From Streptomyces sp. NBC_01775 (lineage in GTDB: Bacteria; Actinomycetota; Actinomycetes; Streptomycetales; Streptomycetaceae), in the NCBI RefSeq assembly GCF_035917675.1, contig NZ_CP109104.1:6510001-6574000 (forward strand): DNA of 64,000 bases, read 5' to 3'. The number at the start of each line of letters is the position of its first letter. Position 1 is the stretch's first letter. Shown here piece after piece: positions 1 through 64,000 of this stretch. A program made the position numbers and the translations under genes. The notes under the pieces were generated by a model, which was not told where the DNA came from, made no database searches, and saw only the letters and a list, made by a program, of their open reading frames with translations.

Positions 1-2865
1 GCGCGCGCTCAAGGCGGTGCCGGTCTTGGCCGTGGAGTCGGCCGAGGCGGTGATCCGGTCGCGGGATCCGGGCGCCGCCTCGTCCAGCAGCCGGTCCAGC
101 TCGGCGCCCGGCACGGGCAGGGCGCGGGCGCGTACGTCGTAGTCGTCGCTGTTGGCGGTGGCGAACTCGCGGTGCAGCCCCACCTCGGCGGAGACCGGCG
201 AGAGGCCGCCGGGGTCGCTGCCGCGGTGCAGGGAGAACAGGTCGCTGTCCGTGCCGGTGCGGTCGGCATCCGGCGGGAGCTTCAGCAGCCTGGTCACCTG
301 GACGTGCGGAATGCTGATCTCGGAGAATCCGGCGCCCGACAGCCCGGCGCGCGGGGTCTGCGCCCGCGTGATGGTGAGCTTCAGCCAGTGTGCCGCGCCC
401 TGGGGCGCCTTGATCCGCTGCCTCTTGCCGTTGGGCTGGAGGAAGCTGGAGGCGCTGCCGTGGTCCGTCTCGACCTTCACGCGGGTCGGCGCCGCGCGGG
501 TGGCGTCCCCGGGCAGCGGCGTCAGCTCGATCGAGGAGGGGATGTCGACGGTGCCCTTGAAACCGGCCTTGATCCACTGCCCTTCCGGCTCGCCCGCCGT
601 GCCCTCGGCCCACGCGGTGTCCGGATTCCCGTCGAAAGCGCCGACGGGCTCGAACTGCGGCAGGTGGAAGAGCCAGTTGCCGCTGCTGGAGGCCGTCACG
701 GACTTGGCGCCGCGCAGCACCGAGGTCGTCTGGTGGCCCTTGCCCGTGGTCGGCAGGATCTGTTCGGGCTTCTCGCCGGGCTCCTGGACGCTGTCCGGAT
801 GGTTCTTCTCGTTCGCCGTGTAGGTGTACGAGGTGTTGCTGTTGACCAGCCCGAAGCGGGTGTCGGCGCGGCGCAGCCCGTCACCGGAGATCTGGAGGGG
901 CGGGGTGCCGATGCCCGGGTGGTTGTCCCCGGTCAGCACGGCCGGCCTGTCCTTGACCCGGGCGTCGCCGGCCAGCGGGAGCAGCGCCTCGGGGCCCCCG
1001 CTGACCTGCGCGGTGCCGGAGACCGGCTTGAGGGCGACGTCCTTGGGGCGCTTGGTGCCGGTCGGCTCGTAGATCTCCACGGCCCGCTGGCGCGGGTAGA
1101 AGCCGGCGACCTGGAGCGGGGTGTCCTCGGGGATGCGGCCTCCGGTCAGCTGCGGGCCGAAGGACTTCACTTTTCTGTAGCCGGATGCTTCGAGTGTCCG
1201 CTTGACGGTCTGCGGGGGTACGTAGCCCAGCTGGTCGGGGTCCAGGTCGTTGCGTACGACGACGTCGTAGAGCCCGGCGCGGGCCAGGAACTCCGCGAGC
1301 CCGGGGACCTCGCCGCCGCTCATCAGCGCCTGTTCGACCGCGTCGGTGGCCCTGCGGTTGCCGGGCGTGCCGAAGGGGACGTAATCGCGCTGCGCCCAGG
1401 GGGACTTGGCGAGCACGTCCAGCGGCTGGTCGACGGGCGAGCCCCAGGTGTAGAGGCCGTGCGCGGTGGCCGGGGTGACATAGGCGCGGGTGTGCGGGGA
1501 GTGCTCCTCCAGCCAGTCGGCCGTCTGTTCCCAGTGCCGGGGCAGCTTCTTGAACGCGCCCGCCTGGAGGATGTCACCGTTCGCGTACGGCAGGCACAGC
1601 CCCGGCAGCACGGCCAGCGCGGCGACCCACAGCAGCAGCCTGCGCCCCGGCAGCGGTCTCGTACCGCGGGTGCTGACGGCGACACCGGTCAGCTGTGCCA
1701 GCCCGAACACCAGGGCGAGGGCGAGGCCCGGCTGGAACTTGTAGATGTTGCGGAAGGGGCGCAGCCAGCCGTCCAGCCAGCCCTGGACAGGGTCGGCGAA
1801 CGGAGCGCCCAGCGCGCCCGCGTACCCGGCGAGCATCACACCGGTGACGGTGAGGACCGTCAGCACCAGCCAGCGCCGCTCCGGCAGGTCGCGGCGCGCC
1901 AGCCCGGCCAGGCCCAGCGCCGCGGCGAAGGCGCCGCCCAGGACGGCCAGCCAGCTCGCCGCGACGGTCCAGCCGGCGGGCAGCCAGGGCTCACCGAAGT
2001 GGAGGTAGGCGGTCCAGTTGCCGCCGCCGCGCAGCATCTCGGTGGCGGACATCGTGCCGGTGGTGGTCTGCGCGCTCTCCACATACGGCATGAAGTCCTC
2101 GCCGTACGCGCCCAGAAGCAGCAGTGGGACGTACCACCAGATGGTCGCCAGCAGCACTCCCGGCAGCCACCAGGCGAGCAGGGTGCGGCGTCTGCGGCCG
2201 GTGCGGGTGAGCACGTACAGCAGCGCGGGCAGCAGCGCCGCCAGCGTGGAGGCGGCGTTGACGCCGCCCATGAACGGGATGATCAGCGCCGAGCGCGCCG
2301 CCGCCACCCGGGGTGTGGCGGTGTACGAGGTGAGCGGCAGCAGCACCCAGGGCAGCACGGCGCCCGGCAGCGCGGCGGCGGAGGTGGAGCCGATGACGAT
2401 GGTGTAGGCGGGCCACAGCGCGTAGACGGCGGCGGCCAGCAGCCGGGTGTTCCGGGTGCCGGGGCCGAGCCGTTCGGCCAGCCGCAGCGCGCCCCAGAAC
2501 GCGGCGGCCACGATCAGCGACATCCACAGCCGCTCGGCCAGCCAGGTCGGTATCTGGAGCAGGTCGGTCAGCCCGTAGTAGGGCAGCGCGGGGAACAGAT
2601 AGCCGATGTACTGGTCGGCTATCCCGCCGAACCCGCCCCTGTCGTGCCACAGCTGCCCCAGGTCTCCCAGGAACTGCCAGGGGTCGGCGGCGACACCGAG
2701 CTTGGTCTCGAACGTCATCTTCCCCGGCGACTTGGCCAGGAAGGCGACGAATACGACCGCCCAGAATCCGAACAGCCAGCTCCGGGTCCACGGCCGTTCC
2801 GGAGGGGGAACGGGCTTCGGGGCCGGCGCCGGGGCCTGGGGTGGTGCCTGGACGGTCGTGGTCAT
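1..2865 (-). CDS. AftD-like alpha-(1->3)-arabinofuranosyltransferase family membrane protein, 3' end outside window
   Basis: Reading minus from the ATG at 2865, the frame stays open to the window edge (955 codons seen, no stop). The start reads MTTTVQAPPQ and a proline-rich cytoplasmic leader precedes the first membrane segment (SWLFGFWAVVFVAFLAKS). About ten hydrophobic segments fill the first ~480 residues, followed by a large soluble part. The topology and membrane half match the DUF3367/AftD family of GT-C glycosyltransferases, which in mycobacteria add arabinofuranose to arabinan. Streptomycetes do not make mycobacterial arabinogalactan, so the acceptor here is unknown and is probably another cell-wall glycopolymer. 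The ATG overlaps the TGA of the upstream methyltransferase gene (ATGA), which implies translational coupling. The linked DUF3068 and DUF2613-like genes support the AftD-locus assignment. Family members are commonly ~1400 aa, so about a third lies off the left edge. Confidence 0.85.
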   Translation of the reverse strand, partial: MTTTVQAPPQAPAPAPKPVPPPERPWTRSWLFGFWAVVFVAFLAKSPGKMTFETKLGVAADPWQFLGDLGQLWHDRGGFGGIADQYIGYLFPALPYYGLTDLLQIPTWLAERLWMSLIVAAAFWGALRLAERLGPGTRNTRLLAAAVYALWPAYTIVIGSTSAAALPGAVLPWVLLPLTSYTATPRVAAARSALIIPFMGGVNAASTLAALLPALLYVLTRTGRRRRTLLAWWLPGVLLATIWWYVPLLLLGAYGEDFMPYVESAQTTTGTMSATEMLRGGGNWTAYLHFGEPWLPAGWTVAASWLAVLGGAFAAALGLAGLARRDLPERRWLVLTVLTVTGVMLAGYAGALGAPFADPVQGWLDGWLRPFRNIYKFQPGLALALVFGLAQLTGVAVSTRGTRPLPGRRLLLWVAALAVLPGLCLPYANGDILQAGAFKKLPRHWEQTADWLEEHSPHTRAYVTPATAHGLYTWGSPVDQPLDVLAKSPWAQRDYVPFGTPGNRRATDAVEQALMSGGEVPGLAEFLARAGLYDVVVRNDLDPDQLGYVPPQTVKRTLEASGYRKVKSFGPQLTGGRIPEDTPLQVAGFYPRQRAVEIYEPTGTKRPKDVALKPVSGTAQVSGGPEALLPLAGDARVKDRPAVLTGDNHPGIGTPPLQISGDGLRRADTRFGLVNSNTSYTYTANEKNHPDSVQEPGEKPEQILPTTGKGHQTTSVLRGAKSVTASSSGNWLFHLPQFEPVGAFDGNPDTAWAEGTAGEPEGQWIKAGFKGTVDIPSSIELTPLPGDATRAAPTRVKVETDHGSASSFLQPNGKRQRIKAPQGAAHWLKLTITRAQTPRAGLSGAGFSEISIPHVQVTRLLKLPPDADRTGTDSDLFSLHRGSDPGGLSPVSAEVGLHREFATANSDDYDVRARALPVPGAELDRLLDEAAPGSRDRITASADSTAKTGTALSAR

Positions 2866-3590
2866 GTGGGACACCGCCGGAGGATGAGGAGGAGGTTCCA
2901 GGTGGCGAACTCGCGCAATCCGGGCACGCGGGTGATGGCGCCCGCCAGGAACGGCCAGTAGCGGGAGCGGGCCGAGACGATCTCCACGTCGCGCCGGGCG
3001 CGCACCTGACGGAGGGTGGTTCCTATGTGCACGGCGAACAGGTTCTCGCCGAGGGTGTGCTTGGCCGCGCGCCCCGTACGCCGCTGATAGCGGGCACGGG
3101 CACGCTCGGCGCCCAAGTAGTGCCAGGGCGCGGTCTCATGGCCGCCCCAGGGGGAGTACCAGTTGGTGAACGAGACGTAGATCAGCCCGTCGGGGCGGGT
3201 GACCCGGATCATCTCCGACAGGAACGTCTGCGGATCGGCCACGTGCTCCAGCACGTTGGAGGAGAAGCAGATGTCCGCCGTGCCGTCGGCCAGCGGCAGC
3301 AGATAGCCGTCGGCGACGACGGCACCCTCCGGACGGCGCTCGCCCGCGTGCAGCTCACGCGGGTCGGGCTCGAACAGATAGGCGTGCGCCCCTCGGCGGC
3401 GGAACTCCTCGGTGAAGTGCCCGCTGCCGCCGCCCACGTCCACGACCGTGCTGCCCTTGACCGGGACGTACCGCTCCACCTGCTCCGCGGCGTCGCGCGC
3501 CAGCAGGCCGTAGCAGTACTCGGGGTCGGTCTGCTCGCGCATGAAGGCGCGGAACAGCGCGACGGATCTTCGGATGGAGGGGTCCCGCAC
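2862..3590 (-). CDS. class I SAM-dependent methyltransferase
   Basis: 242 aa. The SAM-binding motif I is VVDVGGGSGHF near residue 50, an acidic residue closes strand 2 (YLFEPD) and the motif IV region reads ADICFSSNVLEHV, the usual pattern of a Methyltransf_11/UbiE-like enzyme. No membrane segment is visible. The GTG start at 3590 was chosen because it lies four bases after the stop of the glycosyltransferase gene and removes residues that are only the antisense shadow of that gene. Its own stop overlaps the start of the AftD-like gene. The three genes therefore look like one transcription unit, and the likely substrate is a sugar or lipid-linked intermediate of an envelope glycan (inferred from context only). 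Confidence 0.85.
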   Translation of the reverse strand: MRDPSIRRSVALFRAFMREQTDPEYCYGLLARDAAEQVERYVPVKGSTVVDVGGGSGHFTEEFRRRGAHAYLFEPDPRELHAGERRPEGAVVADGYLLPLADGTADICFSSNVLEHVADPQTFLSEMIRVTRPDGLIYVSFTNWYSPWGGHETAPWHYLGAERARARYQRRTGRAAKHTLGENLFAVHIGTTLRQVRARRDVEIVSARSRYWPFLAGAITRVPGLREFATWNLLLILRRCPT

Positions 3591-3594
3591 GGTC

Positions 3595-4854
3595 CTACCA
3601 CCGCCCAACGGGGATCGGTTGGGGGGAGGGGTGGGGGGAGGTCGGCGTCTGCTGAGAGGCCGTGGCCAGGGCGTACGCCTCGGCGGCCACGGAGCGGAAG
3701 CCGCGCACCGTGTTCGCCCAGCGGTAGCGGGCCGCGCGGCGCTCCGCCGCGCGGCCGAGCGCCAGACGGCGCTCCGCGGAGAGGGCCAGCGCGCACCAGT
3801 GCGCGGCGAACGCACTCTCGCCGCGCGCCAGCAGCCCGGTGACGCCGTCCTCGACGGAGTCGCGCAGCCCGGGGATGTCGAAGCCGATCGCCGGTGTGCC
3901 GCGCGCCGCCGCCTCGGTGACGACCAGCCCCCACCCTTCGACCAGGGAGGGGTGCAGCAGCATCCAGGAGCGGCACAGCAGCCGGTGCTTCTCGCCCTCG
4001 CTGATGTGGCCCGTGAAGGTGACCGAGGGGCCCGCCATGGCCTCCAGCGCGGATCTTTCCGGCCCGTCACCCACGATCACCAGCCGGCCGCCCGTGACCG
4101 GCCTGACCCGCTCCCACAGGCGCAGCAGCAGGTCGACACGCTTGTACTCCACCAGGCGCCCCATCGCCAGGAACAGCGGCTCGGGCGACTTGGACACCAG
4201 CGGCCCGGGATCCTCGACCCCGTTGTGGACGATGCGGATCTCCTCGGCGGGCACGCCCAGCGCGCTCAACGCCTGCGCCGTCGAACCGGATACCGCCACT
4301 TTGAGGTTGGCGCGGTGATTGTGCGCCAGCGCCCAGTGTTCGAGACGGCGGCCCAGGCGTGCCGCGGGGGCCGGATAGCGCATCCCCCACAGGTCGGTGT
4401 GCACGTGGTTGACGAAGCACAGCGTGGGTCCGCGGTGCCACAGCGGTGCGAGGTACGGCATGCCGTTGCAGACCTCGACCAGCAGATCGCAGTCGCCGAT
4501 CTGGCGGGCGAAGGCACGACGGGCGCGCAGGAAGTGCCCGGCGTCCCCGCCGGCGGAGACGACACGGTAGTCGCGGTAGGCGGCGGGGCCGCCGCACAGG
4601 AGGGTGACCTGATGGCCGTGCGAGGTGAGCCCCTCGGCTATCCGGTCGATCAGCAGCTCGGAGCCGCCCGCCGCCGGATTGCCGAGATCGCGCCGCGCGA
4701 GGAACACGATGCGGCGCGGGGACCCTGGATCGGCTGCACGCTGCCTGCGCGGGGCAGTGCTGTGCCCGGTGCCCTGCCCGGTGGGGGAGGCGGGGACGAA
4801 GGCGGCGTGGGTGCCGTGTGGGGGGACCAGGGAAGGTCGTACGTGCTGGGGCAT
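3595..4854 (-). CDS. GT4-family glycosyltransferase
   Basis: 419 aa with two Rossmann halves, as in GT-B enzymes. The N-terminal half has the donor/acceptor glycine motif (NPAAGGSELLIDRIAEGL). The C-terminal half carries the nucleotide-sugar region (FLAMGRLVEYKRVDLLL, IVGDGPERSALE) and the GT4 EX7E signature in LVEGWGLVVTEAAARGTP. The first ~45 residues are Pro/Gly-rich and probably disordered. It is the promoter-proximal gene of the minus-strand envelope set and is spaced four bases from the methyltransferase. It probably transfers a sugar from an NDP or lipid donor to an envelope glycan on the cytoplasmic face. The exact sugar cannot be read from sequence. Confidence 0.9.
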   Translation of the reverse strand: MPQHVRPSLVPPHGTHAAFVPASPTGQGTGHSTAPRRQRAADPGSPRRIVFLARRDLGNPAAGGSELLIDRIAEGLTSHGHQVTLLCGGPAAYRDYRVVSAGGDAGHFLRARRAFARQIGDCDLLVEVCNGMPYLAPLWHRGPTLCFVNHVHTDLWGMRYPAPAARLGRRLEHWALAHNHRANLKVAVSGSTAQALSALGVPAEEIRIVHNGVEDPGPLVSKSPEPLFLAMGRLVEYKRVDLLLRLWERVRPVTGGRLVIVGDGPERSALEAMAGPSVTFTGHISEGEKHRLLCRSWMLLHPSLVEGWGLVVTEAAARGTPAIGFDIPGLRDSVEDGVTGLLARGESAFAAHWCALALSAERRLALGRAAERRAARYRWANTVRGFRSVAAEAYALATASQQTPTSPHPSPQPIPVGRW

Positions 4855-5183
4855 ATGTGCTCCAACTCGTCTCAGGGTGCGGTAGGAATCAGTCCTTGCG
4901 AAGGCGGTGCGGGGGCTGTGCGCAGGGGGTGTGCCGGGGTGGTGCGGGGGCGGTGCGCGTTGGATGGCTCAGTGTTCGCCGCTGCGTTCACGGGTGGCTA
5001 CTCACCGGAGTGACAATTTTGGCGCTGAATTGAACTGATGCTTCATCACTTCGCGCTCTGCGAGGTGTTCACTCACGCGTGGGGCGCAATGGCCGTGCGT
5101 GCCGGGCATCCGGTCGCGCGCACTTGCCCCGGTCAAGCCTTCCCAGGGCCCGCCTGATGGCCGGATGTCCGGTCGGGCTTCGG
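4855..5183. other. gene-free stretch between GT4 gene and DUF3068 gene
   Basis: No convincing gene. It must carry the promoter of the minus-strand GT4 operon. The right half (5020-5050) is unusually AT-rich for this genome and holds a small perfect inverted repeat TGATG-CTT-CATCA at 5036-5048. The left part (4900-4980) is a G-rich low-complexity run. I cannot place -35/-10 boxes with confidence. Confidence 0.5.
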
Positions 5184-5199
5184 TCAGGCTCCGACCGGA
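5168..5199 (-). terminator. stem-loop spanning the DUF3068 stop codon
   Basis: Perfect 9-bp arms TCCGGTCGG / CCGACCGGA with a 14-nt loop. The stop codon of the DUF3068 gene (5184-5186) lies in the loop. There is no T-run, as is usual in Streptomyces. It would end minus-strand transcription before the GT4 operon. Confidence 0.5.
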
Positions 5200-6167
5200 T
5201 GCTGCGTCGTCCCGGGCGGCGTCTGTCGGGGACGGCGTCCCCTGACGACCAGTATCGCCCCCACCACGGCACACACGGCGCCGGCCGAGACCGCGCCGAT
5301 AGGTGCCACGCTGCCCACCATCCTCAGCTGCGAGTTGTCGTCCTCGGCGAAGTCCACGGCATCCTGCTGGGTCTTCTTGGTGAACGCCAGCTTCTCGCTC
5401 TCCAGCAGCGTCACCTTGTCGCTCTTGCCGCCGGGCGCGCGCAGCGTCATCCGGGGCCCTGTCGCGGCGTACAGGATGCGGCCGGTGCGCTCGTCCACGA
5501 TGAAGTCCAGGCCCGAATTCTCGTACCACTCCTCGGCGTTGACCTGGCCGCTCTTCGGCTTGTCCACCAGGACCCCCGGCACCTGACGGGTCCCGGCGCG
5601 GGAGGGCTCGACCTTGCCGGTGAAGCGCAGCCCCTCGTAGCCGCGCACCTTCGCCTTGCCCTTGTAGTGCAGCGGAACGGTTCCGCCCAGCGTGCTGTCC
5701 CACCAGACGTAGTCGCGCTTCGCCACGTCGAAGGGCCACTTCAGGTATGCCTCGCCGCTGAAGTCCTTCGGCTTGGAGCCGCAGCAGTCGACCGGCTTGT
5801 TGGTCTTCCGGTTGGTCACCCAGCGCTCCGTCGTCCACTGGAAGGACTTACGGGGGTCGTCCAGCTTGGCGGTCTTGGGGTTGTCGATGGTCTGGGAGAC
5901 GTTCCACACGGCCCGGCCGGTCTTCTCGCTGGCCGCGACGTCCCCCAGCACGCGCCGGGTGACGGTGAGTTCCTGGTCGCTCTTGGTCTTCAGTTCCTGC
6001 TGGTCGAAGTACTTCCCCTCGCCCTTGAAGACCGAGGTCACATTCACGTCGGTGGGAGTGCGCTTGGCACGTGGTTCGACGTACCAGGTGAGCATCGGCG
6101 CGAGCACGATCAGGAAGACGCCCAGGCCCAGCAGGACCAGGGCGAGCGGCGAGGCGGTACGGCGCAT
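5184..6167 (-). CDS. DUF3068 / PorA-family membrane-anchored protein
   Basis: 327 aa. An N-terminal hydrophobic anchor (LALVLLGLGVFLIVLAPML) precedes a large extracellular beta-rich domain, and a second membrane segment sits near the C-terminus (SAGAVCAVVGAILVV). This two-anchor layout is that of the actinobacterial DUF3068 family, called Porin PorA in Pfam, whose biochemical role is unknown. Two adjacent cysteines (CCGSK) lie mid-domain. I chose ATG 6167 because GGAG sits eight bases upstream; a GTG nine bases further upstream (6176) is possible. Its position beside AftD-like, methyltransferase and GT4 genes suggests a role in envelope glycan export or assembly. Confidence 0.8.
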   Translation of the reverse strand: MRRTASPLALVLLGLGVFLIVLAPMLTWYVEPRAKRTPTDVNVTSVFKGEGKYFDQQELKTKSDQELTVTRRVLGDVAASEKTGRAVWNVSQTIDNPKTAKLDDPRKSFQWTTERWVTNRKTNKPVDCCGSKPKDFSGEAYLKWPFDVAKRDYVWWDSTLGGTVPLHYKGKAKVRGYEGLRFTGKVEPSRAGTRQVPGVLVDKPKSGQVNAEEWYENSGLDFIVDERTGRILYAATGPRMTLRAPGGKSDKVTLLESEKLAFTKKTQQDAVDFAEDDNSQLRMVGSVAPIGAVSAGAVCAVVGAILVVRGRRPRQTPPGTTQHPVGA

Positions 6168-6477
6168 GCTGGGCACTCCGAGGTGGTCTTGACCTGCGCG
6201 TCAGGCGACCCTGCGGCAGGTATGGCGCTGCGACGGGGAAGTGCACGTGCGATGAAGGGCCGTTGGGAGGCCGGTGAAGGGAACGGAGGGATCGTCTGGA
6301 GGGTCCGTATGGGCGGGAAACCGTAGGCCGTCCCTTGACACGGCGTCAATGCTTCCCGACACTCAGCAACTCAAGAGGGGTTTGGCTCTGGGGGCGGGGC
6401 CGTCGCGCCGAGCCGTCGCGTGTGCTCACGGCTCTTACGGCCACCACGGCACCGACGAAGAGAGGTTCGCCTCCGCC
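6168..6477. other. divergent intergenic region upstream of DUF3068 and DUF2613-like genes
   Basis: No gene seen in about 310 bases. It contains a plausible plus-strand promoter, listed separately. The remainder is mixed G-rich sequence without clear secondary structure. Confidence 0.5.
6335..6363 (+). promoter_or_regulatory. candidate promoter with overlapping inverted repeat
   Basis: TTGACA (6335-6340) is followed after 17 bases by GACACT (6358-6363). The -35 box is part of a perfect inverted repeat TTGAC-ACGGC-GTCAA (6335-6349), which could be a repressor site. It lies 115 bases upstream of the DUF2613-like start, leaving a long leader. Confidence 0.4.
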
Positions 6478-6777
6478 ATGCACAGACTCCTCGCCGCCAC
6501 GCTCACCAGCGTGGTCGCCGCCGGTCTCGCCGTCGGCGCGGGGTTCGGCATAGTCGCCGCACTCGACGCCACCCCCGACCAGCCCAACGTGCCGCTCGTG
6601 CACTTCCACTCCTCCCCGGAGGAGGTACCAGGGCTGGGCGAGTCCGCGCTGCCCTCGGCATCCCCGAGCGGCTCCTCCTCGCCGGACGGCTCACCGTCCC
6701 CGAGCGGTTCACCCCAGTCGTCCGAGGACGGCGATTCGGCCTCGGCCTCGGCCTCGGCCTCCACACCGGGAGACTGA
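6478..6777 (+). CDS. small secreted/membrane-anchored DUF2613-like protein
   Basis: 99 aa. The hydrophobic N-terminus (VVAAGLAVGAGFGIVAAL) is a signal anchor. It is followed by a Ser/Pro/Asp-rich low-complexity tail of the kind found as a wall spacer. Length and N-terminus resemble DUF2613, the family of the small secreted protein beside aftD in mycobacteria (Rv0236A), and the AftD-like gene is close by here too. The start ATG 6478 has GAGAGG about ten bases upstream. The frame is open further upstream, but the signal-anchor layout fits this start. It ends three bases before the next gene's GTG. Function unknown. Confidence 0.65.
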   Translation: MHRLLAATLTSVVAAGLAVGAGFGIVAALDATPDQPNVPLVHFHSSPEEVPGLGESALPSASPSGSSSPDGSPSPSGSPQSSEDGDSASASASASTPGD

Positions 6778-6780
6778 CCC

Positions 6781-8010
6781 GTGAGAGCCGTGCCCGCGCG
6801 CTCGGCCTGGCAGGACGTACCGCCGCCGCGCGTAAGGAAGTTCGCCGAGCGGGCGATGGCCGAGGTGCCCGTGCTCGCGCAGGACATCCTCGACGCCATC
6901 CGGCGCGAGTATCCGGCGCTGCCCCTCGTGCTGGACGATTCGGGCGAGCCCATGGCGCTGATCGGTATCCGGCGCGCGCTGGAACACTTCGTCGAGCACC
7001 TGGCCACGGGCCTGGATACCCCGCATGTGCCCCCGCAGGTCTTCCAGGAGTTCGGCCGCGGCGAGGTGCTCCAGGGCCGCAGCCTCGACTCCCTCCAGGC
7101 CATCTACCGGCTCGGCATCCGGCTCGCCTGGCGCCGGCTCGCCGAGATCGGCACCCAGATGGAGATCCCGCCACCCGCCATGTACGAACTGGCCGAGTCC
7201 GGCTTCCAGTACCTGGACGGGCTGGTCGCCGAGTCCGTACGCGGCTACGCGGAGGCGGCGGCACGGCAGGCCGGTGAGCGGCTGCGCCTCCAGCGCAGGC
7301 TGCTCGACCTGCTGCTGTCCGAGCACCATCACCACCGCGTCTCCGGCGACCCCTCCGACCTGCTCGCCGACCGGGCAGCGCGGATCGGCTGGCGGGTGCC
7401 CCGGACGGTCGCCGTCGCGGTACTGGTGCGCCCCGCGCGCTCGGCCGTACCGCCCGCCGTGGGGGATGAGGTGCTGCTCGACATGGACTGCGAGCAGCCG
7501 CGCATGGTCGTCCCCGAACCGGAGGCTCCGGGCCGGCCGGAGCTGCTGCGCAGGGCGATCGCCGGGTGGGCGGGCGCCGTCGGGCCGCCGGTGCCGCTGG
7601 CCGACGCGGTCAAGTCCCTGCGCTGGGCACAGGCGGCCGTCGGCCTGATGGAGCGCGGCCTGCTGCCGGACGGGGAGCTGCTCTACTGCACCGACCACAC
7701 CGAGGCGCTCGTCCTGCTGCCGCCCGAGGAACTGATCGCCGGGCTGACCCGCCGCAGGCTGGCGCCCCTGCGCGAGTGCGGGCCCACCCACAGCCGCCGC
7801 CTGGCGGAGACGCTGCTGGCCTGGCTGGAGACCCGCGGCGGCGCCCCCGAGGTCGCCGGCCGCCTGGGCGTCCACCCGCAGACGGTGCGCTACCGGCTGC
7901 GGCAGATACGCGAGCTGTGGGGGGACGACATCGACGATGCGGACAGCCGCTTCGAACTGGAGCTGGTGCTGCGCTCGATGCGGCTGCGCGGCGAGCTGGG
8001 GGTGGGGTAG
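6781..8010 (+). CDS. PucR/CdaR-type helix-turn-helix transcriptional regulator
   Basis: 409 aa. A helical N-terminal sensor region (to ~190) and a GGDEF-like middle precede the PucR C-terminal HTH. The HTH includes VAGRLGVHPQTVRYRLRQIR around residue 360, the family signature. It is a paralogue of FasR elsewhere in this window. It starts at GTG 6781, three bases after the small secreted protein gene, so the two may be co-transcribed. The ligand and targets are not evident. Confidence 0.85.
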   Translation: MRAVPARSAWQDVPPPRVRKFAERAMAEVPVLAQDILDAIRREYPALPLVLDDSGEPMALIGIRRALEHFVEHLATGLDTPHVPPQVFQEFGRGEVLQGRSLDSLQAIYRLGIRLAWRRLAEIGTQMEIPPPAMYELAESGFQYLDGLVAESVRGYAEAAARQAGERLRLQRRLLDLLLSEHHHHRVSGDPSDLLADRAARIGWRVPRTVAVAVLVRPARSAVPPAVGDEVLLDMDCEQPRMVVPEPEAPGRPELLRRAIAGWAGAVGPPVPLADAVKSLRWAQAAVGLMERGLLPDGELLYCTDHTEALVLLPPEELIAGLTRRRLAPLRECGPTHSRRLAETLLAWLETRGGAPEVAGRLGVHPQTVRYRLRQIRELWGDDIDDADSRFELELVLRSMRLRGELGVG

Positions 8011-8122
8011 CGGGGGAGCGGGGGAGGGGGGGAGAGGGGGAGAGGGGCCTGGACCCGTGCCGGGCGTGGGTGTCACTCCGCGTGACTGTCGCGCTCTGCG
8101 CGGATGTCACTCGGTGTGGTCG

Positions 8123-8563
8123 TCACTCCACGTGGTCACCCAGCATCCGCTTGAGCAGGTCCCGCAGCAGAGTGCGCTCGGTGAGCGTCAGCTCGGCCAG
8201 TGGCTCGTCCGCGAAATCCAGGCCTCCGCGCAGCTGCGCCGCGGTGGCGCGGCCCTCCTCGGTGGCGGCGGCGACCTTGACCCTCCGGTCGGCCGGGTCG
8301 GCCCTGCGCTCGACCAGCCCCCGGGATTCCAGCCGGTCGACTATCCCCGTCACGTTCGACGGCTCGCACTTGAGCTGCCGCGCCACCTGCCGCATCGGAG
8401 TGGGCTCACGCGCCAGCAGCGCCAGCACGCGGGCCTGCGCGCCGGTCAACGAGTGCTCGGCGGCGGCCAGTTCGTACTCCGCGTGATAGCGCGCGACCAC
8501 AGTGCCGAACAGCTGAACGACCTCACGCGTGAGCGTGTCAGGGGTGCGGATTCCGGCTGTCAT
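8123..8563 (-). CDS. MarR-family transcriptional regulator
   Basis: 146 aa, the standard MarR length. The winged-helix region includes LTGAQARVLALLAREPTPM, the recognition helix (CEPSNVTGIVDRLESRGLV) and the wing (RRADPADRRVKVAAATEEG). The only cysteine is Cys66, at the start of the recognition helix. The N-terminal redox cysteine of OhrR-type MarR proteins is absent. It is divergent from an NADPH oxidoreductase with 86 bases between them, the typical arrangement of a repressor and its target. GAGG sits about ten bases before the ATG. Confidence 0.9.
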   Translation of the reverse strand: MTAGIRTPDTLTREVVQLFGTVVARYHAEYELAAAEHSLTGAQARVLALLAREPTPMRQVARQLKCEPSNVTGIVDRLESRGLVERRADPADRRVKVAAATEEGRATAAQLRGGLDFADEPLAELTLTERTLLRDLLKRMLGDHVE

Positions 8564-8581
8564 GCGACCAGTCTACCTCAA

Positions 8582-8626
8582 TGCTTGACAACATGAAATA
8601 TAAATGTGCATGGTTGTTTCATCATC
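8582..8626. promoter_or_regulatory. AT-rich putative MarR operator between divergent genes
   Basis: A strikingly AT-rich patch lies in the MarR/oxidoreductase intergenic region. It contains TTGACA (8585-8590) and imperfect inverted repeats: CAACATG (near 8589) facing CATGGTTG, and ATGAAA facing TTTCAT. MarR operators are usually AT-rich palindromes overlapping promoter boxes. This patch is the only candidate between the two genes. Confidence 0.5.
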
Positions 8627-8649
8627 TGCAATATCGAGGAGGATCAACC

Positions 8650-9669
8650 ATGTCGCTGCCGACCACTGGGCGGGAATGGCACCTGACCGAACGCCCGGAG
8701 GGCTGGCCCGACCCGGAGAAGAACTTCGCCCTGCGTGAGGCTTCCGTCACCGAGCCGGGCGAGGGGGAGGTGCTCGTCAAGAACGTGTACCTCTCCGTGG
8801 ACCCCTACATGCGGGGCAGGATGAGCTCGGCGAAGTCCTACATCGAGCCGTTCAAGCTGGACAAGCCGATGCTGGGCGGCGCGGTGGGCCGCGTCCTCGC
8901 CTCCGGCGCCGAAGGCTTCTCGGAGGGGGATTACGTCCTCCACCACTTCGGCTGGCGGGAGTACGCGACCTTCGACGCGCGCAGCGCCGTCAAGGTCGAC
9001 CCCGAGGCGGCCCCGCTGTCCGCCTACCTCGGCGTCCTCGGGATGACGGGTCTGACCGCCTACGCGGGCCTGCTGCGGGTCGCCGCCTTCAAGGAGGGCG
9101 ACGCGGTGTTCGTCTCCGGCGCGGCCGGCGCGGTGGGCGGCGAGGTCGGCCAGATCGCCAAGCTCAAGGGAGCCTCCCGGGTGATCGGTTCGGCGGGCTC
9201 GGACGAGAAGGTCAAGCTCCTCACCGAGGAGTACGGCTTCGACGCGGCGTTCAACTACAAGAGCGGCCCGGTCAAGGACCAGCTCAAGGAAGCCGCCCCG
9301 GACGGCATCGACGTGTACTTCGACAACGTGGGCGGAGAGCACCTCGAAGCAGCCATCGCGGCCCTGAACCTCCACGGCCGGATCGCGGTGTGCGGAATGA
9401 TCTCCCAGTACAACGCCACCGAGCCGACCCCCGCCCCGCGCAACCTCGCCCAGATCATCGCCAAGCGCTTCCGGATGGAAGGGCTGCTCGTCGGCGACCA
9501 CTACGACCTTCAGTCGAAGTTCGTGGAGGAGGTCTCGCCCTGGGTGCGCTCGGGCGAGCTGAAATACCGCGAGACAAAGGCCGAGGGCATCGAGAACGCC
9601 CTGGAAGCCTTCCTCGGCATGCTGAGGGGCGAGAACACCGGCAAGATGCTGGTCACCCTCCCGGACTGA
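8650..9669 (+). CDS. NADP-dependent oxidoreductase, MDR superfamily
   Basis: 339 aa. Zinc-less medium-chain reductase of the leukotriene B4 12-hydroxydehydrogenase / prostaglandin reductase (CurA-like) type. It has the N-terminal VDPYMRGRM motif, the nucleotide-binding VSGAAGAVGGEVGQIA motif near residue 155 and DVYFDNVGGEHLEAAI. Such enzymes reduce alpha,beta-unsaturated carbonyls or quinones with NADPH. The start at ATG 8650 follows GAGGAGG by eight bases; the frame is open further upstream but without such a site. The divergent MarR gene suggests induction by an electrophile or phenolic ligand. Confidence 0.9.
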   Translation: MSLPTTGREWHLTERPEGWPDPEKNFALREASVTEPGEGEVLVKNVYLSVDPYMRGRMSSAKSYIEPFKLDKPMLGGAVGRVLASGAEGFSEGDYVLHHFGWREYATFDARSAVKVDPEAAPLSAYLGVLGMTGLTAYAGLLRVAAFKEGDAVFVSGAAGAVGGEVGQIAKLKGASRVIGSAGSDEKVKLLTEEYGFDAAFNYKSGPVKDQLKEAAPDGIDVYFDNVGGEHLEAAIAALNLHGRIAVCGMISQYNATEPTPAPRNLAQIIAKRFRMEGLLVGDHYDLQSKFVEEVSPWVRSGELKYRETKAEGIENALEAFLGMLRGENTGKMLVTLPD

Positions 9670-9846
9670 CCCGGCAGGACTGCCCCGGCCGGGCGGGCAT
9701 TCCCCTGCCCGCGGGCCGCGGGGCCCGGACGCAGCCCAACATGAGCTGCCGTCGGCCCCCCACCGGTCAGCACATACGCTTGTCACCGCACCGGCGGGAA
9801 TCGGGGCGCGAGCTCCCCCGGTCGCGCCACCAACAGGAGGATTTTC

Positions 9847-10275
9847 ATGGCAATCCAGCCCATCGACGTCAAGTACACCGCCGTCGCCACCGCGGAGAAC
9901 GGCCGTGACGGCCGCGTCGCCAGCGACGACGGCCAGCTCGACGTCGTCGTCAATCCGCCCAAGGCGATGGGCGGCAGCGGCGCCGGCACCAACCCGGAGC
10001 AGCTCTTCGCGGCCGGTTACAGCGCCTGCTTCCAGGGCGCGCTCGGCGTGGTCGCCCGCAAGGAGGGCGCGGACATCTCCGGCTCGACGGTCACCGCCGA
10101 GGTCGGCATCGGAAACACCCCCGAGGGCGGCTTCGGTCTCACCGTCGCCCTGAAGGCCCAGATTCCGAACGTCGACGCGGCCACGGCCAAGGAGCTGCTG
10201 GAGAAGGCCCACCAGGTCTGCCCGTACTCCAACGCGACCCGCGGAAACATCGAGGTCACGCTCGACGTCGCCTGA
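9847..10275 (+). CDS. ohr: organic hydroperoxide resistance protein Ohr (OsmC family)
   Basis: 142 aa, the normal Ohr length. Both catalytic cysteines are present: Cys61 in GYSACFQGAL and Cys125 in VCPYSNATRGN. The Arg/Glu region characteristic of Ohr (TNPEQLFAAGY) is also intact. Ohr is a cytosolic thiol peroxidase that reduces organic and fatty-acid hydroperoxides. AGGAGG lies about six bases before the ATG. A strong hairpin follows the stop. No classical OhrR is adjacent; the nearby MarR lacks the sensing cysteine. Confidence 0.92.
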   Translation: MAIQPIDVKYTAVATAENGRDGRVASDDGQLDVVVNPPKAMGGSGAGTNPEQLFAAGYSACFQGALGVVARKEGADISGSTVTAEVGIGNTPEGGFGLTVALKAQIPNVDAATAKELLEKAHQVCPYSNATRGNIEVTLDVA

Positions 10276-10288
10276 CTCTCACCCCTCC

Positions 10289-10315
10289 GGGGCGCCGCTC
10301 CGTGGGCGGCGCCCC
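10289..10315 (+). terminator. rho-independent-like hairpin after ohr
   Basis: Perfect 10-bp arms GGGGCGCCGC / GCGGCGCCCC around a 7-nt loop, beginning 13 bases after the ohr stop. It lacks a U-tract, as most Streptomyces terminators do. Confidence 0.7.
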
Positions 10316-10408
10316 GAAGGGCCCGGGACGGCCCCGTCGCCACTCAGCGGTACGAAACCAACGGGGCGCTCCCCGAGGCCTCTTGAGGTCTTGCCACACC
10401 TCTGAGGC

Positions 10409-10708
10409 CTAGTGCCCCTCCCGGCAAGCTTTGCCCCGTCGCGCCGCCCGGCACGCACCCCCCCCAAGCTCTCCGAGCAGGGGGTGCCCCCAGCGGCGTT
10501 GGCCAAAAGCCCTGGTAGCTCCTTCCCCAAGCTCTCGACTTCTCCCCCGGCCTTCGGCCGGGAGGTGCCCCCAGAGCAGGGGAGACCCCGATCAAGGACT
10601 TCCGGCCGCCTTGCGATCGCACGCTCCCCCACGCTCGGCTCCGCTCGCGCGGGCGGTGCCCCCACGACGACGCTCCTTCCGGGCAAACATTGCCGGTCAC
10701 GGCACTAG
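10409..10708. mobile_element. 300-bp MITE-like non-coding element with terminal inverted repeats
   Basis: The two ends match in inverted orientation. The left end reads CTAGTGCC then CCGGCAA and TTTGCCC. The right end, read on the minus strand, gives CTAGTGCC, CCGGCAA and TTTGCCC at the same spacing. About 22 of 29 positions agree. Both outer ends are CTAG, which could be an end base pattern or a short target duplication. There is no credible gene inside. The interior has several GGGGTGCCCCC-like palindromes. A ~42-bp relative lies at 62801-62842. The structure suggests a miniature inverted-repeat element or a related Streptomyces interspersed repeat mobilised in trans; no transposase is in the window. 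Confidence 0.6.
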
Positions 10709-10739
10709 TCCCGCCCTGACGCCTCGTACGGCGACGCCC

Positions 10740-11792
10740 CTACGGCCGCAGCAGCACCTTCCCCGCATCCGGGTCCTCGCGTACCCGGGCGATGGCGTCA
10801 CCGAAGCGCTCCAGGGGCAGTTCGTGAGTGATCAGCGCGCCCGGGTCCAACAGACCGCCGTTGAAGGCCCGTACCGCGTACGACCACGCCGAGGACGGTG
10901 CGCCGAAGACGGAGCGGACGGTCAGCTGGCTGAAGGCGAGATGGATCGGGTCGATGCCGTGCGCTCCGGGCTCGAAGGCGCCGGCCAGTACCACCCGTCC
11001 GCCCCTGCGAGCCAGCAGGCAGGCGTCATTGGCGGTGCTGGGCGCTCCCGCCGTCTCCAGCACCACGTCAAAGGTCCCGCGCTCTTTCGCCGCTTCCTCC
11101 GGCGCGCACGCGCGGCTCGCCCCCATCCGCAGAGCCCGCTCGCCACGCTGCGCCCGAGGCTCCACGGCCAGCAGCTCGGCGGGCGAGAAGGCGGCGAGCA
11201 GTTGTACGGCCAGCAGCCCCAGTGCTCCGGTGCCCACCACGGCGACGCGGTCACCGGGGCGTACCCCGGCGGCCAGCACGGTCGCCGCGGCCACGGCGGC
11301 GGGCTCCAGCAGCGCAGCCGCCTTCAAGTCCGCGCTGTCCGCCAGCGGATGGAGCAGCCGAGCGGGCAGCACCAGCGCGTCGGCGAAGCCCCCCGGCCGG
11401 GTGAACCCCGTCTCCTCGTAGCCGCTCAGGCACAAGCTGGTGGCTCCCTCGCGGCAGCGCTCGCAGCGCAGGCAGGCGCGGAAGCCTTCGGCCACGGTCT
11501 TGCGCCCGGTCAGCTCCGGGTCCACGCCCTCGCCGACCGCGTCGACCGTCCCCGACCACTCGTGCCCCGGGGTGAGCGGGTAGCGCACATAGGCCAGGGG
11601 CCGGGCGCCGTCGTACAGTTCGCGGTCGCTCGCGCAGATCCCCGCGGCGAATACCGCGATCCGCACCTCGCCGGGGCCGGGCGCCGGGAGCGGCCCGCTG
11701 ACGATTCTGTGCCTGCCGGGGCTGTCGACCACGACGGCCCGCGCGCTGCCCACGCCGCGTCGCGCCTCATCCGGATGCGGGGTGCTGCTCAC
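10740..11792 (-). CDS. zinc-dependent alcohol dehydrogenase (MDR superfamily)
   Basis: 350 aa. Catalytic zinc ligands lie in AAGICASDRE and TPGHEWSG. The four-cysteine structural zinc site is CLRCERCREGATSLC. The Rossmann motif is VVGTGALGLLAVQLLAA. The fold is that of threonine/sorbitol/alcohol dehydrogenases, and the natural substrate is not evident. The GTG start at 11792 has GGAGG eleven bases upstream and excludes an upstream extension antisense to the SGNH gene. The gene follows the SGNH hydrolase on the same strand with an 83-base gap. Confidence 0.88.
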   Translation of the reverse strand: MSSTPHPDEARRGVGSARAVVVDSPGRHRIVSGPLPAPGPGEVRIAVFAAGICASDRELYDGARPLAYVRYPLTPGHEWSGTVDAVGEGVDPELTGRKTVAEGFRACLRCERCREGATSLCLSGYEETGFTRPGGFADALVLPARLLHPLADSADLKAAALLEPAAVAAATVLAAGVRPGDRVAVVGTGALGLLAVQLLAAFSPAELLAVEPRAQRGERALRMGASRACAPEEAAKERGTFDVVLETAGAPSTANDACLLARRGGRVVLAGAFEPGAHGIDPIHLAFSQLTVRSVFGAPSSAWSYAVRAFNGGLLDPGALITHELPLERFGDAIARVREDPDAGKVLLRP

Positions 11793-11875
11793 TGCTGCTG
11801 GTCTCCCTCCGTGCGAACCCCGCCCGCCCTTCGCCCTCGTGGCAGCCGACGGTGGACGCGGCCCGCGCTGAGGAC

Positions 11876-12838
11876 CTACCCCGTGGGACGCCGGGCGACG
11901 ATCTGCCGGTAGGCCATCTCCGCGAGGCTGCGCTGACCTGCCTTGCTCGGATGGAACCAGTCCCAGTTGCTCAGCTCGGCCCCGGTGAAGCGGTAGCGGA
12001 AGACGGCACCGTTGTCGTAGCGGCAGCGCAGGTCCTTCGCGCACTCCTCCTTCAGCACGGAGTTGTAGTCCACCACCCTGTCGTACACCTGCTGACGGCG
12101 GTCGTGGGCCGCTTTGTCCATGGACTGCGGGTCCTTGAGCATCGACTGACAGATCCCGAGCCCCCACACGCGTTCCCCGATCGGGTTCTTCCTGCCCTGC
12201 TGCCACAGCCGCCGCAGGTCCGGGACGCTGGAGACGTAGACCTGGGTCTTGGGAGACTCGGCGCGCAGTACGCGCAGCCCCTCGCGGATGTCGGCGCGGA
12301 AGTCCTCGACGGGCGTCATCCGGGCCACGCTGGGGCGGCACGCGTCGTTGGCGCCGCTCATCACCGTCACCATGCCGGGGCGGACGTCGGCCGCCTTGCG
12401 CATCTGGGCGGGCAGGTCGTCGGCGACGGCGCCGCTGACCGCGTAGTTCCAGCTCTTGCCCCGGGGGTCGGTCAGCAGGCGGCTGGCGAGGCTGTCGACC
12501 TCGTTCTCGGTGCCGGTCGCCCAGGAGACCTTCGTGCAGTCCGACAGCAGCGAGCAGGCGTCGAAGCCACGGGTGATCGAGTCGCCGACGGCCGCTATCG
12601 AGCCGGGGCTGCGGTCCCAGATCCGTTGCGGCTTCGCGTGGGGGCGTGCGGAGGATTCGGCGCGCTGTGCGCCCTTCCCGCTGCCTCCGTCCGAGGAGGA
12701 GCCGTGGACAAGGGCCAGTACGAGACCGGCCACGAGTATCGCGGCGAACGCGGAGATAGTGACTGTTCGGGGGCGTAGCCGGCCGGACGGATGGGGACGC
12801 TTGGAGCGGTCGCTCCCCGTGTGGTGGCTCTCCGTCAT
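11876..12838 (-). CDS. secreted or membrane-anchored SGNH/GDSL hydrolase
   Basis: 320 aa. A short basic N-terminus and one hydrophobic segment (TISAFAAILVAGLVLALVHG) act as signal or anchor, followed by a Ser/Gly/Lys linker. The SGNH blocks are all present: catalytic Ser in VGDSITRGFD, Gly in the SGAVADD region, Asn in MSGANDAC, and Asp/His in WDWFHPSKAG. There are about six cysteines in the extracytoplasmic part, probably paired. Such enzymes are extracellular lipases or carbohydrate esterases; the substrate cannot be told. Confidence 0.88.
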   Translation of the reverse strand: MTESHHTGSDRSKRPHPSGRLRPRTVTISAFAAILVAGLVLALVHGSSSDGGSGKGAQRAESSARPHAKPQRIWDRSPGSIAAVGDSITRGFDACSLLSDCTKVSWATGTENEVDSLASRLLTDPRGKSWNYAVSGAVADDLPAQMRKAADVRPGMVTVMSGANDACRPSVARMTPVEDFRADIREGLRVLRAESPKTQVYVSSVPDLRRLWQQGRKNPIGERVWGLGICQSMLKDPQSMDKAAHDRRQQVYDRVVDYNSVLKEECAKDLRCRYDNGAVFRYRFTGAELSNWDWFHPSKAGQRSLAEMAYRQIVARRPTG

Positions 12839-13135
12839 CCGACCCCCTGTTTCGCTGTTCCTCGACCGACGGTACGTGACTCACCGTGCGCCGCCTCGCG
12901 GTAGCCTGCGCCGTGGTCGGTGGCGCGAGGCGCTCGGCGGCTGGTAAATATTACCTCGCGTCACATCCTGTCCCTTTCGGGGAGAATTGCGCGCAATGGT
13001 GTTTACTATTCGTAACCTCGGGAGCTGATAGGGAAGTGACCGGTGGTGCAAAATGTCAGGCGCTGATCCGGCGCGTGACCGGAAGGTGATCGAGGCGGCC
13101 CGCGCGGCGGCTCTCGAACCGCACTGGAGGTCCCG
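12839..13135. other. divergent regulatory region between SGNH hydrolase and DUF3145 genes
   Basis: No gene; a 67-codon frame here has no family features. It contains an AT-rich block with GGTAA-ATA-TTACC (12943-12955), an inverted repeat with 5-bp arms, and a second related stretch TTTACTATTCGTAACC at 13001-13016. These stand out against a GC-rich background and probably mark promoter or operator sequence for DUF3145. Confidence 0.45.
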
Positions 13136-13630
13136 GTGACGACACGTGGAGTTCTGTACGTCCACTCGGCGCCCCGCGCGCTGTGCCCGCACGTCGAATG
13201 GGCCGTCGCGGGAGTGCTGGGCGCCCGCGTCAACCTCGACTGGATCAGACAGCCCGCCTCCCCCGGCACTTGGCGGGCCGAGTTCTCCTGGCAGGGCGAT
13301 CCCGGCACGGCCTCCAAGCTCGCCTCCGCGCTGCGCGGCTGGCACCTGCTGCGCTTCGAGGTGACGGCCGAGCCCTGCCCCACCGCCGAGGGCGAGCGCT
13401 ACAGCTCCACACCGGAGCTGGGCATCTTCCACGCGGTCACCGGCATGCACGGCGACATCCTCATCCCCGAGGACCGGCTGCGAGCCGCGCTCGCCCGCGC
13501 GGGGCGCGGGGAGAGCGAGCTGGAGGCGGAGATCTCCAAGCTGCTGGGCAAGCCCTGGGACGACGAGTTGGAGCCCTTCCGCTACGCGGGAGAGGGCGCG
13601 CCGGTGCGGTGGCTCCACCAAGTGGTCTGA
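13136..13630 (+). CDS. DUF3145 family protein
   Basis: 164 aa, with the conserved actinobacterial DUF3145 opening (RGVLYVHSAPRALCPHVEWA) and the mid-region IFHAVTGMHGDILIPEDRLR. No signal peptide or membrane segment. GGAGG stands five bases before the GTG start. In streptomycetes this gene is found next to the fatty-acid synthase operon, as here, but no biochemical function has been assigned. Confidence 0.9.
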   Translation: MTTRGVLYVHSAPRALCPHVEWAVAGVLGARVNLDWIRQPASPGTWRAEFSWQGDPGTASKLASALRGWHLLRFEVTAEPCPTAEGERYSSTPELGIFHAVTGMHGDILIPEDRLRAALARAGRGESELEAEISKLLGKPWDDELEPFRYAGEGAPVRWLHQVV

Positions 13631-13681
13631 GGCGCGCGCCGCGCTTGCCCTGAAGCGCACTCGAAGGCCTACCGTTCCCGC

Positions 13682-14587
13682 ATGTCTGACACCACCTCAG
13701 TGGCCGTGCTCGGCACCGGCACCATGGGCGCCGCCATGGCCCGCAACCTCTCCGCCGCCGGGTTCGACGTCCGCGCCTGGAACCGCACCCGTGCCAGAGC
13801 GGATCCGCTGGCGGCCGACGGCGTACGGGTCGCCGACGACGCCGCCGAGGCCGTACGGGGCGCCGACGTCGTCCTCACCGTCCTCTACGGCGGCCCCTCC
13901 GTCCTGGAGGCCATGCGTGCGGCGGTCCCCGGGCTCAGCGAGGGGACCGTATGGGCGCAGGCGAGCACCGTCGGGCCCGAAGGGCTCCCGCCCCTTGAGG
14001 AGTTCGCCGCCCAGCACGGGCTGCGCTTCTTGGACGCGCCCGTGCTGGGTACCAAGGAGCCTGCGGAACAGGGCAAGTTGACCGTCCTGGTCGCGGGGCC
14101 CGAGGAGGCGGCCGAGGCCGCCGACGGTGTCTTCGGCGCTATCGGGGCCAAGACCCTGCGGGTGGGAACCGAACCCGGCGGCGCCAGCCGCCTGAAGCTG
14201 GTGGTCAACAACTGGGTGCTCGCCGTCATCAACGGCGCCGCCGAGACGCTCGCGCTGGCCGAGGGGCTGGGCGTGGATCCCCGCGACTTCCTCGGCGCCG
14301 TCGCCGGCGGCCCCCTCGACCTGCCCTATCTACAGGGCAAGGCACAGATGGTGCTAAACGGCTCCTACGAGGCGAGCTTTGTCCTCTCGGGTGCGCGCAA
14401 AGACGCCGAGCTGATCTCCCAGGCCGCGCGGACAGCCGGTATCCAACTCGACCTGACTCCGGCCGCCGCCGAACGGATGCGCCGCGCCGAGGCCCAGGGA
14501 CACGGCCGGGACGACGCCGTGGCCTCCTACTTCGCGAGCTTCGAAAGCTCCGACTACGGCGCGGGCGACGCGACCGGCTCGGCGTAG
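13682..14587 (+). CDS. NAD(P)-dependent beta-hydroxyacid dehydrogenase (3-hydroxyisobutyrate dehydrogenase family)
   Basis: 301 aa. The N-terminal dinucleotide motif is VLGTGTMGAAMARNL, and the Rossmann domain runs to about residue 165. The substrate-binding strand is FLDAPVLGTKEPAEQGKL. The catalytic Lys is in GASRLKLVVNNW near residue 170, and an all-helical C-terminal domain follows. The family includes 3-hydroxyisobutyrate, tartronate-semialdehyde and glyoxylate/succinic-semialdehyde reductases, and I cannot choose among them. The gene ends in a strong bidirectional hairpin facing fabF. Confidence 0.88.
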   Translation: MSDTTSVAVLGTGTMGAAMARNLSAAGFDVRAWNRTRARADPLAADGVRVADDAAEAVRGADVVLTVLYGGPSVLEAMRAAVPGLSEGTVWAQASTVGPEGLPPLEEFAAQHGLRFLDAPVLGTKEPAEQGKLTVLVAGPEEAAEAADGVFGAIGAKTLRVGTEPGGASRLKLVVNNWVLAVINGAAETLALAEGLGVDPRDFLGAVAGGPLDLPYLQGKAQMVLNGSYEASFVLSGARKDAELISQAARTAGIQLDLTPAAAERMRRAEAQGHGRDDAVASYFASFESSDYGAGDATGSA

Positions 14588-14644
14588 CCGCTCGCCCGGG
14601 CCGCCCGCAGGGGCGCGCCCGCGCCGGGGGCGGAGTACGTGCAC

Positions 14645-14686
14645 ACAGGTAAGGGGCGGCCTCCATGGAGACCGCCCCTTACCTGT
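14645..14686. terminator. strong bidirectional terminator between dehydrogenase and fabF
   Basis: A 15-bp perfect stem (ACAGGTAAGGGGCGG with its complement) encloses a 12-base loop that is itself self-complementary (CTCCATGGAG). It lies between convergent genes and serves both strands. Confidence 0.85.
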
Positions 14687-14745
14687 GAAGCATCCGGTGC
14701 GACGCGCGCGCTGAACGGCGTTCCGAACGTGCGCGCCGAACCCGC

Positions 14746-16011
14746 TCAGACCGTGCGGAACGCCAGGACGACGTTGTGCCCGCCGAAGCCGAACGAGTTG
14801 TTCAGCCCGGCGATCGTGCCCCCGGCGGGCAGCTCGCGTGCCTTGTCGCGTACGACATCGGCGTCCGCGTCCGGGTCGAGGTTCTCGATGTTGATCGTCG
14901 GCGGGGCCGTGCGGTGGTGCAGGGCCAGCAGCGTGGCGACCGTCTCGACGCCCCCGGCGCCGCCCAGCAGGTGGCCGGTCATCGACTTGGTCGCCGAGAT
15001 CGCCATGTGGTCCACGTCGTCGCCGAAGACCTTGCGCAGCGCCTTCAGCTCCGCCAGGTCGCCCTGCGGGGTCGAGGTGGCGTGCGCGTTGATGTGCATC
15101 ACCTCGGCCGGGTCCAGGCCGGTCCTGGCGATGAGGTCCTGGAGCGCGTGCGCGATGCCGTTGCCCGAGGGCTCCGGCTGCACGATGTCGTGGCTGTCGG
15201 CGGAGATGCCCTGGCCGACCGCCTCGGCGTAGACCCGTGCGCCGCGCGCCCTGGCGTGCTCGGCGGACTCCAGGACGATCACGCCGGCGCCCTCACCGAG
15301 GACGAAACCGTTGCGGGCCGCGTCGTAGGGGCGGGAGGCGCCCTGCGGGTCGTCGTTGTTCTTCGACATCGCCATCATGTTCGCGAAGGCGGCGATCGGC
15401 AGCGGGTGGATGGCCGCCTCGGTGCCGCCGGCGACGACGACGTCGGCACGTCCGGTGCGGATCATCTCGATCCCGTAGCCGACGGCCTCCGAGCCCGAGG
15501 CGCAGGCGCTGACGGGGGTGTGCACCCCTGCCCGCGCGTTCACCTCCAGGCCGACGTTGGCCGAGGGGCCGTTCGGCATCAGCATCGGCACGGTGTGCGG
15601 AGAGACGCGGCGGACGCCCTTCTCGCGCAGGATGTCGTACTGGCCGAGAAGCGTGGTCACGCCGCCGATGCCGGACGCCACCACGGTGCCCAGCCGGTCG
15701 GGGTCGACCGAGGAGTCCTCGCCCGCGCGGGCGGTGAAGCCCGCGTCGGCCCAGGCCTCACGGGCCGCGATCAGCGCGAACTGCGCCGAGCGGTCCAGCT
15801 TCCTGGCCTGGGCGCGCGGAATGCTCTCGCTCGGCTCGACGGCAACCTTCGCCGCGATCCGGACCGGCATGTCGGCCGCCCACTCCTCCTCGAGGAGACG
15901 GACGCCGGAGCGTCCGGCGACGAGACCTTCCCAGGTCGATGCGCTGTCGCCACCCAGCGGTGTGGTTGCGCCGATACCGGTGACGACCACGGAGTGAGGG
16001 GTCGCGTTCAC
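14746..16011 (-). CDS. fabF: beta-ketoacyl-ACP synthase II
   Basis: 421 aa from GTG 16011. The thiolase-fold catalytic triad is complete: Cys170 (TPVSACASGSE), His310 (INAHATSTPQGD) and His347 with Lys342 (TKSMTGHLLGGAGG). It condenses malonyl-ACP with acyl-ACP during fatty-acid elongation. It is the last gene of fabD-fabH-acpP-fabF. An in-frame ATG at 16056 would add 15 residues with no homology to the family N-terminus (VVVTGIGATTPLGG), so I prefer the GTG, which has GGAG about 13 bases upstream. Confidence 0.95.
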   Translation of the reverse strand: MNATPHSVVVTGIGATTPLGGDSASTWEGLVAGRSGVRLLEEEWAADMPVRIAAKVAVEPSESIPRAQARKLDRSAQFALIAAREAWADAGFTARAGEDSSVDPDRLGTVVASGIGGVTTLLGQYDILREKGVRRVSPHTVPMLMPNGPSANVGLEVNARAGVHTPVSACASGSEAVGYGIEMIRTGRADVVVAGGTEAAIHPLPIAAFANMMAMSKNNDDPQGASRPYDAARNGFVLGEGAGVIVLESAEHARARGARVYAEAVGQGISADSHDIVQPEPSGNGIAHALQDLIARTGLDPAEVMHINAHATSTPQGDLAELKALRKVFGDDVDHMAISATKSMTGHLLGGAGGVETVATLLALHHRTAPPTINIENLDPDADADVVRDKARELPAGGTIAGLNNSFGFGGHNVVLAFRTV

Positions 16012-16093
16012 TGGAATTCTGTCTCCACTGGTAGGGGATGATCCCGTTTGGGCCACCCTTGGCCGGGTGGCGACAAACGCTTCAGGGGGTGTC

Positions 16094-16342
16094 TCAGCTC
16101 TGGTGGTTGAGGATGTAGTCGGTCGCGTCCCCGACGGTCTTGAGGTTCTTGACGTCGTCGTCCGGGATCTTCACGCCGAACTTCTCCTCGGCGGCGACGA
16201 CCACCTCGACCATGGACAGCGAGTCCACGTCCAGGTCGTCGGTGAAGGACTTCTCCAGCTTCACGTCCTCCGTGGGGATCCCGGCGATCTCGTTGACGAT
16301 CTCGGCGAGACCCGAGACGATTTCTTCCTGCGTGGCGGCCAT
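16094..16342 (-). CDS. acpP: acyl carrier protein of fatty-acid synthase
   Basis: 82 aa, acidic, four-helix ACP. Ser41 in the DSL motif (DDLDVDSLSMVE) takes the 4'-phosphopantetheine arm. It lies between fabH and fabF, 72 and 82 bases away, as in the known streptomycete fab operon. AAGGAG precedes the ATG. Confidence 0.96.
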   Translation of the reverse strand: MAATQEEIVSGLAEIVNEIAGIPTEDVKLEKSFTDDLDVDSLSMVEVVVAAEEKFGVKIPDDDVKNLKTVGDATDYILNHQS

Positions 16343-16414
16343 TGCGGCGCTCCTTCGTATTCGCGGTGAGTCCGCAGCGCCCGACCTCTTTGTACGGGGC
16401 TGCTCGGATCTTGA

Positions 16415-17449
16415 CTAGGGGAGAGTAACGACAGTCGCGGCGTAGACGAGACCCGCCCCGAAGCCGATGAGGAGCGCGGTGTCGCCGCTCTTCGCCTGCC
16501 CTGTGGCCAGCAGCCGCTCCATCGCCAGCGGGATGGAGGCGGCCGAGGTGTTGCCGGTGGTCTCCACGTCACGGGCCACGGTGACGTGCTCCGGCAGTTT
16601 GAGGGTCTTCACCATCGAGTCGATGATCCGCATGTTGGCCTGGTGCGGGATGAAGACGTCCAGGTCGTCCGCCGCTATGCCGGCCGCGTCCAGGGCCTGC
16701 TGTGCGACCTTCGCCATCTCGAAGACGGCCCACCGGAAGACCGTCTGGCCCTCCTGGCGCAGCGCCGGGAACTTCAGCGCGCCGTCCCCGTCGAGCGGGA
16801 GCTGTGAGACATCGCCCACGCGGAAGCCGTCCCAGGGCACGGTCTGGGAGATGACGTCGCGCTTGTCGCCCTCCGAGCCCCAGACGGACGGGCCGATGGC
16901 CGGCTCCTCGGAGGGGCCGACGATCACGGCGCCGGCGCCGTCGCCGAACAGGAACGCGGTGGAACGGTCCGTCAGGTCCGTCAGGTCCGAGAGCCGCTCG
17001 GCTCCCACGACCAGGACGTACTCGGCGCTGCCCTCGACGACCAGGCCCTTGGCGAGCGTGAGGCCGTAACCGAAGCCCGCGCAGCCGGCGTTGATGTCGA
17101 AGGCCGCGGCCTTTCCGGTGCCCATCCGGTCGGCGATCTCGGTGGCGACCGCCGGGGTCTGCTTGAAGTGCGAGACGGTCGAGATGATGACCGCGCCCAC
17201 CTGGTCGGGAGAGATCCCGGCGTCCGCGACGGCCTTGCCCGCGGCCTCCAGGGTCATCTCCGCGACCGTCTCCTCCGGGCCCGCCCAGTGCCGGGTCGCG
17301 ATGCCCGAACGCGAGCGGATCCATTCGTCGGAGGAGTCGATGTGCTTGAGGATCTCCTCGTTCGGTACGACGCGGGTCGGGCGGTATCCGCCGACGCCGA
17401 GAATGCGCGCGTACGGGGAGCCCTTCGCGGGCTTGATCTTCGCGGTCAT
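16415..17449 (-). CDS. fabH: beta-ketoacyl-ACP synthase III
   Basis: 344 aa. The triad is complete: Cys123 (INAGCAGFGYG), His269 (FIPHQANMRI) and Asn300 (TTGNTSAAS). FabH starts fatty-acid synthesis by condensing an acyl-CoA with malonyl-ACP; in streptomycetes it prefers branched starters. The ATG at 17449 has AAGGAG twelve bases upstream. The frame stays open further upstream only as antisense of fabD. The start is 21 bases from the fabD stop. Confidence 0.95.
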   Translation of the reverse strand: MTAKIKPAKGSPYARILGVGGYRPTRVVPNEEILKHIDSSDEWIRSRSGIATRHWAGPEETVAEMTLEAAGKAVADAGISPDQVGAVIISTVSHFKQTPAVATEIADRMGTGKAAAFDINAGCAGFGYGLTLAKGLVVEGSAEYVLVVGAERLSDLTDLTDRSTAFLFGDGAGAVIVGPSEEPAIGPSVWGSEGDKRDVISQTVPWDGFRVGDVSQLPLDGDGALKFPALRQEGQTVFRWAVFEMAKVAQQALDAAGIAADDLDVFIPHQANMRIIDSMVKTLKLPEHVTVARDVETTGNTSAASIPLAMERLLATGQAKSGDTALLIGFGAGLVYAATVVTLP

Positions 17450-17469
17450 GCTTCTCGGGCTCCTTGGAG

Positions 17470-18417
17470 TCAGGCGGACAGGTGCTCGGCGACGAGTGCC
17501 CGGGCCGGGTCGAGGTCGTCGGGCGACTTCAGTGCCAGGTTGCGCACCTGCGGCTGGGCGCGCTTCGCCAGACCGGTGAGGGTGCCGCCGGGGCACAGCT
17601 CGATCAAGGTGGTGGCGCCCAGTTCCTTGAAGGTGTCCATGCACAGGTCCCATCGCACCGGCGCTGAGATCTGGTGGACGAGACGGCGAACGACCTCCTG
17701 GCCCGAGTCCACGACCTGGCCGTCGAGGTTGGAGACGTAGCGCACCGCCGGATCGCCCGGCTCGACGCCCGCCACGGCCGCCTCCATGGCGGGCACGGCG
17801 GAAGCCATGTGCTCGGTGTGGAAGGCACCCGCGACCTTCAGCGCGATGACCCTGGCCTTCTCCGGCCGGTCCTCGGACAGCGCGGCGAGCTGCTCGGTGG
17901 TGCCGGCCGCGACGATCTGGCCGGCGCCGTTCATGTTGGCCGGGGTCAGGCCGAGCTTGTCCAGGTGTTCCGTCACGGTCTCCTGGTCGCCACCGAGCAC
18001 GGCGGACATGCCGGTCTCGCTGACGGCCGCGGCCTCGGCCATCGCCAGGCCGCGGGCCCGCACGATCCGCATGGCCTCCAGCGGGGTCAGCACCCCGGCG
18101 AGCGCTGCGGCGGCCAGCTCACCGACGCTGTGGCCCGCGAGGGCGCCCACCGCGCCGAAGGCGCCGGGCGAGTCCTGGCCGGGCCTGTGGTCCAGCAGTT
18201 CATAGGCGGACAGCAGGCTCGCCGCGACCAGCAGAGGCTGGGCGACGGCTGTGTCACGGATCTCCTCGGCGTCGGCCTCGGTGCCGTAATGCACCAGGTC
18301 GAGGTCGATGGCGGCCGACCACTCGGCGACCCGGTCGGTGACGCCGGGAAGTTCGAGCCAGGGGGTCAGCAGGCCAGGCTTCTGGGCGCCTTGGCCGGGA
18401 GCGACGAGTACGAGCAC
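17470..18417 (-). CDS. fabD: malonyl-CoA:ACP malonyltransferase
   Basis: 315 aa. The catalytic serine is Ser97 in AGHSVGE and the histidine is His200 in GAFHTEHM. The N-terminal VAPGQGAQKPG is typical. It loads malonyl groups onto ACP for FabH and FabF, and is also used by polyketide synthases. First gene of the operon, starting at GTG 18417, 100 bases from the fasR stop. Confidence 0.95.
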   Translation of the reverse strand: MLVLVAPGQGAQKPGLLTPWLELPGVTDRVAEWSAAIDLDLVHYGTEADAEEIRDTAVAQPLLVAASLLSAYELLDHRPGQDSPGAFGAVGALAGHSVGELAAAALAGVLTPLEAMRIVRARGLAMAEAAAVSETGMSAVLGGDQETVTEHLDKLGLTPANMNGAGQIVAAGTTEQLAALSEDRPEKARVIALKVAGAFHTEHMASAVPAMEAAVAGVEPGDPAVRYVSNLDGQVVDSGQEVVRRLVHQISAPVRWDLCMDTFKELGATTLIELCPGGTLTGLAKRAQPQVRNLALKSPDDLDPARALVAEHLSA

Positions 18418-18442
18418 TCTCTCACTCTCTCCTGTGGGCAGT

Positions 18443-18462
18443 GGTCCCCGCCGGTGGGGACC
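18443..18462. promoter_or_regulatory. inverted repeat in the fasR-fabD gap, candidate regulatory site
   Basis: Perfect arms GGTCCCC / GGGGACC separated by six bases, centred 35 bases upstream of the fabD start. FasR is known to activate fabDHPF from a site upstream of fabD in S. coelicolor. Whether this repeat is that site, or a transcript hairpin, cannot be decided from sequence. Confidence 0.4.
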
Positions 18463-18517
18463 GAGACGAAGAACGGTGAGGGGAATTGTGGACCCTCAAC
18501 AAAAGACGCGCGCTAGC

Positions 18518-19702
18518 TTACGGCTGGCCTCCGAAGTCGGCGAGACGCCCCAGGATCAGCGCGATACGCAGTGTGAACGCGGAGCGCACATCCGAGGGTG
18601 ACCAGCCGGTGACGTCCGTCACACGTCGCAGCCGGTAGCGCACGGTGTTGGGGTGCACGAACAGCATTCGGGCGGCACCCTCCAGGCTACTCGCCTGCTC
18701 CAGATAGACGCTCAGCGTCTCCAGCAGCGCGGAGCCGACCTCCTCCAGCGGTCTGTAGATCTCCTCCACCAACAGGTCCCGTGCGACGGGGTCGCCCGCC
18801 ATCGCACGTTCCGGAAGCAGATCGTCCGCCAGTACCGGGCGCGGGGCGTCCGGCCAGGCGGGGCACGCTTTCAGGCCGGCCATCGCCGCCTGTGCCGAGC
18901 GGGTCGCCGCCAGCAGGTCGCCCACCACGGGCCCCGCCACCACGGGCCCGGCGGCGAACGGGCCGATCAGGGACTTCGCGGCCTTCAGCGGGTTGTCGGA
19001 GCCGCCGGCGATCACCACCAGACGGCTGCCCAGCACGCCCGTGAGCACCTGGAGCTTGGCGTGCCGCGAGGCCCGGCGGATCGCCTCCACCGTCAGCTCG
19101 CTGTCCCCGTCCGGCGCGGTGCCCAGGACGACGGCGACGTGCTCGGGGGAGTTCCAGCCCAGCGCGGCGGCGCGGGAGACCGCGCCCTCGTCGACCTCGC
19201 CCGAGAGGACCGCGTTGACCACCAGCGACTCCAGGCGGGCGTCCCACGCGCCGCGTGCCTCCGCCGCCTGCGCGTAGACCTGTGCCGTCGCGAAGGCGAT
19301 CTCCCGCGCGTACACCAGCAGCGCTTCGCGCAGTACGGACTCGTCACCGGGCGCCGCGACCTCGTCGATGGCCGTCTCGACGACCTCGATGGTGGTGCGC
19401 ACCATCTCCACGGTCTGCCGCAGGGTGATCGCCCGGGTCAGCTCGCGGGGCGCCGTGCCGAACACGTCCGTGCTGATCGCCTGCGGCGTCTCGGGGTGCC
19501 GGAACCACTCGGTGAAGGCCGCGATGCCCGCCTGCGCGACCAGGCCGATCCAGGAGCGGTTCTCCGGCGGCATCGCGCGGTACCAGGGCAGCTGCTCGTC
19601 CATGCGCGCGATGGCGGCGGCGGCGAGCTTCCCCGAGGACTGCTCAAGTCTGCGCAGGGTGGCCAGGTGCGGATGCTGGGACGGGTCTGTGGGTTCGGGC
19701 AC
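18518..19702 (-). CDS. fasR: PucR-family activator of fatty-acid synthesis, FasR
   Basis: 394 aa. The N-terminal helical domain has the conserved WYRAMPPENRSWIGLVAQAG. A GGDEF-like middle follows, and the PucR HTH lies at the C-terminus (LFVHPNTVRYRLRRVTDVTG). Position directly upstream of fabD and overall sequence match FasR, described as the activator of the fab operon in S. coelicolor. I placed the start at GTG 19702, with AGGCAGG about eight bases upstream. An ATG six codons earlier (19720) has no obvious ribosome site. Confidence 0.88.
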   Translation of the reverse strand: MPEPTDPSQHPHLATLRRLEQSSGKLAAAAIARMDEQLPWYRAMPPENRSWIGLVAQAGIAAFTEWFRHPETPQAISTDVFGTAPRELTRAITLRQTVEMVRTTIEVVETAIDEVAAPGDESVLREALLVYAREIAFATAQVYAQAAEARGAWDARLESLVVNAVLSGEVDEGAVSRAAALGWNSPEHVAVVLGTAPDGDSELTVEAIRRASRHAKLQVLTGVLGSRLVVIAGGSDNPLKAAKSLIGPFAAGPVVAGPVVGDLLAATRSAQAAMAGLKACPAWPDAPRPVLADDLLPERAMAGDPVARDLLVEEIYRPLEEVGSALLETLSVYLEQASSLEGAARMLFVHPNTVRYRLRRVTDVTGWSPSDVRSAFTLRIALILGRLADFGGQP

Positions 19703-19874
19703 GGGACAAGCCTGCCTCATCGGAAGGAGTGCCAGGGCGCGGGGGCTGGCGGGGGTGCCGGGGCGGCGCCAGGACCCGTGCCGGGGCCGCGCCGGATCTC
19801 CGCCGGTGGCGGCGGCGGAGCCCTGCCGGGGCCGACGGCGGGGAGCACCCGACGGCCGGGGCTACGGTGGGCTC

Positions 19875-20546
19875 ATGACGCAGGTGTGGAGGGCCGCCGA
19901 CCGGTACAGGGGCGGTGACCAGGAGGCCGGGATCGACACCCGGCACGCCTTCTCCTTCTCCGGTTTCTACGATCCGGAGAATGTGAACTTCGGGCTGCTG
20001 GTGGCCTGTAACGAGGAACGTCTGGCGCCGGGCGCCGGGTTCCCGCTTCACCCGCACAGGGACGTCGAGATCGTGACCTGGGTGATCGAGGGCGAGCTGG
20101 AGCACCGTGATTCGGCGGGGCACTCCTCGCTGGTGCGCCCCGGCGACGTCCAGCGGCTGGGCGCCGGCAGCGGGGTGCGGCACACCGAACGCAACGCGGG
20201 GGACGGGCCGCTGCGCTTCGTCCAGATGTGGCTGGTGCCCGGCGCCTTCGGCACGGAACCCGAGTACGAGATCGTACGGGGCATCGCCGACGGCACGCCT
20301 TTCGCGCTGCCCCGCACGGAGGCGGTCTTGCACGTGCGGCGGCTGGCCGACGGCGCGCGTACGGCGGTGCCGGACGCGGCCTTCGTGTACGTCCATGTCC
20401 TGTGCGGCGAGGCGCTGCTGGGCGAACAGGCCCTGCGCGAGGGCGACGCGGCGCGGATCAGCGACGCGCAGGACCTGGAGCTGCGCGCGCTGGGCCGGGC
20501 GGAACTGCTGCTGTGGGAGATGCACGCGGAGCCCGGCTACGGGTGA
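19875..20546 (+). CDS. pirin family protein
   Basis: 223 aa. Bicupin with the N-terminal metal site HPHRDVEIVTWVIEGELEHRD (His-x-His ... Glu) and a second cupin without clear metal ligands. This resembles YhhW-type pirins with quercetin dioxygenase-like activity, or redox sensors. No signal peptide. It lies divergent from fasR after a 172-base G-rich gap in which I see no clear control site. Confidence 0.88.
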   Translation: MTQVWRAADRYRGGDQEAGIDTRHAFSFSGFYDPENVNFGLLVACNEERLAPGAGFPLHPHRDVEIVTWVIEGELEHRDSAGHSSLVRPGDVQRLGAGSGVRHTERNAGDGPLRFVQMWLVPGAFGTEPEYEIVRGIADGTPFALPRTEAVLHVRRLADGARTAVPDAAFVYVHVLCGEALLGEQALREGDAARISDAQDLELRALGRAELLLWEMHAEPGYG

Positions 20547-20649
20547 GGGCGCTCTGGCGCTCAGGGCCGCCCGCGGGGTCCGGGCTGGTCCGGCTGCATC
20601 GTTCGGGCTGGTCCGGCTGCCGGTCCGGCTGGGCCGGTCCGGGTCCGGG

Positions 20650-21465
20650 CTACCCGCGCAATTCGGCCAGGACCGCGTCGGTGAACGGCGTCCACACCTC
20701 GGCCGCCCAGGGCCCGAAGTCCCGGTCGGTCAGCGCCACGCACGCGGCGCCCGCCTCGGGGTCCACCCACAAGAACGTCCCCGACTGACCGAAGTGCCCG
20801 AAGGTGCGCGGCGAGGACGTGTCGCCCGTCCAGTGCGGGGACTTCGTGCCGCGGATCTCGAAGCCCAGCCCCCAGTCGTTCGGCTTCTGGCGGCCGTAGC
20901 CGGGCAGCACCCCGTTCAGGCCGGGGTGGACGACCGAGGTCGCCTCCTGGACCGTCGTACGGTCCAGGAGCGTCGGCGCCTGGAGTTCGGCCGCGAAACG
21001 GACAAGGTCCTCCAGGGTGGAGACGGCGTCCTTGGCGGCGGAGCCGGACAGTTCGGTCGCGGCCATGCCCAGCGGCTGGAGCACCGCCTCGTCCAGATAC
21101 CGCGGGAAGGGGATCTCCGTCGCCTTGGCCAGGTGGTCGGCGAGGGTCTCGAAGCCCGTGTTGGAGTAGATCCGGCGGGTGCCGGGCTCCGCCATCACGC
21201 GCTGCTCGTCGAAGGCAAGGCCCGAGGTGTGTGCCAGCAGGTGCCGCACCGTCGAGCCCTCCGGGCCCGCGGGCTCCTCCAGCTCGACGGCGCCCTCCTC
21301 CACGGCCACGAGTGCCGCGTAGGCGGACAGCAGTTTGGTGACGGAGGCGAGCGCGAAGCGTTGCCGGGCGGGGCCGTGCGTGCCGGCAAGCGTGCCGTCC
21401 GCGCGTACGACGGCCGCGGCGGCGGTCGGCGCGGGCCAGGTCTCGATCATCCGCAGGCTCTCCAT
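20650..21465 (-). CDS. serine hydrolase, class C beta-lactamase / DD-peptidase fold
   Basis: 271 aa. The SxxK motif is ASVTKLLSAYAAL, the YxN motif is IYSNTGFE, and the third motif region (GHFGQSGTFLWVDP) contains a His-x-x-Gly variant. No signal peptide is visible, so a cytoplasmic esterase or peptidase-like enzyme is likelier than a secreted beta-lactamase. ATG 21465 was chosen; upstream extension is only antisense to the merR-like gene. It is divergent from the MerR regulator. Confidence 0.85.
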   Translation of the reverse strand: MESLRMIETWPAPTAAAAVVRADGTLAGTHGPARQRFALASVTKLLSAYAALVAVEEGAVELEEPAGPEGSTVRHLLAHTSGLAFDEQRVMAEPGTRRIYSNTGFETLADHLAKATEIPFPRYLDEAVLQPLGMAATELSGSAAKDAVSTLEDLVRFAAELQAPTLLDRTTVQEATSVVHPGLNGVLPGYGRQKPNDWGLGFEIRGTKSPHWTGDTSSPRTFGHFGQSGTFLWVDPEAGAACVALTDRDFGPWAAEVWTPFTDAVLAELRG

Positions 21466-21511
21466 GTGCCCGAGCCTAACGCCCGGGAATTGCCGTCGTT
21501 TTTGCCCTTGC

Positions 21512-21527
21512 TTGGAGTGCGCTCTAA
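21512..21527 (+). promoter_or_regulatory. MerR-type operator
   Basis: TTGGAG-TGCG-CTCTAA is a near-perfect palindrome (one mismatch) and has the classic look of MerR-family sites that sit in the long spacer of the target promoter. It lies 18 bases before the MerR-family ATG and 47 bases from the divergent hydrolase start, so it probably serves autoregulation. Confidence 0.65.
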
Positions 21528-21544
21528 CTTCGTAGCGTTCACTT

Positions 21545-22015
21545 ATGACCGTGATGGATGCCGGAACGGACACGGAGACACGAGACGCCCCGACGGCGCG
21601 TGAGCAGTGCGGAGCGGACAATGCCCCACATCCGCGCCCCGACGGACAGGACATGTACACCATCAGCGAGGTGTCGGCGATCAGCGGTCTGAGCGCGCAC
21701 ACGCTGCGCTGGTACGAGCGGATCGGCCTGATGCCGCACGTGGACCGCACCCACACGGGACAGCGCCGCTTCACCAACCGCGACTTGGACTGGCTGAATC
21801 TGGTGGGCAAGCTGCGGCTGACGGGTATGCCGGTCGCCGGCATGGTGCGCTACGCGGAACTGGTGCGCCAGGGTGCGCAGACCTTCGGCGAGCGCAAGGC
21901 CCTGCTGGAGACGACCAGAGAGGACGTGCTGCGCCGGATCGACGAGCTGCACGACACCCTGGCCGTCCTCAACCACAAGATCGACGTCTACTCGCAGCCG
22001 GCGCGTACTACCTGA
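21545..22015 (+). CDS. MerR-family transcriptional regulator
   Basis: 156 aa. The winged HTH begins near residue 37 (MYTISEVSAISGLSAHTLRW), preceded by an acidic leader, then YERIGLMPHVDRTHTGQRRF and a coiled-coil dimerisation helix. The short C-terminal part without cysteines resembles the aldehyde/electrophile or small-effector MerR group and not metal sensors. A MerR-like operator lies immediately upstream. Confidence 0.88.
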   Translation: MTVMDAGTDTETRDAPTAREQCGADNAPHPRPDGQDMYTISEVSAISGLSAHTLRWYERIGLMPHVDRTHTGQRRFTNRDLDWLNLVGKLRLTGMPVAGMVRYAELVRQGAQTFGERKALLETTREDVLRRIDELHDTLAVLNHKIDVYSQPARTT

Positions 22016-22122
22016 GCTGCCTGAGCTGCCTGGTCTGCCGCCCGGCCCCCGGTCGGACATCAGGCGCCGCGGATCTCAGGTGCCGTGAGGCCGGCTCACA
22101 CCACCGCGAAGGCATGACGGGC

Positions 22123-23499
22123 TCACACCACCGCGAGGGCATAGAGCGCGAAGGCCGCGGCCAGGGTGCCCGCCAGGACCCGGGGTCCGGGCGCCGCGCT
22201 CTTCCACGGTGTCTCGAAGCGCCGCGTCACCCACCCCGTCGCCACGAGCACGAGGGCGAAGAGCGGCAGCCACGCGAGGCGGGCCGCCACCCAGACCGGG
22301 GAGTCGGGCGCCGCCGTCAGCCCGCCGACGGTGCTCCACGGGGCGCTCGGTACAGCCACTGCCAGCATGGCCGTCTGGTGCCAGCACAAGACCGTCATGG
22401 CCGAGAGGTTGACGACCACGACCGGTGCCCACAGGGCCGGCCGCCGCAGCGCCGAGGCGAGCCGTCCGCGCAGCAGGACCGCGGCGCCGCACTGGAGGGA
22501 GGCGAGGGCGAGCACCAGGAGCGACGGAGGATGCGAGTTGGTGCGGGTCTCGCCCGGGACGCCCACCATCGACACCGGATAGTGGAAGAAAACCAGCAGC
22601 ACGGCGAACAGCGCGCCGCCCCCGGCGAGCAGCAGCGCGCCGCCCCGCCCGCGCAGCTTGCCCTCGCCCCAGCAGACGCCCAACTGGTAGGCGAACAGCC
22701 ATCCGGGCAGCAGGTTGAGCAGACCCAGCCAGGACGGCATCGCCTGGCCGAGCGGCCCGTAGCGCAGGAGGTCGACGGCGGCCACCGTGCCCAGCAGCGG
22801 CGCGGCGGCCCATACTCCGATCCGCTCGCAGGCCCGCACGCAATACGGCGTCAGCGCCGTGACGCCCGCGTAGATCCCGACGAACCACAGCGGCTGCACC
22901 ACGAGGACGGCCGCCGTACGCAGCGTCGCCCCAGGCACCCCCAAGAACGAGAGCAGCGGCAGCAAGGCCGCCCACACGGCGGTGACTCCCAGGACGGGAC
23001 GGCCCAGGCGCAGCAGCCGCCCGCGCAGCCAGGCACCCGCCGGCCCGCCGAGCGCGCGATGGCGCTTGTAGGAGAGCACGGAGGAGTAGCCGCCCACCAG
23101 GAAGAAGATTCCGAGGAGTTGGAGGACCCAGCTCAGCGGCGCCAGTTGCCCGAACGTGGCCAGCGGACTGGCGTTGTGCAGCGCCCCCGCCCCGTCCCGG
23201 GTGAAACCGCCGAGCATCCAGTGGCCCAGCACGACGCCGAGCAGCCCCAGCGCGCGCAACCCGTCAATGGCACGGTCCCGGTGTGCGGGAGTGCGCTCCT
23301 CGACGGCACGCACGGCGCCCGCCAGCCCGCGTCGCAGTGTGGTGGCGCGGGGCGGGGCGGTACGCCCGCCCGCGGTGCCGCCCGGGATGGGACGGCGGGT
23401 TGCCGGGGACGGTGAACGACGGATCGCCGGGAGCGGCGTACGGCTCGTCGCCGGGGACGGTAAGCGTCTACGGGCGTCAGCGGGCGTCGGTGCGGGCAT
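22123..23499 (-). CDS. integral membrane acyltransferase (acyltransferase 3 family)
   Basis: 458 aa. A ~75-residue Arg/Pro-rich cytoplasmic leader precedes ten or more hydrophobic segments. The family signature with catalytic His is DGLRALGLLGVVLGHW near residue 80. These proteins move acyl groups onto envelope or exported molecules. GAAGGAG lies nine bases before ATG 23499. Its first 23 bases overlap the 3' end of the DUF1023 hydrolase gene, so the two are probably co-translated. Confidence 0.85.
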   Translation of the reverse strand: MPAPTPADARRRLPSPATSRTPLPAIRRSPSPATRRPIPGGTAGGRTAPPRATTLRRGLAGAVRAVEERTPAHRDRAIDGLRALGLLGVVLGHWMLGGFTRDGAGALHNASPLATFGQLAPLSWVLQLLGIFFLVGGYSSVLSYKRHRALGGPAGAWLRGRLLRLGRPVLGVTAVWAALLPLLSFLGVPGATLRTAAVLVVQPLWFVGIYAGVTALTPYCVRACERIGVWAAAPLLGTVAAVDLLRYGPLGQAMPSWLGLLNLLPGWLFAYQLGVCWGEGKLRGRGGALLLAGGGALFAVLLVFFHYPVSMVGVPGETRTNSHPPSLLVLALASLQCGAAVLLRGRLASALRRPALWAPVVVVNLSAMTVLCWHQTAMLAVAVPSAPWSTVGGLTAAPDSPVWVAARLAWLPLFALVLVATGWVTRRFETPWKSAAPGPRVLAGTLAAAFALYALAVV

Positions 23500-24676
23500 C
23501 GGAGCACTCCTTCGAGGTGGCCGAGCAGTGGACCGAGTGGTATGAACGCAGCGCGACGGCGGAGAAGTTGGCCAGCGAGTCGGTGCCCGGTTCGAGATAG
23601 CCCGCGTGCCCGTCCGCCTCGTCGGACGAGACCACCCGGGCGCCGAAGCCCTCACCGGCCGGGTCGGCGCCGTGTCCCAGGCCGAGGAGGCTGACGTTGG
23701 GGATGTTGCCGATCCAGTCCTTCTCGGTGTGCGCCGCCCACACGGGCACCCTTGTGCGCAGGGCGGACACCGACTCGGCCCGGATGCCGGGGGAGCCGAA
23801 GACGACCATGTCCCGCGCGTCCTCGCGCTCCAGCGAGGAGGCGGCCTCGCCGCAGACGACCGAGCCGTAGCTGTGGCACAGCAGGGCCGGAGCGGGCGCG
23901 CCCGTCCGGGCGAGGCCGTGCAGGAAGCGCTCCAGCCGGGGCGCGCCCGCCTCGGCCAGGCGCCCGGTGGCCGCGTCAGGACCGAGGCCGACCGGTGTGG
24001 TGTAGCCGACCCAGGCGATCACGGCCGTCCGCGATCCCGGGGAGCGCCGGGTCATCTCGGCGCGCAGCGACTTGGCCATGCCCGCGGGCCTGCCGTAGCG
24101 GTTCTTTCCGCCGTCGTCGAAGGTGCCCAGGTCGATGTCCGAGCCGGGCACGATCACGGCGGTGCGGTCCGCGTGCGGGAGGTCTCCGTAGACCTCGGCG
24201 ACCTGGCCCCTGCCGCGCGGGTCGAAAGCGAGTATCCGGTGGTGCGGAGCGAGGAGGCGGGAGTACCGGTCGGCCTTGGACCGGGCCAGCCGGTGATCCT
24301 GGGTGGTCAGCTCCGGGTCGGCCCCGCGCGAGAGTTCGGCCTGCCGCGCGTTCTTCAGGGCGAGTTTGTTGGCCTGGTAGCGGACGCGTACCGGGGCGCC
24401 GTCGAGATTGCCGACGGTGAGCGGGTGGCGCCGGGTCAGCGCGCGCACCTGGGCCGGGTCCAGCCCGGCGAAGAAGGAGGCCACTCGTTCGGGGCCGGCC
24501 GTAGCGGGGTCGGGCAGCGTGCGCCCCAGGGAGTTGTCGGCGCGCCATGCGGCGGCGCCCGGCGCCGGCCCCGTGACCGGGGTCTGCTCCGTGCCGAGAG
24601 CCAGGCCCGTCGTCCCCGCGATGGCGGCTCCAGCGAGCGAGGCGGCGATCAGAGCGCGCTTGAGGCGGCGCTTCAT
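23477..24676 (-). CDS. secreted alpha/beta hydrolase, DUF1023 family
   Basis: 399 aa. The signal sequence is MKRRLKRALIAASLAGAAIA, ending near ALGTEQ. The DUF1023 (Abhydrolase_8) core has its nucleophile Ser in LLCHSYGSVVCGEA; GLGHGADP and the HAGYLEPGTDSL region hold later conserved residues. Two cysteines near the C-terminus. It shares long stretches with the paralogue at 28414-29691. Function unknown; such proteins are predicted extracellular esterases or peptidases. Confidence 0.87.
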   Translation of the reverse strand: MKRRLKRALIAASLAGAAIAGTTGLALGTEQTPVTGPAPGAAAWRADNSLGRTLPDPATAGPERVASFFAGLDPAQVRALTRRHPLTVGNLDGAPVRVRYQANKLALKNARQAELSRGADPELTTQDHRLARSKADRYSRLLAPHHRILAFDPRGRGQVAEVYGDLPHADRTAVIVPGSDIDLGTFDDGGKNRYGRPAGMAKSLRAEMTRRSPGSRTAVIAWVGYTTPVGLGPDAATGRLAEAGAPRLERFLHGLARTGAPAPALLCHSYGSVVCGEAASSLEREDARDMVVFGSPGIRAESVSALRTRVPVWAAHTEKDWIGNIPNVSLLGLGHGADPAGEGFGARVVSSDEADGHAGYLEPGTDSLANFSAVALRSYHSVHCSATSKECSDARTDAR

Positions 24677-24961
24677 GGCGGTCTCCCTCCTTCTGCCGCC
24701 GGCCGGAGGGTCCCGGAGTGGGCGACGGAGGAAGCGTGCGGCGCCGGAAGCGTCCAGGGCGTCACTCCACGGAGCGAACCGCGGAGTGGTACCGGAGTAG
24801 GGGGAGGTCCACACGGCACGGCACGGCACGGCACGGTCGGCACGGCTCGGCACCACCTGCGCGGCCAGGCCCCGATGCGGTGCCCTCGCCCGGGGTGCCT
24901 ACCGGCAGGGGTGTGTGCCTACCGGCGGGGGGTGCCTATCGGCCGGAGGCCCCGGCCGTTC
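24677..24961. repeat. gap with simple repeats before the response regulator stop
   Basis: No gene. It contains a run of 5-base GGCAC repeats (24812-24845) and three loosely spaced copies of GGGTGCCTAYCGGC (24893-24945). No clear promoter could be set for the hydrolase gene. Confidence 0.5.
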
Positions 24962-25687
24962 CTACTGGTCGCCGGGCGCGATCAGCCCCGACTCGTAGGC
25001 GAAGATGACCGCTTGGGCGCGATCGCGCAGTCCGAGCTTGGTGAAGATGCGGCTCACATGGGTCTTCACCGTCTGTTCGGCGAGATGGAGCGAACCCGCG
25101 ATCTCCCCGTTCGACTGACCTCGCGCCACCAGCTCCAGCACCTCGGTCTCCCGTTCGGTCAGCCCCTTCAGCCGGAGCGCGGGCGCCGAGGAGCGGGCCC
25201 TGTGGGAGCCGGGGCGGCGCTGGCGGGCGAACTCCGCGATCAGCCGCCGGGTCACCGAGGGCGCCAGCAGGGCCTCGCCCGCGGCGACCACGCGCACGGC
25301 GGCGATCAGGTCGGCGGGCGGCGCGTCCTTGAGCAGGAAGCCGCTCGCACCCACCCGCAGGGCCTCGTAGACGTAGTCGTCCACGTCGAAGGTCGTCAGC
25401 ATCAGCACCTTGGGCGTGCGTGTGACTCCGGGCGGCGGCTCCAACAGCTGCTGGGCCGCCTCCAGTCCGTTCAGCACGGGCATCCGGACGTCCATCAGCA
25501 CGACATCCGGATGAGTGCTGCGGCACAGCTCGACGCCCCGCGCTCCATCCGGTGCCTCACCGACCACGTCGATGTCGCTCTGTGCCGCCAGCAGCGCCGC
25601 GAAGCCCGCGCGCACCATGGCCTGGTCGTCGACGATGACCACGCGGGTCACCTCGGAGGAAGCGCCGGGTGCGCCGGTGCCGCTCAT
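24962..25687 (-). CDS. NarL/FixJ-type response regulator
   Basis: 241 aa. The receiver domain has the acidic pair (VVIVDDQAMVRAG), the phospho-acceptor Asp in DVVLMDVRMPV and the conserved Lys in FLLKDAPP. A LuxR-type HTH follows (LTERETEVLELVARGQSNGE, TVKTHVSRIFTKLGLRDR). Its ATG overlaps the stop of the histidine kinase gene by four bases, so the two are coupled partners. Confidence 0.93.
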   Translation of the reverse strand: MSGTGAPGASSEVTRVVIVDDQAMVRAGFAALLAAQSDIDVVGEAPDGARGVELCRSTHPDVVLMDVRMPVLNGLEAAQQLLEPPPGVTRTPKVLMLTTFDVDDYVYEALRVGASGFLLKDAPPADLIAAVRVVAAGEALLAPSVTRRLIAEFARQRRPGSHRARSSAPALRLKGLTERETEVLELVARGQSNGEIAGSLHLAEQTVKTHVSRIFTKLGLRDRAQAVIFAYESGLIAPGDQ

Positions 25688-27300
25688 GCCGTGGGGGTGT
25701 CCTTTCCGTCCTCGTACGGGCCGTCGCGCCATGGGCCGCCCTCTTGCGGGACGTTCCGCCGGTCATCCGGACGCTCGCTGTACGCGCCTCGTTCCGGATG
25801 CTCGCTGCCCACACCCCGCTCCGGATACTCGCTGTCCGCGTTCTGCTCCGGATGCTCGTCGCCCGCGCCTCGCTCCGGATGCTCGTCATCCGCGTCCCCC
25901 TGGGGGCGTCCGTCCAGGGGCAGCCGCGCGGCGACCCGGAAGCCGCCGTCGGGCAGCGGACCGGTGTCGAGGCTGCCGCCGACCAGCCGCACCCGCTCGC
26001 GCATCCCCACCAGCCCGTGCCCGGTGCCCGCGGTCTCCAGCGGCGCGCTGTCCGGATCGGGAGAGGGCCCGTTGACGACCACAACGGTCAGGTTCTCCTC
26101 GTCCGCCGCCACCGAGACGCGGGTGACGGCGCCCGGCGCGTGCCGTACGACGTTCGCGAGCGCCTCCTGCACGATCCGGTACGCGGAGAGCGTCACGGTC
26201 TGCGCGGGCCCGGCCGCCGGCATCTCGCCCGTATCGCGTGCACCATCCGGTACGTCGACGCTCAACCCGGCGGGCACACCGGCGCGCACGGTCGCCTCCA
26301 CGAGTTGCTCCAGCCGCTCCAGGCCCGGCTGCGGGGCGCGCTCGCCATGGGTCTTCTCGCTGCGCAGCACGCCCAGCAGGCGCCGCATCTCGGCCAGCGA
26401 CTCCCGCGCGGTCGCGGCGATGGTCCCGAACTCCTCGCGGGCGGCCTCGGGCAGCCCGTCCAGCCGGTAGGGCGCGCTGTCCGCCTGCACGGTGATGACC
26501 GACATGTGGTGCGCGACGACGTCGTGCAGCTCCCTGGCGATGCGCGCGCGCTCCTCCAGGAGGGTGCGCTGGGCCCGCTCAGCCTCGCTGATGGTCTCCT
26601 GCTCGGCCAGCCGCCGCTGGACCTCGGCCCTCTCCCGCAAGGTGGCGCCGAGCAGCAGCATCGCGCCGCTGAGCACGATCAGCAGCACGTTCGTGCCATC
26701 GCTGCGCGCGGGCGAGAGGAAGCCGAGGACCAGTGATGCGAGCACCGTGACGATCCAGACGCCCAGCAGGGTGCGGCGGCTCTCGCGCAGCGCCAGCGCC
26801 AGGCACAGCACCAGATAGCCCACGATCGCCGCCGGCGGCCAGGGCCAGGGGCGCAGTGCGTCGTGATCGGTGTACAGCAGTGCGAGCGCCCCGACGGTGT
26901 CGGCGGTGAAGACGATCCACCAGGCCGACAGCGGCCGGGTCACGGCCAGCAGGAGCGGCGCGGTCTGTAGCACGCCGAGTGCCCCCGACAGCGCCCCGTT
27001 CAGCTCGTAGTCGTTGGCGAGGATCTGGGTGGTGACGGGGATCAGGACGAGGGCGAAGCCCACCGCCAGCACATAGGGCACCTTGCGGACCCACCACGCG
27101 TTCGCGTGCGCCAGCAGCGGCTCCCGGGAGGCCGACGGGGTCAGAAGGGCCGCTCCCAGGGCCCGCAACCCGTCCGCGGCTTCCGGGGGCAGGCGAACGC
27201 GCGGCATCCGTCGGGAGCCGCGTACGCGCGGCGTCCGCCGGGGCTCGTGCCCGGGGTCCGGCCCGGCGCCGCCGGGCGGGGGAGGTGGGGTCGATGACAT
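25684..27300 (-). CDS. NarL-partner sensor histidine kinase with repetitive C-terminal tail
   Basis: 538 aa. A proline-rich leader precedes about five or six membrane segments in residues 75-220, without a large extracellular loop. The HisKA_3 phospho-acceptor motif is ELHDVVAHHMSVITVQ near residue 255, and the HATPase region includes AYRIVQEALANVVRHAP and GTGHGLVGMRERV. The last ~65 residues are a low-complexity tail with five 9-residue repeats (xEHPERGxx). The tail is unlike other kinases of this class. Confidence 0.92.
   Translation of the reverse strand: MSSTPPPPPGGAGPDPGHEPRRTPRVRGSRRMPRVRLPPEAADGLRALGAALLTPSASREPLLAHANAWWVRKVPYVLAVGFALVLIPVTTQILANDYELNGALSGALGVLQTAPLLLAVTRPLSAWWIVFTADTVGALALLYTDHDALRPWPWPPAAIVGYLVLCLALALRESRRTLLGVWIVTVLASLVLGFLSPARSDGTNVLLIVLSGAMLLLGATLRERAEVQRRLAEQETISEAERAQRTLLEERARIARELHDVVAHHMSVITVQADSAPYRLDGLPEAAREEFGTIAATARESLAEMRRLLGVLRSEKTHGERAPQPGLERLEQLVEATVRAGVPAGLSVDVPDGARDTGEMPAAGPAQTVTLSAYRIVQEALANVVRHAPGAVTRVSVAADEENLTVVVVNGPSPDPDSAPLETAGTGHGLVGMRERVRLVGGSLDTGPLPDGGFRVAARLPLDGRPQGDADDEHPERGAGDEHPEQNADSEYPERGVGSEHPERGAYSERPDDRRNVPQEGGPWRDGPYEDGKDTPTA
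25766..25900 (-). repeat. five 27-bp tandem repeats inside the kinase gene
   Basis: The core TCCGGATGCTCG recurs at exact 27-base steps (25766, 25793, 25820, 25847, 25874) on the plus strand. The repeats keep the reading frame and encode DEHPERGAG-like nonapeptides. Exact periodicity suggests slippage-driven copy-number variation. Confidence 0.85.
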
Positions 27301-27457
27301 CGCGTGGCCAGAGTACGGAGCGGCGCCGTCCCCCGCGTCCTACGGAGGTAGCGGCGGACCCCCTACCCCGGTACTACCCCCGCGGGGTCCGGCGCGAGGG
27401 CTCGGGACGGCGCGTGGGGTCGGGACAACGCGGGGGCTCTGGACAGGAGGGCCGGTG

Positions 27458-28336
27458 TCAGAGTTCGGCGAGCAATTCGGCCTTCTTGGCGGTGAATTCG
27501 TCGTCGGTCAGCAGACCCGCGTCGTGCAGCTCGCCCAGGTGCCGTATGCGTTCGGCGACATCGGCGGGATCGGAGCGGTGGTGCTGCTGGGCCGAGGAGG
27601 TGGACGAGACGCTCTCCAGCGCCAGCACGGGGTCGGCCGCGCGCACCGCCTCCAGGACCGAGGCCGCGAAGGGCAGCGACTCGTAGAGCGAGCCGTATCC
27701 GAGGCCGAACACCACCGAGGCCGGGTCCTGGTCGGCCTCCGCCAGCGTCTCGGCCCCGCGCGGACGCAGCCGCAGATGGCCGCTGAGGCCCTCGGGGGAG
27801 CGCCAGTCGACGCCCTCCAGCTCGCCGACCGGAAAGAACTGGTCACCCGCCTTCCACTTTGCCGTGGAGGCCCCCGTCCAGAACCAGCGGAAGGCGACGA
27901 CCTTGCCGTCGAAGGACGCCTTGCCGTCGTACGCCTTGAAGCTCTGCGGCGGCGCGGGAGCGGCGACCATGTAGTGGTCCGCGGGTTTTCGCGCGTGGTC
28001 GGGCAGAAGGGCCCGCAGCTCCGTCGCGTAGTAGTCCGCGAGCGTCTCGCGCTCGGCGGGCAGCACCAGACGGTAGGGGTCGCTGCCGTCCTTGAGCTGG
28101 CCCGCAGCCGCCTCCAGCAGCGGATCGGCGCCCTCGCGCGGCACGGCGCGCAGCACCACGGTGCCACGTCTGCCGCCCGGCACCAGCTCGACAGCGCTCA
28201 GCGCCTCGTACGGGACGCGCCGCTCTCCGAGCACGTGAAAGAGCTTCGGTGTGCGGATCCCCCGTTCGAAGCGGATGAGCACGGAGTCTGAATCGAACTC
28301 CCAGGTGGAGTGAATTCCAGCCAGTACGTCACCCAT
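27458..28336 (-). CDS. DUF4429 protein with C-terminal SHOCT motif
   Basis: 292 aa. Two DUF4429 beta-rich halves (FDSDSVLIRFERGIRTPKLF; KASFDGKVVAFRWFWTGAST) precede a C-terminal SHOCT domain (IRHLGELHDAGLLTDDEFTA), a short oligomerisation or regulatory motif. No signal peptide or membrane segment. Start is either ATG 28336 (MGDVLAGIHS, preferred by family) or ATG 28345, three codons earlier; neither has a clear ribosome site. It follows the second DUF1023 hydrolase by 77 bases on the same strand. Confidence 0.87.
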   Translation of the reverse strand: MGDVLAGIHSTWEFDSDSVLIRFERGIRTPKLFHVLGERRVPYEALSAVELVPGGRRGTVVLRAVPREGADPLLEAAAGQLKDGSDPYRLVLPAERETLADYYATELRALLPDHARKPADHYMVAAPAPPQSFKAYDGKASFDGKVVAFRWFWTGASTAKWKAGDQFFPVGELEGVDWRSPEGLSGHLRLRPRGAETLAEADQDPASVVFGLGYGSLYESLPFAASVLEAVRAADPVLALESVSSTSSAQQHHRSDPADVAERIRHLGELHDAGLLTDDEFTAKKAELLAEL

Positions 28337-28413
28337 GCGGGCCATCGTATGCGTCGGTCGCCCGCACGTCCCCCCTCTGCCGCGCTACGCGCGTAATTAG
28401 GTGCGGGGGCGGC

Positions 28414-29691
28414 TCAGGGGACGGCAGAGCACTCCGGGTCGGAAGAGTCGCAGCCGACGTCCGTGTACGAGCCGGTGCCGATCGCGGCGAAGTTGGCGAG
28501 GCTCTGGGTGTGCGGGGCGAAGTAGCCGGTGTGGCCGATGGAGCCGGCGGCCGAGAGGTGACGGGCGCCGAAGCCGTCGGAGACGGGGTCGGCACCGTGG
28601 CCGAGGCCGCCTACGTTCATGTGCGGAACGTCCGCGATCCAGTCGTCCCGGTCACGCATGGCCCAGATGTGGGCGCTCGTTCCCAGCTGTGCGGCGTTGT
28701 CGGCGCGCATACCGGGGCTGCCGGAGACGGCGATGTCGGTGACATCGTCCGGCATCCGGTGGGCCGCCACGCCGCAGACCACGGAGCCGTAGCTGTGGCA
28801 GAAGAGCGAGATCTTGGGGGAGGCGGCCTCCCCGGAGGCCCCTCCCGAGGCGGCGCGGGTGGCGGCGGGCAGCGTGCGGATGAAGCTGTCGAGCCGCTCG
28901 GCGCCGTCCTTCGCCGGTCCGCCGGAGGCCGCGTCCACGCCGAGGCCGACGGGCGCCGTGTAGTCGGCCCAGGCGATGGTCGCCGTGCGCGTGTAGGGCG
29001 CCGTGGCGTGCTGCTGGTGCTGGAGTGACTTGGCCATCCCGACCGGCGCCGAGTACGGCAGCGAGGACTTCTCGAAGGTCAGCAGCTCGGTGTCGACGCC
29101 CGGTACGACCACCGAGACGCGCTGGGCGCGCTCCAGGTCCCCGAACACCTCGGCGGCCCGCCCGCGCCCTGTGGGATCGAAGGCGAGGATCTGCCGCCCG
29201 GGGCGCAGCATCGATTCGAAGCGGTGCATCCGGTGCCCCGCGTCCTGGCGGCCCTCGTCGGTCAGCCGCTGGTCGGTCATCCGGTCGCGCTCGGTGTCGC
29301 GCGCCTTGAGGAGCGCCGTGCGGTTGGCCTGATAGCGCAGCTCCACCGGAGCCCCGCCGAGGTTGCCGACGACCAGGGGATAGCGCTGGGCGAGCGTGCG
29401 CTGCTGCGCGGCGTCGAGCCTCTTGAAGTAGCGCGCGATACGGCCGGCGGACTCGTCCGGGTCGGGGAGCGGATGCCCGGCGAACGAGCCCTTTTCCCAG
29501 GCCATGAGCGCCGCGGCACGCGGCCCCGAGGCCAGGTCGTGCTTGCGGATCGCCGTCCATCCGGTCGTCGCCAGCAGGACGAAGACCACGGCCAGGGCGA
29601 GCAGTGCACGCCAGGCCGTGGTGCCGGGGACTCCCGTCGAGGGGAAGCCGTTCCCGGACAGCGGGTTCCCTAGGGCGGAAAAGTAAGTCAC
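28414..29691 (-). CDS. alpha/beta hydrolase, DUF1023 family (paralogue)
   Basis: 425 aa. An N-terminal membrane segment (ALLALAVVFVLLATTGWTAI) follows a ~25-residue leader, so it may be anchored and not cleaved. The catalytic serine is in LFCHSYGSVVCGVA, with GLGHGADPVSDGFGARHL and HTGYFAPHTQSLANF as in the paralogue at 23477-24676. An Ala/Gly-rich insert (AASGGASGEAAS) precedes the nucleophile strand. GTG start at 29691 with AAGGTGG about nine bases upstream. Confidence 0.87.
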   Translation of the reverse strand: MTYFSALGNPLSGNGFPSTGVPGTTAWRALLALAVVFVLLATTGWTAIRKHDLASGPRAAALMAWEKGSFAGHPLPDPDESAGRIARYFKRLDAAQQRTLAQRYPLVVGNLGGAPVELRYQANRTALLKARDTERDRMTDQRLTDEGRQDAGHRMHRFESMLRPGRQILAFDPTGRGRAAEVFGDLERAQRVSVVVPGVDTELLTFEKSSLPYSAPVGMAKSLQHQQHATAPYTRTATIAWADYTAPVGLGVDAASGGPAKDGAERLDSFIRTLPAATRAASGGASGEAASPKISLFCHSYGSVVCGVAAHRMPDDVTDIAVSGSPGMRADNAAQLGTSAHIWAMRDRDDWIADVPHMNVGGLGHGADPVSDGFGARHLSAAGSIGHTGYFAPHTQSLANFAAIGTGSYTDVGCDSSDPECSAVP

Positions 29692-29745
29692 TGGGGCGCC
29701 ACCTTAAGAGATGCCGACCGCCATCCACGCAATTGACAGGAAGTG

Positions 29746-29761
29746 CGTGAGTCATCTCACG
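29746..29761. promoter_or_regulatory. perfect palindrome upstream of the DUF1023 hydrolase gene
   Basis: CGTGAG-TCAT-CTCACG, 6-bp perfect arms, 55 bases before the hydrolase start and 49 bases beyond the TetR stop. It could be an operator for the hydrolase promoter; it is short for a terminator. Confidence 0.4.
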
Positions 29762-29809
29762 TTTCGCGCCTGGTACTCGGATCAAGGTGGGCGGGCATGT
29801 GGAGGCCCG

Positions 29810-30487
29810 TCATGCTCGGCGACTCGCCTCGTCCCGGCTCCAGTTGGCGCTGAGCGCCGGACCGAGCTGCTCGACGTGCTCCTGGGTCACCCGCCGGGCC
29901 TCCTCCAGCGACACCCCGTCCCGCAGCCCCCAGTGACGTCCGGCCGAGAGCATCACGCCGGTGAAGGCGGCGACCAGCACCCGGGGCCGCGGGTCGCGCT
30001 CGGGGTCCACCCCGGTGCGCCGGGCGATCTCCTGGACGAGTTTTTGCTCCATGAGCAGGGAGTGCCGCAGATGCGCGGCGAGCAGCGAGGGCGTGATCTC
30101 GATGATCTGGCACATCCGCAGGTGCAGCTTGAGAGGGGTGATCGCCTCGATGGCCTCGCCCATGTCGTCCCAGGTCTCATCCAGGGTGCGCCGCAGGCAT
30201 TCAAGAGGGGCCTCGGAGGGGGGCCGGGCGCATACGCCCTCGAAGAAGCGCCGCTCGGTCATGTCCTGGACGAAGAGCGCGACCTCTTCCTTGTTGGCGA
30301 AGTAGCGGAAGAACGTGCGCTGGGAGACCTCGACCGCGTCGGCGATCTGGTCGACGGTCGTGGCGTCATAGCCCTGCGTGACGAACAACTGGTGGGCGGC
30401 CAGGACCAGGGCGTCCCTGGTGCGCTGCTTCTTCCGTTCACGCAGGCCGGTCACGTGCTGTTCCTTCTCCGGGTCGTCGTTTCGCAT
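29810..30487 (-). CDS. TetR-family transcriptional regulator
   Basis: 225 aa. The HTH is in residues ~20-65 (RDALVLAAHQLFVTQGYDAT, VEVSQRTFFRYFANKEEV), followed by a helical ligand domain. It is divergent from an MFS exporter gene 124 bases away, so it is probably the repressor of that exporter and of itself. Confidence 0.92.
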   Translation of the reverse strand: MRNDDPEKEQHVTGLRERKKQRTRDALVLAAHQLFVTQGYDATTVDQIADAVEVSQRTFFRYFANKEEVALFVQDMTERRFFEGVCARPPSEAPLECLRRTLDETWDDMGEAIEAITPLKLHLRMCQIIEITPSLLAAHLRHSLLMEQKLVQEIARRTGVDPERDPRPRVLVAAFTGVMLSAGRHWGLRDGVSLEEARRVTQEHVEQLGPALSANWSRDEASRRA

Positions 30488-30542
30488 ATCTTGGCGGCTC
30501 GGGTCTTCGCTCTTCAGGACGTGGCCCTCGGCTGTTCTCTCA

Positions 30543-30600
30543 TTGACCTGACATTTACCGGCGAATAATCCCGTTTGTCAATTGTCAGTGGCTGTCATTA
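30543..30600 (+). promoter_or_regulatory. exporter promoter with TGTCA-type operator repeats
   Basis: TTGACC (30543-30548), 17 bases, TAATCC (30566-30571) is a good promoter. TGTCA occurs three times just downstream (TTTGTCAATTGTCAG ... CTGTCA) and TGACA once in the spacer, giving partly symmetrical pairs where TetR would block transcription. Confidence 0.6.
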
Positions 30601-30610
30601 TCCTCGCGCC

Positions 30611-32227
30611 ATGACCACCCAGACCAGCACCGTCGCGCACGACGCGCCGGATCCAGCAAACTCCGGGGGCGGCGGTGCCGAGTCCCCCAGCGGGCTGCGC
30701 GGACACCCGTGGCTGACCCTCGTCACCGTCGCCTTCGGCGTCGCGATGGTGGCCCTCGACGGCACGATCGTCGCCATCGCGAACCCCGCGATCCAAAAAG
30801 ACCTCGGCGCCTCGCTCGCCGACGTGCAGTGGATAACCAACGGCTATCTGCTCGCCCTGGCCGTTTCCCTGATCACCGCCGGCAAGCTCGGTGACCGCTT
30901 CGGCCACCGGCAGACCTTCCTCGTCGGCGTCGTCGGTTTCGCCGCCGCCTCGGCGGCGATCGGTGTCGCGGGCAGCGTCTCGCTCGTCATCGCCTTCCGC
31001 GTGCTCCAGGGCATATGCGGAGCGCTTCTGATGCCGGCGGCGCTCGGCCTGCTGCGCGCCTCCTTCCCGGCCGAGCGGCTGAACGCCGCGATCGGCATCT
31101 GGGGCGCCGTCATCGGTGCCTCGACGGCCGCCGGGCCGATTGTCGGCGGGCTGCTCGTCGAGCACGTCAGCTGGGAGTCGGTCTTCTTCATCAACGTGCC
31201 CGTCGGCGCGCTCGCGCTGGTGATGGGGCTGGTGCTGCTGCTCGACCGGCGCGCCGAGAACGCGCCCCGCTCCTTCGACGTCCTGGGCATCGTGCTGCTG
31301 TCGGTCGCGATGTTCTGCCTCGTATGGGCGATCATCAAGGCGCCCGACTGGCACTGGGGCGACCCCAAGACCCTGACGTTCCTCGCCGTCTCGGTGCTGG
31401 CCTTCGCGGGCTTCGGCATCTGGGAGGGCAAGGCCAAGGAACCGCTCCTGCCGCTGAGCATGTTCCGCTCGGTCCCGCTGACCGCGGGCACCGTCTTGAT
31501 GGTGCTGATGGCCTTCGGCTTCATGGGCGGCATCTTCTTCGTCACCTTCTACCTGCAGAACGTCAACGGACTCTCGCCCGTCGACAGCGGTCTGCGGCTG
31601 CTGCCGCTCACCGCGATGATGATCGTCGCCTCGCCGCTGGCGGGCACGGTCATCACCAAGGTCGGCCCCCGTATCCCGCTGGTCACCGCCATGGTGCTGG
31701 CGGCCGTCGCCATGTTCGGCCTCTCCACGCTGGACGCCGACAGCGGCATGGGCATCACCTCGCTGTGGTTCGGCGTACTCGGTCTCGGGCTCGCCCCCGT
31801 GATGGTCGGCGCCACCGAAGTCATCGTCGGCAACGCGCCGTTGGAGCACGCGGGCGTCGCAGGCGGTCTCCAGCAGGCGGCCATGCAGGTCGGCGGCAGC
31901 CTCGGTACGGCCGTGCTGGGCGCCGTGATGGCCTCCCGCGTCGGCAGCGAGCTGCCCGCGAAGTGGGCCGAGGCCAAGTTGCCCCCGCTGCCCGCCAAGA
32001 AGGAGGCGGCGCTGCGGGAGGCCGCCGAGGTCGGTGTCGCACCGCCGGCCCCCAAGGGCACCCCGGCCCAGATGGCCGAGTCGATCAAGCACGTGGTGCA
32101 CGACTCGTTCATCTCGGGAATGGGCCTGGCCTTCGTCTGCGCCGGCATCGTGGCGGTCCTCGCCGCGGGCGTCGCGGTCTTCACCAGCCGCGGCAGCGGC
32201 GACGCGGGGCCGTCCGTGCACATCTGA
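30611..32227 (+). CDS. DHA2-family MFS drug exporter
   Basis: 538 aa with ~14 membrane segments. MFS motif A is KLGDRFGHRQTFL, and motif C-like glycines are in GASTAAGPIVGGLL. The first helix has VALDGTIVAIANPAIQKDLG, typical of the EmrB/QacA group of proton-driven multidrug exporters. ATG 30611 fits the promoter position; the start sits in a leader with no strong Shine-Dalgarno. Regulated presumably by the divergent TetR. Confidence 0.9.
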   Translation: MTTQTSTVAHDAPDPANSGGGGAESPSGLRGHPWLTLVTVAFGVAMVALDGTIVAIANPAIQKDLGASLADVQWITNGYLLALAVSLITAGKLGDRFGHRQTFLVGVVGFAAASAAIGVAGSVSLVIAFRVLQGICGALLMPAALGLLRASFPAERLNAAIGIWGAVIGASTAAGPIVGGLLVEHVSWESVFFINVPVGALALVMGLVLLLDRRAENAPRSFDVLGIVLLSVAMFCLVWAIIKAPDWHWGDPKTLTFLAVSVLAFAGFGIWEGKAKEPLLPLSMFRSVPLTAGTVLMVLMAFGFMGGIFFVTFYLQNVNGLSPVDSGLRLLPLTAMMIVASPLAGTVITKVGPRIPLVTAMVLAAVAMFGLSTLDADSGMGITSLWFGVLGLGLAPVMVGATEVIVGNAPLEHAGVAGGLQQAAMQVGGSLGTAVLGAVMASRVGSELPAKWAEAKLPPLPAKKEAALREAAEVGVAPPAPKGTPAQMAESIKHVVHDSFISGMGLAFVCAGIVAVLAAGVAVFTSRGSGDAGPSVHI

Positions 32228-32465
32228 CGCGAAGCGGTCGCGCGCCTTTGATGCGAAGCGGGCGCGTACGGCGCGTAGGGAAAACGGCCTGGACCGGAAC
32301 GGCTCGGTACGCCCGGACGGTGGATAACTCGTGAGTTGTGGACAACTCCGCCACCTGTCCCGGTGAACCGGGCCGTTTGCTCTTGGCCCGCCGCTTCGGG
32401 CGCGGACATGCTGGTCACACGCCGGGCGACAACGGGCCCGGCACGAGCGGGGGGAGTGATCAGCC

Positions 32466-32939
32466 ATGACAGGCATGCCCGGACGAGGTCCGAGGACGGC
32501 GGCGGGGACGGTCGCTACGGGGGCAGTAGCGGCGGTGGCGCTGGCCATGCTGGCGGCGCTGACCGCACATCCAGCGGGAGCCCAGCAGAGCACGGCGGCA
32601 CCCCAGCAGAGCCACACGGGAGCCAAGCACAGCACGGCGAGGCAAGCGGCGTCACCACGGCTGGGGAAGTGCGGATCGGGCGAGCTGTGCCTGTGGCAGC
32701 GCACCGGCTTCCGGGGCAAGCCGCGCGCCTACGAGCTGAGCGGGATCGACATCGAGAGCTGTGTGCGCCTCCCGGCCGGCGTCACCGCGGTCTCGTCGGC
32801 CAACCGTACGGGGCGTCCCGTGACGCTCTACCAGAGCGAGGAGTGCGCGGAGACCGCGGAGTTCGCCACACACCCCTCGGGCTCATGGATGCCCCAGCTG
32901 CCTTACAAGGCGCGCGCCTTCAAGGTGTGGGAGCACTGA
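32466..32939 (+). CDS. secreted peptidase-inhibitor family I36 protein
   Basis: 157 aa. The signal sequence (VATGAVAAVALAMLAALTAHPAGA) is cut near AQQ. A Gln/Ser/His-rich linker precedes the compact domain with CGSGELCLWQRTGFRGKPRA and four cysteines (two likely disulphides). The beta/gamma-crystallin-like I36 family contains the streptomycete metalloproteinase inhibitor SMPI, so extracellular protease inhibition is possible but unproven for this member. Confidence 0.8.
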   Translation: MTGMPGRGPRTAAGTVATGAVAAVALAMLAALTAHPAGAQQSTAAPQQSHTGAKHSTARQAASPRLGKCGSGELCLWQRTGFRGKPRAYELSGIDIESCVRLPAGVTAVSSANRTGRPVTLYQSEECAETAEFATHPSGSWMPQLPYKARAFKVWEH

Positions 32940-32971
32940 GGTGGGTGCCCGAGGCCCGCTGCGTACGGGAG

Positions 32972-33006
32972 CGGCCGGGGGCGATCGCGTGGACCGCCCC
33001 CGGCCG
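32972..33006. terminator. bidirectional terminator between I36 and aceE genes
   Basis: 12-bp perfect arms CGGCCGGGGGCG / CGCCCCCGGCCG with an 11-base loop, between two converging genes. Confidence 0.8.
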
Positions 33007-33054
33007 GGGGACTTCGGCGCGGAGCACGAGGGCCCCCGCCAGGGCGTCAAGCCC

Positions 33055-35802
33055 TCAGGCGTCACCGCCCGCGGCTCCCGGGTGGGCTGCCGAGGCGTCG
33101 AGGAGCTGGTAGCGGTCGATGGCCTGCTTGAGCGCCGAGCGGTCCACCCGCCCCTCCTTGGCCAGCTCGGTCAGTACCCCGAGCACGATCGACTGCGCGT
33201 CGATGTGGAAGAAGCGACGGGCCGCACCACGGGTGTCGGCGAAGCCGAAGCCGTCGGCCCCCAGCGACTGGTAGGTGCCCGGCACCCAGCGCGCGATCTG
33301 GTCGGGAACGGACCGCATCCAGTCCGAGACCGCCAGCTTCGGGCCCTCGGCGCCCTGGAGCTTGCGCGTGACGTAGGGGACGCGCTGCTCCTCCTCGGGG
33401 TGCAGCAGGTTGTGCTCCTCCACCTCTACGGCCTCGCGGCGCAGCTCGTTCCACGAGGTCGCCGACCACACATCCGCCCGTACGTCCCACTCCTCGGCGA
33501 GGATCCGCTGGGCCTCCAGGGCCCACGCCATCGCCACACCGGAGGCGAGGATCTGGGCGGAGTGGGTGCCCTGCTCGCCGGCGCGATAGCGGTAGAGGCC
33601 CTTGAGGATGCCGTCCGCGTCCACGTTCTCCGGCTCGGCCGGCTGCTGGATCGGCTCGTTGTAGACGGTGAGGTAGTAGAAAATGTCTTCGCCCTGCGGG
33701 TGTTCGGCGCTGGAGCCGTACATCCTGCGCAGCCCGTCCTGGACGATGTGCGCGATCTCGAAGCCGTAGGCCGGGTCGTAGGCGACGGCGGCCGGGTTCG
33801 TGGAGGCGAGCAACTGCGAGTGGCCGTCGGCGTGCTGGAGACCCTCGCCCGTGAGGGTGGTGCGCCCGGCGGTCGCACCCAGGACGAAGCCGCGCGACAT
33901 CTGGTCGGCCATCTGCCAGAACTGATCGCCGGTGCGCTGGAAGCCGAACATCGAGTAGAAGACATAGATCGGGATCAGCGGCTCGCCGTGCGTGGCGTAG
34001 GCGGACCCCGCCGCGATGGCGGCAGCCGTGCAGCCGGCCTCGGAGATGCCGTCGTGCAGCATCTGACCGGTGGGCGACTCCTTGTAGGCCAGCAGCAGTT
34101 CGCGGTCCACGGACTCGTAGAGCTGGCCCAACGGGTTGTAGATCTTGGCCGACGGGAAGAAGGAGTCCATTCCGAACGTGCGGTATTCGTCGGGCGCGAT
34201 CGGCACGAAGCGCTTGCCGATCTCCTTGTCCCGCATCAGGTCCTTCAAGAGCCGCACGAAGGCCATGGTGGTGGCGATCTGCTGCTGGCCCGACCCCTTC
34301 TTCAAGGTGGCATACGCCTTGTCGTCGGGAAGGTTCAGTGTCTTGGCGCGGTTGACCCGGGTGGGCACGTAGCCGCCGCACTCCCGGCGCCGGTCGTGCA
34401 TGTACTGGATCTCTTCGGAGTCGCGCCCCGGGTGGTAGTAGGGCGGCAGGCCCGACTCCAGCTCGCTGTCCGGGATCGGCAGGTGCAGCCGGTCGCGGAA
34501 GCCCTTGAGGTCCTCGACCGTCAGCTTCTTCATCTGGTGAGTGGCGTTGCGGCCCTCGAAGTTGGGGCCCAGCGTCCAGCCCTTGATGGTCTGCGCCAGG
34601 ATGACGGTCGGCTGGCCCTTGTGCTCGGCGGCGGCCTTGTACGTGGCATAGACCTTGCGGTGGTCGTGGCCGCCGCGGCCGAGGTGGAGGAGCTGATCGT
34701 CCGTCATGCCCTCGACCATCTTCCGCAGCCGCTGGTCGCCGCCGAAGAAGTGCTCACGGATGTAGTCGCCGCTCTCGGTGGCGTAGGTCTGGAACTGCCC
34801 GTCGGGCGTGGTGTTCAGCTTGTTGACCAGGACGCCGTCCCGGTCCTGGGCCAGCAGCGGGTCCCAGGAGCGGTCCCAGACCAGCTTGATCACGTTCCAG
34901 CCGGCGCCGCGGAAGTAGGACTCCAGCTCCTGGATGACCTTGCCGTTGCCGCGTACCGGGCCGTCGAGGCGCTGGAGGTTGCAGTTGATGACGAAGGTGA
35001 GGTTGTCCAGCCCCTCGCGGGCGGCCAGGGAGAGCTGTCCGAGGGACTCGGGCTCGTCCATCTCGCCGTCGCCGAGGAAGGCCCACACACGCGACTTGGA
35101 GGTGTCGGCGATGCCCCGGGCCTCCATGTAGCGGTTCATCCGCGCCTGGTGGATCGCGCCGATCGGGCCGAGGCCCATGGAGACGGTGGGGAACTCCCAG
35201 AAGTCCGGCATCAGCCGGGGGTGGGGATAGCTGGGCAGGCCGTTCGGGGCCTTGCTCTTCTCCTGGCGGAAGCCGTCGAGCTGGGCCTCGCTGAGCCGGT
35301 CGAGCAGGAAGGCGCGGGCGTAGATGCCGGGGGAGGCGTGGCCCTGGAAGAAGATCTGGTCCCCGCCGTCGCCCTCGTCCTTGCCGCGGAAGAAGTGGTT
35401 GAAGCCCACGTCGTAGAGGGAGGCCGAGGAGGCGAAGGTGGCGATGTGGCCGCCGACCCCGATGCCGGGGCGCTGGGCGCGCGAGACCATGACGGCCGCG
35501 TTCCACCGGGTCGCGTTCAGGACCTTGCGCTCGATCTCCTCGTTGCCGGGGAAGAACGGCTCGTCCTTGGTCGCGATGGTGTTGACGTAGTCCGTGCTGC
35601 GCATCTCCGGGACGGCGACGCGCTTCTCGCGGGCGCGCTCGATGAGCCGGAGCATGAGGTAGCGGGCGCGTTCCCGTCCGCGCTCGTCGACGGCGGCGTC
35701 GAGAGAGTCGAGCCATTCCTGGGTCTCTTCAGGATCGAAGTCCGGGACCTGGCTGGGAAGGCCGCCAATGATGATCGGGTTGCGATCGGATCCGGAAGCC
35801 AC
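33055..35802 (-). CDS. aceE: pyruvate dehydrogenase E1 component, homodimeric type
   Basis: 915 aa, close to the usual AceE size. The thiamine-diphosphate motif starts GDGEMDEPE (residues ~244-252) and ends NCNLQ (~273-277). The opening [20 protein letters not shown] and the pyrimidine-binding half ([20 protein letters not shown]) are typical. It decarboxylates pyruvate and acetylates lipoyl-E2. No E2 or E3 gene is in the window, as usual in actinobacteria. ATG 35802 is followed by MASGSDRNP. Confidence 0.96.
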
Positions 35803-36301
35803 GCTGTTCCTTCGCTGTATTGGTCGTGTCGTGCTCTGCGAGCTGGGCGGCAGCGCACGCCGTGGACTGGTGCTCTGAGGGGTGTCGCGCCGCCTCCATC
35901 GTGTACCGCAGCCGCGATTACGTCATCTCTACCGAGAGGTAACCCAGCACGTCTCAAGGCAGGCCGGAGGCCGGGTGCGAAGCAGACACGGAGAAGGCGG
36001 TCAAATCGCGATCTTACGCCCAGCAGTGGTGGCGGCCGGGCTGGATGCAAACGTTCGTTCGGCTCCTCGTGGCACCCATACGCCTCCCCCGTCACAGCCT
36101 GGGCAAACCTGGCAGATCCTGACGGCTTCAATGTGGTGTGAATCACTCTCGATCAGGCATTGTGGGATGACACGTCAACGTTTGGGCGGGATAGACGGTC
36201 GGGTACTTGCGTGATCCGGCCCGCCCGTGTGGACTACGGCTCATGCCTCGCGTACACACGGGGCGCAAGCCATATTCGGATACATGATCAGGAGGCAATC
36301 C
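35803..36301. other. divergent promoter region of aceE and DUF3052 gene
   Basis: About 500 bases with no gene I can support. There is an AT-richer block at 35920-36030 with TACC-GAG-AGGTA-like symmetry near 35930. A moderately AT-rich block at 36130-36200 precedes the DUF3052 gene. A perfect AGGAGG ends the region. No confident promoter boxes. Confidence 0.5.
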
Positions 36302-36739
36302 GTGAGCGCGACCGCGGACCACGCGGAGGAGCGGACCAACCCCGCCGCAAGGCTGGGTTTCCAGCCCGGGCAGGTGGTCCAGGAGATCGGCTACGACGAC
36401 GACGTCGACCAGGAGCTCCGCGAGTCCATTGAGGAAATCACCGGCCAGGAGCTCGTCGACGAGGATTACGGCGATGTGGCCGATGCTGTGGTGCTGTGGT
36501 TCCGCGATGAGGACGGCGACCTGACGGACGCGCTGGTGGACGCGACCACGATGATCGACGAAGGCGCCCCCGTCTGGCTGCTGACCCCGAAGACGGGCCG
36601 TACCGGCTACGTCGAGCCCAGCGAGATCGGTGAGGCGTCCCAGACCGCGGGGCTCTCCCAGACCAAGAGCTTCAACGCGGCGAAGGACTGGACCGGCAGC
36701 CGCCTCGTCACCCCGAAGGGCGCCCCGAACAAGCGCTGA
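36302..36739 (+). CDS. DUF3052 family protein
   Basis: 145 aa, acidic, no signal peptide. It has the conserved DUF3052 segments RLGFQPGQVVQEIGYDDDVD, VVLWFRDEDGDLTDALVD and WLLTPKTGRTGYVEPSEIGE. The GTG at 36302 is chosen because AGGAGG stands exactly six bases upstream; longer frames from 36227 or 36284 lack this. It resembles the S. coelicolor gene next to aceE. Biochemical function unknown. Confidence 0.9.
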   Translation: MSATADHAEERTNPAARLGFQPGQVVQEIGYDDDVDQELRESIEEITGQELVDEDYGDVADAVVLWFRDEDGDLTDALVDATTMIDEGAPVWLLTPKTGRTGYVEPSEIGEASQTAGLSQTKSFNAAKDWTGSRLVTPKGAPNKR

Positions 36740-36915
36740 ATCCGCGGCCAGTCCCGTTATTCGCCACCTTTGCACCGTTTCCGATCGCTTGTGGCGATCA
36801 GGTCCGGTTGTTCCGGTGTGTGCTTCCCGAGCCCCTGACCGGCCCACGGCCGTCAGGGGCTCGGTGCATAGGGTGGGGGGACGCATCTGTCCCGCTCACC
36901 GAAGGGAACACCGTC

Positions 36916-37374
36916 ATGGCGATCGAGGCCGGCACCAAGGCCCCGGACATAGAGCTCAAGGACCAGCACGGCCAGACCGTGCGGCTCTCGGACTTCCAGG
37001 GCAGCAAGAACGTGGTCCTGCTCTTCTACCCCTTCGCCTTCACCGGTGTGTGCACCGGTGAGCTGTGTGCGCTGCGGGACGAGCTGCCGAAGTTCGTCAA
37101 TGACGACGTGCAGCTGCTGGCCGTCTCCAACGATTCGCCGTTCTCGCTGCGCGTATTCGCCGAGCAGGAGGGGCTGGAGTATCCGCTCCTGTCCGATTTC
37201 TGGCCGCACGGTGAGGCATCCCGTGCCTTCGGCGTCTTCGACGAGGAGAAGGGCTGCGCCGTACGCGGGACCTTCATCATCGACAAGGAGGGTGTCGTGC
37301 GCTGGACCGTCGTCAACGGGCTGCCGGACGCGCGCGACCTCGACGACTACGTGAAGGCCCTCGAAAGCCTCTGA
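36916..37374 (+). CDS. AhpE/BCP-type peroxiredoxin
   Basis: 152 aa, thioredoxin fold. The peroxidatic cysteine is Cys46 in PFAFTGVCTGELC. A second cysteine, Cys51, gives the Cys-x4-Cys spacing of BCP-type enzymes, whereas mycobacterial AhpE lacks it. The resolving-strand region is VRGTFIIDKEGVVRW. It reduces H2O2 and organic peroxides with mycothiol- or thioredoxin-linked recycling. GAAGGGA lies about nine bases before the ATG; longer frames upstream are non-coding. Confidence 0.9.
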   Translation: MAIEAGTKAPDIELKDQHGQTVRLSDFQGSKNVVLLFYPFAFTGVCTGELCALRDELPKFVNDDVQLLAVSNDSPFSLRVFAEQEGLEYPLLSDFWPHGEASRAFGVFDEEKGCAVRGTFIIDKEGVVRWTVVNGLPDARDLDDYVKALESL

Positions 37375-37465
37375 AACGCCCCTTCCGGTCCCTTGCAGGG
37401 CCCGGGTGCCGCGCACTCGCGAACCGAAAGGCGGAATCCCGTCCCGTAAGAGGGCTGTACCGAGG

Positions 37466-37492
37466 GGAACCGCTCACTAGGATCGAATCGTT
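37466..37492 (+). promoter_or_regulatory. possible sigma-R-like promoter ahead of the first terD
   Basis: GGAAC (37466-37470), 19 bases, GTT (37490-37492). This resembles the GGAAT-N18/19-GTT promoters of the oxidative-stress sigma factor SigR of Streptomyces, with one mismatch. It lies 65 bases upstream of the terD start. Confidence 0.35.
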
Positions 37493-37557
37493 GATCTGAC
37501 GGCATCCAAATACGGGGGCACGCAGTGCTCCTTACGAACAATTATCCAGGAGGACTC

Positions 37558-38133
37558 GTGGGAGTCAGCCTCAACAAGGGCGGCAATGTCTCGCTGACCA
37601 AGGCGGCGCCGAATCTGACCGCGGTCATCGTCGGTCTGGGCTGGGACGCACGCACGACCACCGGCAGCGACTTCGACCTCGACGCGAGCGCCCTGCTGAC
37701 GAACACGGAGGGCAAGGTCGCCAACGACCAGAACTTCGTGTTCTTCAACAACCTCAAGAGCCCCGACGGCTCCGTGGAGCACACCGGTGACAACCTCACC
37801 GGTGAGGGCGAAGGCGACGACGAGGTCATCAAGGTCAACCTCGCCGGGGTGCCCGCCGATGTGGACAAGATCGTCTTCCCCGTCTCGATCTATGAGGCGG
37901 AGAGCCGCCAGCAGAGCTTCGGCCAGGTGCGGAACGCCTACATCCGCGTGATCAACCAGGCCGACAACAACGAGCTGGCGCGCTACGACCTGAGCGAGGA
38001 CGCCTCCACCGAGACGGCCATGGTCTTCGGCGAGCTGTACCGCCACGGTGCCGAGTGGAAGTTCCGTGCCATCGGCCAGGGCTACGCCTCGGGTCTGCGC
38101 GGCATCGCGCAGGACTTCGGCGTCAACGTCTGA
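37558..38133 (+). CDS. terD: TerD-family calcium-binding stress protein
   Basis: 191 aa, the full TerD length. It opens [18 protein letters not shown] and carries the acidic calcium site [11 protein letters not shown] and the C-terminal [20 protein letters not shown]. TerD folds as a beta sandwich that binds two Ca2+ ions. AGGAGG is four bases before GTG 37558. The next gene is a close paralogue, so this is a tandem duplication. Confidence 0.95.
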
Positions 38134-38255
38134 CCGACCCGGTCAGGCAGACACCGGCAGTCACGGGCGCCGCAGACTTCCGTAACCGGGAGGTGTGCGG
38201 CGCTCGGTGGTGCGGACACACTGGAGGCATCACACACCGGGGAGAGGACCAGAAC

Positions 38256-38831
38256 ATGAGCGTGACGCTCGCCAAAGGGGGGAACGTCTCCCTTTCGAAG
38301 GCCGCACCCAACCTGACGCAGGTCCAGATCGGCCTGGGCTGGAAGGCCCGTTCCACCACTGGCGCCGACTTCGATCTCGACGCGAGCGCGCTGCTGTGCT
38401 CGGGCGGGCGGGTGCTCGGCGACGAGTACTTCATCTTCTACAACAACCTCAAGAGCCCCGAGGGCTCCGTCGAGCACACCGGAGACGAGCTCGTCGGCGG
38501 CTCCGGCGGGGACGACGAGACGGTGCTGGTGGACCTCTCCCTGGTTCCCGCGCAGGTCGACAAGGTCGTCTTCGCGGTTTCCATCTACGACGCGGAGACG
38601 CGACACCAGACCTTCGGCCAGGTCACCGACGCCTACATCCGCGTGATCAACCAGGCTGACGGCGTCGAGCTGGCGCGCTACGACCTCACCGAAGACGCCT
38701 CTTCCGAGACTGCGATGATCTTCGGGGAGCTGTACCGCTACAACGCGGAGTGGAAGTTCCGTGCAGTCGGCCAGGGGTACGCGTCGGGGCTGAGAGGCAT
38801 CGCCCTAGACTTCGGCGTCAATGTCGCCTAG
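38256..38831 (+). CDS. terD: TerD-family calcium-binding stress protein, second copy
   Basis: 191 aa, about three quarters identical to the preceding protein by eye. It has the same calcium motif ([17 protein letters not shown]) and the same C-terminus (LYRYNAEWKFRAVGQGYA). It differs in the acidic loop (VGGSGGDDETVLVDLS in place of [16 protein letters not shown]). GGAGAGG lies about nine bases before ATG 38256. The 122-base gap from copy one could carry its own promoter. Confidence 0.95.
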   Translation: MSVTLAKGGNVSLSKAAPNLTQVQIGLGWKARSTTGADFDLDASALLCSGGRVLGDEYFIFYNNLKSPEGSVEHTGDELVGGSGGDDETVLVDLSLVPAQVDKVVFAVSIYDAETRHQTFGQVTDAYIRVINQADGVELARYDLTEDASSETAMIFGELYRYNAEWKFRAVGQGYASGLRGIALDFGVNVA

Positions 38832-38907
38832 ACGCCTCCAACGTCGCAGACGACGCGCCCAGACCCTTCGAACACACTTGTAGACCGGATACCGGATTGG
38901 GAAGCCC

Positions 38908-40068
38908 GTGCTCCTGAAAACCTTTGGCTGGTCCTTCGGCGTTACCGCCGTGGGGCTCGCCGCAGCGGCGTACTTCTGGGGGTGGGAGGCGTTCACCCTC
39001 GTGGCGATCCTGTCCGTCCTGGAGATCTCGTTGTCCTTCGACAACGCGGTTGTCAACGCCGGCGTACTGAAGAAGATGAACGCCTTCTGGCAGAAGATCT
39101 TCCTCACCATCGGCATTCTGATCGCGGTATTCGGTATGCGGCTGGTCTTCCCAGTCGTCATCGTCGCCATCACGGCCAAGGTGGGACCGATCGAGGCAGT
39201 GCAGGTGGCCCTCGACGACCCCAATCGTTATGAGCAGCTTGTCACCGACGCGCATCCCGCCATCGCGGCCTTCGGCGGGCTGTTCCTGCTGATGATCTTC
39301 CTCGACTTCATCTTCGACGAGCGCGACCACAAGTGGGTGAGCTGGCTGGAGCGCCCGCTCTCCCGGCTCGGCAAGGTGAACGGGCTCTCGGTCTGCATCG
39401 CGCTGATCGTGCTGCTCGTCGCGGCGATGACCATCGCCACCGGGGCCCACCAGCACGGCGGAATGCACGCCGACAAATCGGGCACGGTGATGCTCTCCGG
39501 CATCGCGGGGCTGATCACCTATCTGATCGTCGGCGGACTCTCCAGCCATTTCGAGGACAAGCTGGAGGAGGAAGAGGAGCGCGAGCAGGAGGCCGAGGAG
39601 GCCGCCGAGCGGGCGGGCAAGCAGCCCTCCGCCGTCGGACTGGCCGGCAAGGCCGCGTTCTTCATGTTCCTCTACCTCGAAGTCCTCGACGCCTCCTTCT
39701 CGTTCGACGGGGTCATCGGCGCCTTCGCCGTCACCAACCAGATCTTCTGGATGGCCCTCGGCCTGGGCATCGGCGCGATGTACGTCCGTTCGCTCACCGT
39801 CTACCTGGTGCGCCAGGGCACCTTGGACGACTACGTGTATCTGGAGCACGGCGCGCATTACGCGATCGGCGCGCTGGCCGTGATCCTGGTCGTCACTATC
39901 AAGTACGAGATCCACGAGGTCATCACCGGAATGGTGGGTGTCCTCCTGATCGCTGCCTCCTTCTGGTCCTCCGTGCGGCGCAATCGCGCCATCGAGGCCG
40001 AGGGGGGCTCCGACGGGGACGACAGCGGGGGCGAGGCCGAGGAATCAGAGGTCACCTCACGCGTGTGA
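38908..40068 (+). CDS. DUF475 (TerC-superfamily) integral membrane protein
   Basis: 386 aa with about nine membrane segments. Two repeated acidic membrane motifs, LEISLSFDNAVVNAGVL near residue 45 and LEVLDASFSFDGVIGAFAV near residue 265, are the TerC/Alx signature for metal transport. A central charged cytosolic loop (EEEEEREQEAEEAAERAGK) separates the halves, and the tail is acidic. TerC-type proteins export or sense Mn2+ and pair with TerD. No riboswitch is seen upstream. GTG start, with the GGGAAG site in the 76-base gap. Confidence 0.88.
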   Translation: MLLKTFGWSFGVTAVGLAAAAYFWGWEAFTLVAILSVLEISLSFDNAVVNAGVLKKMNAFWQKIFLTIGILIAVFGMRLVFPVVIVAITAKVGPIEAVQVALDDPNRYEQLVTDAHPAIAAFGGLFLLMIFLDFIFDERDHKWVSWLERPLSRLGKVNGLSVCIALIVLLVAAMTIATGAHQHGGMHADKSGTVMLSGIAGLITYLIVGGLSSHFEDKLEEEEEREQEAEEAAERAGKQPSAVGLAGKAAFFMFLYLEVLDASFSFDGVIGAFAVTNQIFWMALGLGIGAMYVRSLTVYLVRQGTLDDYVYLEHGAHYAIGALAVILVVTIKYEIHEVITGMVGVLLIAASFWSSVRRNRAIEAEGGSDGDDSGGEAEESEVTSRV

Positions 40069-40198
40069 CCGTCTCCTGAATGAGGAACGCTCCATGCGGG
40101 GCGGCTTCGAAACGGCGCGAGCCAACGGCTCCGCCCCGTTCCGGAGCCGCCCCGCCGCGTAGGCAGAGCGTGCACAGAGCACTGAGTGGGGGTGCGGG

Positions 40199-40957
40199 AT
40201 GGTCTCCCTGTGGGAGAACTGGCGGCGCGGTGTGGGGATGTCCCGCCGCGGGCCCAAATTCGATACGGTCGGCGGCGCTTCGACGTACGCGGTGGAGCTG
40301 ACCAAACGGAACGCCGAGCTGTCACTGACCAAACAGGGGGCCGACAGCGGGAGCATGCGGGTCAACCTCTCGTGGCGGATGCGCAGCTCCGACCTGGGCG
40401 GCAGGCCACGGCGCAGCGGCTCGCTGCGACACCCGCTCCAGATGCTCAAGCCCCACGTGGTGCAGGCCCACACCCAGGGCGTCGTCAATGTCGACCTCGA
40501 CCTCGCGTGCATGTACGAGCTGGTGGACGGCAGCAAGGGCGTCGTCCAGCCGCTCGGGAACTTCCTGGGGGACTGGAACGCGCCCCCCTACGTCAAGCTC
40601 ACCGGTGACGACCGGTTCGGCTCACCCTCCGGCGAGACGCTCTACGTCAACCTCGACCACCGGGACGAGATCAAACGCCTGCTCTTCTTCGTCTACATCT
40701 ACGACGGCACACCCGCCTTCGACCGTACCCACGCCATCCTCACGCTCTTCCCGAGCAACGGCCCGCGCGTGGAGGTCGGTCTGGACGAGCGGGCCCCGCA
40801 GGCGCGCTCGTGCGCCGTGCTGCTGATGGAGAACGTCAAGGGCGAGCTGATGGTGCGCCGTGAGGTCCGCTACGTCTACGGATTCCAGGCCGAGCTGGAC
40901 CGGCTCTACGGCTGGGGCCTCCAGTGGGGCCGCGGCTACAAGACCAACAAGGTCTGA
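40199..40957 (+). CDS. short TerA-like TerD-superfamily protein
   Basis: 252 aa. It lacks the N-terminal TerD domain of full-length TerA and matches its second half: VNVDLDLACMYELVDGSKGV, GDDRFGSPSGETLYVNLDHR, LLFFVYIYDGTPAFDRTHA and the end YGWGLQWGRGY. The start is uncertain: ATG 40199 or ATG 40238 (MSRRGPKFD), neither with a strong ribosome site. It lies in the ter cluster 130 bases after the DUF475 gene, and a strong hairpin ends it. Confidence 0.82.
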   Translation: MVSLWENWRRGVGMSRRGPKFDTVGGASTYAVELTKRNAELSLTKQGADSGSMRVNLSWRMRSSDLGGRPRRSGSLRHPLQMLKPHVVQAHTQGVVNVDLDLACMYELVDGSKGVVQPLGNFLGDWNAPPYVKLTGDDRFGSPSGETLYVNLDHRDEIKRLLFFVYIYDGTPAFDRTHAILTLFPSNGPRVEVGLDERAPQARSCAVLLMENVKGELMVRREVRYVYGFQAELDRLYGWGLQWGRGYKTNKV

Positions 40958-40981
40958 CCCGGCGGCGTGCGGCCGTGCGAC

Positions 40982-41010
40982 GGGCCCCGGCCGCCATGCG
41001 GCCGGGGCCC
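40982..41010. terminator. bidirectional terminator after the TerA-like gene
   Basis: 12-bp perfect arms GGGCCCCGGCCG / CGGCCGGGGCCC with a 5-base loop, between convergent genes and 8 bases from the stop of the minus-strand TerD gene. Confidence 0.88.
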
Positions 41011-41018
41011 GCGCGCTG

Positions 41019-42281
41019 TCATCGTTGGGTGAGGAACTGCGGCCCCTGGGGCGGCAGCGTGAACGCCGGGTCCGGCTGGGGATATCCGTAGGCGGGCTGG
41101 GGATATCCGTACGCCGGCTGGGTGGCGGGCGGCTGCTGGGGCGGCTGGGGGTAGCCGTAACCGGGCTGCTGCGGGTGCGGGCCCGGGGTCTGGGTGGTCC
41201 GCTGGTCCGGCGGTACGAACGGCGGTGGCCCCACGGTCGCCGCCGCGACCCCGGCCGGGTCCGGCTGGGGCTGGGGCGGCGCCGGTGCCGGGTCCGGGCC
41301 CGGGGTCGGACCGGGGCCCGGCGCCGGCGCGGGTCCGGGCTCGGGGCCCGGGGGCACCGGCTCGGGTCCGGGGCCGGGCGGAGGCCCTGGCGGGCCGGGA
41401 GGCGGCCCGGGCTCCGGCTGGGGCGCGGGGCTCGGATACGGATCCGGTACCGGGTCGGGGTCGGGGAAGCCGGGCTCAGGGGGCGGCTGCGGGACGGTCC
41501 CCGAGGGCGGCACCAGACGGAAGTCGTCCGCGCCCGTCGTGTCGGGGCCGGGTACGTGCGCCATGGTCGCGTCCGCGTCCACGCCCGAGTCCACACCCGC
41601 GTCCGTGCCGGGGTCGGTGCCGTGCGGGGGCGTCTCCTGGCTGGGTTCGCCCTCGTCGACGGAGATCCCGTACTCGGTGGCCAGCCCGATCAGGCCGGTG
41701 TCGTAGCCCTGGCCCAGCGCCCGGAACTTCCAGCCGTCACCCCGCCGGTACAGCTCCCCGCAGACCATCGCGGTCTCGGAGCCCGTCTCCGGCTCGATGT
41801 CGAAGGTGGCCAGCAGGCTCCCGTTACCGGCGCCGTCCGCTGCGCCATCCGGGTTGCCGCCCTTTGCGCCCTTGGTGCCGTCCGCACCGCCGGCCGCCGT
41901 GCTGTTCGAGCCCGCGGACGCGCTCGCGTCGTGCAGCAGCAGGCGCAGTTCCCGTACGCCGGTGAACGTACCGCCGTCCGCGGACGCGGCCAGCAGGACG
42001 CGGTCCACCGACGGGTCCAGCGCTGAGAGATCCGCCTCGATGGTGTCGCGCAGGCCCTCGGGCTCGCGCTTCTTGGCGAGGTGCCGGACCAGCCCCGAGG
42101 GGTGGCGCGGCTGGTTGTAGAAGATGAAATCCTCGTCGGACCTGACCTGGCCGTCTGTGCCGAGCAGCAGCGCCGAGGCATCGACATCCGGCACACCGGC
42201 ACCAGGCGTCCAGCAGAGGACGGCACGCACCGCCGAGGCCTCCAGCTGGATGTTCGATCCCTTCGTCATCGCGTGCGTCAT
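41019..42281 (-). CDS. TerD-family protein with long proline-rich C-terminal tail
   Basis: 420 aa. Residues 1-~200 form a divergent TerD domain: GSNIQLEASAVRAVLCWTPG, the calcium-site-like VPDVDASALLLGTDGQV, and ELYRRGDGWKFRALGQGYDT. It includes a Gly/Ala insert (AGSNSTAAGGADGTKGAKGG). The second half is a disordered Pro/Gly/Asp tail with many PGP and PPG steps, ending in PAYGYPQ-type repeats. Such tails in actinobacteria mediate assembly or envelope association. ATG 42281 has AGGA about nine bases upstream. It is divergent from the aldolase operon. Confidence 0.88.
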   Translation of the reverse strand: MTHAMTKGSNIQLEASAVRAVLCWTPGAGVPDVDASALLLGTDGQVRSDEDFIFYNQPRHPSGLVRHLAKKREPEGLRDTIEADLSALDPSVDRVLLAASADGGTFTGVRELRLLLHDASASAGSNSTAAGGADGTKGAKGGNPDGAADGAGNGSLLATFDIEPETGSETAMVCGELYRRGDGWKFRALGQGYDTGLIGLATEYGISVDEGEPSQETPPHGTDPGTDAGVDSGVDADATMAHVPGPDTTGADDFRLVPPSGTVPQPPPEPGFPDPDPVPDPYPSPAPQPEPGPPPGPPGPPPGPGPEPVPPGPEPGPAPAPGPGPTPGPDPAPAPPQPQPDPAGVAAATVGPPPFVPPDQRTTQTPGPHPQQPGYGYPQPPQQPPATQPAYGYPQPAYGYPQPDPAFTLPPQGPQFLTQR

Positions 42282-42482
42282 GTACTCATCCTGCCCTTCG
42301 TCCGCGGGACTCGACAACGCGGAACCGCCGACGGACGCGGCGGAGGAAGCGAACCGAGAGGTGTACATACAGGGAGAGTGATGTGTGTCCTGTCGTTTTG
42401 GAGAACTCTTGACCTCTGCTCATACGTACGATGAGCGCCTGTGCGGGGGACGCACAAAAGTTACAGCGAGACGGGGACCTTC

Positions 42483-43661
42483 ATGCGGCATTTCAGGCAT
42501 CTGACGCCTGAGCGCCGGAGCGCGCTCTTCCACCGCGAGCCTGCCGGGTTTACGGCCCAGGCACCCGCGAGAACGCTCGCCGTCGCCCTCGGCGCCACCC
42601 TCTACAGTCCCGCGACCAGGCCGGAGCTGGCCGAGGACGTGCTGAAACAGTCGGGGCGCGGCGTGGTGTCGATGGTGCTGTGCCTGGAGGATTCGATATC
42701 CGACGCGGAGGTCCCGGAGGCCGAGGACAACCTCGTCCACCAGCTCGCCCGCCTGGATGAGCGGCTGGATGAGGCGGAGCGCGACGAGCGGCTGCCGCTG
42801 CTGTTCGTGCGGGTCCGCACGGCACGGCAGATCCCCGCGCTGGTCGGCAGGCTGGGCCCCGCCGTGCGGATGCTGTCCGGATTCGTACTGCCGAAGTTCA
42901 CCGAGGACAGCGGAGCGCTCTTCCTGGAGGCGCTCACCGAGGCCGAGGCGTCCTGCGGGCAGCGGCTGTTCGCGATGCCGGTGCTGGAGTCGCCCGAGCT
43001 GCTGCACATCGAGACGCGTACCGAAGCTCTGGCCGGCATCGTCAGGACCGTCGAGAAGTACCGCGACCGGGTCCTCGCGCTGCGCCTGGGCGTCACCGAC
43101 TTCTGCTCCGCCTACGGGCTGCGCCGCACGCCGGAGATGACCGCGTACGACGTGCAGCTCGTCGCCTCCGTCATCGCGGACGTGGTGAACGTCCTGGGCA
43201 GGGCGGATGGCACCGGATTCACCGTGACCGGACCCGTGTGGGAGTATTTCCGGCCACAGGAGCGGATGTTCAAGCCACAGCTGCGGCAGAGTCCCTTCCT
43301 GAGCGGGCGCGCCGAGGACGTGCGAACGGCGCTGATCGAGCACGACATGGACGGGCTGCTCCGGGAGATCGAGCTGGACCGGGCCAACGGACTGCTGGGC
43401 AAGACCTGCATCCACCCCTCACATGTCGCGCCGGTGCACGCGCTCTCGGTCGTCAGCCACGAGGAGTTCTGCGACGCGACCGATGTGCTGCGCCCCGAGC
43501 GCGGTGGAGGCGGAGTGGTGCGCTCCGCGTACACGAACAAGATGAACGAGGTGAAGCCGCACCGTGCGTGGGCCGAACGCACGCTGCTGCGCGGCGAGGT
43601 CTTCGGTGTGGCCCGCGAGGGTGTGAGTTTTGTGGAAATGCTGGCGGCGGGAGTCAAGTGA
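42483..43661 (+). CDS. HpcH/HpaI aldolase-citrate lyase family protein of Ter biosynthetic module
   Basis: 392 aa. TIM-barrel aldolase of the citrate-lyase beta group. Acidic metal ligands are in VLCLEDSISDAEVPEAEDNL and LRLGVTDFCSAYGL, with the C-terminal lid KTCIHPSHVAPVHAL. It is longer than the usual ~300-aa CitE. It belongs to the subgroup that comparative studies of Ter systems place in an operon with phosphoribosyltransferases and a HAD phosphatase, predicted to make a nucleoside-like compound. Its stop overlaps the next start by four bases (GTGA). ATG 42483 is used; the frame is open upstream to 42441. Confidence 0.88.
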   Translation: MRHFRHLTPERRSALFHREPAGFTAQAPARTLAVALGATLYSPATRPELAEDVLKQSGRGVVSMVLCLEDSISDAEVPEAEDNLVHQLARLDERLDEAERDERLPLLFVRVRTARQIPALVGRLGPAVRMLSGFVLPKFTEDSGALFLEALTEAEASCGQRLFAMPVLESPELLHIETRTEALAGIVRTVEKYRDRVLALRLGVTDFCSAYGLRRTPEMTAYDVQLVASVIADVVNVLGRADGTGFTVTGPVWEYFRPQERMFKPQLRQSPFLSGRAEDVRTALIEHDMDGLLREIELDRANGLLGKTCIHPSHVAPVHALSVVSHEEFCDATDVLRPERGGGGVVRSAYTNKMNEVKPHRAWAERTLLRGEVFGVAREGVSFVEMLAAGVK

Positions 43662-46366
43662 GCGCGGACATACGAGGAGACAGCACCGGCGGCGCGGCGG
43701 GTACGAGCGCCGAGGTGGCTGCTGTGGGTGGCGGCGCGCCTGATACGGGCGGCGGCGCGGGCGCTGTGGGTGGTGGCGAGGTGTGGGCCGGGGCCTGGGT
43801 GGCCGAGCGGCTCGGTGTGCGCCTGGAGGGCGAGGGGCTGCGGGACCTGCTCGGGCTGGCGCTGCGCCGCAATCCGCGGCGGGCCCACCTGCTGGTCTCC
43901 CGCGTCCTCGGCAAGCACGTGCCGGAGAGTCCCGGCCGGATCGTCGGCGCCGGGGTCCGCCTGGGGGAACAGGTGCGCGAGCTGCTGGGCGGCCCCGAGG
44001 CGGACCGCTGCGTGGCGCTGGGCTTCGCCGAGACCGCCACGGGGCTCGGACACGGCGTGGCCGACGGCATCGGAGACGTCCCCTGCCTGCACTCCACCCG
44101 GCGACGGGTGCCGGGCGTCGACCCGGCGGGCGGCTTCGAGGAGGAGCACAGCCACGCCACCTCGCACCTGCTGCTGCCCGAGGACCCCGGACTGCTGGGC
44201 GGGGAGGGCCCGTTGGTGCTGGTCGACGACGAGCTGTCCACCGGCAGGACCGTGCGCAACACCATCGCCGCGCTGCACGCGCACCGGCCGCGCGACCGCT
44301 ACGTCGTCGCGGCGCTGGTCGACACCCGCGCCCCGGCCGATGTGGCGTCCCTGGAGAAGTTCGCGGCCGACCTGGGCACCCGCGTCCAGGTGGTCGCCCT
44401 CGCCTCCGGCCAGGTACGGCTCCCGGACGCCGTGCTGGAGCGGGGCCGGGAACTGGTCGCCGCACACGGCGAAGGCCCGGACGCCGACGCCGTCCCGCAC
44501 CAGGGGGTCGCCGGGGCTGCCGGGGCCGCGGTACGCCGGGTGGACCTCGGCTGGCCGCAGGGGCTGCCCGACGGCGGACGGCACGGCTTCGGCCCCGAGG
44601 AGCGGCAACGGCTGGACACAGCGCTCCCCGGCATGGCCGGACGGGTGCTGACGGAGCTGGAGTCGGCGGGGCTGGGCGTCGCGGGTCAGGACACCGCGGG
44701 GCAGGACACCGCGGTGCGTGACTTCGCGGGGGAGGGGCAGGCCACCGGGCGGGGTCCGTCCGCACCGGCCGGTACGGTCCCGGCCGGGACCTCGCCGCCG
44801 CGCGTGCTCGTCCTCGGCAACGAGGAGCTGATGTACGCGCCCCTGCGGCTCGCCGCCGAACTGGAGCAGCGCACCCAGGGCGCCGCCGAGATCCGCTTCT
44901 CGACCACCACCCGCTCGCCCGTCCTCGCCGTCGACGTCCCCGGCTACGCGATACGCAGCGCGCTGCGTTTCCCCGCGCACGACGCGCACCGTTGTTCGAG
45001 CGACGAGGACGACCCCGGTGAGCGCTACGCCTACAACGTCGCGGGGCAGGGCTTCGACGCCGTCGTGGCCGTCGTGGACAGCGAGGGCGACACCACCGAA
45101 CTGCACGCTCCCGGCGGCCTCCTGGACCAGCTGGCCGGATGTGCCCCGCACGTGCTGCTGGCCGTCATCCCCTCCTACGTCCCCGGGGCTCCGCCCGCCG
45201 CGCCGACGCTGCCACGGCCGCGGTCTCGGCCCCTCGCCCGGCCCCTGCGGGGGCCCGCCTTCTCCTCGTACGCGCCCGAGGACGTCGCCTGGCTGCTGCG
45301 GGACCTGTCCGGCGTCGAGCTGGAGGCACCCACCGAGGAGCGCGAGGAGGCCATCCAGGCCGGCGGCGCCCACTACGCGGAGTCGCTGCCGGTGGAGTAC
45401 CAGCCCTCCGAGGAGTATCAGCGGCTCTTCCACAGCGCGCTGGAGGGCTCGGCCGAGCGCATCGCGCGTGCCGTCGGTGCCGTGACGGAGACGGTGCTCG
45501 CCGAGCGCGGTCCCCGCCCCGTGCTGGTGTCGCTCGCGCGTGCGGGCACGCCCGTCGGCATCCTGATGCGCCGCTGGGCTCAGCACGCGCACGGGCTCGA
45601 CCTGCCCCACTACGCCGTCTCGATCGTGCGCGGACGCGGCATCGACACCAACGCGCTGCGTTATCTGGCGGCCCACCACGACCCCGCCGACGTGGTGTTC
45701 GTCGATGGCTGGACCGGCAAGGGCGCCATCACGCGGGAGCTGGCCGAGGCGCTCGCCGGGCATCCGGGATTCGACCCGGACCTGGCCGTCCTCGCCGATC
45801 CGGGCTCCTGCGTGCGCACCTACGGCACGCGCGAGGACTTCCTCATCCCCTCCGCCTGCCTCAACTCGACGGTCTCCGGGCTCATATCACGCACCGTCCT
45901 GCGCCCCGGCCTGATCGGGCCGGACGACTTCCACGGCGCCAAGTTCTACCGCGAGCTGGCCGACAGCGACCTGTCCCGGCACTTCCTGGACACGGTCGCC
46001 GCCCGCTTCGAGGCCGCACGGGCCTCCGCAGGGCGGGACGCCACGGCGCTCGCCGGCGCGGACCGGGCGCCCACCTGGGAGGGCTGGCGCGCGGTGGAGC
46101 GCATCAGCCAGTCCTACGGCATCGGGGACGTGAACCTGATCAAACCGGGTGTCGGGGAGACCACGCGTGTGCTGCTGCGCCGCGTGCCGTGGCGCGTACT
46201 GGCCCAGCGCGGTGCCGGCGCCGACCTCGACCACGTACGGCTGCTGGCCGGGCAGCGCGGGGTGCCCGTCGAGGAGACCGACGACCTGCCCTACACCTGC
46301 GTCGGCCTGATCCACCCCCGCTACACGCGCGGTGCCACGGGCGCCGACGGAAGGGCGGCCCGGTGA
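43658..46366 (+). CDS. fused PRTase - TRSP - StiP - PELOTA-like protein of Ter biosynthetic module
   Basis: 902 aa. A disordered Gly/Ala leader (1-40) is followed by a PRTase_2 domain with a PRPP loop (VLVDDELSTGRT, residues 187-198). The TRSP domain has its signature in FSTTTRSPVLAVDVPG (TRSP at 418-421). A StiP-type domain (about 535-770; SSYAPEDVAWLLRDL) has a second PRPP-like loop (VFVDGWTGKGAITREL at 680) and cysteines in DPGSCVRTYG and IPSACLNSTVSG. The last ~80 residues (VNLIKPGVGETTRVLLRR ... YTCVGLIHPRY) look like the PELOTA-type RNA-binding domain. In many bacteria the PRTase-TRSP and StiP-PELOTA parts are separate genes. The GTG start overlaps the aldolase stop, and its stop overlaps the HAD start. 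Confidence 0.85.
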   Translation: MSADIRGDSTGGAAGTSAEVAAVGGGAPDTGGGAGAVGGGEVWAGAWVAERLGVRLEGEGLRDLLGLALRRNPRRAHLLVSRVLGKHVPESPGRIVGAGVRLGEQVRELLGGPEADRCVALGFAETATGLGHGVADGIGDVPCLHSTRRRVPGVDPAGGFEEEHSHATSHLLLPEDPGLLGGEGPLVLVDDELSTGRTVRNTIAALHAHRPRDRYVVAALVDTRAPADVASLEKFAADLGTRVQVVALASGQVRLPDAVLERGRELVAAHGEGPDADAVPHQGVAGAAGAAVRRVDLGWPQGLPDGGRHGFGPEERQRLDTALPGMAGRVLTELESAGLGVAGQDTAGQDTAVRDFAGEGQATGRGPSAPAGTVPAGTSPPRVLVLGNEELMYAPLRLAAELEQRTQGAAEIRFSTTTRSPVLAVDVPGYAIRSALRFPAHDAHRCSSDEDDPGERYAYNVAGQGFDAVVAVVDSEGDTTELHAPGGLLDQLAGCAPHVLLAVIPSYVPGAPPAAPTLPRPRSRPLARPLRGPAFSSYAPEDVAWLLRDLSGVELEAPTEEREEAIQAGGAHYAESLPVEYQPSEEYQRLFHSALEGSAERIARAVGAVTETVLAERGPRPVLVSLARAGTPVGILMRRWAQHAHGLDLPHYAVSIVRGRGIDTNALRYLAAHHDPADVVFVDGWTGKGAITRELAEALAGHPGFDPDLAVLADPGSCVRTYGTREDFLIPSACLNSTVSGLISRTVLRPGLIGPDDFHGAKFYRELADSDLSRHFLDTVAARFEAARASAGRDATALAGADRAPTWEGWRAVERISQSYGIGDVNLIKPGVGETTRVLLRRVPWRVLAQRGAGADLDHVRLLAGQRGVPVEETDDLPYTCVGLIHPRYTRGATGADGRAAR

Positions 46367-47331
46367 CACACCAGGACGAGGGTCGGGGACATGGCGAGGG
46401 ACACGTGGGGCAGGACGGGGGCGAGGACGTGCGCGGGGACATGCGCGGGGACGGGGACGCAGGCGGGGACATACGCGGGGACGGGGACGGAAGCGGCGGG
46501 GGTCCGCTTCCGCTGATCGCCAGTGACCTGGACAGAACGCTGATCTACTCCGCCGCCGCGCTGGATCTGACAATGCCCGACGCCGAGGCGCCACGGCTGC
46601 TGTGCGTCGAGATGTACGAGCACAAGCCGCTCTCCTTCATGACGGAGCGGGCCGCCGCGCTGCTCGCCGAACTCGCGGACCGCACACTCTTCGTGCCCGC
46701 CACCACCCGCACCCCCGAGCAGTACCGCCGCGTCAGCCTGCCGGGGCCGGCCCCGCGCTTCGCCGTCTGTGCGAACGGCGGCCACCTGCTGGTCGACGGC
46801 GTGAGCGACCCGGAGTGGCAGGCCGTGGTCCGCGAACGGCTGACCGAGTGCGCGCCGCTCGCGGACGTACGCGCACACATGCTGCGTCACGCGCAGGACG
46901 CGTGGCTGCGCAAGGAGCGGATCGCGGACGATCTGTTCGTCTACCTCGTCGTCGAGCGCTCGCTGCTGCCCGACACCTGGGTCAAGGAGCTGGCCGACTG
47001 GGCGGGCCCGCGCGGCTGGAACGTCTCGCTCCAGGGCCGCAAGATCTACGCCGTGCCGCGCCCGCTCACCAAGAGCGCGGCCGTCGCCGAGGTGGCGCGC
47101 CGCACCGGGAGCCCCGCTACCTTCGCGGCCGGGGACTCCCTGCTGGACGCCGACCTGCTGCACGCCGCGGACCGGGGCTGGCGCCCCGCGCACGGCGAAC
47201 TGGCCGAGAGCGGCTGGGACCCGCGGCATGTGCGGGCACTGACCGAACAGGGGGTCATGGCGGGGGAAGCCATCCTGCGCGCGATGGGCGCGGCGCTGAC
47301 GTCGGCGGGCGCAGGGGCGCCCGTGGCGTGA
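46363..47331 (+). CDS. HAD-superfamily hydrolase of Ter biosynthetic module
   Basis: 322 aa. The first ~50 residues are an unusual Gly/Asp/His-rich run. HAD motif I is IASDLDRTLIYSA, motif II is VPATTRTPEQY, and motif IV is FAAGDSLLDADLL, as in Cof/SPP-type sugar-phosphate phosphatases. It probably removes a phosphate from the ribosylated product of the upstream enzymes. The GTG start at 46363 overlaps the previous TGA (GTGA). A later start would remove the low-complexity leader, so the true N-terminus is uncertain. Confidence 0.87.
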   Translation: MTHQDEGRGHGEGHVGQDGGEDVRGDMRGDGDAGGDIRGDGDGSGGGPLPLIASDLDRTLIYSAAALDLTMPDAEAPRLLCVEMYEHKPLSFMTERAAALLAELADRTLFVPATTRTPEQYRRVSLPGPAPRFAVCANGGHLLVDGVSDPEWQAVVRERLTECAPLADVRAHMLRHAQDAWLRKERIADDLFVYLVVERSLLPDTWVKELADWAGPRGWNVSLQGRKIYAVPRPLTKSAAVAEVARRTGSPATFAAGDSLLDADLLHAADRGWRPAHGELAESGWDPRHVRALTEQGVMAGEAILRAMGAALTSAGAGAPVA

Positions 47332-47412
47332 CGGGGGGCGTCCGCGGTGTGACGAGGGGCGCCCGGCGGCACGCGAGACCGGGTCGCCCGCCCCCACGCG
47401 CCTCCTCCGCCG

Positions 47413-48120
47413 TCAGTCCCGCTGGCCCTCGCTCCCATCCTCGCCGCCGTCGAGCTCCTCGCCTTTGTCGAGCTCCTCGCCTCCGTAGAGCGAGGCCTTG
47501 CGCCGCAGTTCGTGGCCCCGTGCGGCGGCCGAGGCGTGCCGTTCGCGTTCGGTCTGGTCGGGGTGCCGGTGCTGCCAGTACGGGTTGTCGTGCGGCAGCG
47601 CGCTGCCCACGCGCCCGTACATGCCGAAAATCAGCAGCAGCAGTCCGACGACAAAGCTGAACAGCACGTTCTGGAGGCCGAAAGCCAGCAGGTTGAACCC
47701 CGTGTCCAGCAGCGCCAGGTTGGCGAACCCGCTCAGGACGAACAGGGCGCCCAGCGTGATGTTGAGGCTGGAGGCGAAGTTGCCGCCGCGCACCATCCCG
47801 TAGAAGAGCAGCATTCCCACCACGACGGACAGCACGCTCAGCGCGCCGTTGGTGTTCAGCCCGGCGACCCGGTCGCCCCCTGTGTCGAGGAACCCGATCT
47901 GGTCGACCAGACCCAGGATGCCGAAGCCCGCCAGCCCCGCACCCACCAGCCCCGCGCCGACGCGGTAGATGCGGCTGAGCTTGTGGTGCGCCGGCATGTG
48001 TTCGTTGAGGAGCTGCCGTCTCGGCGGTTTCCGCTGCTGAGAGTGCCGACCGGTGTGCGGGTGGATGTGCGAGGGGCGGGGGTGCGACGGGCCGGTGTGC
48101 GACGGGTGGCTCACGACCAT
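47413..48120 (-). CDS. DUF4383 membrane protein with His-rich N-terminus
   Basis: 235 aa from ATG 48120, which has GGAGG seven bases upstream. That start adds a leader with many His/Pro/Ser residues (SHPSHTGPSHPRPSHIHPH). An internal ATG at 47997 would give the plain 194-aa family form but has no ribosome site. Four membrane segments and a conserved LDTGGDRVAGLNTNGALS match DUF4383, of unknown role. The C-terminal tail is charged and acidic (EELDKGEELDGGEDGSEG). It converges on the Ter operon. Confidence 0.82.
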   Translation of the reverse strand: MVVSHPSHTGPSHPRPSHIHPHTGRHSQQRKPPRRQLLNEHMPAHHKLSRIYRVGAGLVGAGLAGFGILGLVDQIGFLDTGGDRVAGLNTNGALSVLSVVVGMLLFYGMVRGGNFASSLNITLGALFVLSGFANLALLDTGFNLLAFGLQNVLFSFVVGLLLLIFGMYGRVGSALPHDNPYWQHRHPDQTERERHASAAARGHELRRKASLYGGEELDKGEELDGGEDGSEGQRD

Positions 48121-48257
48121 GATCCGGCCTCCCTCGGGAACGGTTCTGGAGGCGCCCAGCTCTCGCTCTCCAGCATCCGCCCCTGAGCCCAGGACCTCAA
48201 CCGGGGCCCAGTACGCAGCCTCCTCAGCCCCGGGGTCAGTGCTCCCTGGACCCAGGA

Positions 48258-49523
48258 TTAATGTCCCCCGGCACGCTCGTGGCGGATCTGTTCCACCACG
48301 AGCTGCACCGTCTCCTTCACCGCGTCCAGCTCGGTCAGCAGATGCCAGTAATCCGGGTGGCGCCCGGTGAGCGAGGCGACCGCGCGGTCCACCCGCTCCA
48401 CGGCACTGTCCAGGGGCTGCGCGTGCCGGGGGTCGGGCGTGCTGCGCCCGGCCATCGCCAGGCGCTGCGCGTCGCGGATCGCGAAACGGGTGCGCTCGAC
48501 CTCCTTGCTGTGGTCGAAGGAGACTTCGTTGAGCCGCTGGAGCCGCTCACCTGCGGCCTTCACCGCCTCGTCCGTCGTGTTGAGCAGGGCTCTGACGGTC
48601 GACAGCAGCGCCGTCGCATCCGGCCAGCGCTGCTCCTCGCGCGCTGTGCGGGCCTCCCGCAGCTTCTCGTCGGCCTGCCGCGCCGAGTGCTCCGCCTGCT
48701 GAGGCACCTGCTGGAGGTCTTGCCAGCACGCCACGCTGAAGCGTCGCCGCAGCTCGCTGAGCACCGGCTCGACCTGCCCAGCGCGGGTCTGGAGGGCCTG
48801 GGTGCGGGTACGGAGGGAGGTGAGGCGTTTGTCGATGTCGGCGGCCTTCTCCGGCAGCCGCTCGGCCTCGCCACGGATCGCCTCGGCCTCCCTGACGACC
48901 TTGTCGGCGCGCTGCACCGTCTCCTGAACGCCGTGCGCGCCCGCGCCCTCGTTGAGCTTGGTCAGCTCGGGGGAGAGCCGGGCCAGCCGGGCGGCCAGGT
49001 CGTCGGCCTTGAGGCCCTTGCCACGGACCGCGTCCAGCGCGTTGCTGGCCGCGAGGAGGCCCTGCCGGGCCCGCTCCACGGCGGGCGCGAGCCGCGCGAG
49101 CTGGTTCTCCGCCTGCGTCAGCACCGGGCCCAGGCTCTCGGCGAACCGGTCCAGCTCCGACTTGACGCGCTCCAGGTCCTGCCGCGCCTTGTCCAGCTCG
49201 GAGCGGGCGCGGGCGGCGGCGCCCGTGTCGAGGTCGTCGCGGTCCAGATCGTGGGAGTCCACGGCGGTGATGTAGTCGTGGCTGACGCTGTCGATGCGCG
49301 TGCCGAAGTCCGCGAAGCCGGCGACGGCCTGCCGGGCGGCGGGGGAGCTGTCGACGGCGCTGATCGTCTCGATCGAGATGCGCAGGTCGCGCTGAGCGGT
49401 GTCCAGCTCGTAGAAGGCGGCGGCGGCGGCGTCCTTCGCGGCTTGCGCGTCGGCCCGCAGATTCTCCGCGCGGCCACTGCCCCAGCCCCAGCGGCGGGTA
49501 CCGCCGCCGTTCATCGCCGCCAC
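48258..49523 (-). CDS. long coiled-coil protein of unknown function
   Basis: 421 aa. Almost all of it is heptad-rich helix (for example RSELDKARQDLERVKSELDR and VVREAEAIRGEAERLPEKAA) with few prolines or hydrophobic segments and one cysteine. The N-terminus is Gly/Arg/Trp-rich (GGGTRRWGWGSGR). No signal peptide. GTG 49523 has GAGAGGG four to six bases upstream; ATG 49514 is an alternative. I do not recognise a family beyond generic SMC-like coiled coil. It sits between DUF4383 and tRNA-Val. Confidence 0.75.
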   Translation of the reverse strand: MAAMNGGGTRRWGWGSGRAENLRADAQAAKDAAAAAFYELDTAQRDLRISIETISAVDSSPAARQAVAGFADFGTRIDSVSHDYITAVDSHDLDRDDLDTGAAARARSELDKARQDLERVKSELDRFAESLGPVLTQAENQLARLAPAVERARQGLLAASNALDAVRGKGLKADDLAARLARLSPELTKLNEGAGAHGVQETVQRADKVVREAEAIRGEAERLPEKAADIDKRLTSLRTRTQALQTRAGQVEPVLSELRRRFSVACWQDLQQVPQQAEHSARQADEKLREARTAREEQRWPDATALLSTVRALLNTTDEAVKAAGERLQRLNEVSFDHSKEVERTRFAIRDAQRLAMAGRSTPDPRHAQPLDSAVERVDRAVASLTGRHPDYWHLLTELDAVKETVQLVVEQIRHERAGGH

Positions 49524-49687
49524 GAAACCCTCTCCCCGTATGCGCCCGTCGATACTCGACCGGTGGTCATTCTCCCACCTGAGGACAACGAACACACGAG
49601 CTGGTTAGTTCGCGACCGCTCTCAGGAGCCCCTTTTGGCTTGCACCGCGAGCGGCCAGGCAAGGTACTCTGTCCTCTCACCACGTCA

Positions 49688-49762
49688 GGGCGCATAGCTC
49701 AGCGGTAGAGCGCTTGCCTTACAAGCAAGATGTCACTGGTTCGATCCCAGTTGTGCCCACCA
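49688..49762 (+). tRNA. tRNA-Val (anticodon UAC)
   Basis: Complete cloverleaf. The acceptor GGGCGCA pairs with TGTGCCC, the D arm is AGCTCAGCGGTAGAGC, and the anticodon stem CTTGC/GCAAG has loop CTTACAA (anticodon TAC). The T arm is CTGGTTCGATCCCAG, and CCA is encoded. It borders a degraded island, so it may have been the insertion site. Confidence 0.97.
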
Positions 49763-49788
49763 GCCTTAGCGGCACGTCAGGTTGATTG

Positions 49789-49823
49789 AACGGCCCCCGG
49801 AGGGAGCTCCCCCGGGGGCCGTT
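49789..49823 (+). terminator. terminator after tRNA-Val
   Basis: 12-bp perfect arms AACGGCCCCCGG / CCGGGGGCCGTT with an 11-base loop, 27 bases after the tRNA, followed by TTC. Confidence 0.88.
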
Positions 49824-49899
49824 TCATGATCAGAGTCCACCTCGCCGTTCGTACCGCCCTGGCCGGGGCGTCCGCCCGCCCGGGCTCGTGGTCGATGCG

Positions 49900-50206
49900 G
49901 GCCCGGATGACGACGACGGCCTCCGCGAGGGCGACCAGTACGCACGCCGGCAGCATCCCTCCGTGCCGCCCGAGCCGGCTACGGCGGTCGGCAGGGCGAG
50001 GACGGCGGCCAGGCCGCCGACGGAGAGCGCGGGTCCCAGTCGACGTCGAGCAGGCCGAGCCCGTCGCCGCCGAGGAGCGCGAGTACGGCCTGGGCGAAGG
50101 CGCGAGTACGGCCCTGGGCGAAGGTGCGTATGGCGTGCTCGGCAGTGGCGCGCCAGAAAGCAGAAGTGGTTATGGAGATATCTCGCCGTGGGTGTTGCCG
50201 GGACAT
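49900..50206 (-). pseudogene. decayed actinophage-type holin remnant
   Basis: The minus-strand reading SAFWRATAEHAIRTFAQ ... AVLALLGGDGLGLLDVDWD resembles the N-terminal half of short actinophage holins (WRATAERAIRTFAQALLALL-like). A 24-base tandem duplication near 50083-50130 repeats RTFAQG. After DVDWD a shift is needed to read on into LSVGGLAAVLALPTAVAG. I see no intact frame. It suggests a former prophage; the match is by eye and short. Confidence 0.5.
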
Positions 50207-50439
50207 TCGCGAGTCCCGCGATTCTCGAATCCCGACGGATTGGTGCTATTGGCTGGTCCGGGAAAACGAAGTCGTTCAGTTTGCATTCCTCGCGGGAATC
50301 ATCACGTCGATCAGCAGTCCATGGCTCAGCAGCTCGTCACTCGTTCGACGGTAGTGATCCTCCTGTCGCCGGAATCGCCTTTAGCTCGCTTTCTGCGGGA
50401 ATGCCGTACTCGTCGGACTCCGGACTGGTAAGGAGATTC

Positions 50440-50733
50440 ATGCGTACCCGAACCTCTGTCACGGCTGCGGCGCTCGCCGTACTGGTCACGCTGGGAACTG
50501 CGGGAATCGCCGCAGGTGATGCAGCGACGCCCGATAGTCGCGCCTCCCGCACGTTGCACATGAACGATGACCCGCCGTCCCCGGACGGACACGAGTGGAA
50601 GGAAGGTTCATATAGCACCAGGATTGCCTGCATCAACCGTGGGGACTGGGGTGTAAAGAACGGGAAGTGGAAGAAATACAAGTGCGTGAACTACCCCCAC
50701 TGGGAGTACACCGAGCTGTGGGTCCAGGCATAG
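50440..50733 (+). CDS. small secreted protein of unknown function
   Basis: 97 aa. AAGGAG is four bases before the ATG. A clear signal peptide (VTAAALAVLVTLGTAGIAAG) yields a ~70-residue mature protein with two cysteines (RIACINRGD, KKYKCVNYPHWEY), probably one disulphide, and an aromatic C-terminus. I recognise no family. It is intact although embedded in decayed sequence. Confidence 0.7.
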   Translation: MRTRTSVTAAALAVLVTLGTAGIAAGDAATPDSRASRTLHMNDDPPSPDGHEWKEGSYSTRIACINRGDWGVKNGKWKKYKCVNYPHWEYTELWVQA

Positions 50734-50844
50734 CGGCTCCGAGGTCCGCCTGAGCCCGGACGTGGTCCGCCTCGGAGTGCTGTAGCGTCCCCGGCCTCAT
50801 ACGCATTTCGTCCTCAGTCTGTCGCCGGGCGACCGGGAAGCGGA

Positions 50845-51150
50845 GTGCGTCATCCGCTCGTCGACTTCGCGCAGGAGTCGGGGATGCGGTGGGCGAGTAC
50901 ACCGGGCCTGCGCCAGCACCACGTCGACCGTGAAGAGGCGACCGCGTCAATGCGGGAGATCATCGTGGATGACCACGGGAGACTGGTGCGGCAGGCCATG
51001 CCGAAGACCACCGCAGGGTTCCGCACGGTGCCCCTCTCGGGGAAAGCGATGGACGCGCTGAAGACGACGGAAGATGTCTGGGGAGTCCATTCGGGGCGCT
51101 CCGCACCCGAGGACGGCATGCACGCCGAAGAGCTGACCTTCAAGGGGGCC
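50845..51150 (+). pseudogene. tyrosine-integrase fragment (middle part)
   Basis: The segment LVDFAQESGMRWASTPGLRQ ... REIIVDDHGRLVRQAMPKTT ... FRTVPLSGKAMDAL matches the catalytic-arginine region of streptomycete phage/ICE integrases (usually TGMRWGEAAGLR). The Gly-Glu after the Arg-Trp is changed to Ala-Ser. There is no N-terminal SAM-like domain and no C-terminal His-x-x-Arg/Tyr box in frame. Confidence 0.65.
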
Positions 51151-51189
51151 GAAATCCAGCAAACACCACGAAGAAGGGAAAGCCTCTGA

Positions 51190-51470
51190 ACAACAGGAGG
51201 AGCTGCTTGCGACAGACGACCGCGGTTTCGTTCGTACTCCGGTGTCCGACGAGCTTCGAGATCTCCTCGGCGGGGACCCCGTGCTCGCCCAGGCGAGACG
51301 AAGCCTGTTCGGAGGCGAATACGAGACCCTTTTCCATCCACTTCGCGCCCGCCCGCCCGCCCGCTTCTGCTGACGGGTCGTGAGGGCTCGCAGTTCCTCG
51401 GTGCGAGCTCCGTCGGCCGCGGCGGCGGCTTTCGTGCGCTGTACGATGCCGGGTAAGAAATCGACCATAT
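51190..51470 (-). pseudogene. second tyrosine-integrase fragment (C-terminal part), opposite strand
   Basis: Minus-strand pieces DGARTEELRALT, MEKGLVFASEQ and GEHGVPAEEISKLVGHRSTN ... RKQL line up with an integrase C-terminus in two frames. The stretch that should contain His-x-x-Arg is missing between SEQ and GEHG. The usual catalytic tyrosine of the VYRKQ-type box reads Cys (VVCRKQ). It is therefore dead, and distinct from the plus-strand fragment. Confidence 0.65.
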
Positions 51471-51707
51471 GCGGGAAGAGCTGTTCGCCCGTATCCCGAT
51501 GCCGGCCGAGGGTAATCTCTTCTGGCTGCCGGCCGGCGAACCGTCATGGAGCTTCACCGAGCGCATACACGGCGGATGACACCGTGGTTGAGTCCGCCCA
51601 TCGGGGTGCATGCCGATGGCCGCCCATCGGGGTGCACGCCGCCTCGCGCCTTCGCGTGGGCGTACGACTTCAGGTTCCTGAGTCGACAAAGGCCGGAAGG
51701 ACGAGCA

Positions 51708-52290
51708 GTGATCTCGACGCAGGTACGGTCGGACGCCCGCCGTATCCGGGACTTTCATCAGATGCATCACCGGCTGCGGCGCCGTGCTCTGTGACTGTGG
51801 ATCTCGGCAGCCACGACCTGGGCTGGGCGTGGCCGACACAACGGTGGACCTCTGCCAGCGGGGCATGGCTCCACTGATCGTCTTCGCCGGCTCCACGAGC
51901 CCTACGGCGAAGGTACGTATGCCGCGGGGCGAGGCAATCCACTACCGTGAGCGAGCACTTGAGCTCGGCGTGCCCAGCCCGGATGTGCTCGTGGAGCCGA
52001 ACGCGTGCAACACGGGAGAGAACGTCCGCCTCTCCCGGGCCGTCCTCGAAGAAGCCGGCATCGACGTGGAGTCGGTGCTCTTGGCCGGCAAGCCGTAGGA
52101 GGAACGCCGCGCGTACGCCGCAGCACCCAAGCCGTGGGCCGAGGTCTAGATCGTGAGCGCGTGGCCCCGATGAGGTTCGAGGAGACGTGGACTCCCTCGG
52201 GGACGCTCAGTTGGTCATCGGCATGTTGGTGGGCGCGCTCCAGCGGCTGCTCCGCTACCCCGAGCAGGGATTCATGATCACGCAGGAGCC
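51708..52290 (+). pseudogene. YdcF-family (DUF218) pseudogene
   Basis: The reading starts at GTG 51708 (VISTQVRSDARRIRDFHQMH), shifts frame into LGSHDLGWA, shifts again to RGMAPLIVFAGSTSPTAKV, RGEAIHYRERALELGVPSP and EPNACNTGENVRLSRAVLEE. It then hits TAG where the family has Tyr (AGKP* then EERRAYAAAPKPWAEV), then another stop. It continues in a third frame as DSLGDAQLVIGMLVGALQRL. YdcF proteins are SAM-binding or DUF218 proteins of unclear role. At least three frame changes and two nonsense codons confirm inactivation. Confidence 0.8.
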
Positions 52291-52558
52291 GACGGGCCCC
52301 GGGCGAGCCCCCAAGCACGCCGTCGGGCTGCTGAGTTGGGCCTCCAAGCAGGTCAACGTGGTACTGCTCCGTTCCGCGCGGGACGCGGGGGCGCTCCCCG
52401 TGAGTCGGGGACCCCTGTGTGTGAAAAGTCGAGGCGGGGTCACGTCCGGGTGTTGTGGGGGCTGGGGGCGCGTGCCTTCTGGGGGTGTGTGGTCGTTACC
52501 GGGGCTGAAGGCCCGGCCATCGGAATGCCGGGCACTCGGTACCACGAAGGAGAACCCC

Positions 52559-52750
52559 ATGCGCCGATCCCTCGCCACCGCCGCTGCCGTCGCGGCCCTG
52601 GTTGTCGCTGTCGTGCCCGCCGCCACGGCACAGGCCGCGGGTCCGGGCCCCAAGAGCGGCTCGGGCAAGGGCGGAGCCGCCAAGAGTGTGGTGGACGTCC
52701 TGAAGGGTGTGCCGCCGATCCTCGGCAAGAACGGTCTCAAGAACCGCTGA
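52559..52750 (+). CDS. very small secreted cationic peptide
   Basis: 63 aa. GAAGGAG lies six bases before the ATG. The signal peptide (LATAAAVAALVVAVVPAATA) should be cut near AQA. That leaves ~36 residues: a Gly/Lys/Ser spacer, then AAKSVVDVLKGVPPILGKNG and LKNR, which can form an amphipathic helix with net positive charge. No cysteines. A strong hairpin follows. Family unknown. Confidence 0.65.
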   Translation: MRRSLATAAAVAALVVAVVPAATAQAAGPGPKSGSGKGGAAKSVVDVLKGVPPILGKNGLKNR

Positions 52751-52789
52751 CCGTACGGAACCACGCGCCGCTCGCGGTGCGGACGCCTC

Positions 52790-52820
52790 GGCCGGGACGG
52801 GCCTCAGAGCCGTCCCGGCC
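52790..52820 (+). terminator. terminator after the small peptide gene
   Basis: 11-bp perfect arms GGCCGGGACGG / CCGTCCCGGCC with a 9-base loop, followed by TTGT. Confidence 0.82.
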
Positions 52821-52905
52821 TTGTCGTGCGATCGGGCGCACCCGCTCATCAGATGGCGTGAACGGTCGGATGCCGATGGGGCGTTGAGGGTGCGGCCGGA
52901 CAGAC

Positions 52906-54024
52906 ATGGGTGGCATGACCCGTTCGCGAACGAACGTCCGAGAGCCCCGTCTGGCGCGCACAGCACGCGCGGTGGGGCTGCCCCTCCTGGCACTGACGGC
53001 ACTGGTCGCCGTCCCGCAGGGAGTCGCCGCCCCGCAGGGGGTCGCTGACTCGCAGGGGGTCGCCGCCCCGCAAGGAGCCGTTGCCCCGCGGAGAGCCGCT
53101 GACTCGCAGGCGCTGGGGGTCGTCGCGCCCCGTGGCGTGCCGTCCGTCGCGCCGTATCTGTCCATGGGCTGGGGCGATCCGCCCGAGCCCGGTTCGCTGT
53201 TGCGCTCGACCCGATCGGATGGTTTCAGCTTCGCCTTCGTTCTGAGCGCGGGCGGTTGTGAGCCCCGCTGGGACGGCAGGCGTCCGCTGAAGGGCGGCCA
53301 GGACGAGCGGGCCGTGCGGGCCGTCCGTACGGCGGGCGGCTCGGTGGTGGTCTCCTTCGGCGGCGGGTTGGGCCGCAAGCTGGAGCAGGACTGCCCCACC
53401 GAGCGGGCGCTCGCCGGCGCCTACCAGAAGGTGATCAGCGCCTACGGTCTGCGTGCGATCGATGTCGACATCGAACTGGGCGCCTACGACAGCGCGGCGG
53501 CCCGGCAGAAGACCGTAGCGGCACTGAAGCGGGTCAAGGCCGCGAACCCCGGGCTGACGGTCTACGTCACGCTGTCGAGCATGCGCGGCGGGCCGGACAC
53601 CGCGCTGATCGACCACGCCGCGCGGGCGGGACTCGCACCGGATGCCTGGACGGTGATGCCGTTCGCCTTCGAAAAGGGCTCCGGCAGTCCCGGCACCGAG
53701 GACATGGGCCGCTCCACCGTACGCGCCGCCGAGGGCCTCAGAGCGAGCCTCCAGGAGGCATATGGCTACAGCGCGACCGAGGCGTACGCGCACAGCGGTA
53801 TTTCCACCATGAACGGTGTCACCGGGCGCGGCGAGGTCATCACCCCGGCCCACTTCCGCACCATCGCCCGCTACGCCCGCGGCCACCGGCTGGCCCGTCT
53901 CGCCTTCTGGTCGGTAAACCGTGACCGCCCTTGTGGGCAGCGCCCGTATCCGGCGGGGGACCGCTGTTCCGGGGTCACACAGAAGCCGTGGGAGTTCAGC
54001 AGGGCGCTGACGGCAGGGCGTTGA
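52906..54024 (+). CDS. secreted GH18-like (chitinase-family) protein
   Basis: 372 aa. The signal sequence (VGLPLLALTALVAVPQGVAA) is followed by ~18-bp tandem repeats coding PQGVAAPQGVADSQGVAA. The GH18 barrel has the substrate-strand motif GGSVVVSFGGGLG and an active-site-like IDVDIELG with the acidic DxDxE pattern; W at FWSVNRDRPC closes the barrel. Four cysteines. No chitin-binding domain. The start is ATG 52906 or 52915. It may cleave chitin-like or peptidoglycan-derived glycans outside the cell. Confidence 0.8.
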   Translation: MGGMTRSRTNVREPRLARTARAVGLPLLALTALVAVPQGVAAPQGVADSQGVAAPQGAVAPRRAADSQALGVVAPRGVPSVAPYLSMGWGDPPEPGSLLRSTRSDGFSFAFVLSAGGCEPRWDGRRPLKGGQDERAVRAVRTAGGSVVVSFGGGLGRKLEQDCPTERALAGAYQKVISAYGLRAIDVDIELGAYDSAAARQKTVAALKRVKAANPGLTVYVTLSSMRGGPDTALIDHAARAGLAPDAWTVMPFAFEKGSGSPGTEDMGRSTVRAAEGLRASLQEAYGYSATEAYAHSGISTMNGVTGRGEVITPAHFRTIARYARGHRLARLAFWSVNRDRPCGQRPYPAGDRCSGVTQKPWEFSRALTAGR

Positions 54025-54135
54025 CAGCCGGGCGTTGAGGCGGGCTGTGGGCTGTGGGCTGACGCAGGCTGAGGGCTGGGGGCTGACGCCGACTGGGGCC
54101 GAACGCCTGACCCGTCGCCAGTTCTGGGGGCGCGC

Positions 54136-55101
54136 TTACGCCGAGGGTGTCTCCGTCGGGGCCGCCGCCGCGGGCGCGACAGGCGCCGGCAGCAGGCCGC
54201 CCTCGCCGACCGCGGCGCGCATGGACGGCAGCAGCGGGAAGCTGAGGCCGACGGGAGTGACGGCCGGGCCCGCCAGCGACTGGAGGGGAGAAAGAGGCGG
54301 GAGAGACCGGGCCGCGAGAGCTGGGGCTGCGGGAGACAGAGCTTCGAGCGTCGGAGCTGTGAGTGACGGGGCCGTGGGAGACGGCGCTGTGGGAGAGGGG
54401 GCCGCCGTCTCCGGGGGCGTCGGCTCTTCCGTGGCGGCGGCCTGCTCGTCCGTCAGCTCCTGCTCCGGCTCTCGCCGTATCAGGAAGGCCGCGAAGCCCC
54501 CCGCCGCGAAGAGCGCGAAGACCGATACGACGGTGCCCAGCCAACTGGCGCCCAGCCATTGGCCGCCGAGGTAGCCGAGGCCCACGCTGTACGCGGCCCA
54601 GGCCAGGCCCGCCAGGGCCGACCAGGGCACGAAGTCGCGGGCGCTGCGGTGCGCGGCGCCCGCCGTCAGGCTGACGACCGAGCGGCCCGCAGGGGCGAAG
54701 CGCGCGAGGACGACGAGGGCGCCACCCCCACGGGTGAGGGCCTTCCCGAGCTGTTCCTGCGCGCTGGCCAGCCGCCGGGAGCGGGCGATGGCGCGGTCGA
54801 AGCGGGCGCCGCCGCGCCAGGCCAGGCGCCAGGCGACCAGGTCACCCAGGACGGAGGCGACGGCCGCGCACAGCACCAGCAGTGCGACCTCCGCGAGGTG
54901 GCCGCTGTCGGCCGCGTGGCGCGTGGCGGCGCTGGGAAGGTCGGCCGCGTCGGCGGCGGTGGTTCCGGCTGCGGCCGTGGCCGCGGCGATCACCAGCACT
55001 CCGCTCGGCAGGAGGGGCACGAAGACGTCCAGCAGTACGGATGCCGCGATGACGGCGTAGATCCACGGGGATCCGGTCATCGTCCCCAGGATTTCCAGCA
55101 C
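54136..55101 (-). CDS. DedA/VTT-family membrane protein with Pro/Ala-rich tail
   Basis: 321 aa. VTT/SNARE-associated domain with membrane segments around VIAASVLLDVFVPLLPSGVL and VLCAAVASVLGDLVAWRLAW. The family arginine/glycine motif is VLARFAPAGRSVVSLTAG. From residue ~215 the sequence becomes a repetitive Pro/Ser/Ala tail (PSPTAPSPTAPSLTAP). DedA proteins are proton-linked flippases of lipid carriers. GTG 55101 has GGGGAG four to five bases upstream. Confidence 0.87.
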   Translation of the reverse strand: MLEILGTMTGSPWIYAVIAASVLLDVFVPLLPSGVLVIAAATAAAGTTAADAADLPSAATRHAADSGHLAEVALLVLCAAVASVLGDLVAWRLAWRGGARFDRAIARSRRLASAQEQLGKALTRGGGALVVLARFAPAGRSVVSLTAGAAHRSARDFVPWSALAGLAWAAYSVGLGYLGGQWLGASWLGTVVSVFALFAAGGFAAFLIRREPEQELTDEQAAATEEPTPPETAAPSPTAPSPTAPSLTAPTLEALSPAAPALAARSLPPLSPLQSLAGPAVTPVGLSFPLLPSMRAAVGEGGLLPAPVAPAAAAPTETPSA

Positions 55102-55876
55102 TGCGCTCCCCGTTTCTCCCCTGCCCGACTCTCGTTGCACTGGAGGTTTACCGCCGTACAGCGTACGCCCGGGTCCCCCGCTCAGGGGCGCTGGGTCCAC
55201 GTGGCGACGCTCGCACCGCACTCCGGGTTACAGATGCACTGAATCGGACCATAGGCGGAACTTGAATCACTGGAGGCCAGCACGATGAGGGCAGCACATC
55301 GCAGGGCAGGCGTGGTGGGAGTGATCGCTGTGACGATGGTGACAGCGGTGCTCGCGGGGAGTGGACCGAGTACGGCGAGTGACGCACGCCGTGTGGACGA
55401 TCAGTTCGTTTCCGTACTGGTGCGCTCCGACCAGTTCTCACCGCCCACCGCCTTCATCCGCCCGGGCGCGGTCACCTACAACTTGCGCAAGGTACCCGCC
55501 GGCGCTGACATCCGCGCCGTCCGGCGGGCGACCCGGCACGCGACCTCAGTGGGCATCGTCGTACGGGGCCTGCCCGCGCACCGCACGTACGGCGCGCACG
55601 TGCACACCAAGCCGTGCGGCGCACGCCCCGACGACTCGGGGCCGCACTACCAGCACGTCAAGGACCCGGTACAGCCCTCGACCGATCCGCGCTACGCCAA
55701 CCCGCGCAACGAGGTGTGGCTCGACTTCACGACCAACGCCAAGGGCATTGGCACCGCAACCTCCCGCCACCGCTGGAACTTCCGTGCGGGCGAGGCCAGG
55801 TCGATCGTGCTGCACGAGACGGCCACCCACACCGAGCCGGGCCACGCGGGCCAGGCCGGGGCCCGTCTCGCCTGCC

Positions 55877-57607
<1,731 letters not shown>

Positions 57608-57714
57608 GCGGTTCTCCCTCGTCCTCGTCACGCCGTACGGTGCGGATCCTGCACCCGCACCGTACGGAACGAGGGAGCGTTTCTACCAGTTTCCGGACAG
57701 GTCCGGTCCGGCGA

Positions 57715-58398
57715 TCAGCAGGTGGTCAGCGTCTTCTTCAGCGCCTCCTTCTCCGGGGCGTCGGCGGTCAGCTTGTACTCGTGCTTGACCCAGATCCACA
57801 TGCGGACGTATTCGCAGTGGTAGCTGTCCTTGGGGGGCAGCCACTTGGCGGGGTCCTTGTCGCCCTTGGCCTGGTTCACGTTGTCGGTCACCGCGAGGAG
57901 CTGGGCGATGTCCAGGTCGTTGGCCAGCTTCTGGCGCTGGTCCTGGGTCCAGCCGGAGGCACCGGAGCGCCACGCCTCGGCGAGCGGGACCATGTGGTCG
58001 ATGTCCACGTCGCCGGGCTCGGTCCAGGACCCGTCGTCGTAGGGGCTCTTCCAGGTGCCCTTGGTGGGGTAGCAGTCGCTGCCGGTCTCGACGCCTTCGC
58101 CGTCCCGCTTGAGCACGGCCTCACGGGTGTTGCAGCCGCTGCCCTGGTCGATCCAGTGCGGGAATTTCTCGCGGGAGTACCCGTCGAGCGAGCCCTCGGC
58201 CTTCTCGGTGATGTCACCGAGCATGGTGGTGGCCTCCTGGGCGCTGGGCGGCGCGGGGGGCTCGGCCTGCGCCGTGGCGGTGCCCAGGGTGAGGGCGATC
58301 AGCAGACCCGAAAGAGTGGCGGCGAGCGCGATGAGCGGCGCTGTCCAGCGTCGACGCGCGTAGCGGCGGCGGGGGGTTATCCGGTGCCCGTGCGGCAT
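57715..58398 (-). CDS. secreted HNH-family (DUF1524) nuclease-like protein
   Basis: 227 aa. A twin-arginine-free basic N-terminus and one hydrophobic signal (LIALAATLSGLLIALTLGTA) are followed by the mature domain. The HNH motif reads GDVDIDHMVPLAEAWRSGAS with the later NQAKGDKDPAKWLPP, and Tyr/His in DSYHCEYVRMW. Cysteines (GSGCNTREAV, GSDCYP, SYHCEY, LTTC) suggest disulphides. Such proteins are secreted nucleases in Streptomyces. ATG 58398 has GGGAG five bases upstream; a TTG at 58410 is also in frame. Confidence 0.88.
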   Translation of the reverse strand: MPHGHRITPRRRYARRRWTAPLIALAATLSGLLIALTLGTATAQAEPPAPPSAQEATTMLGDITEKAEGSLDGYSREKFPHWIDQGSGCNTREAVLKRDGEGVETGSDCYPTKGTWKSPYDDGSWTEPGDVDIDHMVPLAEAWRSGASGWTQDQRQKLANDLDIAQLLAVTDNVNQAKGDKDPAKWLPPKDSYHCEYVRMWIWVKHEYKLTADAPEKEALKKTLTTC

Positions 58399-58806
58399 TC
58401 GAACTCCCAAGTGGTGGGGGGATGTTGAGCGCTAACAGCGTGACGGTCGTGAGCACGTCACTTCAAGAGCTTGCCCATGATCCGGTGTTCCCCCACACGC
58501 GATACACCCATCCGGCCCTCAGACGATGGGAGTTGAGTGCCGGATGCCCACGATGTTCCGATACGCGATCCCTGGTGTTCCCTCACATGTCGGGTTTCTG
58601 ACCGCTTCCGGGCGCGGGACCGCCCTTCGGGGGCGGGCCGGTGGTACGTGGCGGCTGGTGCCGGATTGCCGGCACCGGATGGTCGGCACGGAATTGCCGG
58701 GCACCGGATGGTCGGCGCGGGGTTGCCAGCACCGGATGGTCGGCGCGCGGGATTTCCGGCGTGCGGTTCACACGTCGCTGTGAGGTTCACGGGGCGGCCG
58801 TAAGGT
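58399..58806. other. gene-free stretch before the FetB-like gene
   Basis: About 400 bases without a gene. It holds a 29-base tandem repeat (listed separately) and a loosely repeated GGTGTTCCC(C/T)CACA at 58481 and 58572. I found no clear promoter for the permease. Confidence 0.5.
58671..58758. repeat. three-copy ~29-bp tandem repeat
   Basis: The unit GGCACCGGATGGTCGGC, followed by CGGRRTTGCC-type sequence, occurs at 58671, 58700 and 58728 with a few mismatches. It is non-coding, upstream of the FetB-like gene. Confidence 0.8.
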
Positions 58807-59607
58807 GTGCCGGTGCCGCTCGCCGCCGCAGCCCTGCTGCCCGTCACGCCCACCCTCGGGGCCGTCCTGGCCGCCCTGCTGCTCGCCGCCGCCGCGCTCG
58901 CCTCGTACGCCCGCCTCACCCAGGACAACGGCCGCCCCTACGCGCGCGCCATCCTCGCCGCCGGGTTGCGGGCCACGGTGCAGCTCGGCGTCGTCTCCCT
59001 GGTCATCGGCTGGGCCGTCGGCGCCGTGCCCTCTCTGATCGGTTTCATCCTGGTGATGCTCGGCGTCGCCGTACGGACCGCGGGACGGCGCCTCACCGCC
59101 AACCGCACCTGGTGGTGGGCCGCGGTGCCTGTGTGCGCGGGTGTGCTGCCGGTCCTGGCCGTCCTGCTGCTGACCGGGCTCGTTCCGCTGCGGGGCATCG
59201 CCCTCATCCCCATCGCCGGGATCCTCACCGGAGGAGCGCTCACCGCGACTGTGCTCGCGGGGCGGCGTGCGCTGGAGGAGCTGACGACGCGGTACGGCGA
59301 GGTCGAGGCAGCCCTCGCGCTCGGGCTCCTGGAGCGGGACGCCCGCCTGGAGATCGCCCGGCCCTCGGCGGCCGGGGCGCTGGTGCCCGGCCTCGACCAG
59401 ACCAGAACGGTGGGGCTCGTCACGCTGCCCGGCGCCTTCGTCGGCATGCTCCTGGGCGGTGCCTCGCCTCTGATGGCCGGGGCTGTACAGCTGTTCGTGC
59501 TGGTGGCGCTGCTGTTGGTGCAGGTGGTGGCGGTGGGGGCCGTGCTGGAGCTGATCGCGCTGGGTCGGCTGCATCGCGTACAGTCGGACGCGTCAGAAGG
59601 GGAGTAG
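58807..59607 (+). CDS. FetB/UPF0014-type ABC transporter permease
   Basis: 266 aa with seven hydrophobic segments. The conserved interior RAILAAGLRATVQLGVVSLV and the C-terminal segment LVTLPGAFVGMLLGGASP match the FetB family (UPF0014), membrane partner of the FetA ATPase in iron export. No ATPase is adjacent, so the partner must lie elsewhere or the protein acts differently. GTG 58807 is used. Its stop codon TAG (59605-59607) lies inside the 5' strand of the manganese riboswitch. Confidence 0.85.
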   Translation: MPVPLAAAALLPVTPTLGAVLAALLLAAAALASYARLTQDNGRPYARAILAAGLRATVQLGVVSLVIGWAVGAVPSLIGFILVMLGVAVRTAGRRLTANRTWWWAAVPVCAGVLPVLAVLLLTGLVPLRGIALIPIAGILTGGALTATVLAGRRALEELTTRYGEVEAALALGLLERDARLEIARPSAAGALVPGLDQTRTVGLVTLPGAFVGMLLGGASPLMAGAVQLFVLVALLLVQVVAVGAVLELIALGRLHRVQSDASEGE

Positions 59608-59722
59608 CTCTTCGCCGGACCGTCGACATACTGGCCCACCTCGGTGGGCCCGGCGCCCGGAGCGAGGTGCCGCGCGGGCGGTTGAGCCGCCCGCCGTGTA
59701 CCGCGCCAGCGAGACCTTCGGC
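59594..59722 (+). ncRNA. yybP-ykoY (Mn2+) riboswitch aptamer
   Basis: All conserved blocks of this class are present in order. GAAGGGGAGTAGC (59596-59608) and GTCGACATACTGG (59622-59634) precede the closing CCAGCGAGACCTTC (59706-59719). P1 is GAAGG with CCTTC. An inner helix pairs CTGGC (59631-59635) with GCCAG (59705-59709). A G/C-rich arm lies between. This class senses Mn2+ and controls Mn exporters, including UPF0016/TMEM165 genes like the one that follows. The aptamer starts inside the upstream permease gene. Confidence 0.9.
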
Positions 59723-59734
59723 CGCAGTGTCCTT

Positions 59735-59802
59735 GCCCGCACGCGTGTGCGGGCACCTACGACGCTGCCGTGCCGGAGAGTGCTCAGCGTCGGCGCGGCA
59801 GC
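59735..59802 (+). promoter_or_regulatory. expression platform hairpins of the Mn riboswitch
   Basis: Two stable hairpins follow the aptamer: GCCCGCAC-GCGT-GTGCGGGC (59735-59754) and GCTGCCGTGCCG / CGGCGCGGCAGC (59764-59802, one G-U pair). The second ends nine bases before GGAGGG at the start of the transporter gene and could terminate transcription or hide the ribosome site. Confidence 0.6.
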
Positions 59803-59823
59803 CCTTACCGGAGGGATCCCCCC

Positions 59824-62744
<2,921 letters not shown>

Positions 62745-62746
62745 GT

Positions 62747-62797
62747 GTGTCGTCGAAGTCCCGTCCGCCCGCCGGGCGGACGGGACTTCGACGACAC
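62747..62797 (+). terminator. very long perfect stem-loop after the exporter gene
   Basis: 24-bp perfect arms (starting GTGTCGTCGAAGTCC) with a 3-base loop, beginning two bases after the stop codon. It is far longer than the usual terminators here. Confidence 0.88.
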
Positions 62798-62800
62798 TCC

Positions 62801-62842
62801 CCAGTGCCCCTTCCGGCAGGCTTTGCCCGGCCGCGGCACCAG
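62801..62842. repeat. 42-bp solo relative of the 10.4-kb inverted-repeat element
   Basis: It begins CCAGTGCCCCTTCCGGCAGG, matching 28 of the first 33 bases of the left end of the element at 10409. It ends CGGCACCAG, matching that element's right end (CGGCACTAG). It looks like two ends joined with the interior gone. Confidence 0.65.
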
Positions 62843-62998
62843 CCTCCCCCGAGAACGCCTCCGTTGGCGGCTTTTCAGGCGAGCTTGACCATGACCGACC
62901 TCGACCGCGTATGGTCCAGCACTGGACAGTTGCTGGCGATTCGGGCACGGCTGTCGTGAGCCGGATGGTGGGCGAGGTGCCCAGGGGAGGGGACCGGG

Positions 62999-64000
62999 AT
63001 GACGGCGGACGAACGCTGTCCCGAGTGTGGGGAGAGCGCGCGCACGTGCGCGCACGGCGCGGAACACGGCCACGAGCCCGAGGACCCGCTGCACATACGC
63101 CCCTACGTACGCCTGACCGAGGTGGGAGAAGGCGACGGGAGCGAGCCGGGACCGGGGCAGATGGCCGCCTCGCCCGGCGACGGGGCATCCGGTGGGACTG
63201 ATGGTTCCGGGGCATCCGGTGGGGCTCCGGCGGGAGCGCATGTGCCACTGCCCGACCTGTCGCCGTTCGCGCGGCAGGGCACGGACGAGACGGCCGAACT
63301 GCCCCCTGTCTCCAGGAAGTCCGGGCCGAAGCGGCGCGTCCCCTTCACGCGCCCGCGTCACTCCGAGCGGCCCGAGGAGCCGTCCGGAGAGCCGTCCGGG
63401 GACGCTGGTACGTCCGGGGGCGCCCGTCCGTCCGTCGACGCGGCGGCATCCGAGGGCTCCGGCTTAGGCTCCGGCTCGTCGTCGCCCGCCGTCTCGCACC
63501 GGAGGGACGACGGTGAGCGGCGGCGGCCGAGTACGGGAGTGCTGGCGGGCGTCGGCGTGGCCGCTGTCCTGGGCGCCGGGCTGCTGACCACTCAGGTCCT
63601 CACCGGCGGCGAGGGAGGCGCGCACGGCGGCGAGGAGCGCGCCCTGCGGCACACGCCGACCGGCGTCCCCACCGACGACGTGCCGCCCTCGTCCTCGCCG
63701 TCCCGCGGCAAGAGCCCGGGCAAGAGCGAGCGGCCCTCCGCCGTGCCCTCCCGTCCGAGCGCCTCGGGCACGCCACGCGCCGCGCGGGACGGCGAGGGGC
63801 ACACCGCCCCGGCGGCCCCCTCCCGGCCCCCCAAGTCCGCCTCCGCCCGGCCGGACAAGACCGCCGAGGACCAGCGCCCCCGGCCCCCGCACCCCGGCTG
63901 GCCCGGCCACCCCTCCGAGGGCACGCTGCGTCCCGGCGACTCGGGGACCGAGGTCGCCGAGCTGCAGCGGCGGCTGAAGCAGGCCGGGTTCTACGACCGG
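62999..64000 (+). CDS. membrane-anchored peptidoglycan-binding protein, 3' end outside window
   Basis: 334 codons seen, open at the right edge. The cytosolic N-terminus has CPECGESARTCAHG (possible zinc ribbon), then a long Gly/Ser/Pro-rich region. One membrane segment (TGVLAGVGVAAVLGAGLLTT) lies near residue 190, and a low-complexity spacer leads to the start of a peptidoglycan-binding domain (LRPGDSGTEVAELQRRLKQA). A TTA codon in frame at 63464-63466 makes it a candidate for bldA-dependent translation. GGGGAGGGG precedes ATG 62999. Confidence 0.85.
   Translation, partial: MTADERCPECGESARTCAHGAEHGHEPEDPLHIRPYVRLTEVGEGDGSEPGPGQMAASPGDGASGGTDGSGASGGAPAGAHVPLPDLSPFARQGTDETAELPPVSRKSGPKRRVPFTRPRHSERPEEPSGEPSGDAGTSGGARPSVDAAASEGSGLGSGSSSPAVSHRRDDGERRRPSTGVLAGVGVAAVLGAGLLTTQVLTGGEGGAHGGEERALRHTPTGVPTDDVPPSSSPSRGKSPGKSERPSAVPSRPSASGTPRAARDGEGHTAPAAPSRPPKSASARPDKTAEDQRPRPPHPGWPGHPSEGTLRPGDSGTEVAELQRRLKQAGFYDR

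Follow-up and report, generated by a model that had tools for sequence, protein, structure and literature searches.

A conserved Ter-associated biosynthetic module in Streptomyces beside a condensed ter gene set, with a PRPP-derived riboside as its possible product

The 64,000-nucleotide stretch of DNA analyzed here (hereafter the window) spans positions 6510001-6574000 on one contig of a two-contig, 9.34-Mb genome. It carries an island of eight genes, given below in window coordinates, for which start codons were assigned by reading the sequence. Directly upstream lies a gene for a peroxiredoxin of the AhpC/TSA family (36916-37374). The island opens on the plus strand with TerD1 (37558-38133; Pfam TerD E 3.6e-86), whose GTG start is preceded by GGAGG, and TerD2 (38256-38831; Pfam TerD E 2.2e-78), whose start was assigned by inspection. 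A DUF475-type membrane protein of the TerC family follows on the same strand (38908, with a GTG start, to 40068; PF04332 E 8.3e-133, PF03741 E 4.5e-21), and then a plus-strand TerA-like gene (40199-40957) whose product corresponds to TerA in its TerD-like C-terminal half alone. This protein matched Pfam TerD at E 0.023, below the cut-off, and in alignment was 39% identical to Enterobacter TerA, 42% to Pseudomonas TerA and 25% to a Tsukamurella hypothetical protein. The fifth ter gene (41019-42281, minus strand; Pfam TerD E 4.1e-41) encodes a TerD protein with a long proline-rich tail. ARAGORN called a tRNA-Pro inside this gene (41305-41380), which Rfam did not support and which is probably spurious, the sequence being GC-rich; a further ARAGORN call in the window, for tRNA-Leu (20888-20958), had no Rfam support either.

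Beyond a divergent intergenic region (42282-42482), three plus-strand genes encode a C-C bond lyase of the HpcH/HpaI, CitE-like type (42483-43661; PF15617 E 1.3e-122), a 902-residue PRTase_2-TRSP-StiP-PELOTA fusion (43658, with a GTG start, to 46366; PF15609, PF12500, PF11202 and PF15608) and a 322-residue HAD phosphatase (46363, again GTG, to 47331), assigned from its motifs and solved relatives. All eight genes were found by direct reading and Pfam where a preliminary description of this DNA had placed them, and the gene identities and three-gene operon that it proposed were supported. The two four-base stop/start overlaps that it reported could likewise be read directly, as GTGA between lyase and PRTase (43658-43661, plus strand) and GTGA between StiP-PELOTA and HAD (46363-46366, plus strand). 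The five ter genes are not in one operon with the three enzymes, as the fifth, on the minus strand, stands divergently between them. A defense system was considered and rejected, since none of the eight island proteins matched a PADLOC model at E<=0.001.

The divergent intergenic region is a putative promoter, as judged from an alignment of 71 sequences (the window included, three longer ones dropped) in which conserved blocks were seen at both of its ends. The block upstream of the lyase (42401-42440) reads GGAAC and then ACGTACtATtAcCGGCC in the consensus of the 71 aligned regions. We rejected a riboswitch or other RNA, as in the window only a tRNA-Val rose above Rfam thresholds. TerD1 is presumably the orthologue of sco2368 of S. 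coelicolor. In one study, sco2368 is a listed target of the envelope-stress sigma factor and its product is increased with vancomycin (PMC6767563), and a title cited in another ties the gene to calcium (PMC7244524).

Searches of 148 genomes of the class found strong PRTase_2 and StiP matches in an identical set of 33 genomes, with a marginal 34th PRTase_2 match in genome G134. The lyase scored above 360 bits in 32 of these 33 module genomes and was cut by a contig end in the 33rd (G069); weaker lyase-family matches, over the cut-off in 76 class genomes, were left out of this count. All 11 genomes of the same genus in the class set, including that of the window, carried the module. The order lyase, PRTase, StiP, HAD was common to the class loci that were read, with the exceptions of G069, where the contig ends before the lyase, and G017, where the 3.4 kb after StiP held no HAD. 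We also compared the best 80 matches listed in a scan of genome contigs. These named loci all come from Streptomycetaceae, so that for a wider view among named records we relied on those of plasmids, phages and viruses. All 56 of the best 80 that span at least 20.9 kb were colinear, in the order TerD1, TerD2, TerC, TerA, divergent TerD, lyase, fusion, HAD; the divergent TerD was in the same place in every one of them and the peroxiredoxin lay upstream of TerD1 in 55. Parts of the same order were visible in the remaining 24, which are shorter. Since the order recurs in relatives, it is more than chance. In genome G100 the interval between TerA and lyase (L065 5734-12357) also codes for one protein that is Hsp70-like and for another, of 1507 residues, that weakly matches a zinc ribbon. 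The features that mark the Ter module, namely PRTase_2-TRSP, StiP-PELOTA, a PF15617 lyase, a HAD and linkage to TerD/TerC, are all present in the window, and the locus is an ordinary, conserved Streptomyces form of this known biosynthetic module, beside a condensed ter set.

A mere neighborhood of ter set and operon, without functional coupling, seems very unlikely. A DUF475 TerC gene lay on the same contig within 15 kb of the lyase in 30 of the 33 module genomes; in G017 and G069 the contig is broken and TerC is on another one, whilst G078 gave no hit for DUF475 and yet carries TerD genes next to the module. In the genome of the window (9.3 Mb), 15 TerD matches fall at about 10 sites, so a chance meeting of module and ter genes is improbable (by our estimate ~4% for a single locus at a distance of up to 20 kb). 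Independence of the two gene sets would fit the 10 class genomes in which a DUF475 TerC exceeded the cut-off (marginally in one) and the module was absent. It would also fit a Rhizobium plasmid that carries a bare PRTase-StiP-HAD core (L083 10594-13850) with no ter gene in a 25-kb stretch, TerD, TerC and TerB matches being absent within about 11-12 kb. The class set and the named loci together bear out the linkage to ter genes that the preliminary description had proposed to look for, as a shared gene order across actinomycetes.

It had also been claimed that the tight overlaps imply equal amounts of the three enzymes, which does not follow. We counted junctions by the in-frame start codon available, not by the annotated start. 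At the lyase/PRTase junction of the best 80 named Streptomycetaceae loci, the first available start gave a four-base overlap in 28/73, a one-base overlap in 3/73 and a gap in 42/73, so that only 31 of 73 named relatives have an overlap available there; at the StiP/HAD junction the figures were 52/78, 24/78 and 2/78. In the class set, the window included, a four-base overlap was possible at 22/32 lyase/PRTase junctions and at 23/32 StiP/HAD junctions, with a one-base overlap in 7 more of the latter. Coupling of StiP to HAD is thus strongly kept, and that of the lyase is not. PRTase-TRSP and StiP-PELOTA were fused in 19 of the 33 class genomes and in separate reading frames in the other 14, whilst the fusion was read as one frame in 77 of the best 80 named loci and not in 3. 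Fusion and overlap suggest that the enzymes work together, without fixing equal amounts; they would favor the hand-over of a phosphorylated intermediate rather than a fixed dosage.

Of the domains in the fusion, PRTase_2 is the canonical one. Its PRPP loop, DDE-x-x-TG-x-T, holds the acidic dyad and the TGxT of this fold (D143, D144, E145, T148, G149 and T151, invariant across sets of 13 and 36 sequences), and the domain aligned with PyrR and UMP synthase. Similarity of the lyase is to enzymes of the CitE type, with the citrate lyase 3qll as a solved relative (E 1e-8). A 'nucleoside-like' metabolite is the published prediction for the Ter enzymes, as quoted in PMC8115787. In that scheme a base-like compound comes from the lyase, PRTase_2 turns it into a nucleotide and the HAD releases a nucleoside-like signal or protectant. 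The canonical loop of PRTase_2 agrees with it, as does the presence of the lyase in 32/32 class module genomes whose contig lets it be seen. However, searches of the whole record found PRTase, StiP and HAD but no lyase-family or ATP-grasp-family match in either the Rhizobium plasmid or Acinetobacter phage ME3, which means that these two enzymes cannot be the source of the base in every case, unless a host supplies them. We regard the published scheme as possible but somewhat doubtful.

The same two records make the lyase and the ATP-grasp enzyme look optional. In the jumbo phage ME3, genes for vWA-TerF, DUF475 TerC, TerD, PRTase_2, a HAD-like protein and StiP-PELOTA stand in a row (L085 896-6942), the HAD being found by tblastn and not by Pfam. 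On an Enterobacter plasmid, ATP-grasp, PRTase, HAD, StiP and lyase genes adjoin ter genes, and a P. aeruginosa plasmid has a similar module gene set; its operon also holds genes for a trypsin-like peptidase and a second HAD that falls into a different Pfam family, PF12710 (L170 5759-6898 and 10877-11605). Among 72,556 plasmid records, 2567 matched StiP, 2556 PRTase, 2554 HAD, 2524 lyase and 2502 ATP-grasp, these being family counts per record rather than adjacency, made with queries from different species and mostly in enterobacterial records. Rhizobium plasmid records matched StiP 41 times, PRTase 34 and HAD 44, whereas for neither lyase nor ATP-grasp was Rhizobium among the ten genera with most matches; in one listed Rhizobium record a short match to the lyase covered 23% of the query. 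From the two complete records outside Actinomycetes, we infer that PRTase, StiP and HAD may form the core, with lyase and ATP-grasp as options of particular lineages. The Rhizobium-plasmid and jumbo-phage core thereby hints at which enzymes suffice.

In the window itself, tblastn found no match to an ATPgrasp_Ter gene, and the whole genome gave only one weak match of carB size. In 2 of the 33 module genomes of the class (G074 and G069) such a gene stood in the vicinity of TerC or of the operon, and 7 of the 11 genus genomes had a strong (>100 bits) but unlinked family member; for those 7, an ATP-grasp partner acting from elsewhere in the genome is possible. A contig from a viral collection (L167 7781-16243) encodes lyase, PRTase-TRSP, StiP-PELOTA, HAD and ATPgrasp_Ter, followed by a Macro-domain protein and an ADP-ribosylglycohydrolase, and these neighbors allow a possible link to ADP-ribose metabolism.

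StiP is annotated by Pfam and NCBI as a 'cysteine protease'. We modeled the 376-residue StiP-PELOTA half of the fusion (45236-46363, plus strand) with AlphaFold2 (pLDDT 90.6, pTM 0.91). The model aligned best with PRPP-using transferases, first among them the ribose-5-phosphate transferase of the Hib capsule (CriT), and the 50 best structure matches listed were PRTase and L7Ae/L30e-like or ribosomal chains, with no protease among them. The predicted fold of StiP is thus PRTase-like. Its PRPP loop, VDGWTGKG, has a single acidic residue and a tryptophan (D157-G158; VDSW in the Rhizobium version), so the two adjacent acidic residues sought in the StiP loop are missing; CriT also lacks adjacent acids. 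A profile comparison of StiP with PRTase_2 gave no significant match. Strict motif patterns for StiP were found in 28, 23 and 21 of 32 sequences and looser in-frame patterns in 33/33, and we ascribe the low counts to the patterns themselves; a pattern for Cys208 matched 1/33 and was left out of the evidence. The label itself, and a cysteine at position 208 of the modeled piece in 46/52 sequences, would speak for a protease and for proteolysis as part of the module. However, this was the best column, no cysteine being invariant among the 52 sequences or in smaller StiP alignments with Enterobacter, Rhizobium and phage, the predicted fold is PRTase-like, and a limited literature search found no paper reporting protease activity. 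We consider a protease highly improbable. To judge from the model, StiP looks like a PRPP-using transferase and not a protease, a reading that is new here.

The PELOTA domain is predicted to share its fold, and an E-x-T-K/R motif, with kink-turn binders. RNA could then be the acceptor, with PELOTA docking a kink-turn RNA and the PRTase-fold domains ribosylating it; Rit1, which acts on yeast initiator tRNA, offers a comparison. This seems improbable to us, because only one tRNA was found in the window at Rfam gathering thresholds and PELOTA could be structural or regulatory. A related and equally speculative idea is that StiP-PELOTA would be an RNA-guided or RNA-acting phosphoribosyl transferase, in which the L7Ae-like domain would hold a kink-turn RNA and the CriT-like domain would put ribose-5-phosphate on this RNA, or on a compound bound to it, for the HAD to dephosphorylate. 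If that unlikely idea were true, the Ter system would answer stress by ribosylating RNA.

Pfam offered no family for the window HAD at E<=1, Trehalose_PPase included, nor did NCBIfam at E<=0.001, and its assignment as a HAD follows from its motifs and solved relatives. Residues D55, D57, T59, T114, K237, G257, D258 and D262 were invariant in an alignment of five sequences, in which the window protein has an N-terminal extension of ~45 residues that the four relatives lack. A strict pattern for HAD motif I was found in 13/32 and a looser in-frame pattern in 32/32, the low count again being taken as a pattern artefact. The same five-sequence alignment matched the PDB entries 6d3v, 6d3w and 6cj0, named 'Trehalose phosphatase', at E 1e-56, and the window sequence by itself matched 6cj0/6d3v at E 6e-8. 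By sequence similarity, the HAD is tied to the already solved enzyme family of 6d3v/6cj0, which is also new here. The P. aeruginosa ter plasmid encodes, between PRTase and StiP, a HAD identical to the 6d3v/6cj0 chain at 233/251 positions (93%), and cysteines 85 and 231 are the only cysteines in both. A study of TPP inhibitors mentions Cys85 and Cys231 in the P. aeruginosa enzyme and describes an extrachromosomal TPP activity that was measured and inhibited (PMC6838324). From this cysteine numbering, we infer that the solved chain is the extrachromosomal TPP of that paper. One enzyme of the Ter module has therefore probably been crystallized and assayed already; a limited literature search found no paper linking the solved 'trehalose phosphatase' to Ter.

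These matches raise the alternative of a genuine trehalose-6-phosphate phosphatase, in a module that serves trehalose metabolism. In its favor are the near-identity of the P. aeruginosa ter-operon HAD to a chain solved under that name, the activity measured and inhibited in the distant P. aeruginosa relative, and the statement by the same authors that TPPs are exquisitely specific for T6P (PMC6838324). Gene otsA was found in 32 of the 33 module genomes, but also in 93 of the 115 genomes without the module, and a trehalose synthase gene was absent from the loci read. The genome of the window has its own OtsA and OtsB together elsewhere, the window HAD has no significant similarity to that OtsB, and it is only about 26% identical to the P. 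aeruginosa ter-plasmid copy. We judged a trehalose role unlikely and rejected it, as the distribution of otsA does not discriminate and the genome has its own OtsA/OtsB pair.

Our best reading, held tentatively and with a probability of about 0.4, is a PRPP-dependent transfer of ribosyl-5-phosphate to an acceptor, followed by dephosphorylation, in an operon switched by stress. Stress would be sensed by the TerD/TerC membrane set, which would switch the operon on, and the products of the operon would act in sequence. The lyase would trim or supply the acceptor; ribose-5-phosphate would be moved onto it from PRPP by one of the two PRTase-fold domains in the fusion, or by both; and the HAD would strip the 5-phosphate to leave an N-, O- or C-linked riboside. 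PELOTA may tether or regulate the enzyme through RNA. The evidence narrows the predicted nucleoside-like metabolite to a putative PRPP-derived riboside. To our knowledge, the product of the Ter enzymes has been isolated by nobody, and no report of an isolated product was found in a limited literature search. Such a reading as ribose transfer makes the old question of this product easier to test, and a StiP that uses PRPP together with a HAD in a solved family suggests concrete substrates to try, for a gene set that is common on enterobacterial plasmids (>2,500 of 72,556 records match StiP) and regular in Streptomyces.

The Ter-associated biosynthetic module was reportedly described by Anantharaman, Iyer and Aravind in 2012, with a C-C lyase, PRTase_2-TRSP, StiP-PELOTA and a HAD next to TerD/TerC/TerA, as in the window. 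The enteric and Pseudomonas plasmid loci that were read differ in having ATP-grasp and separate genes, where the window has PRTase-TRSP and StiP-PELOTA in one protein and no linked ATP-grasp. PRPP-dependent ribofuranosyl transfer by a PRTase-fold enzyme and subsequent dephosphorylation by a HAD are experimentally established in bacterial polysaccharide synthesis, in CriT/CrpP of H. influenzae Bcs3 and in Campylobacter Cj1432. The pairing of PRTase-fold transferase and HAD is the same here, and CriT is the best alignment of the StiP model; in contrast to those systems, the module is without a polymerase domain, uses another HAD and has an additional canonical PRTase_2 and PELOTA. With PyrR and other type I phosphoribosyltransferases, PRTase_2 shares the PRPP loop and StiP the predicted fold, although the StiP loop departs from theirs in its lone acid and tryptophan. 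PELOTA shares the putative fold and motif of the kink-turn binders L7Ae, L30e and YbxF, but is fused to an enzyme. The P. aeruginosa 'trehalose phosphatase' (6d3v, 6d3w, 6cj0) is of the same HAD family as the window HAD over its full length, and the window protein is set apart by its N-terminal extension and its low identity to the ter-plasmid copy.
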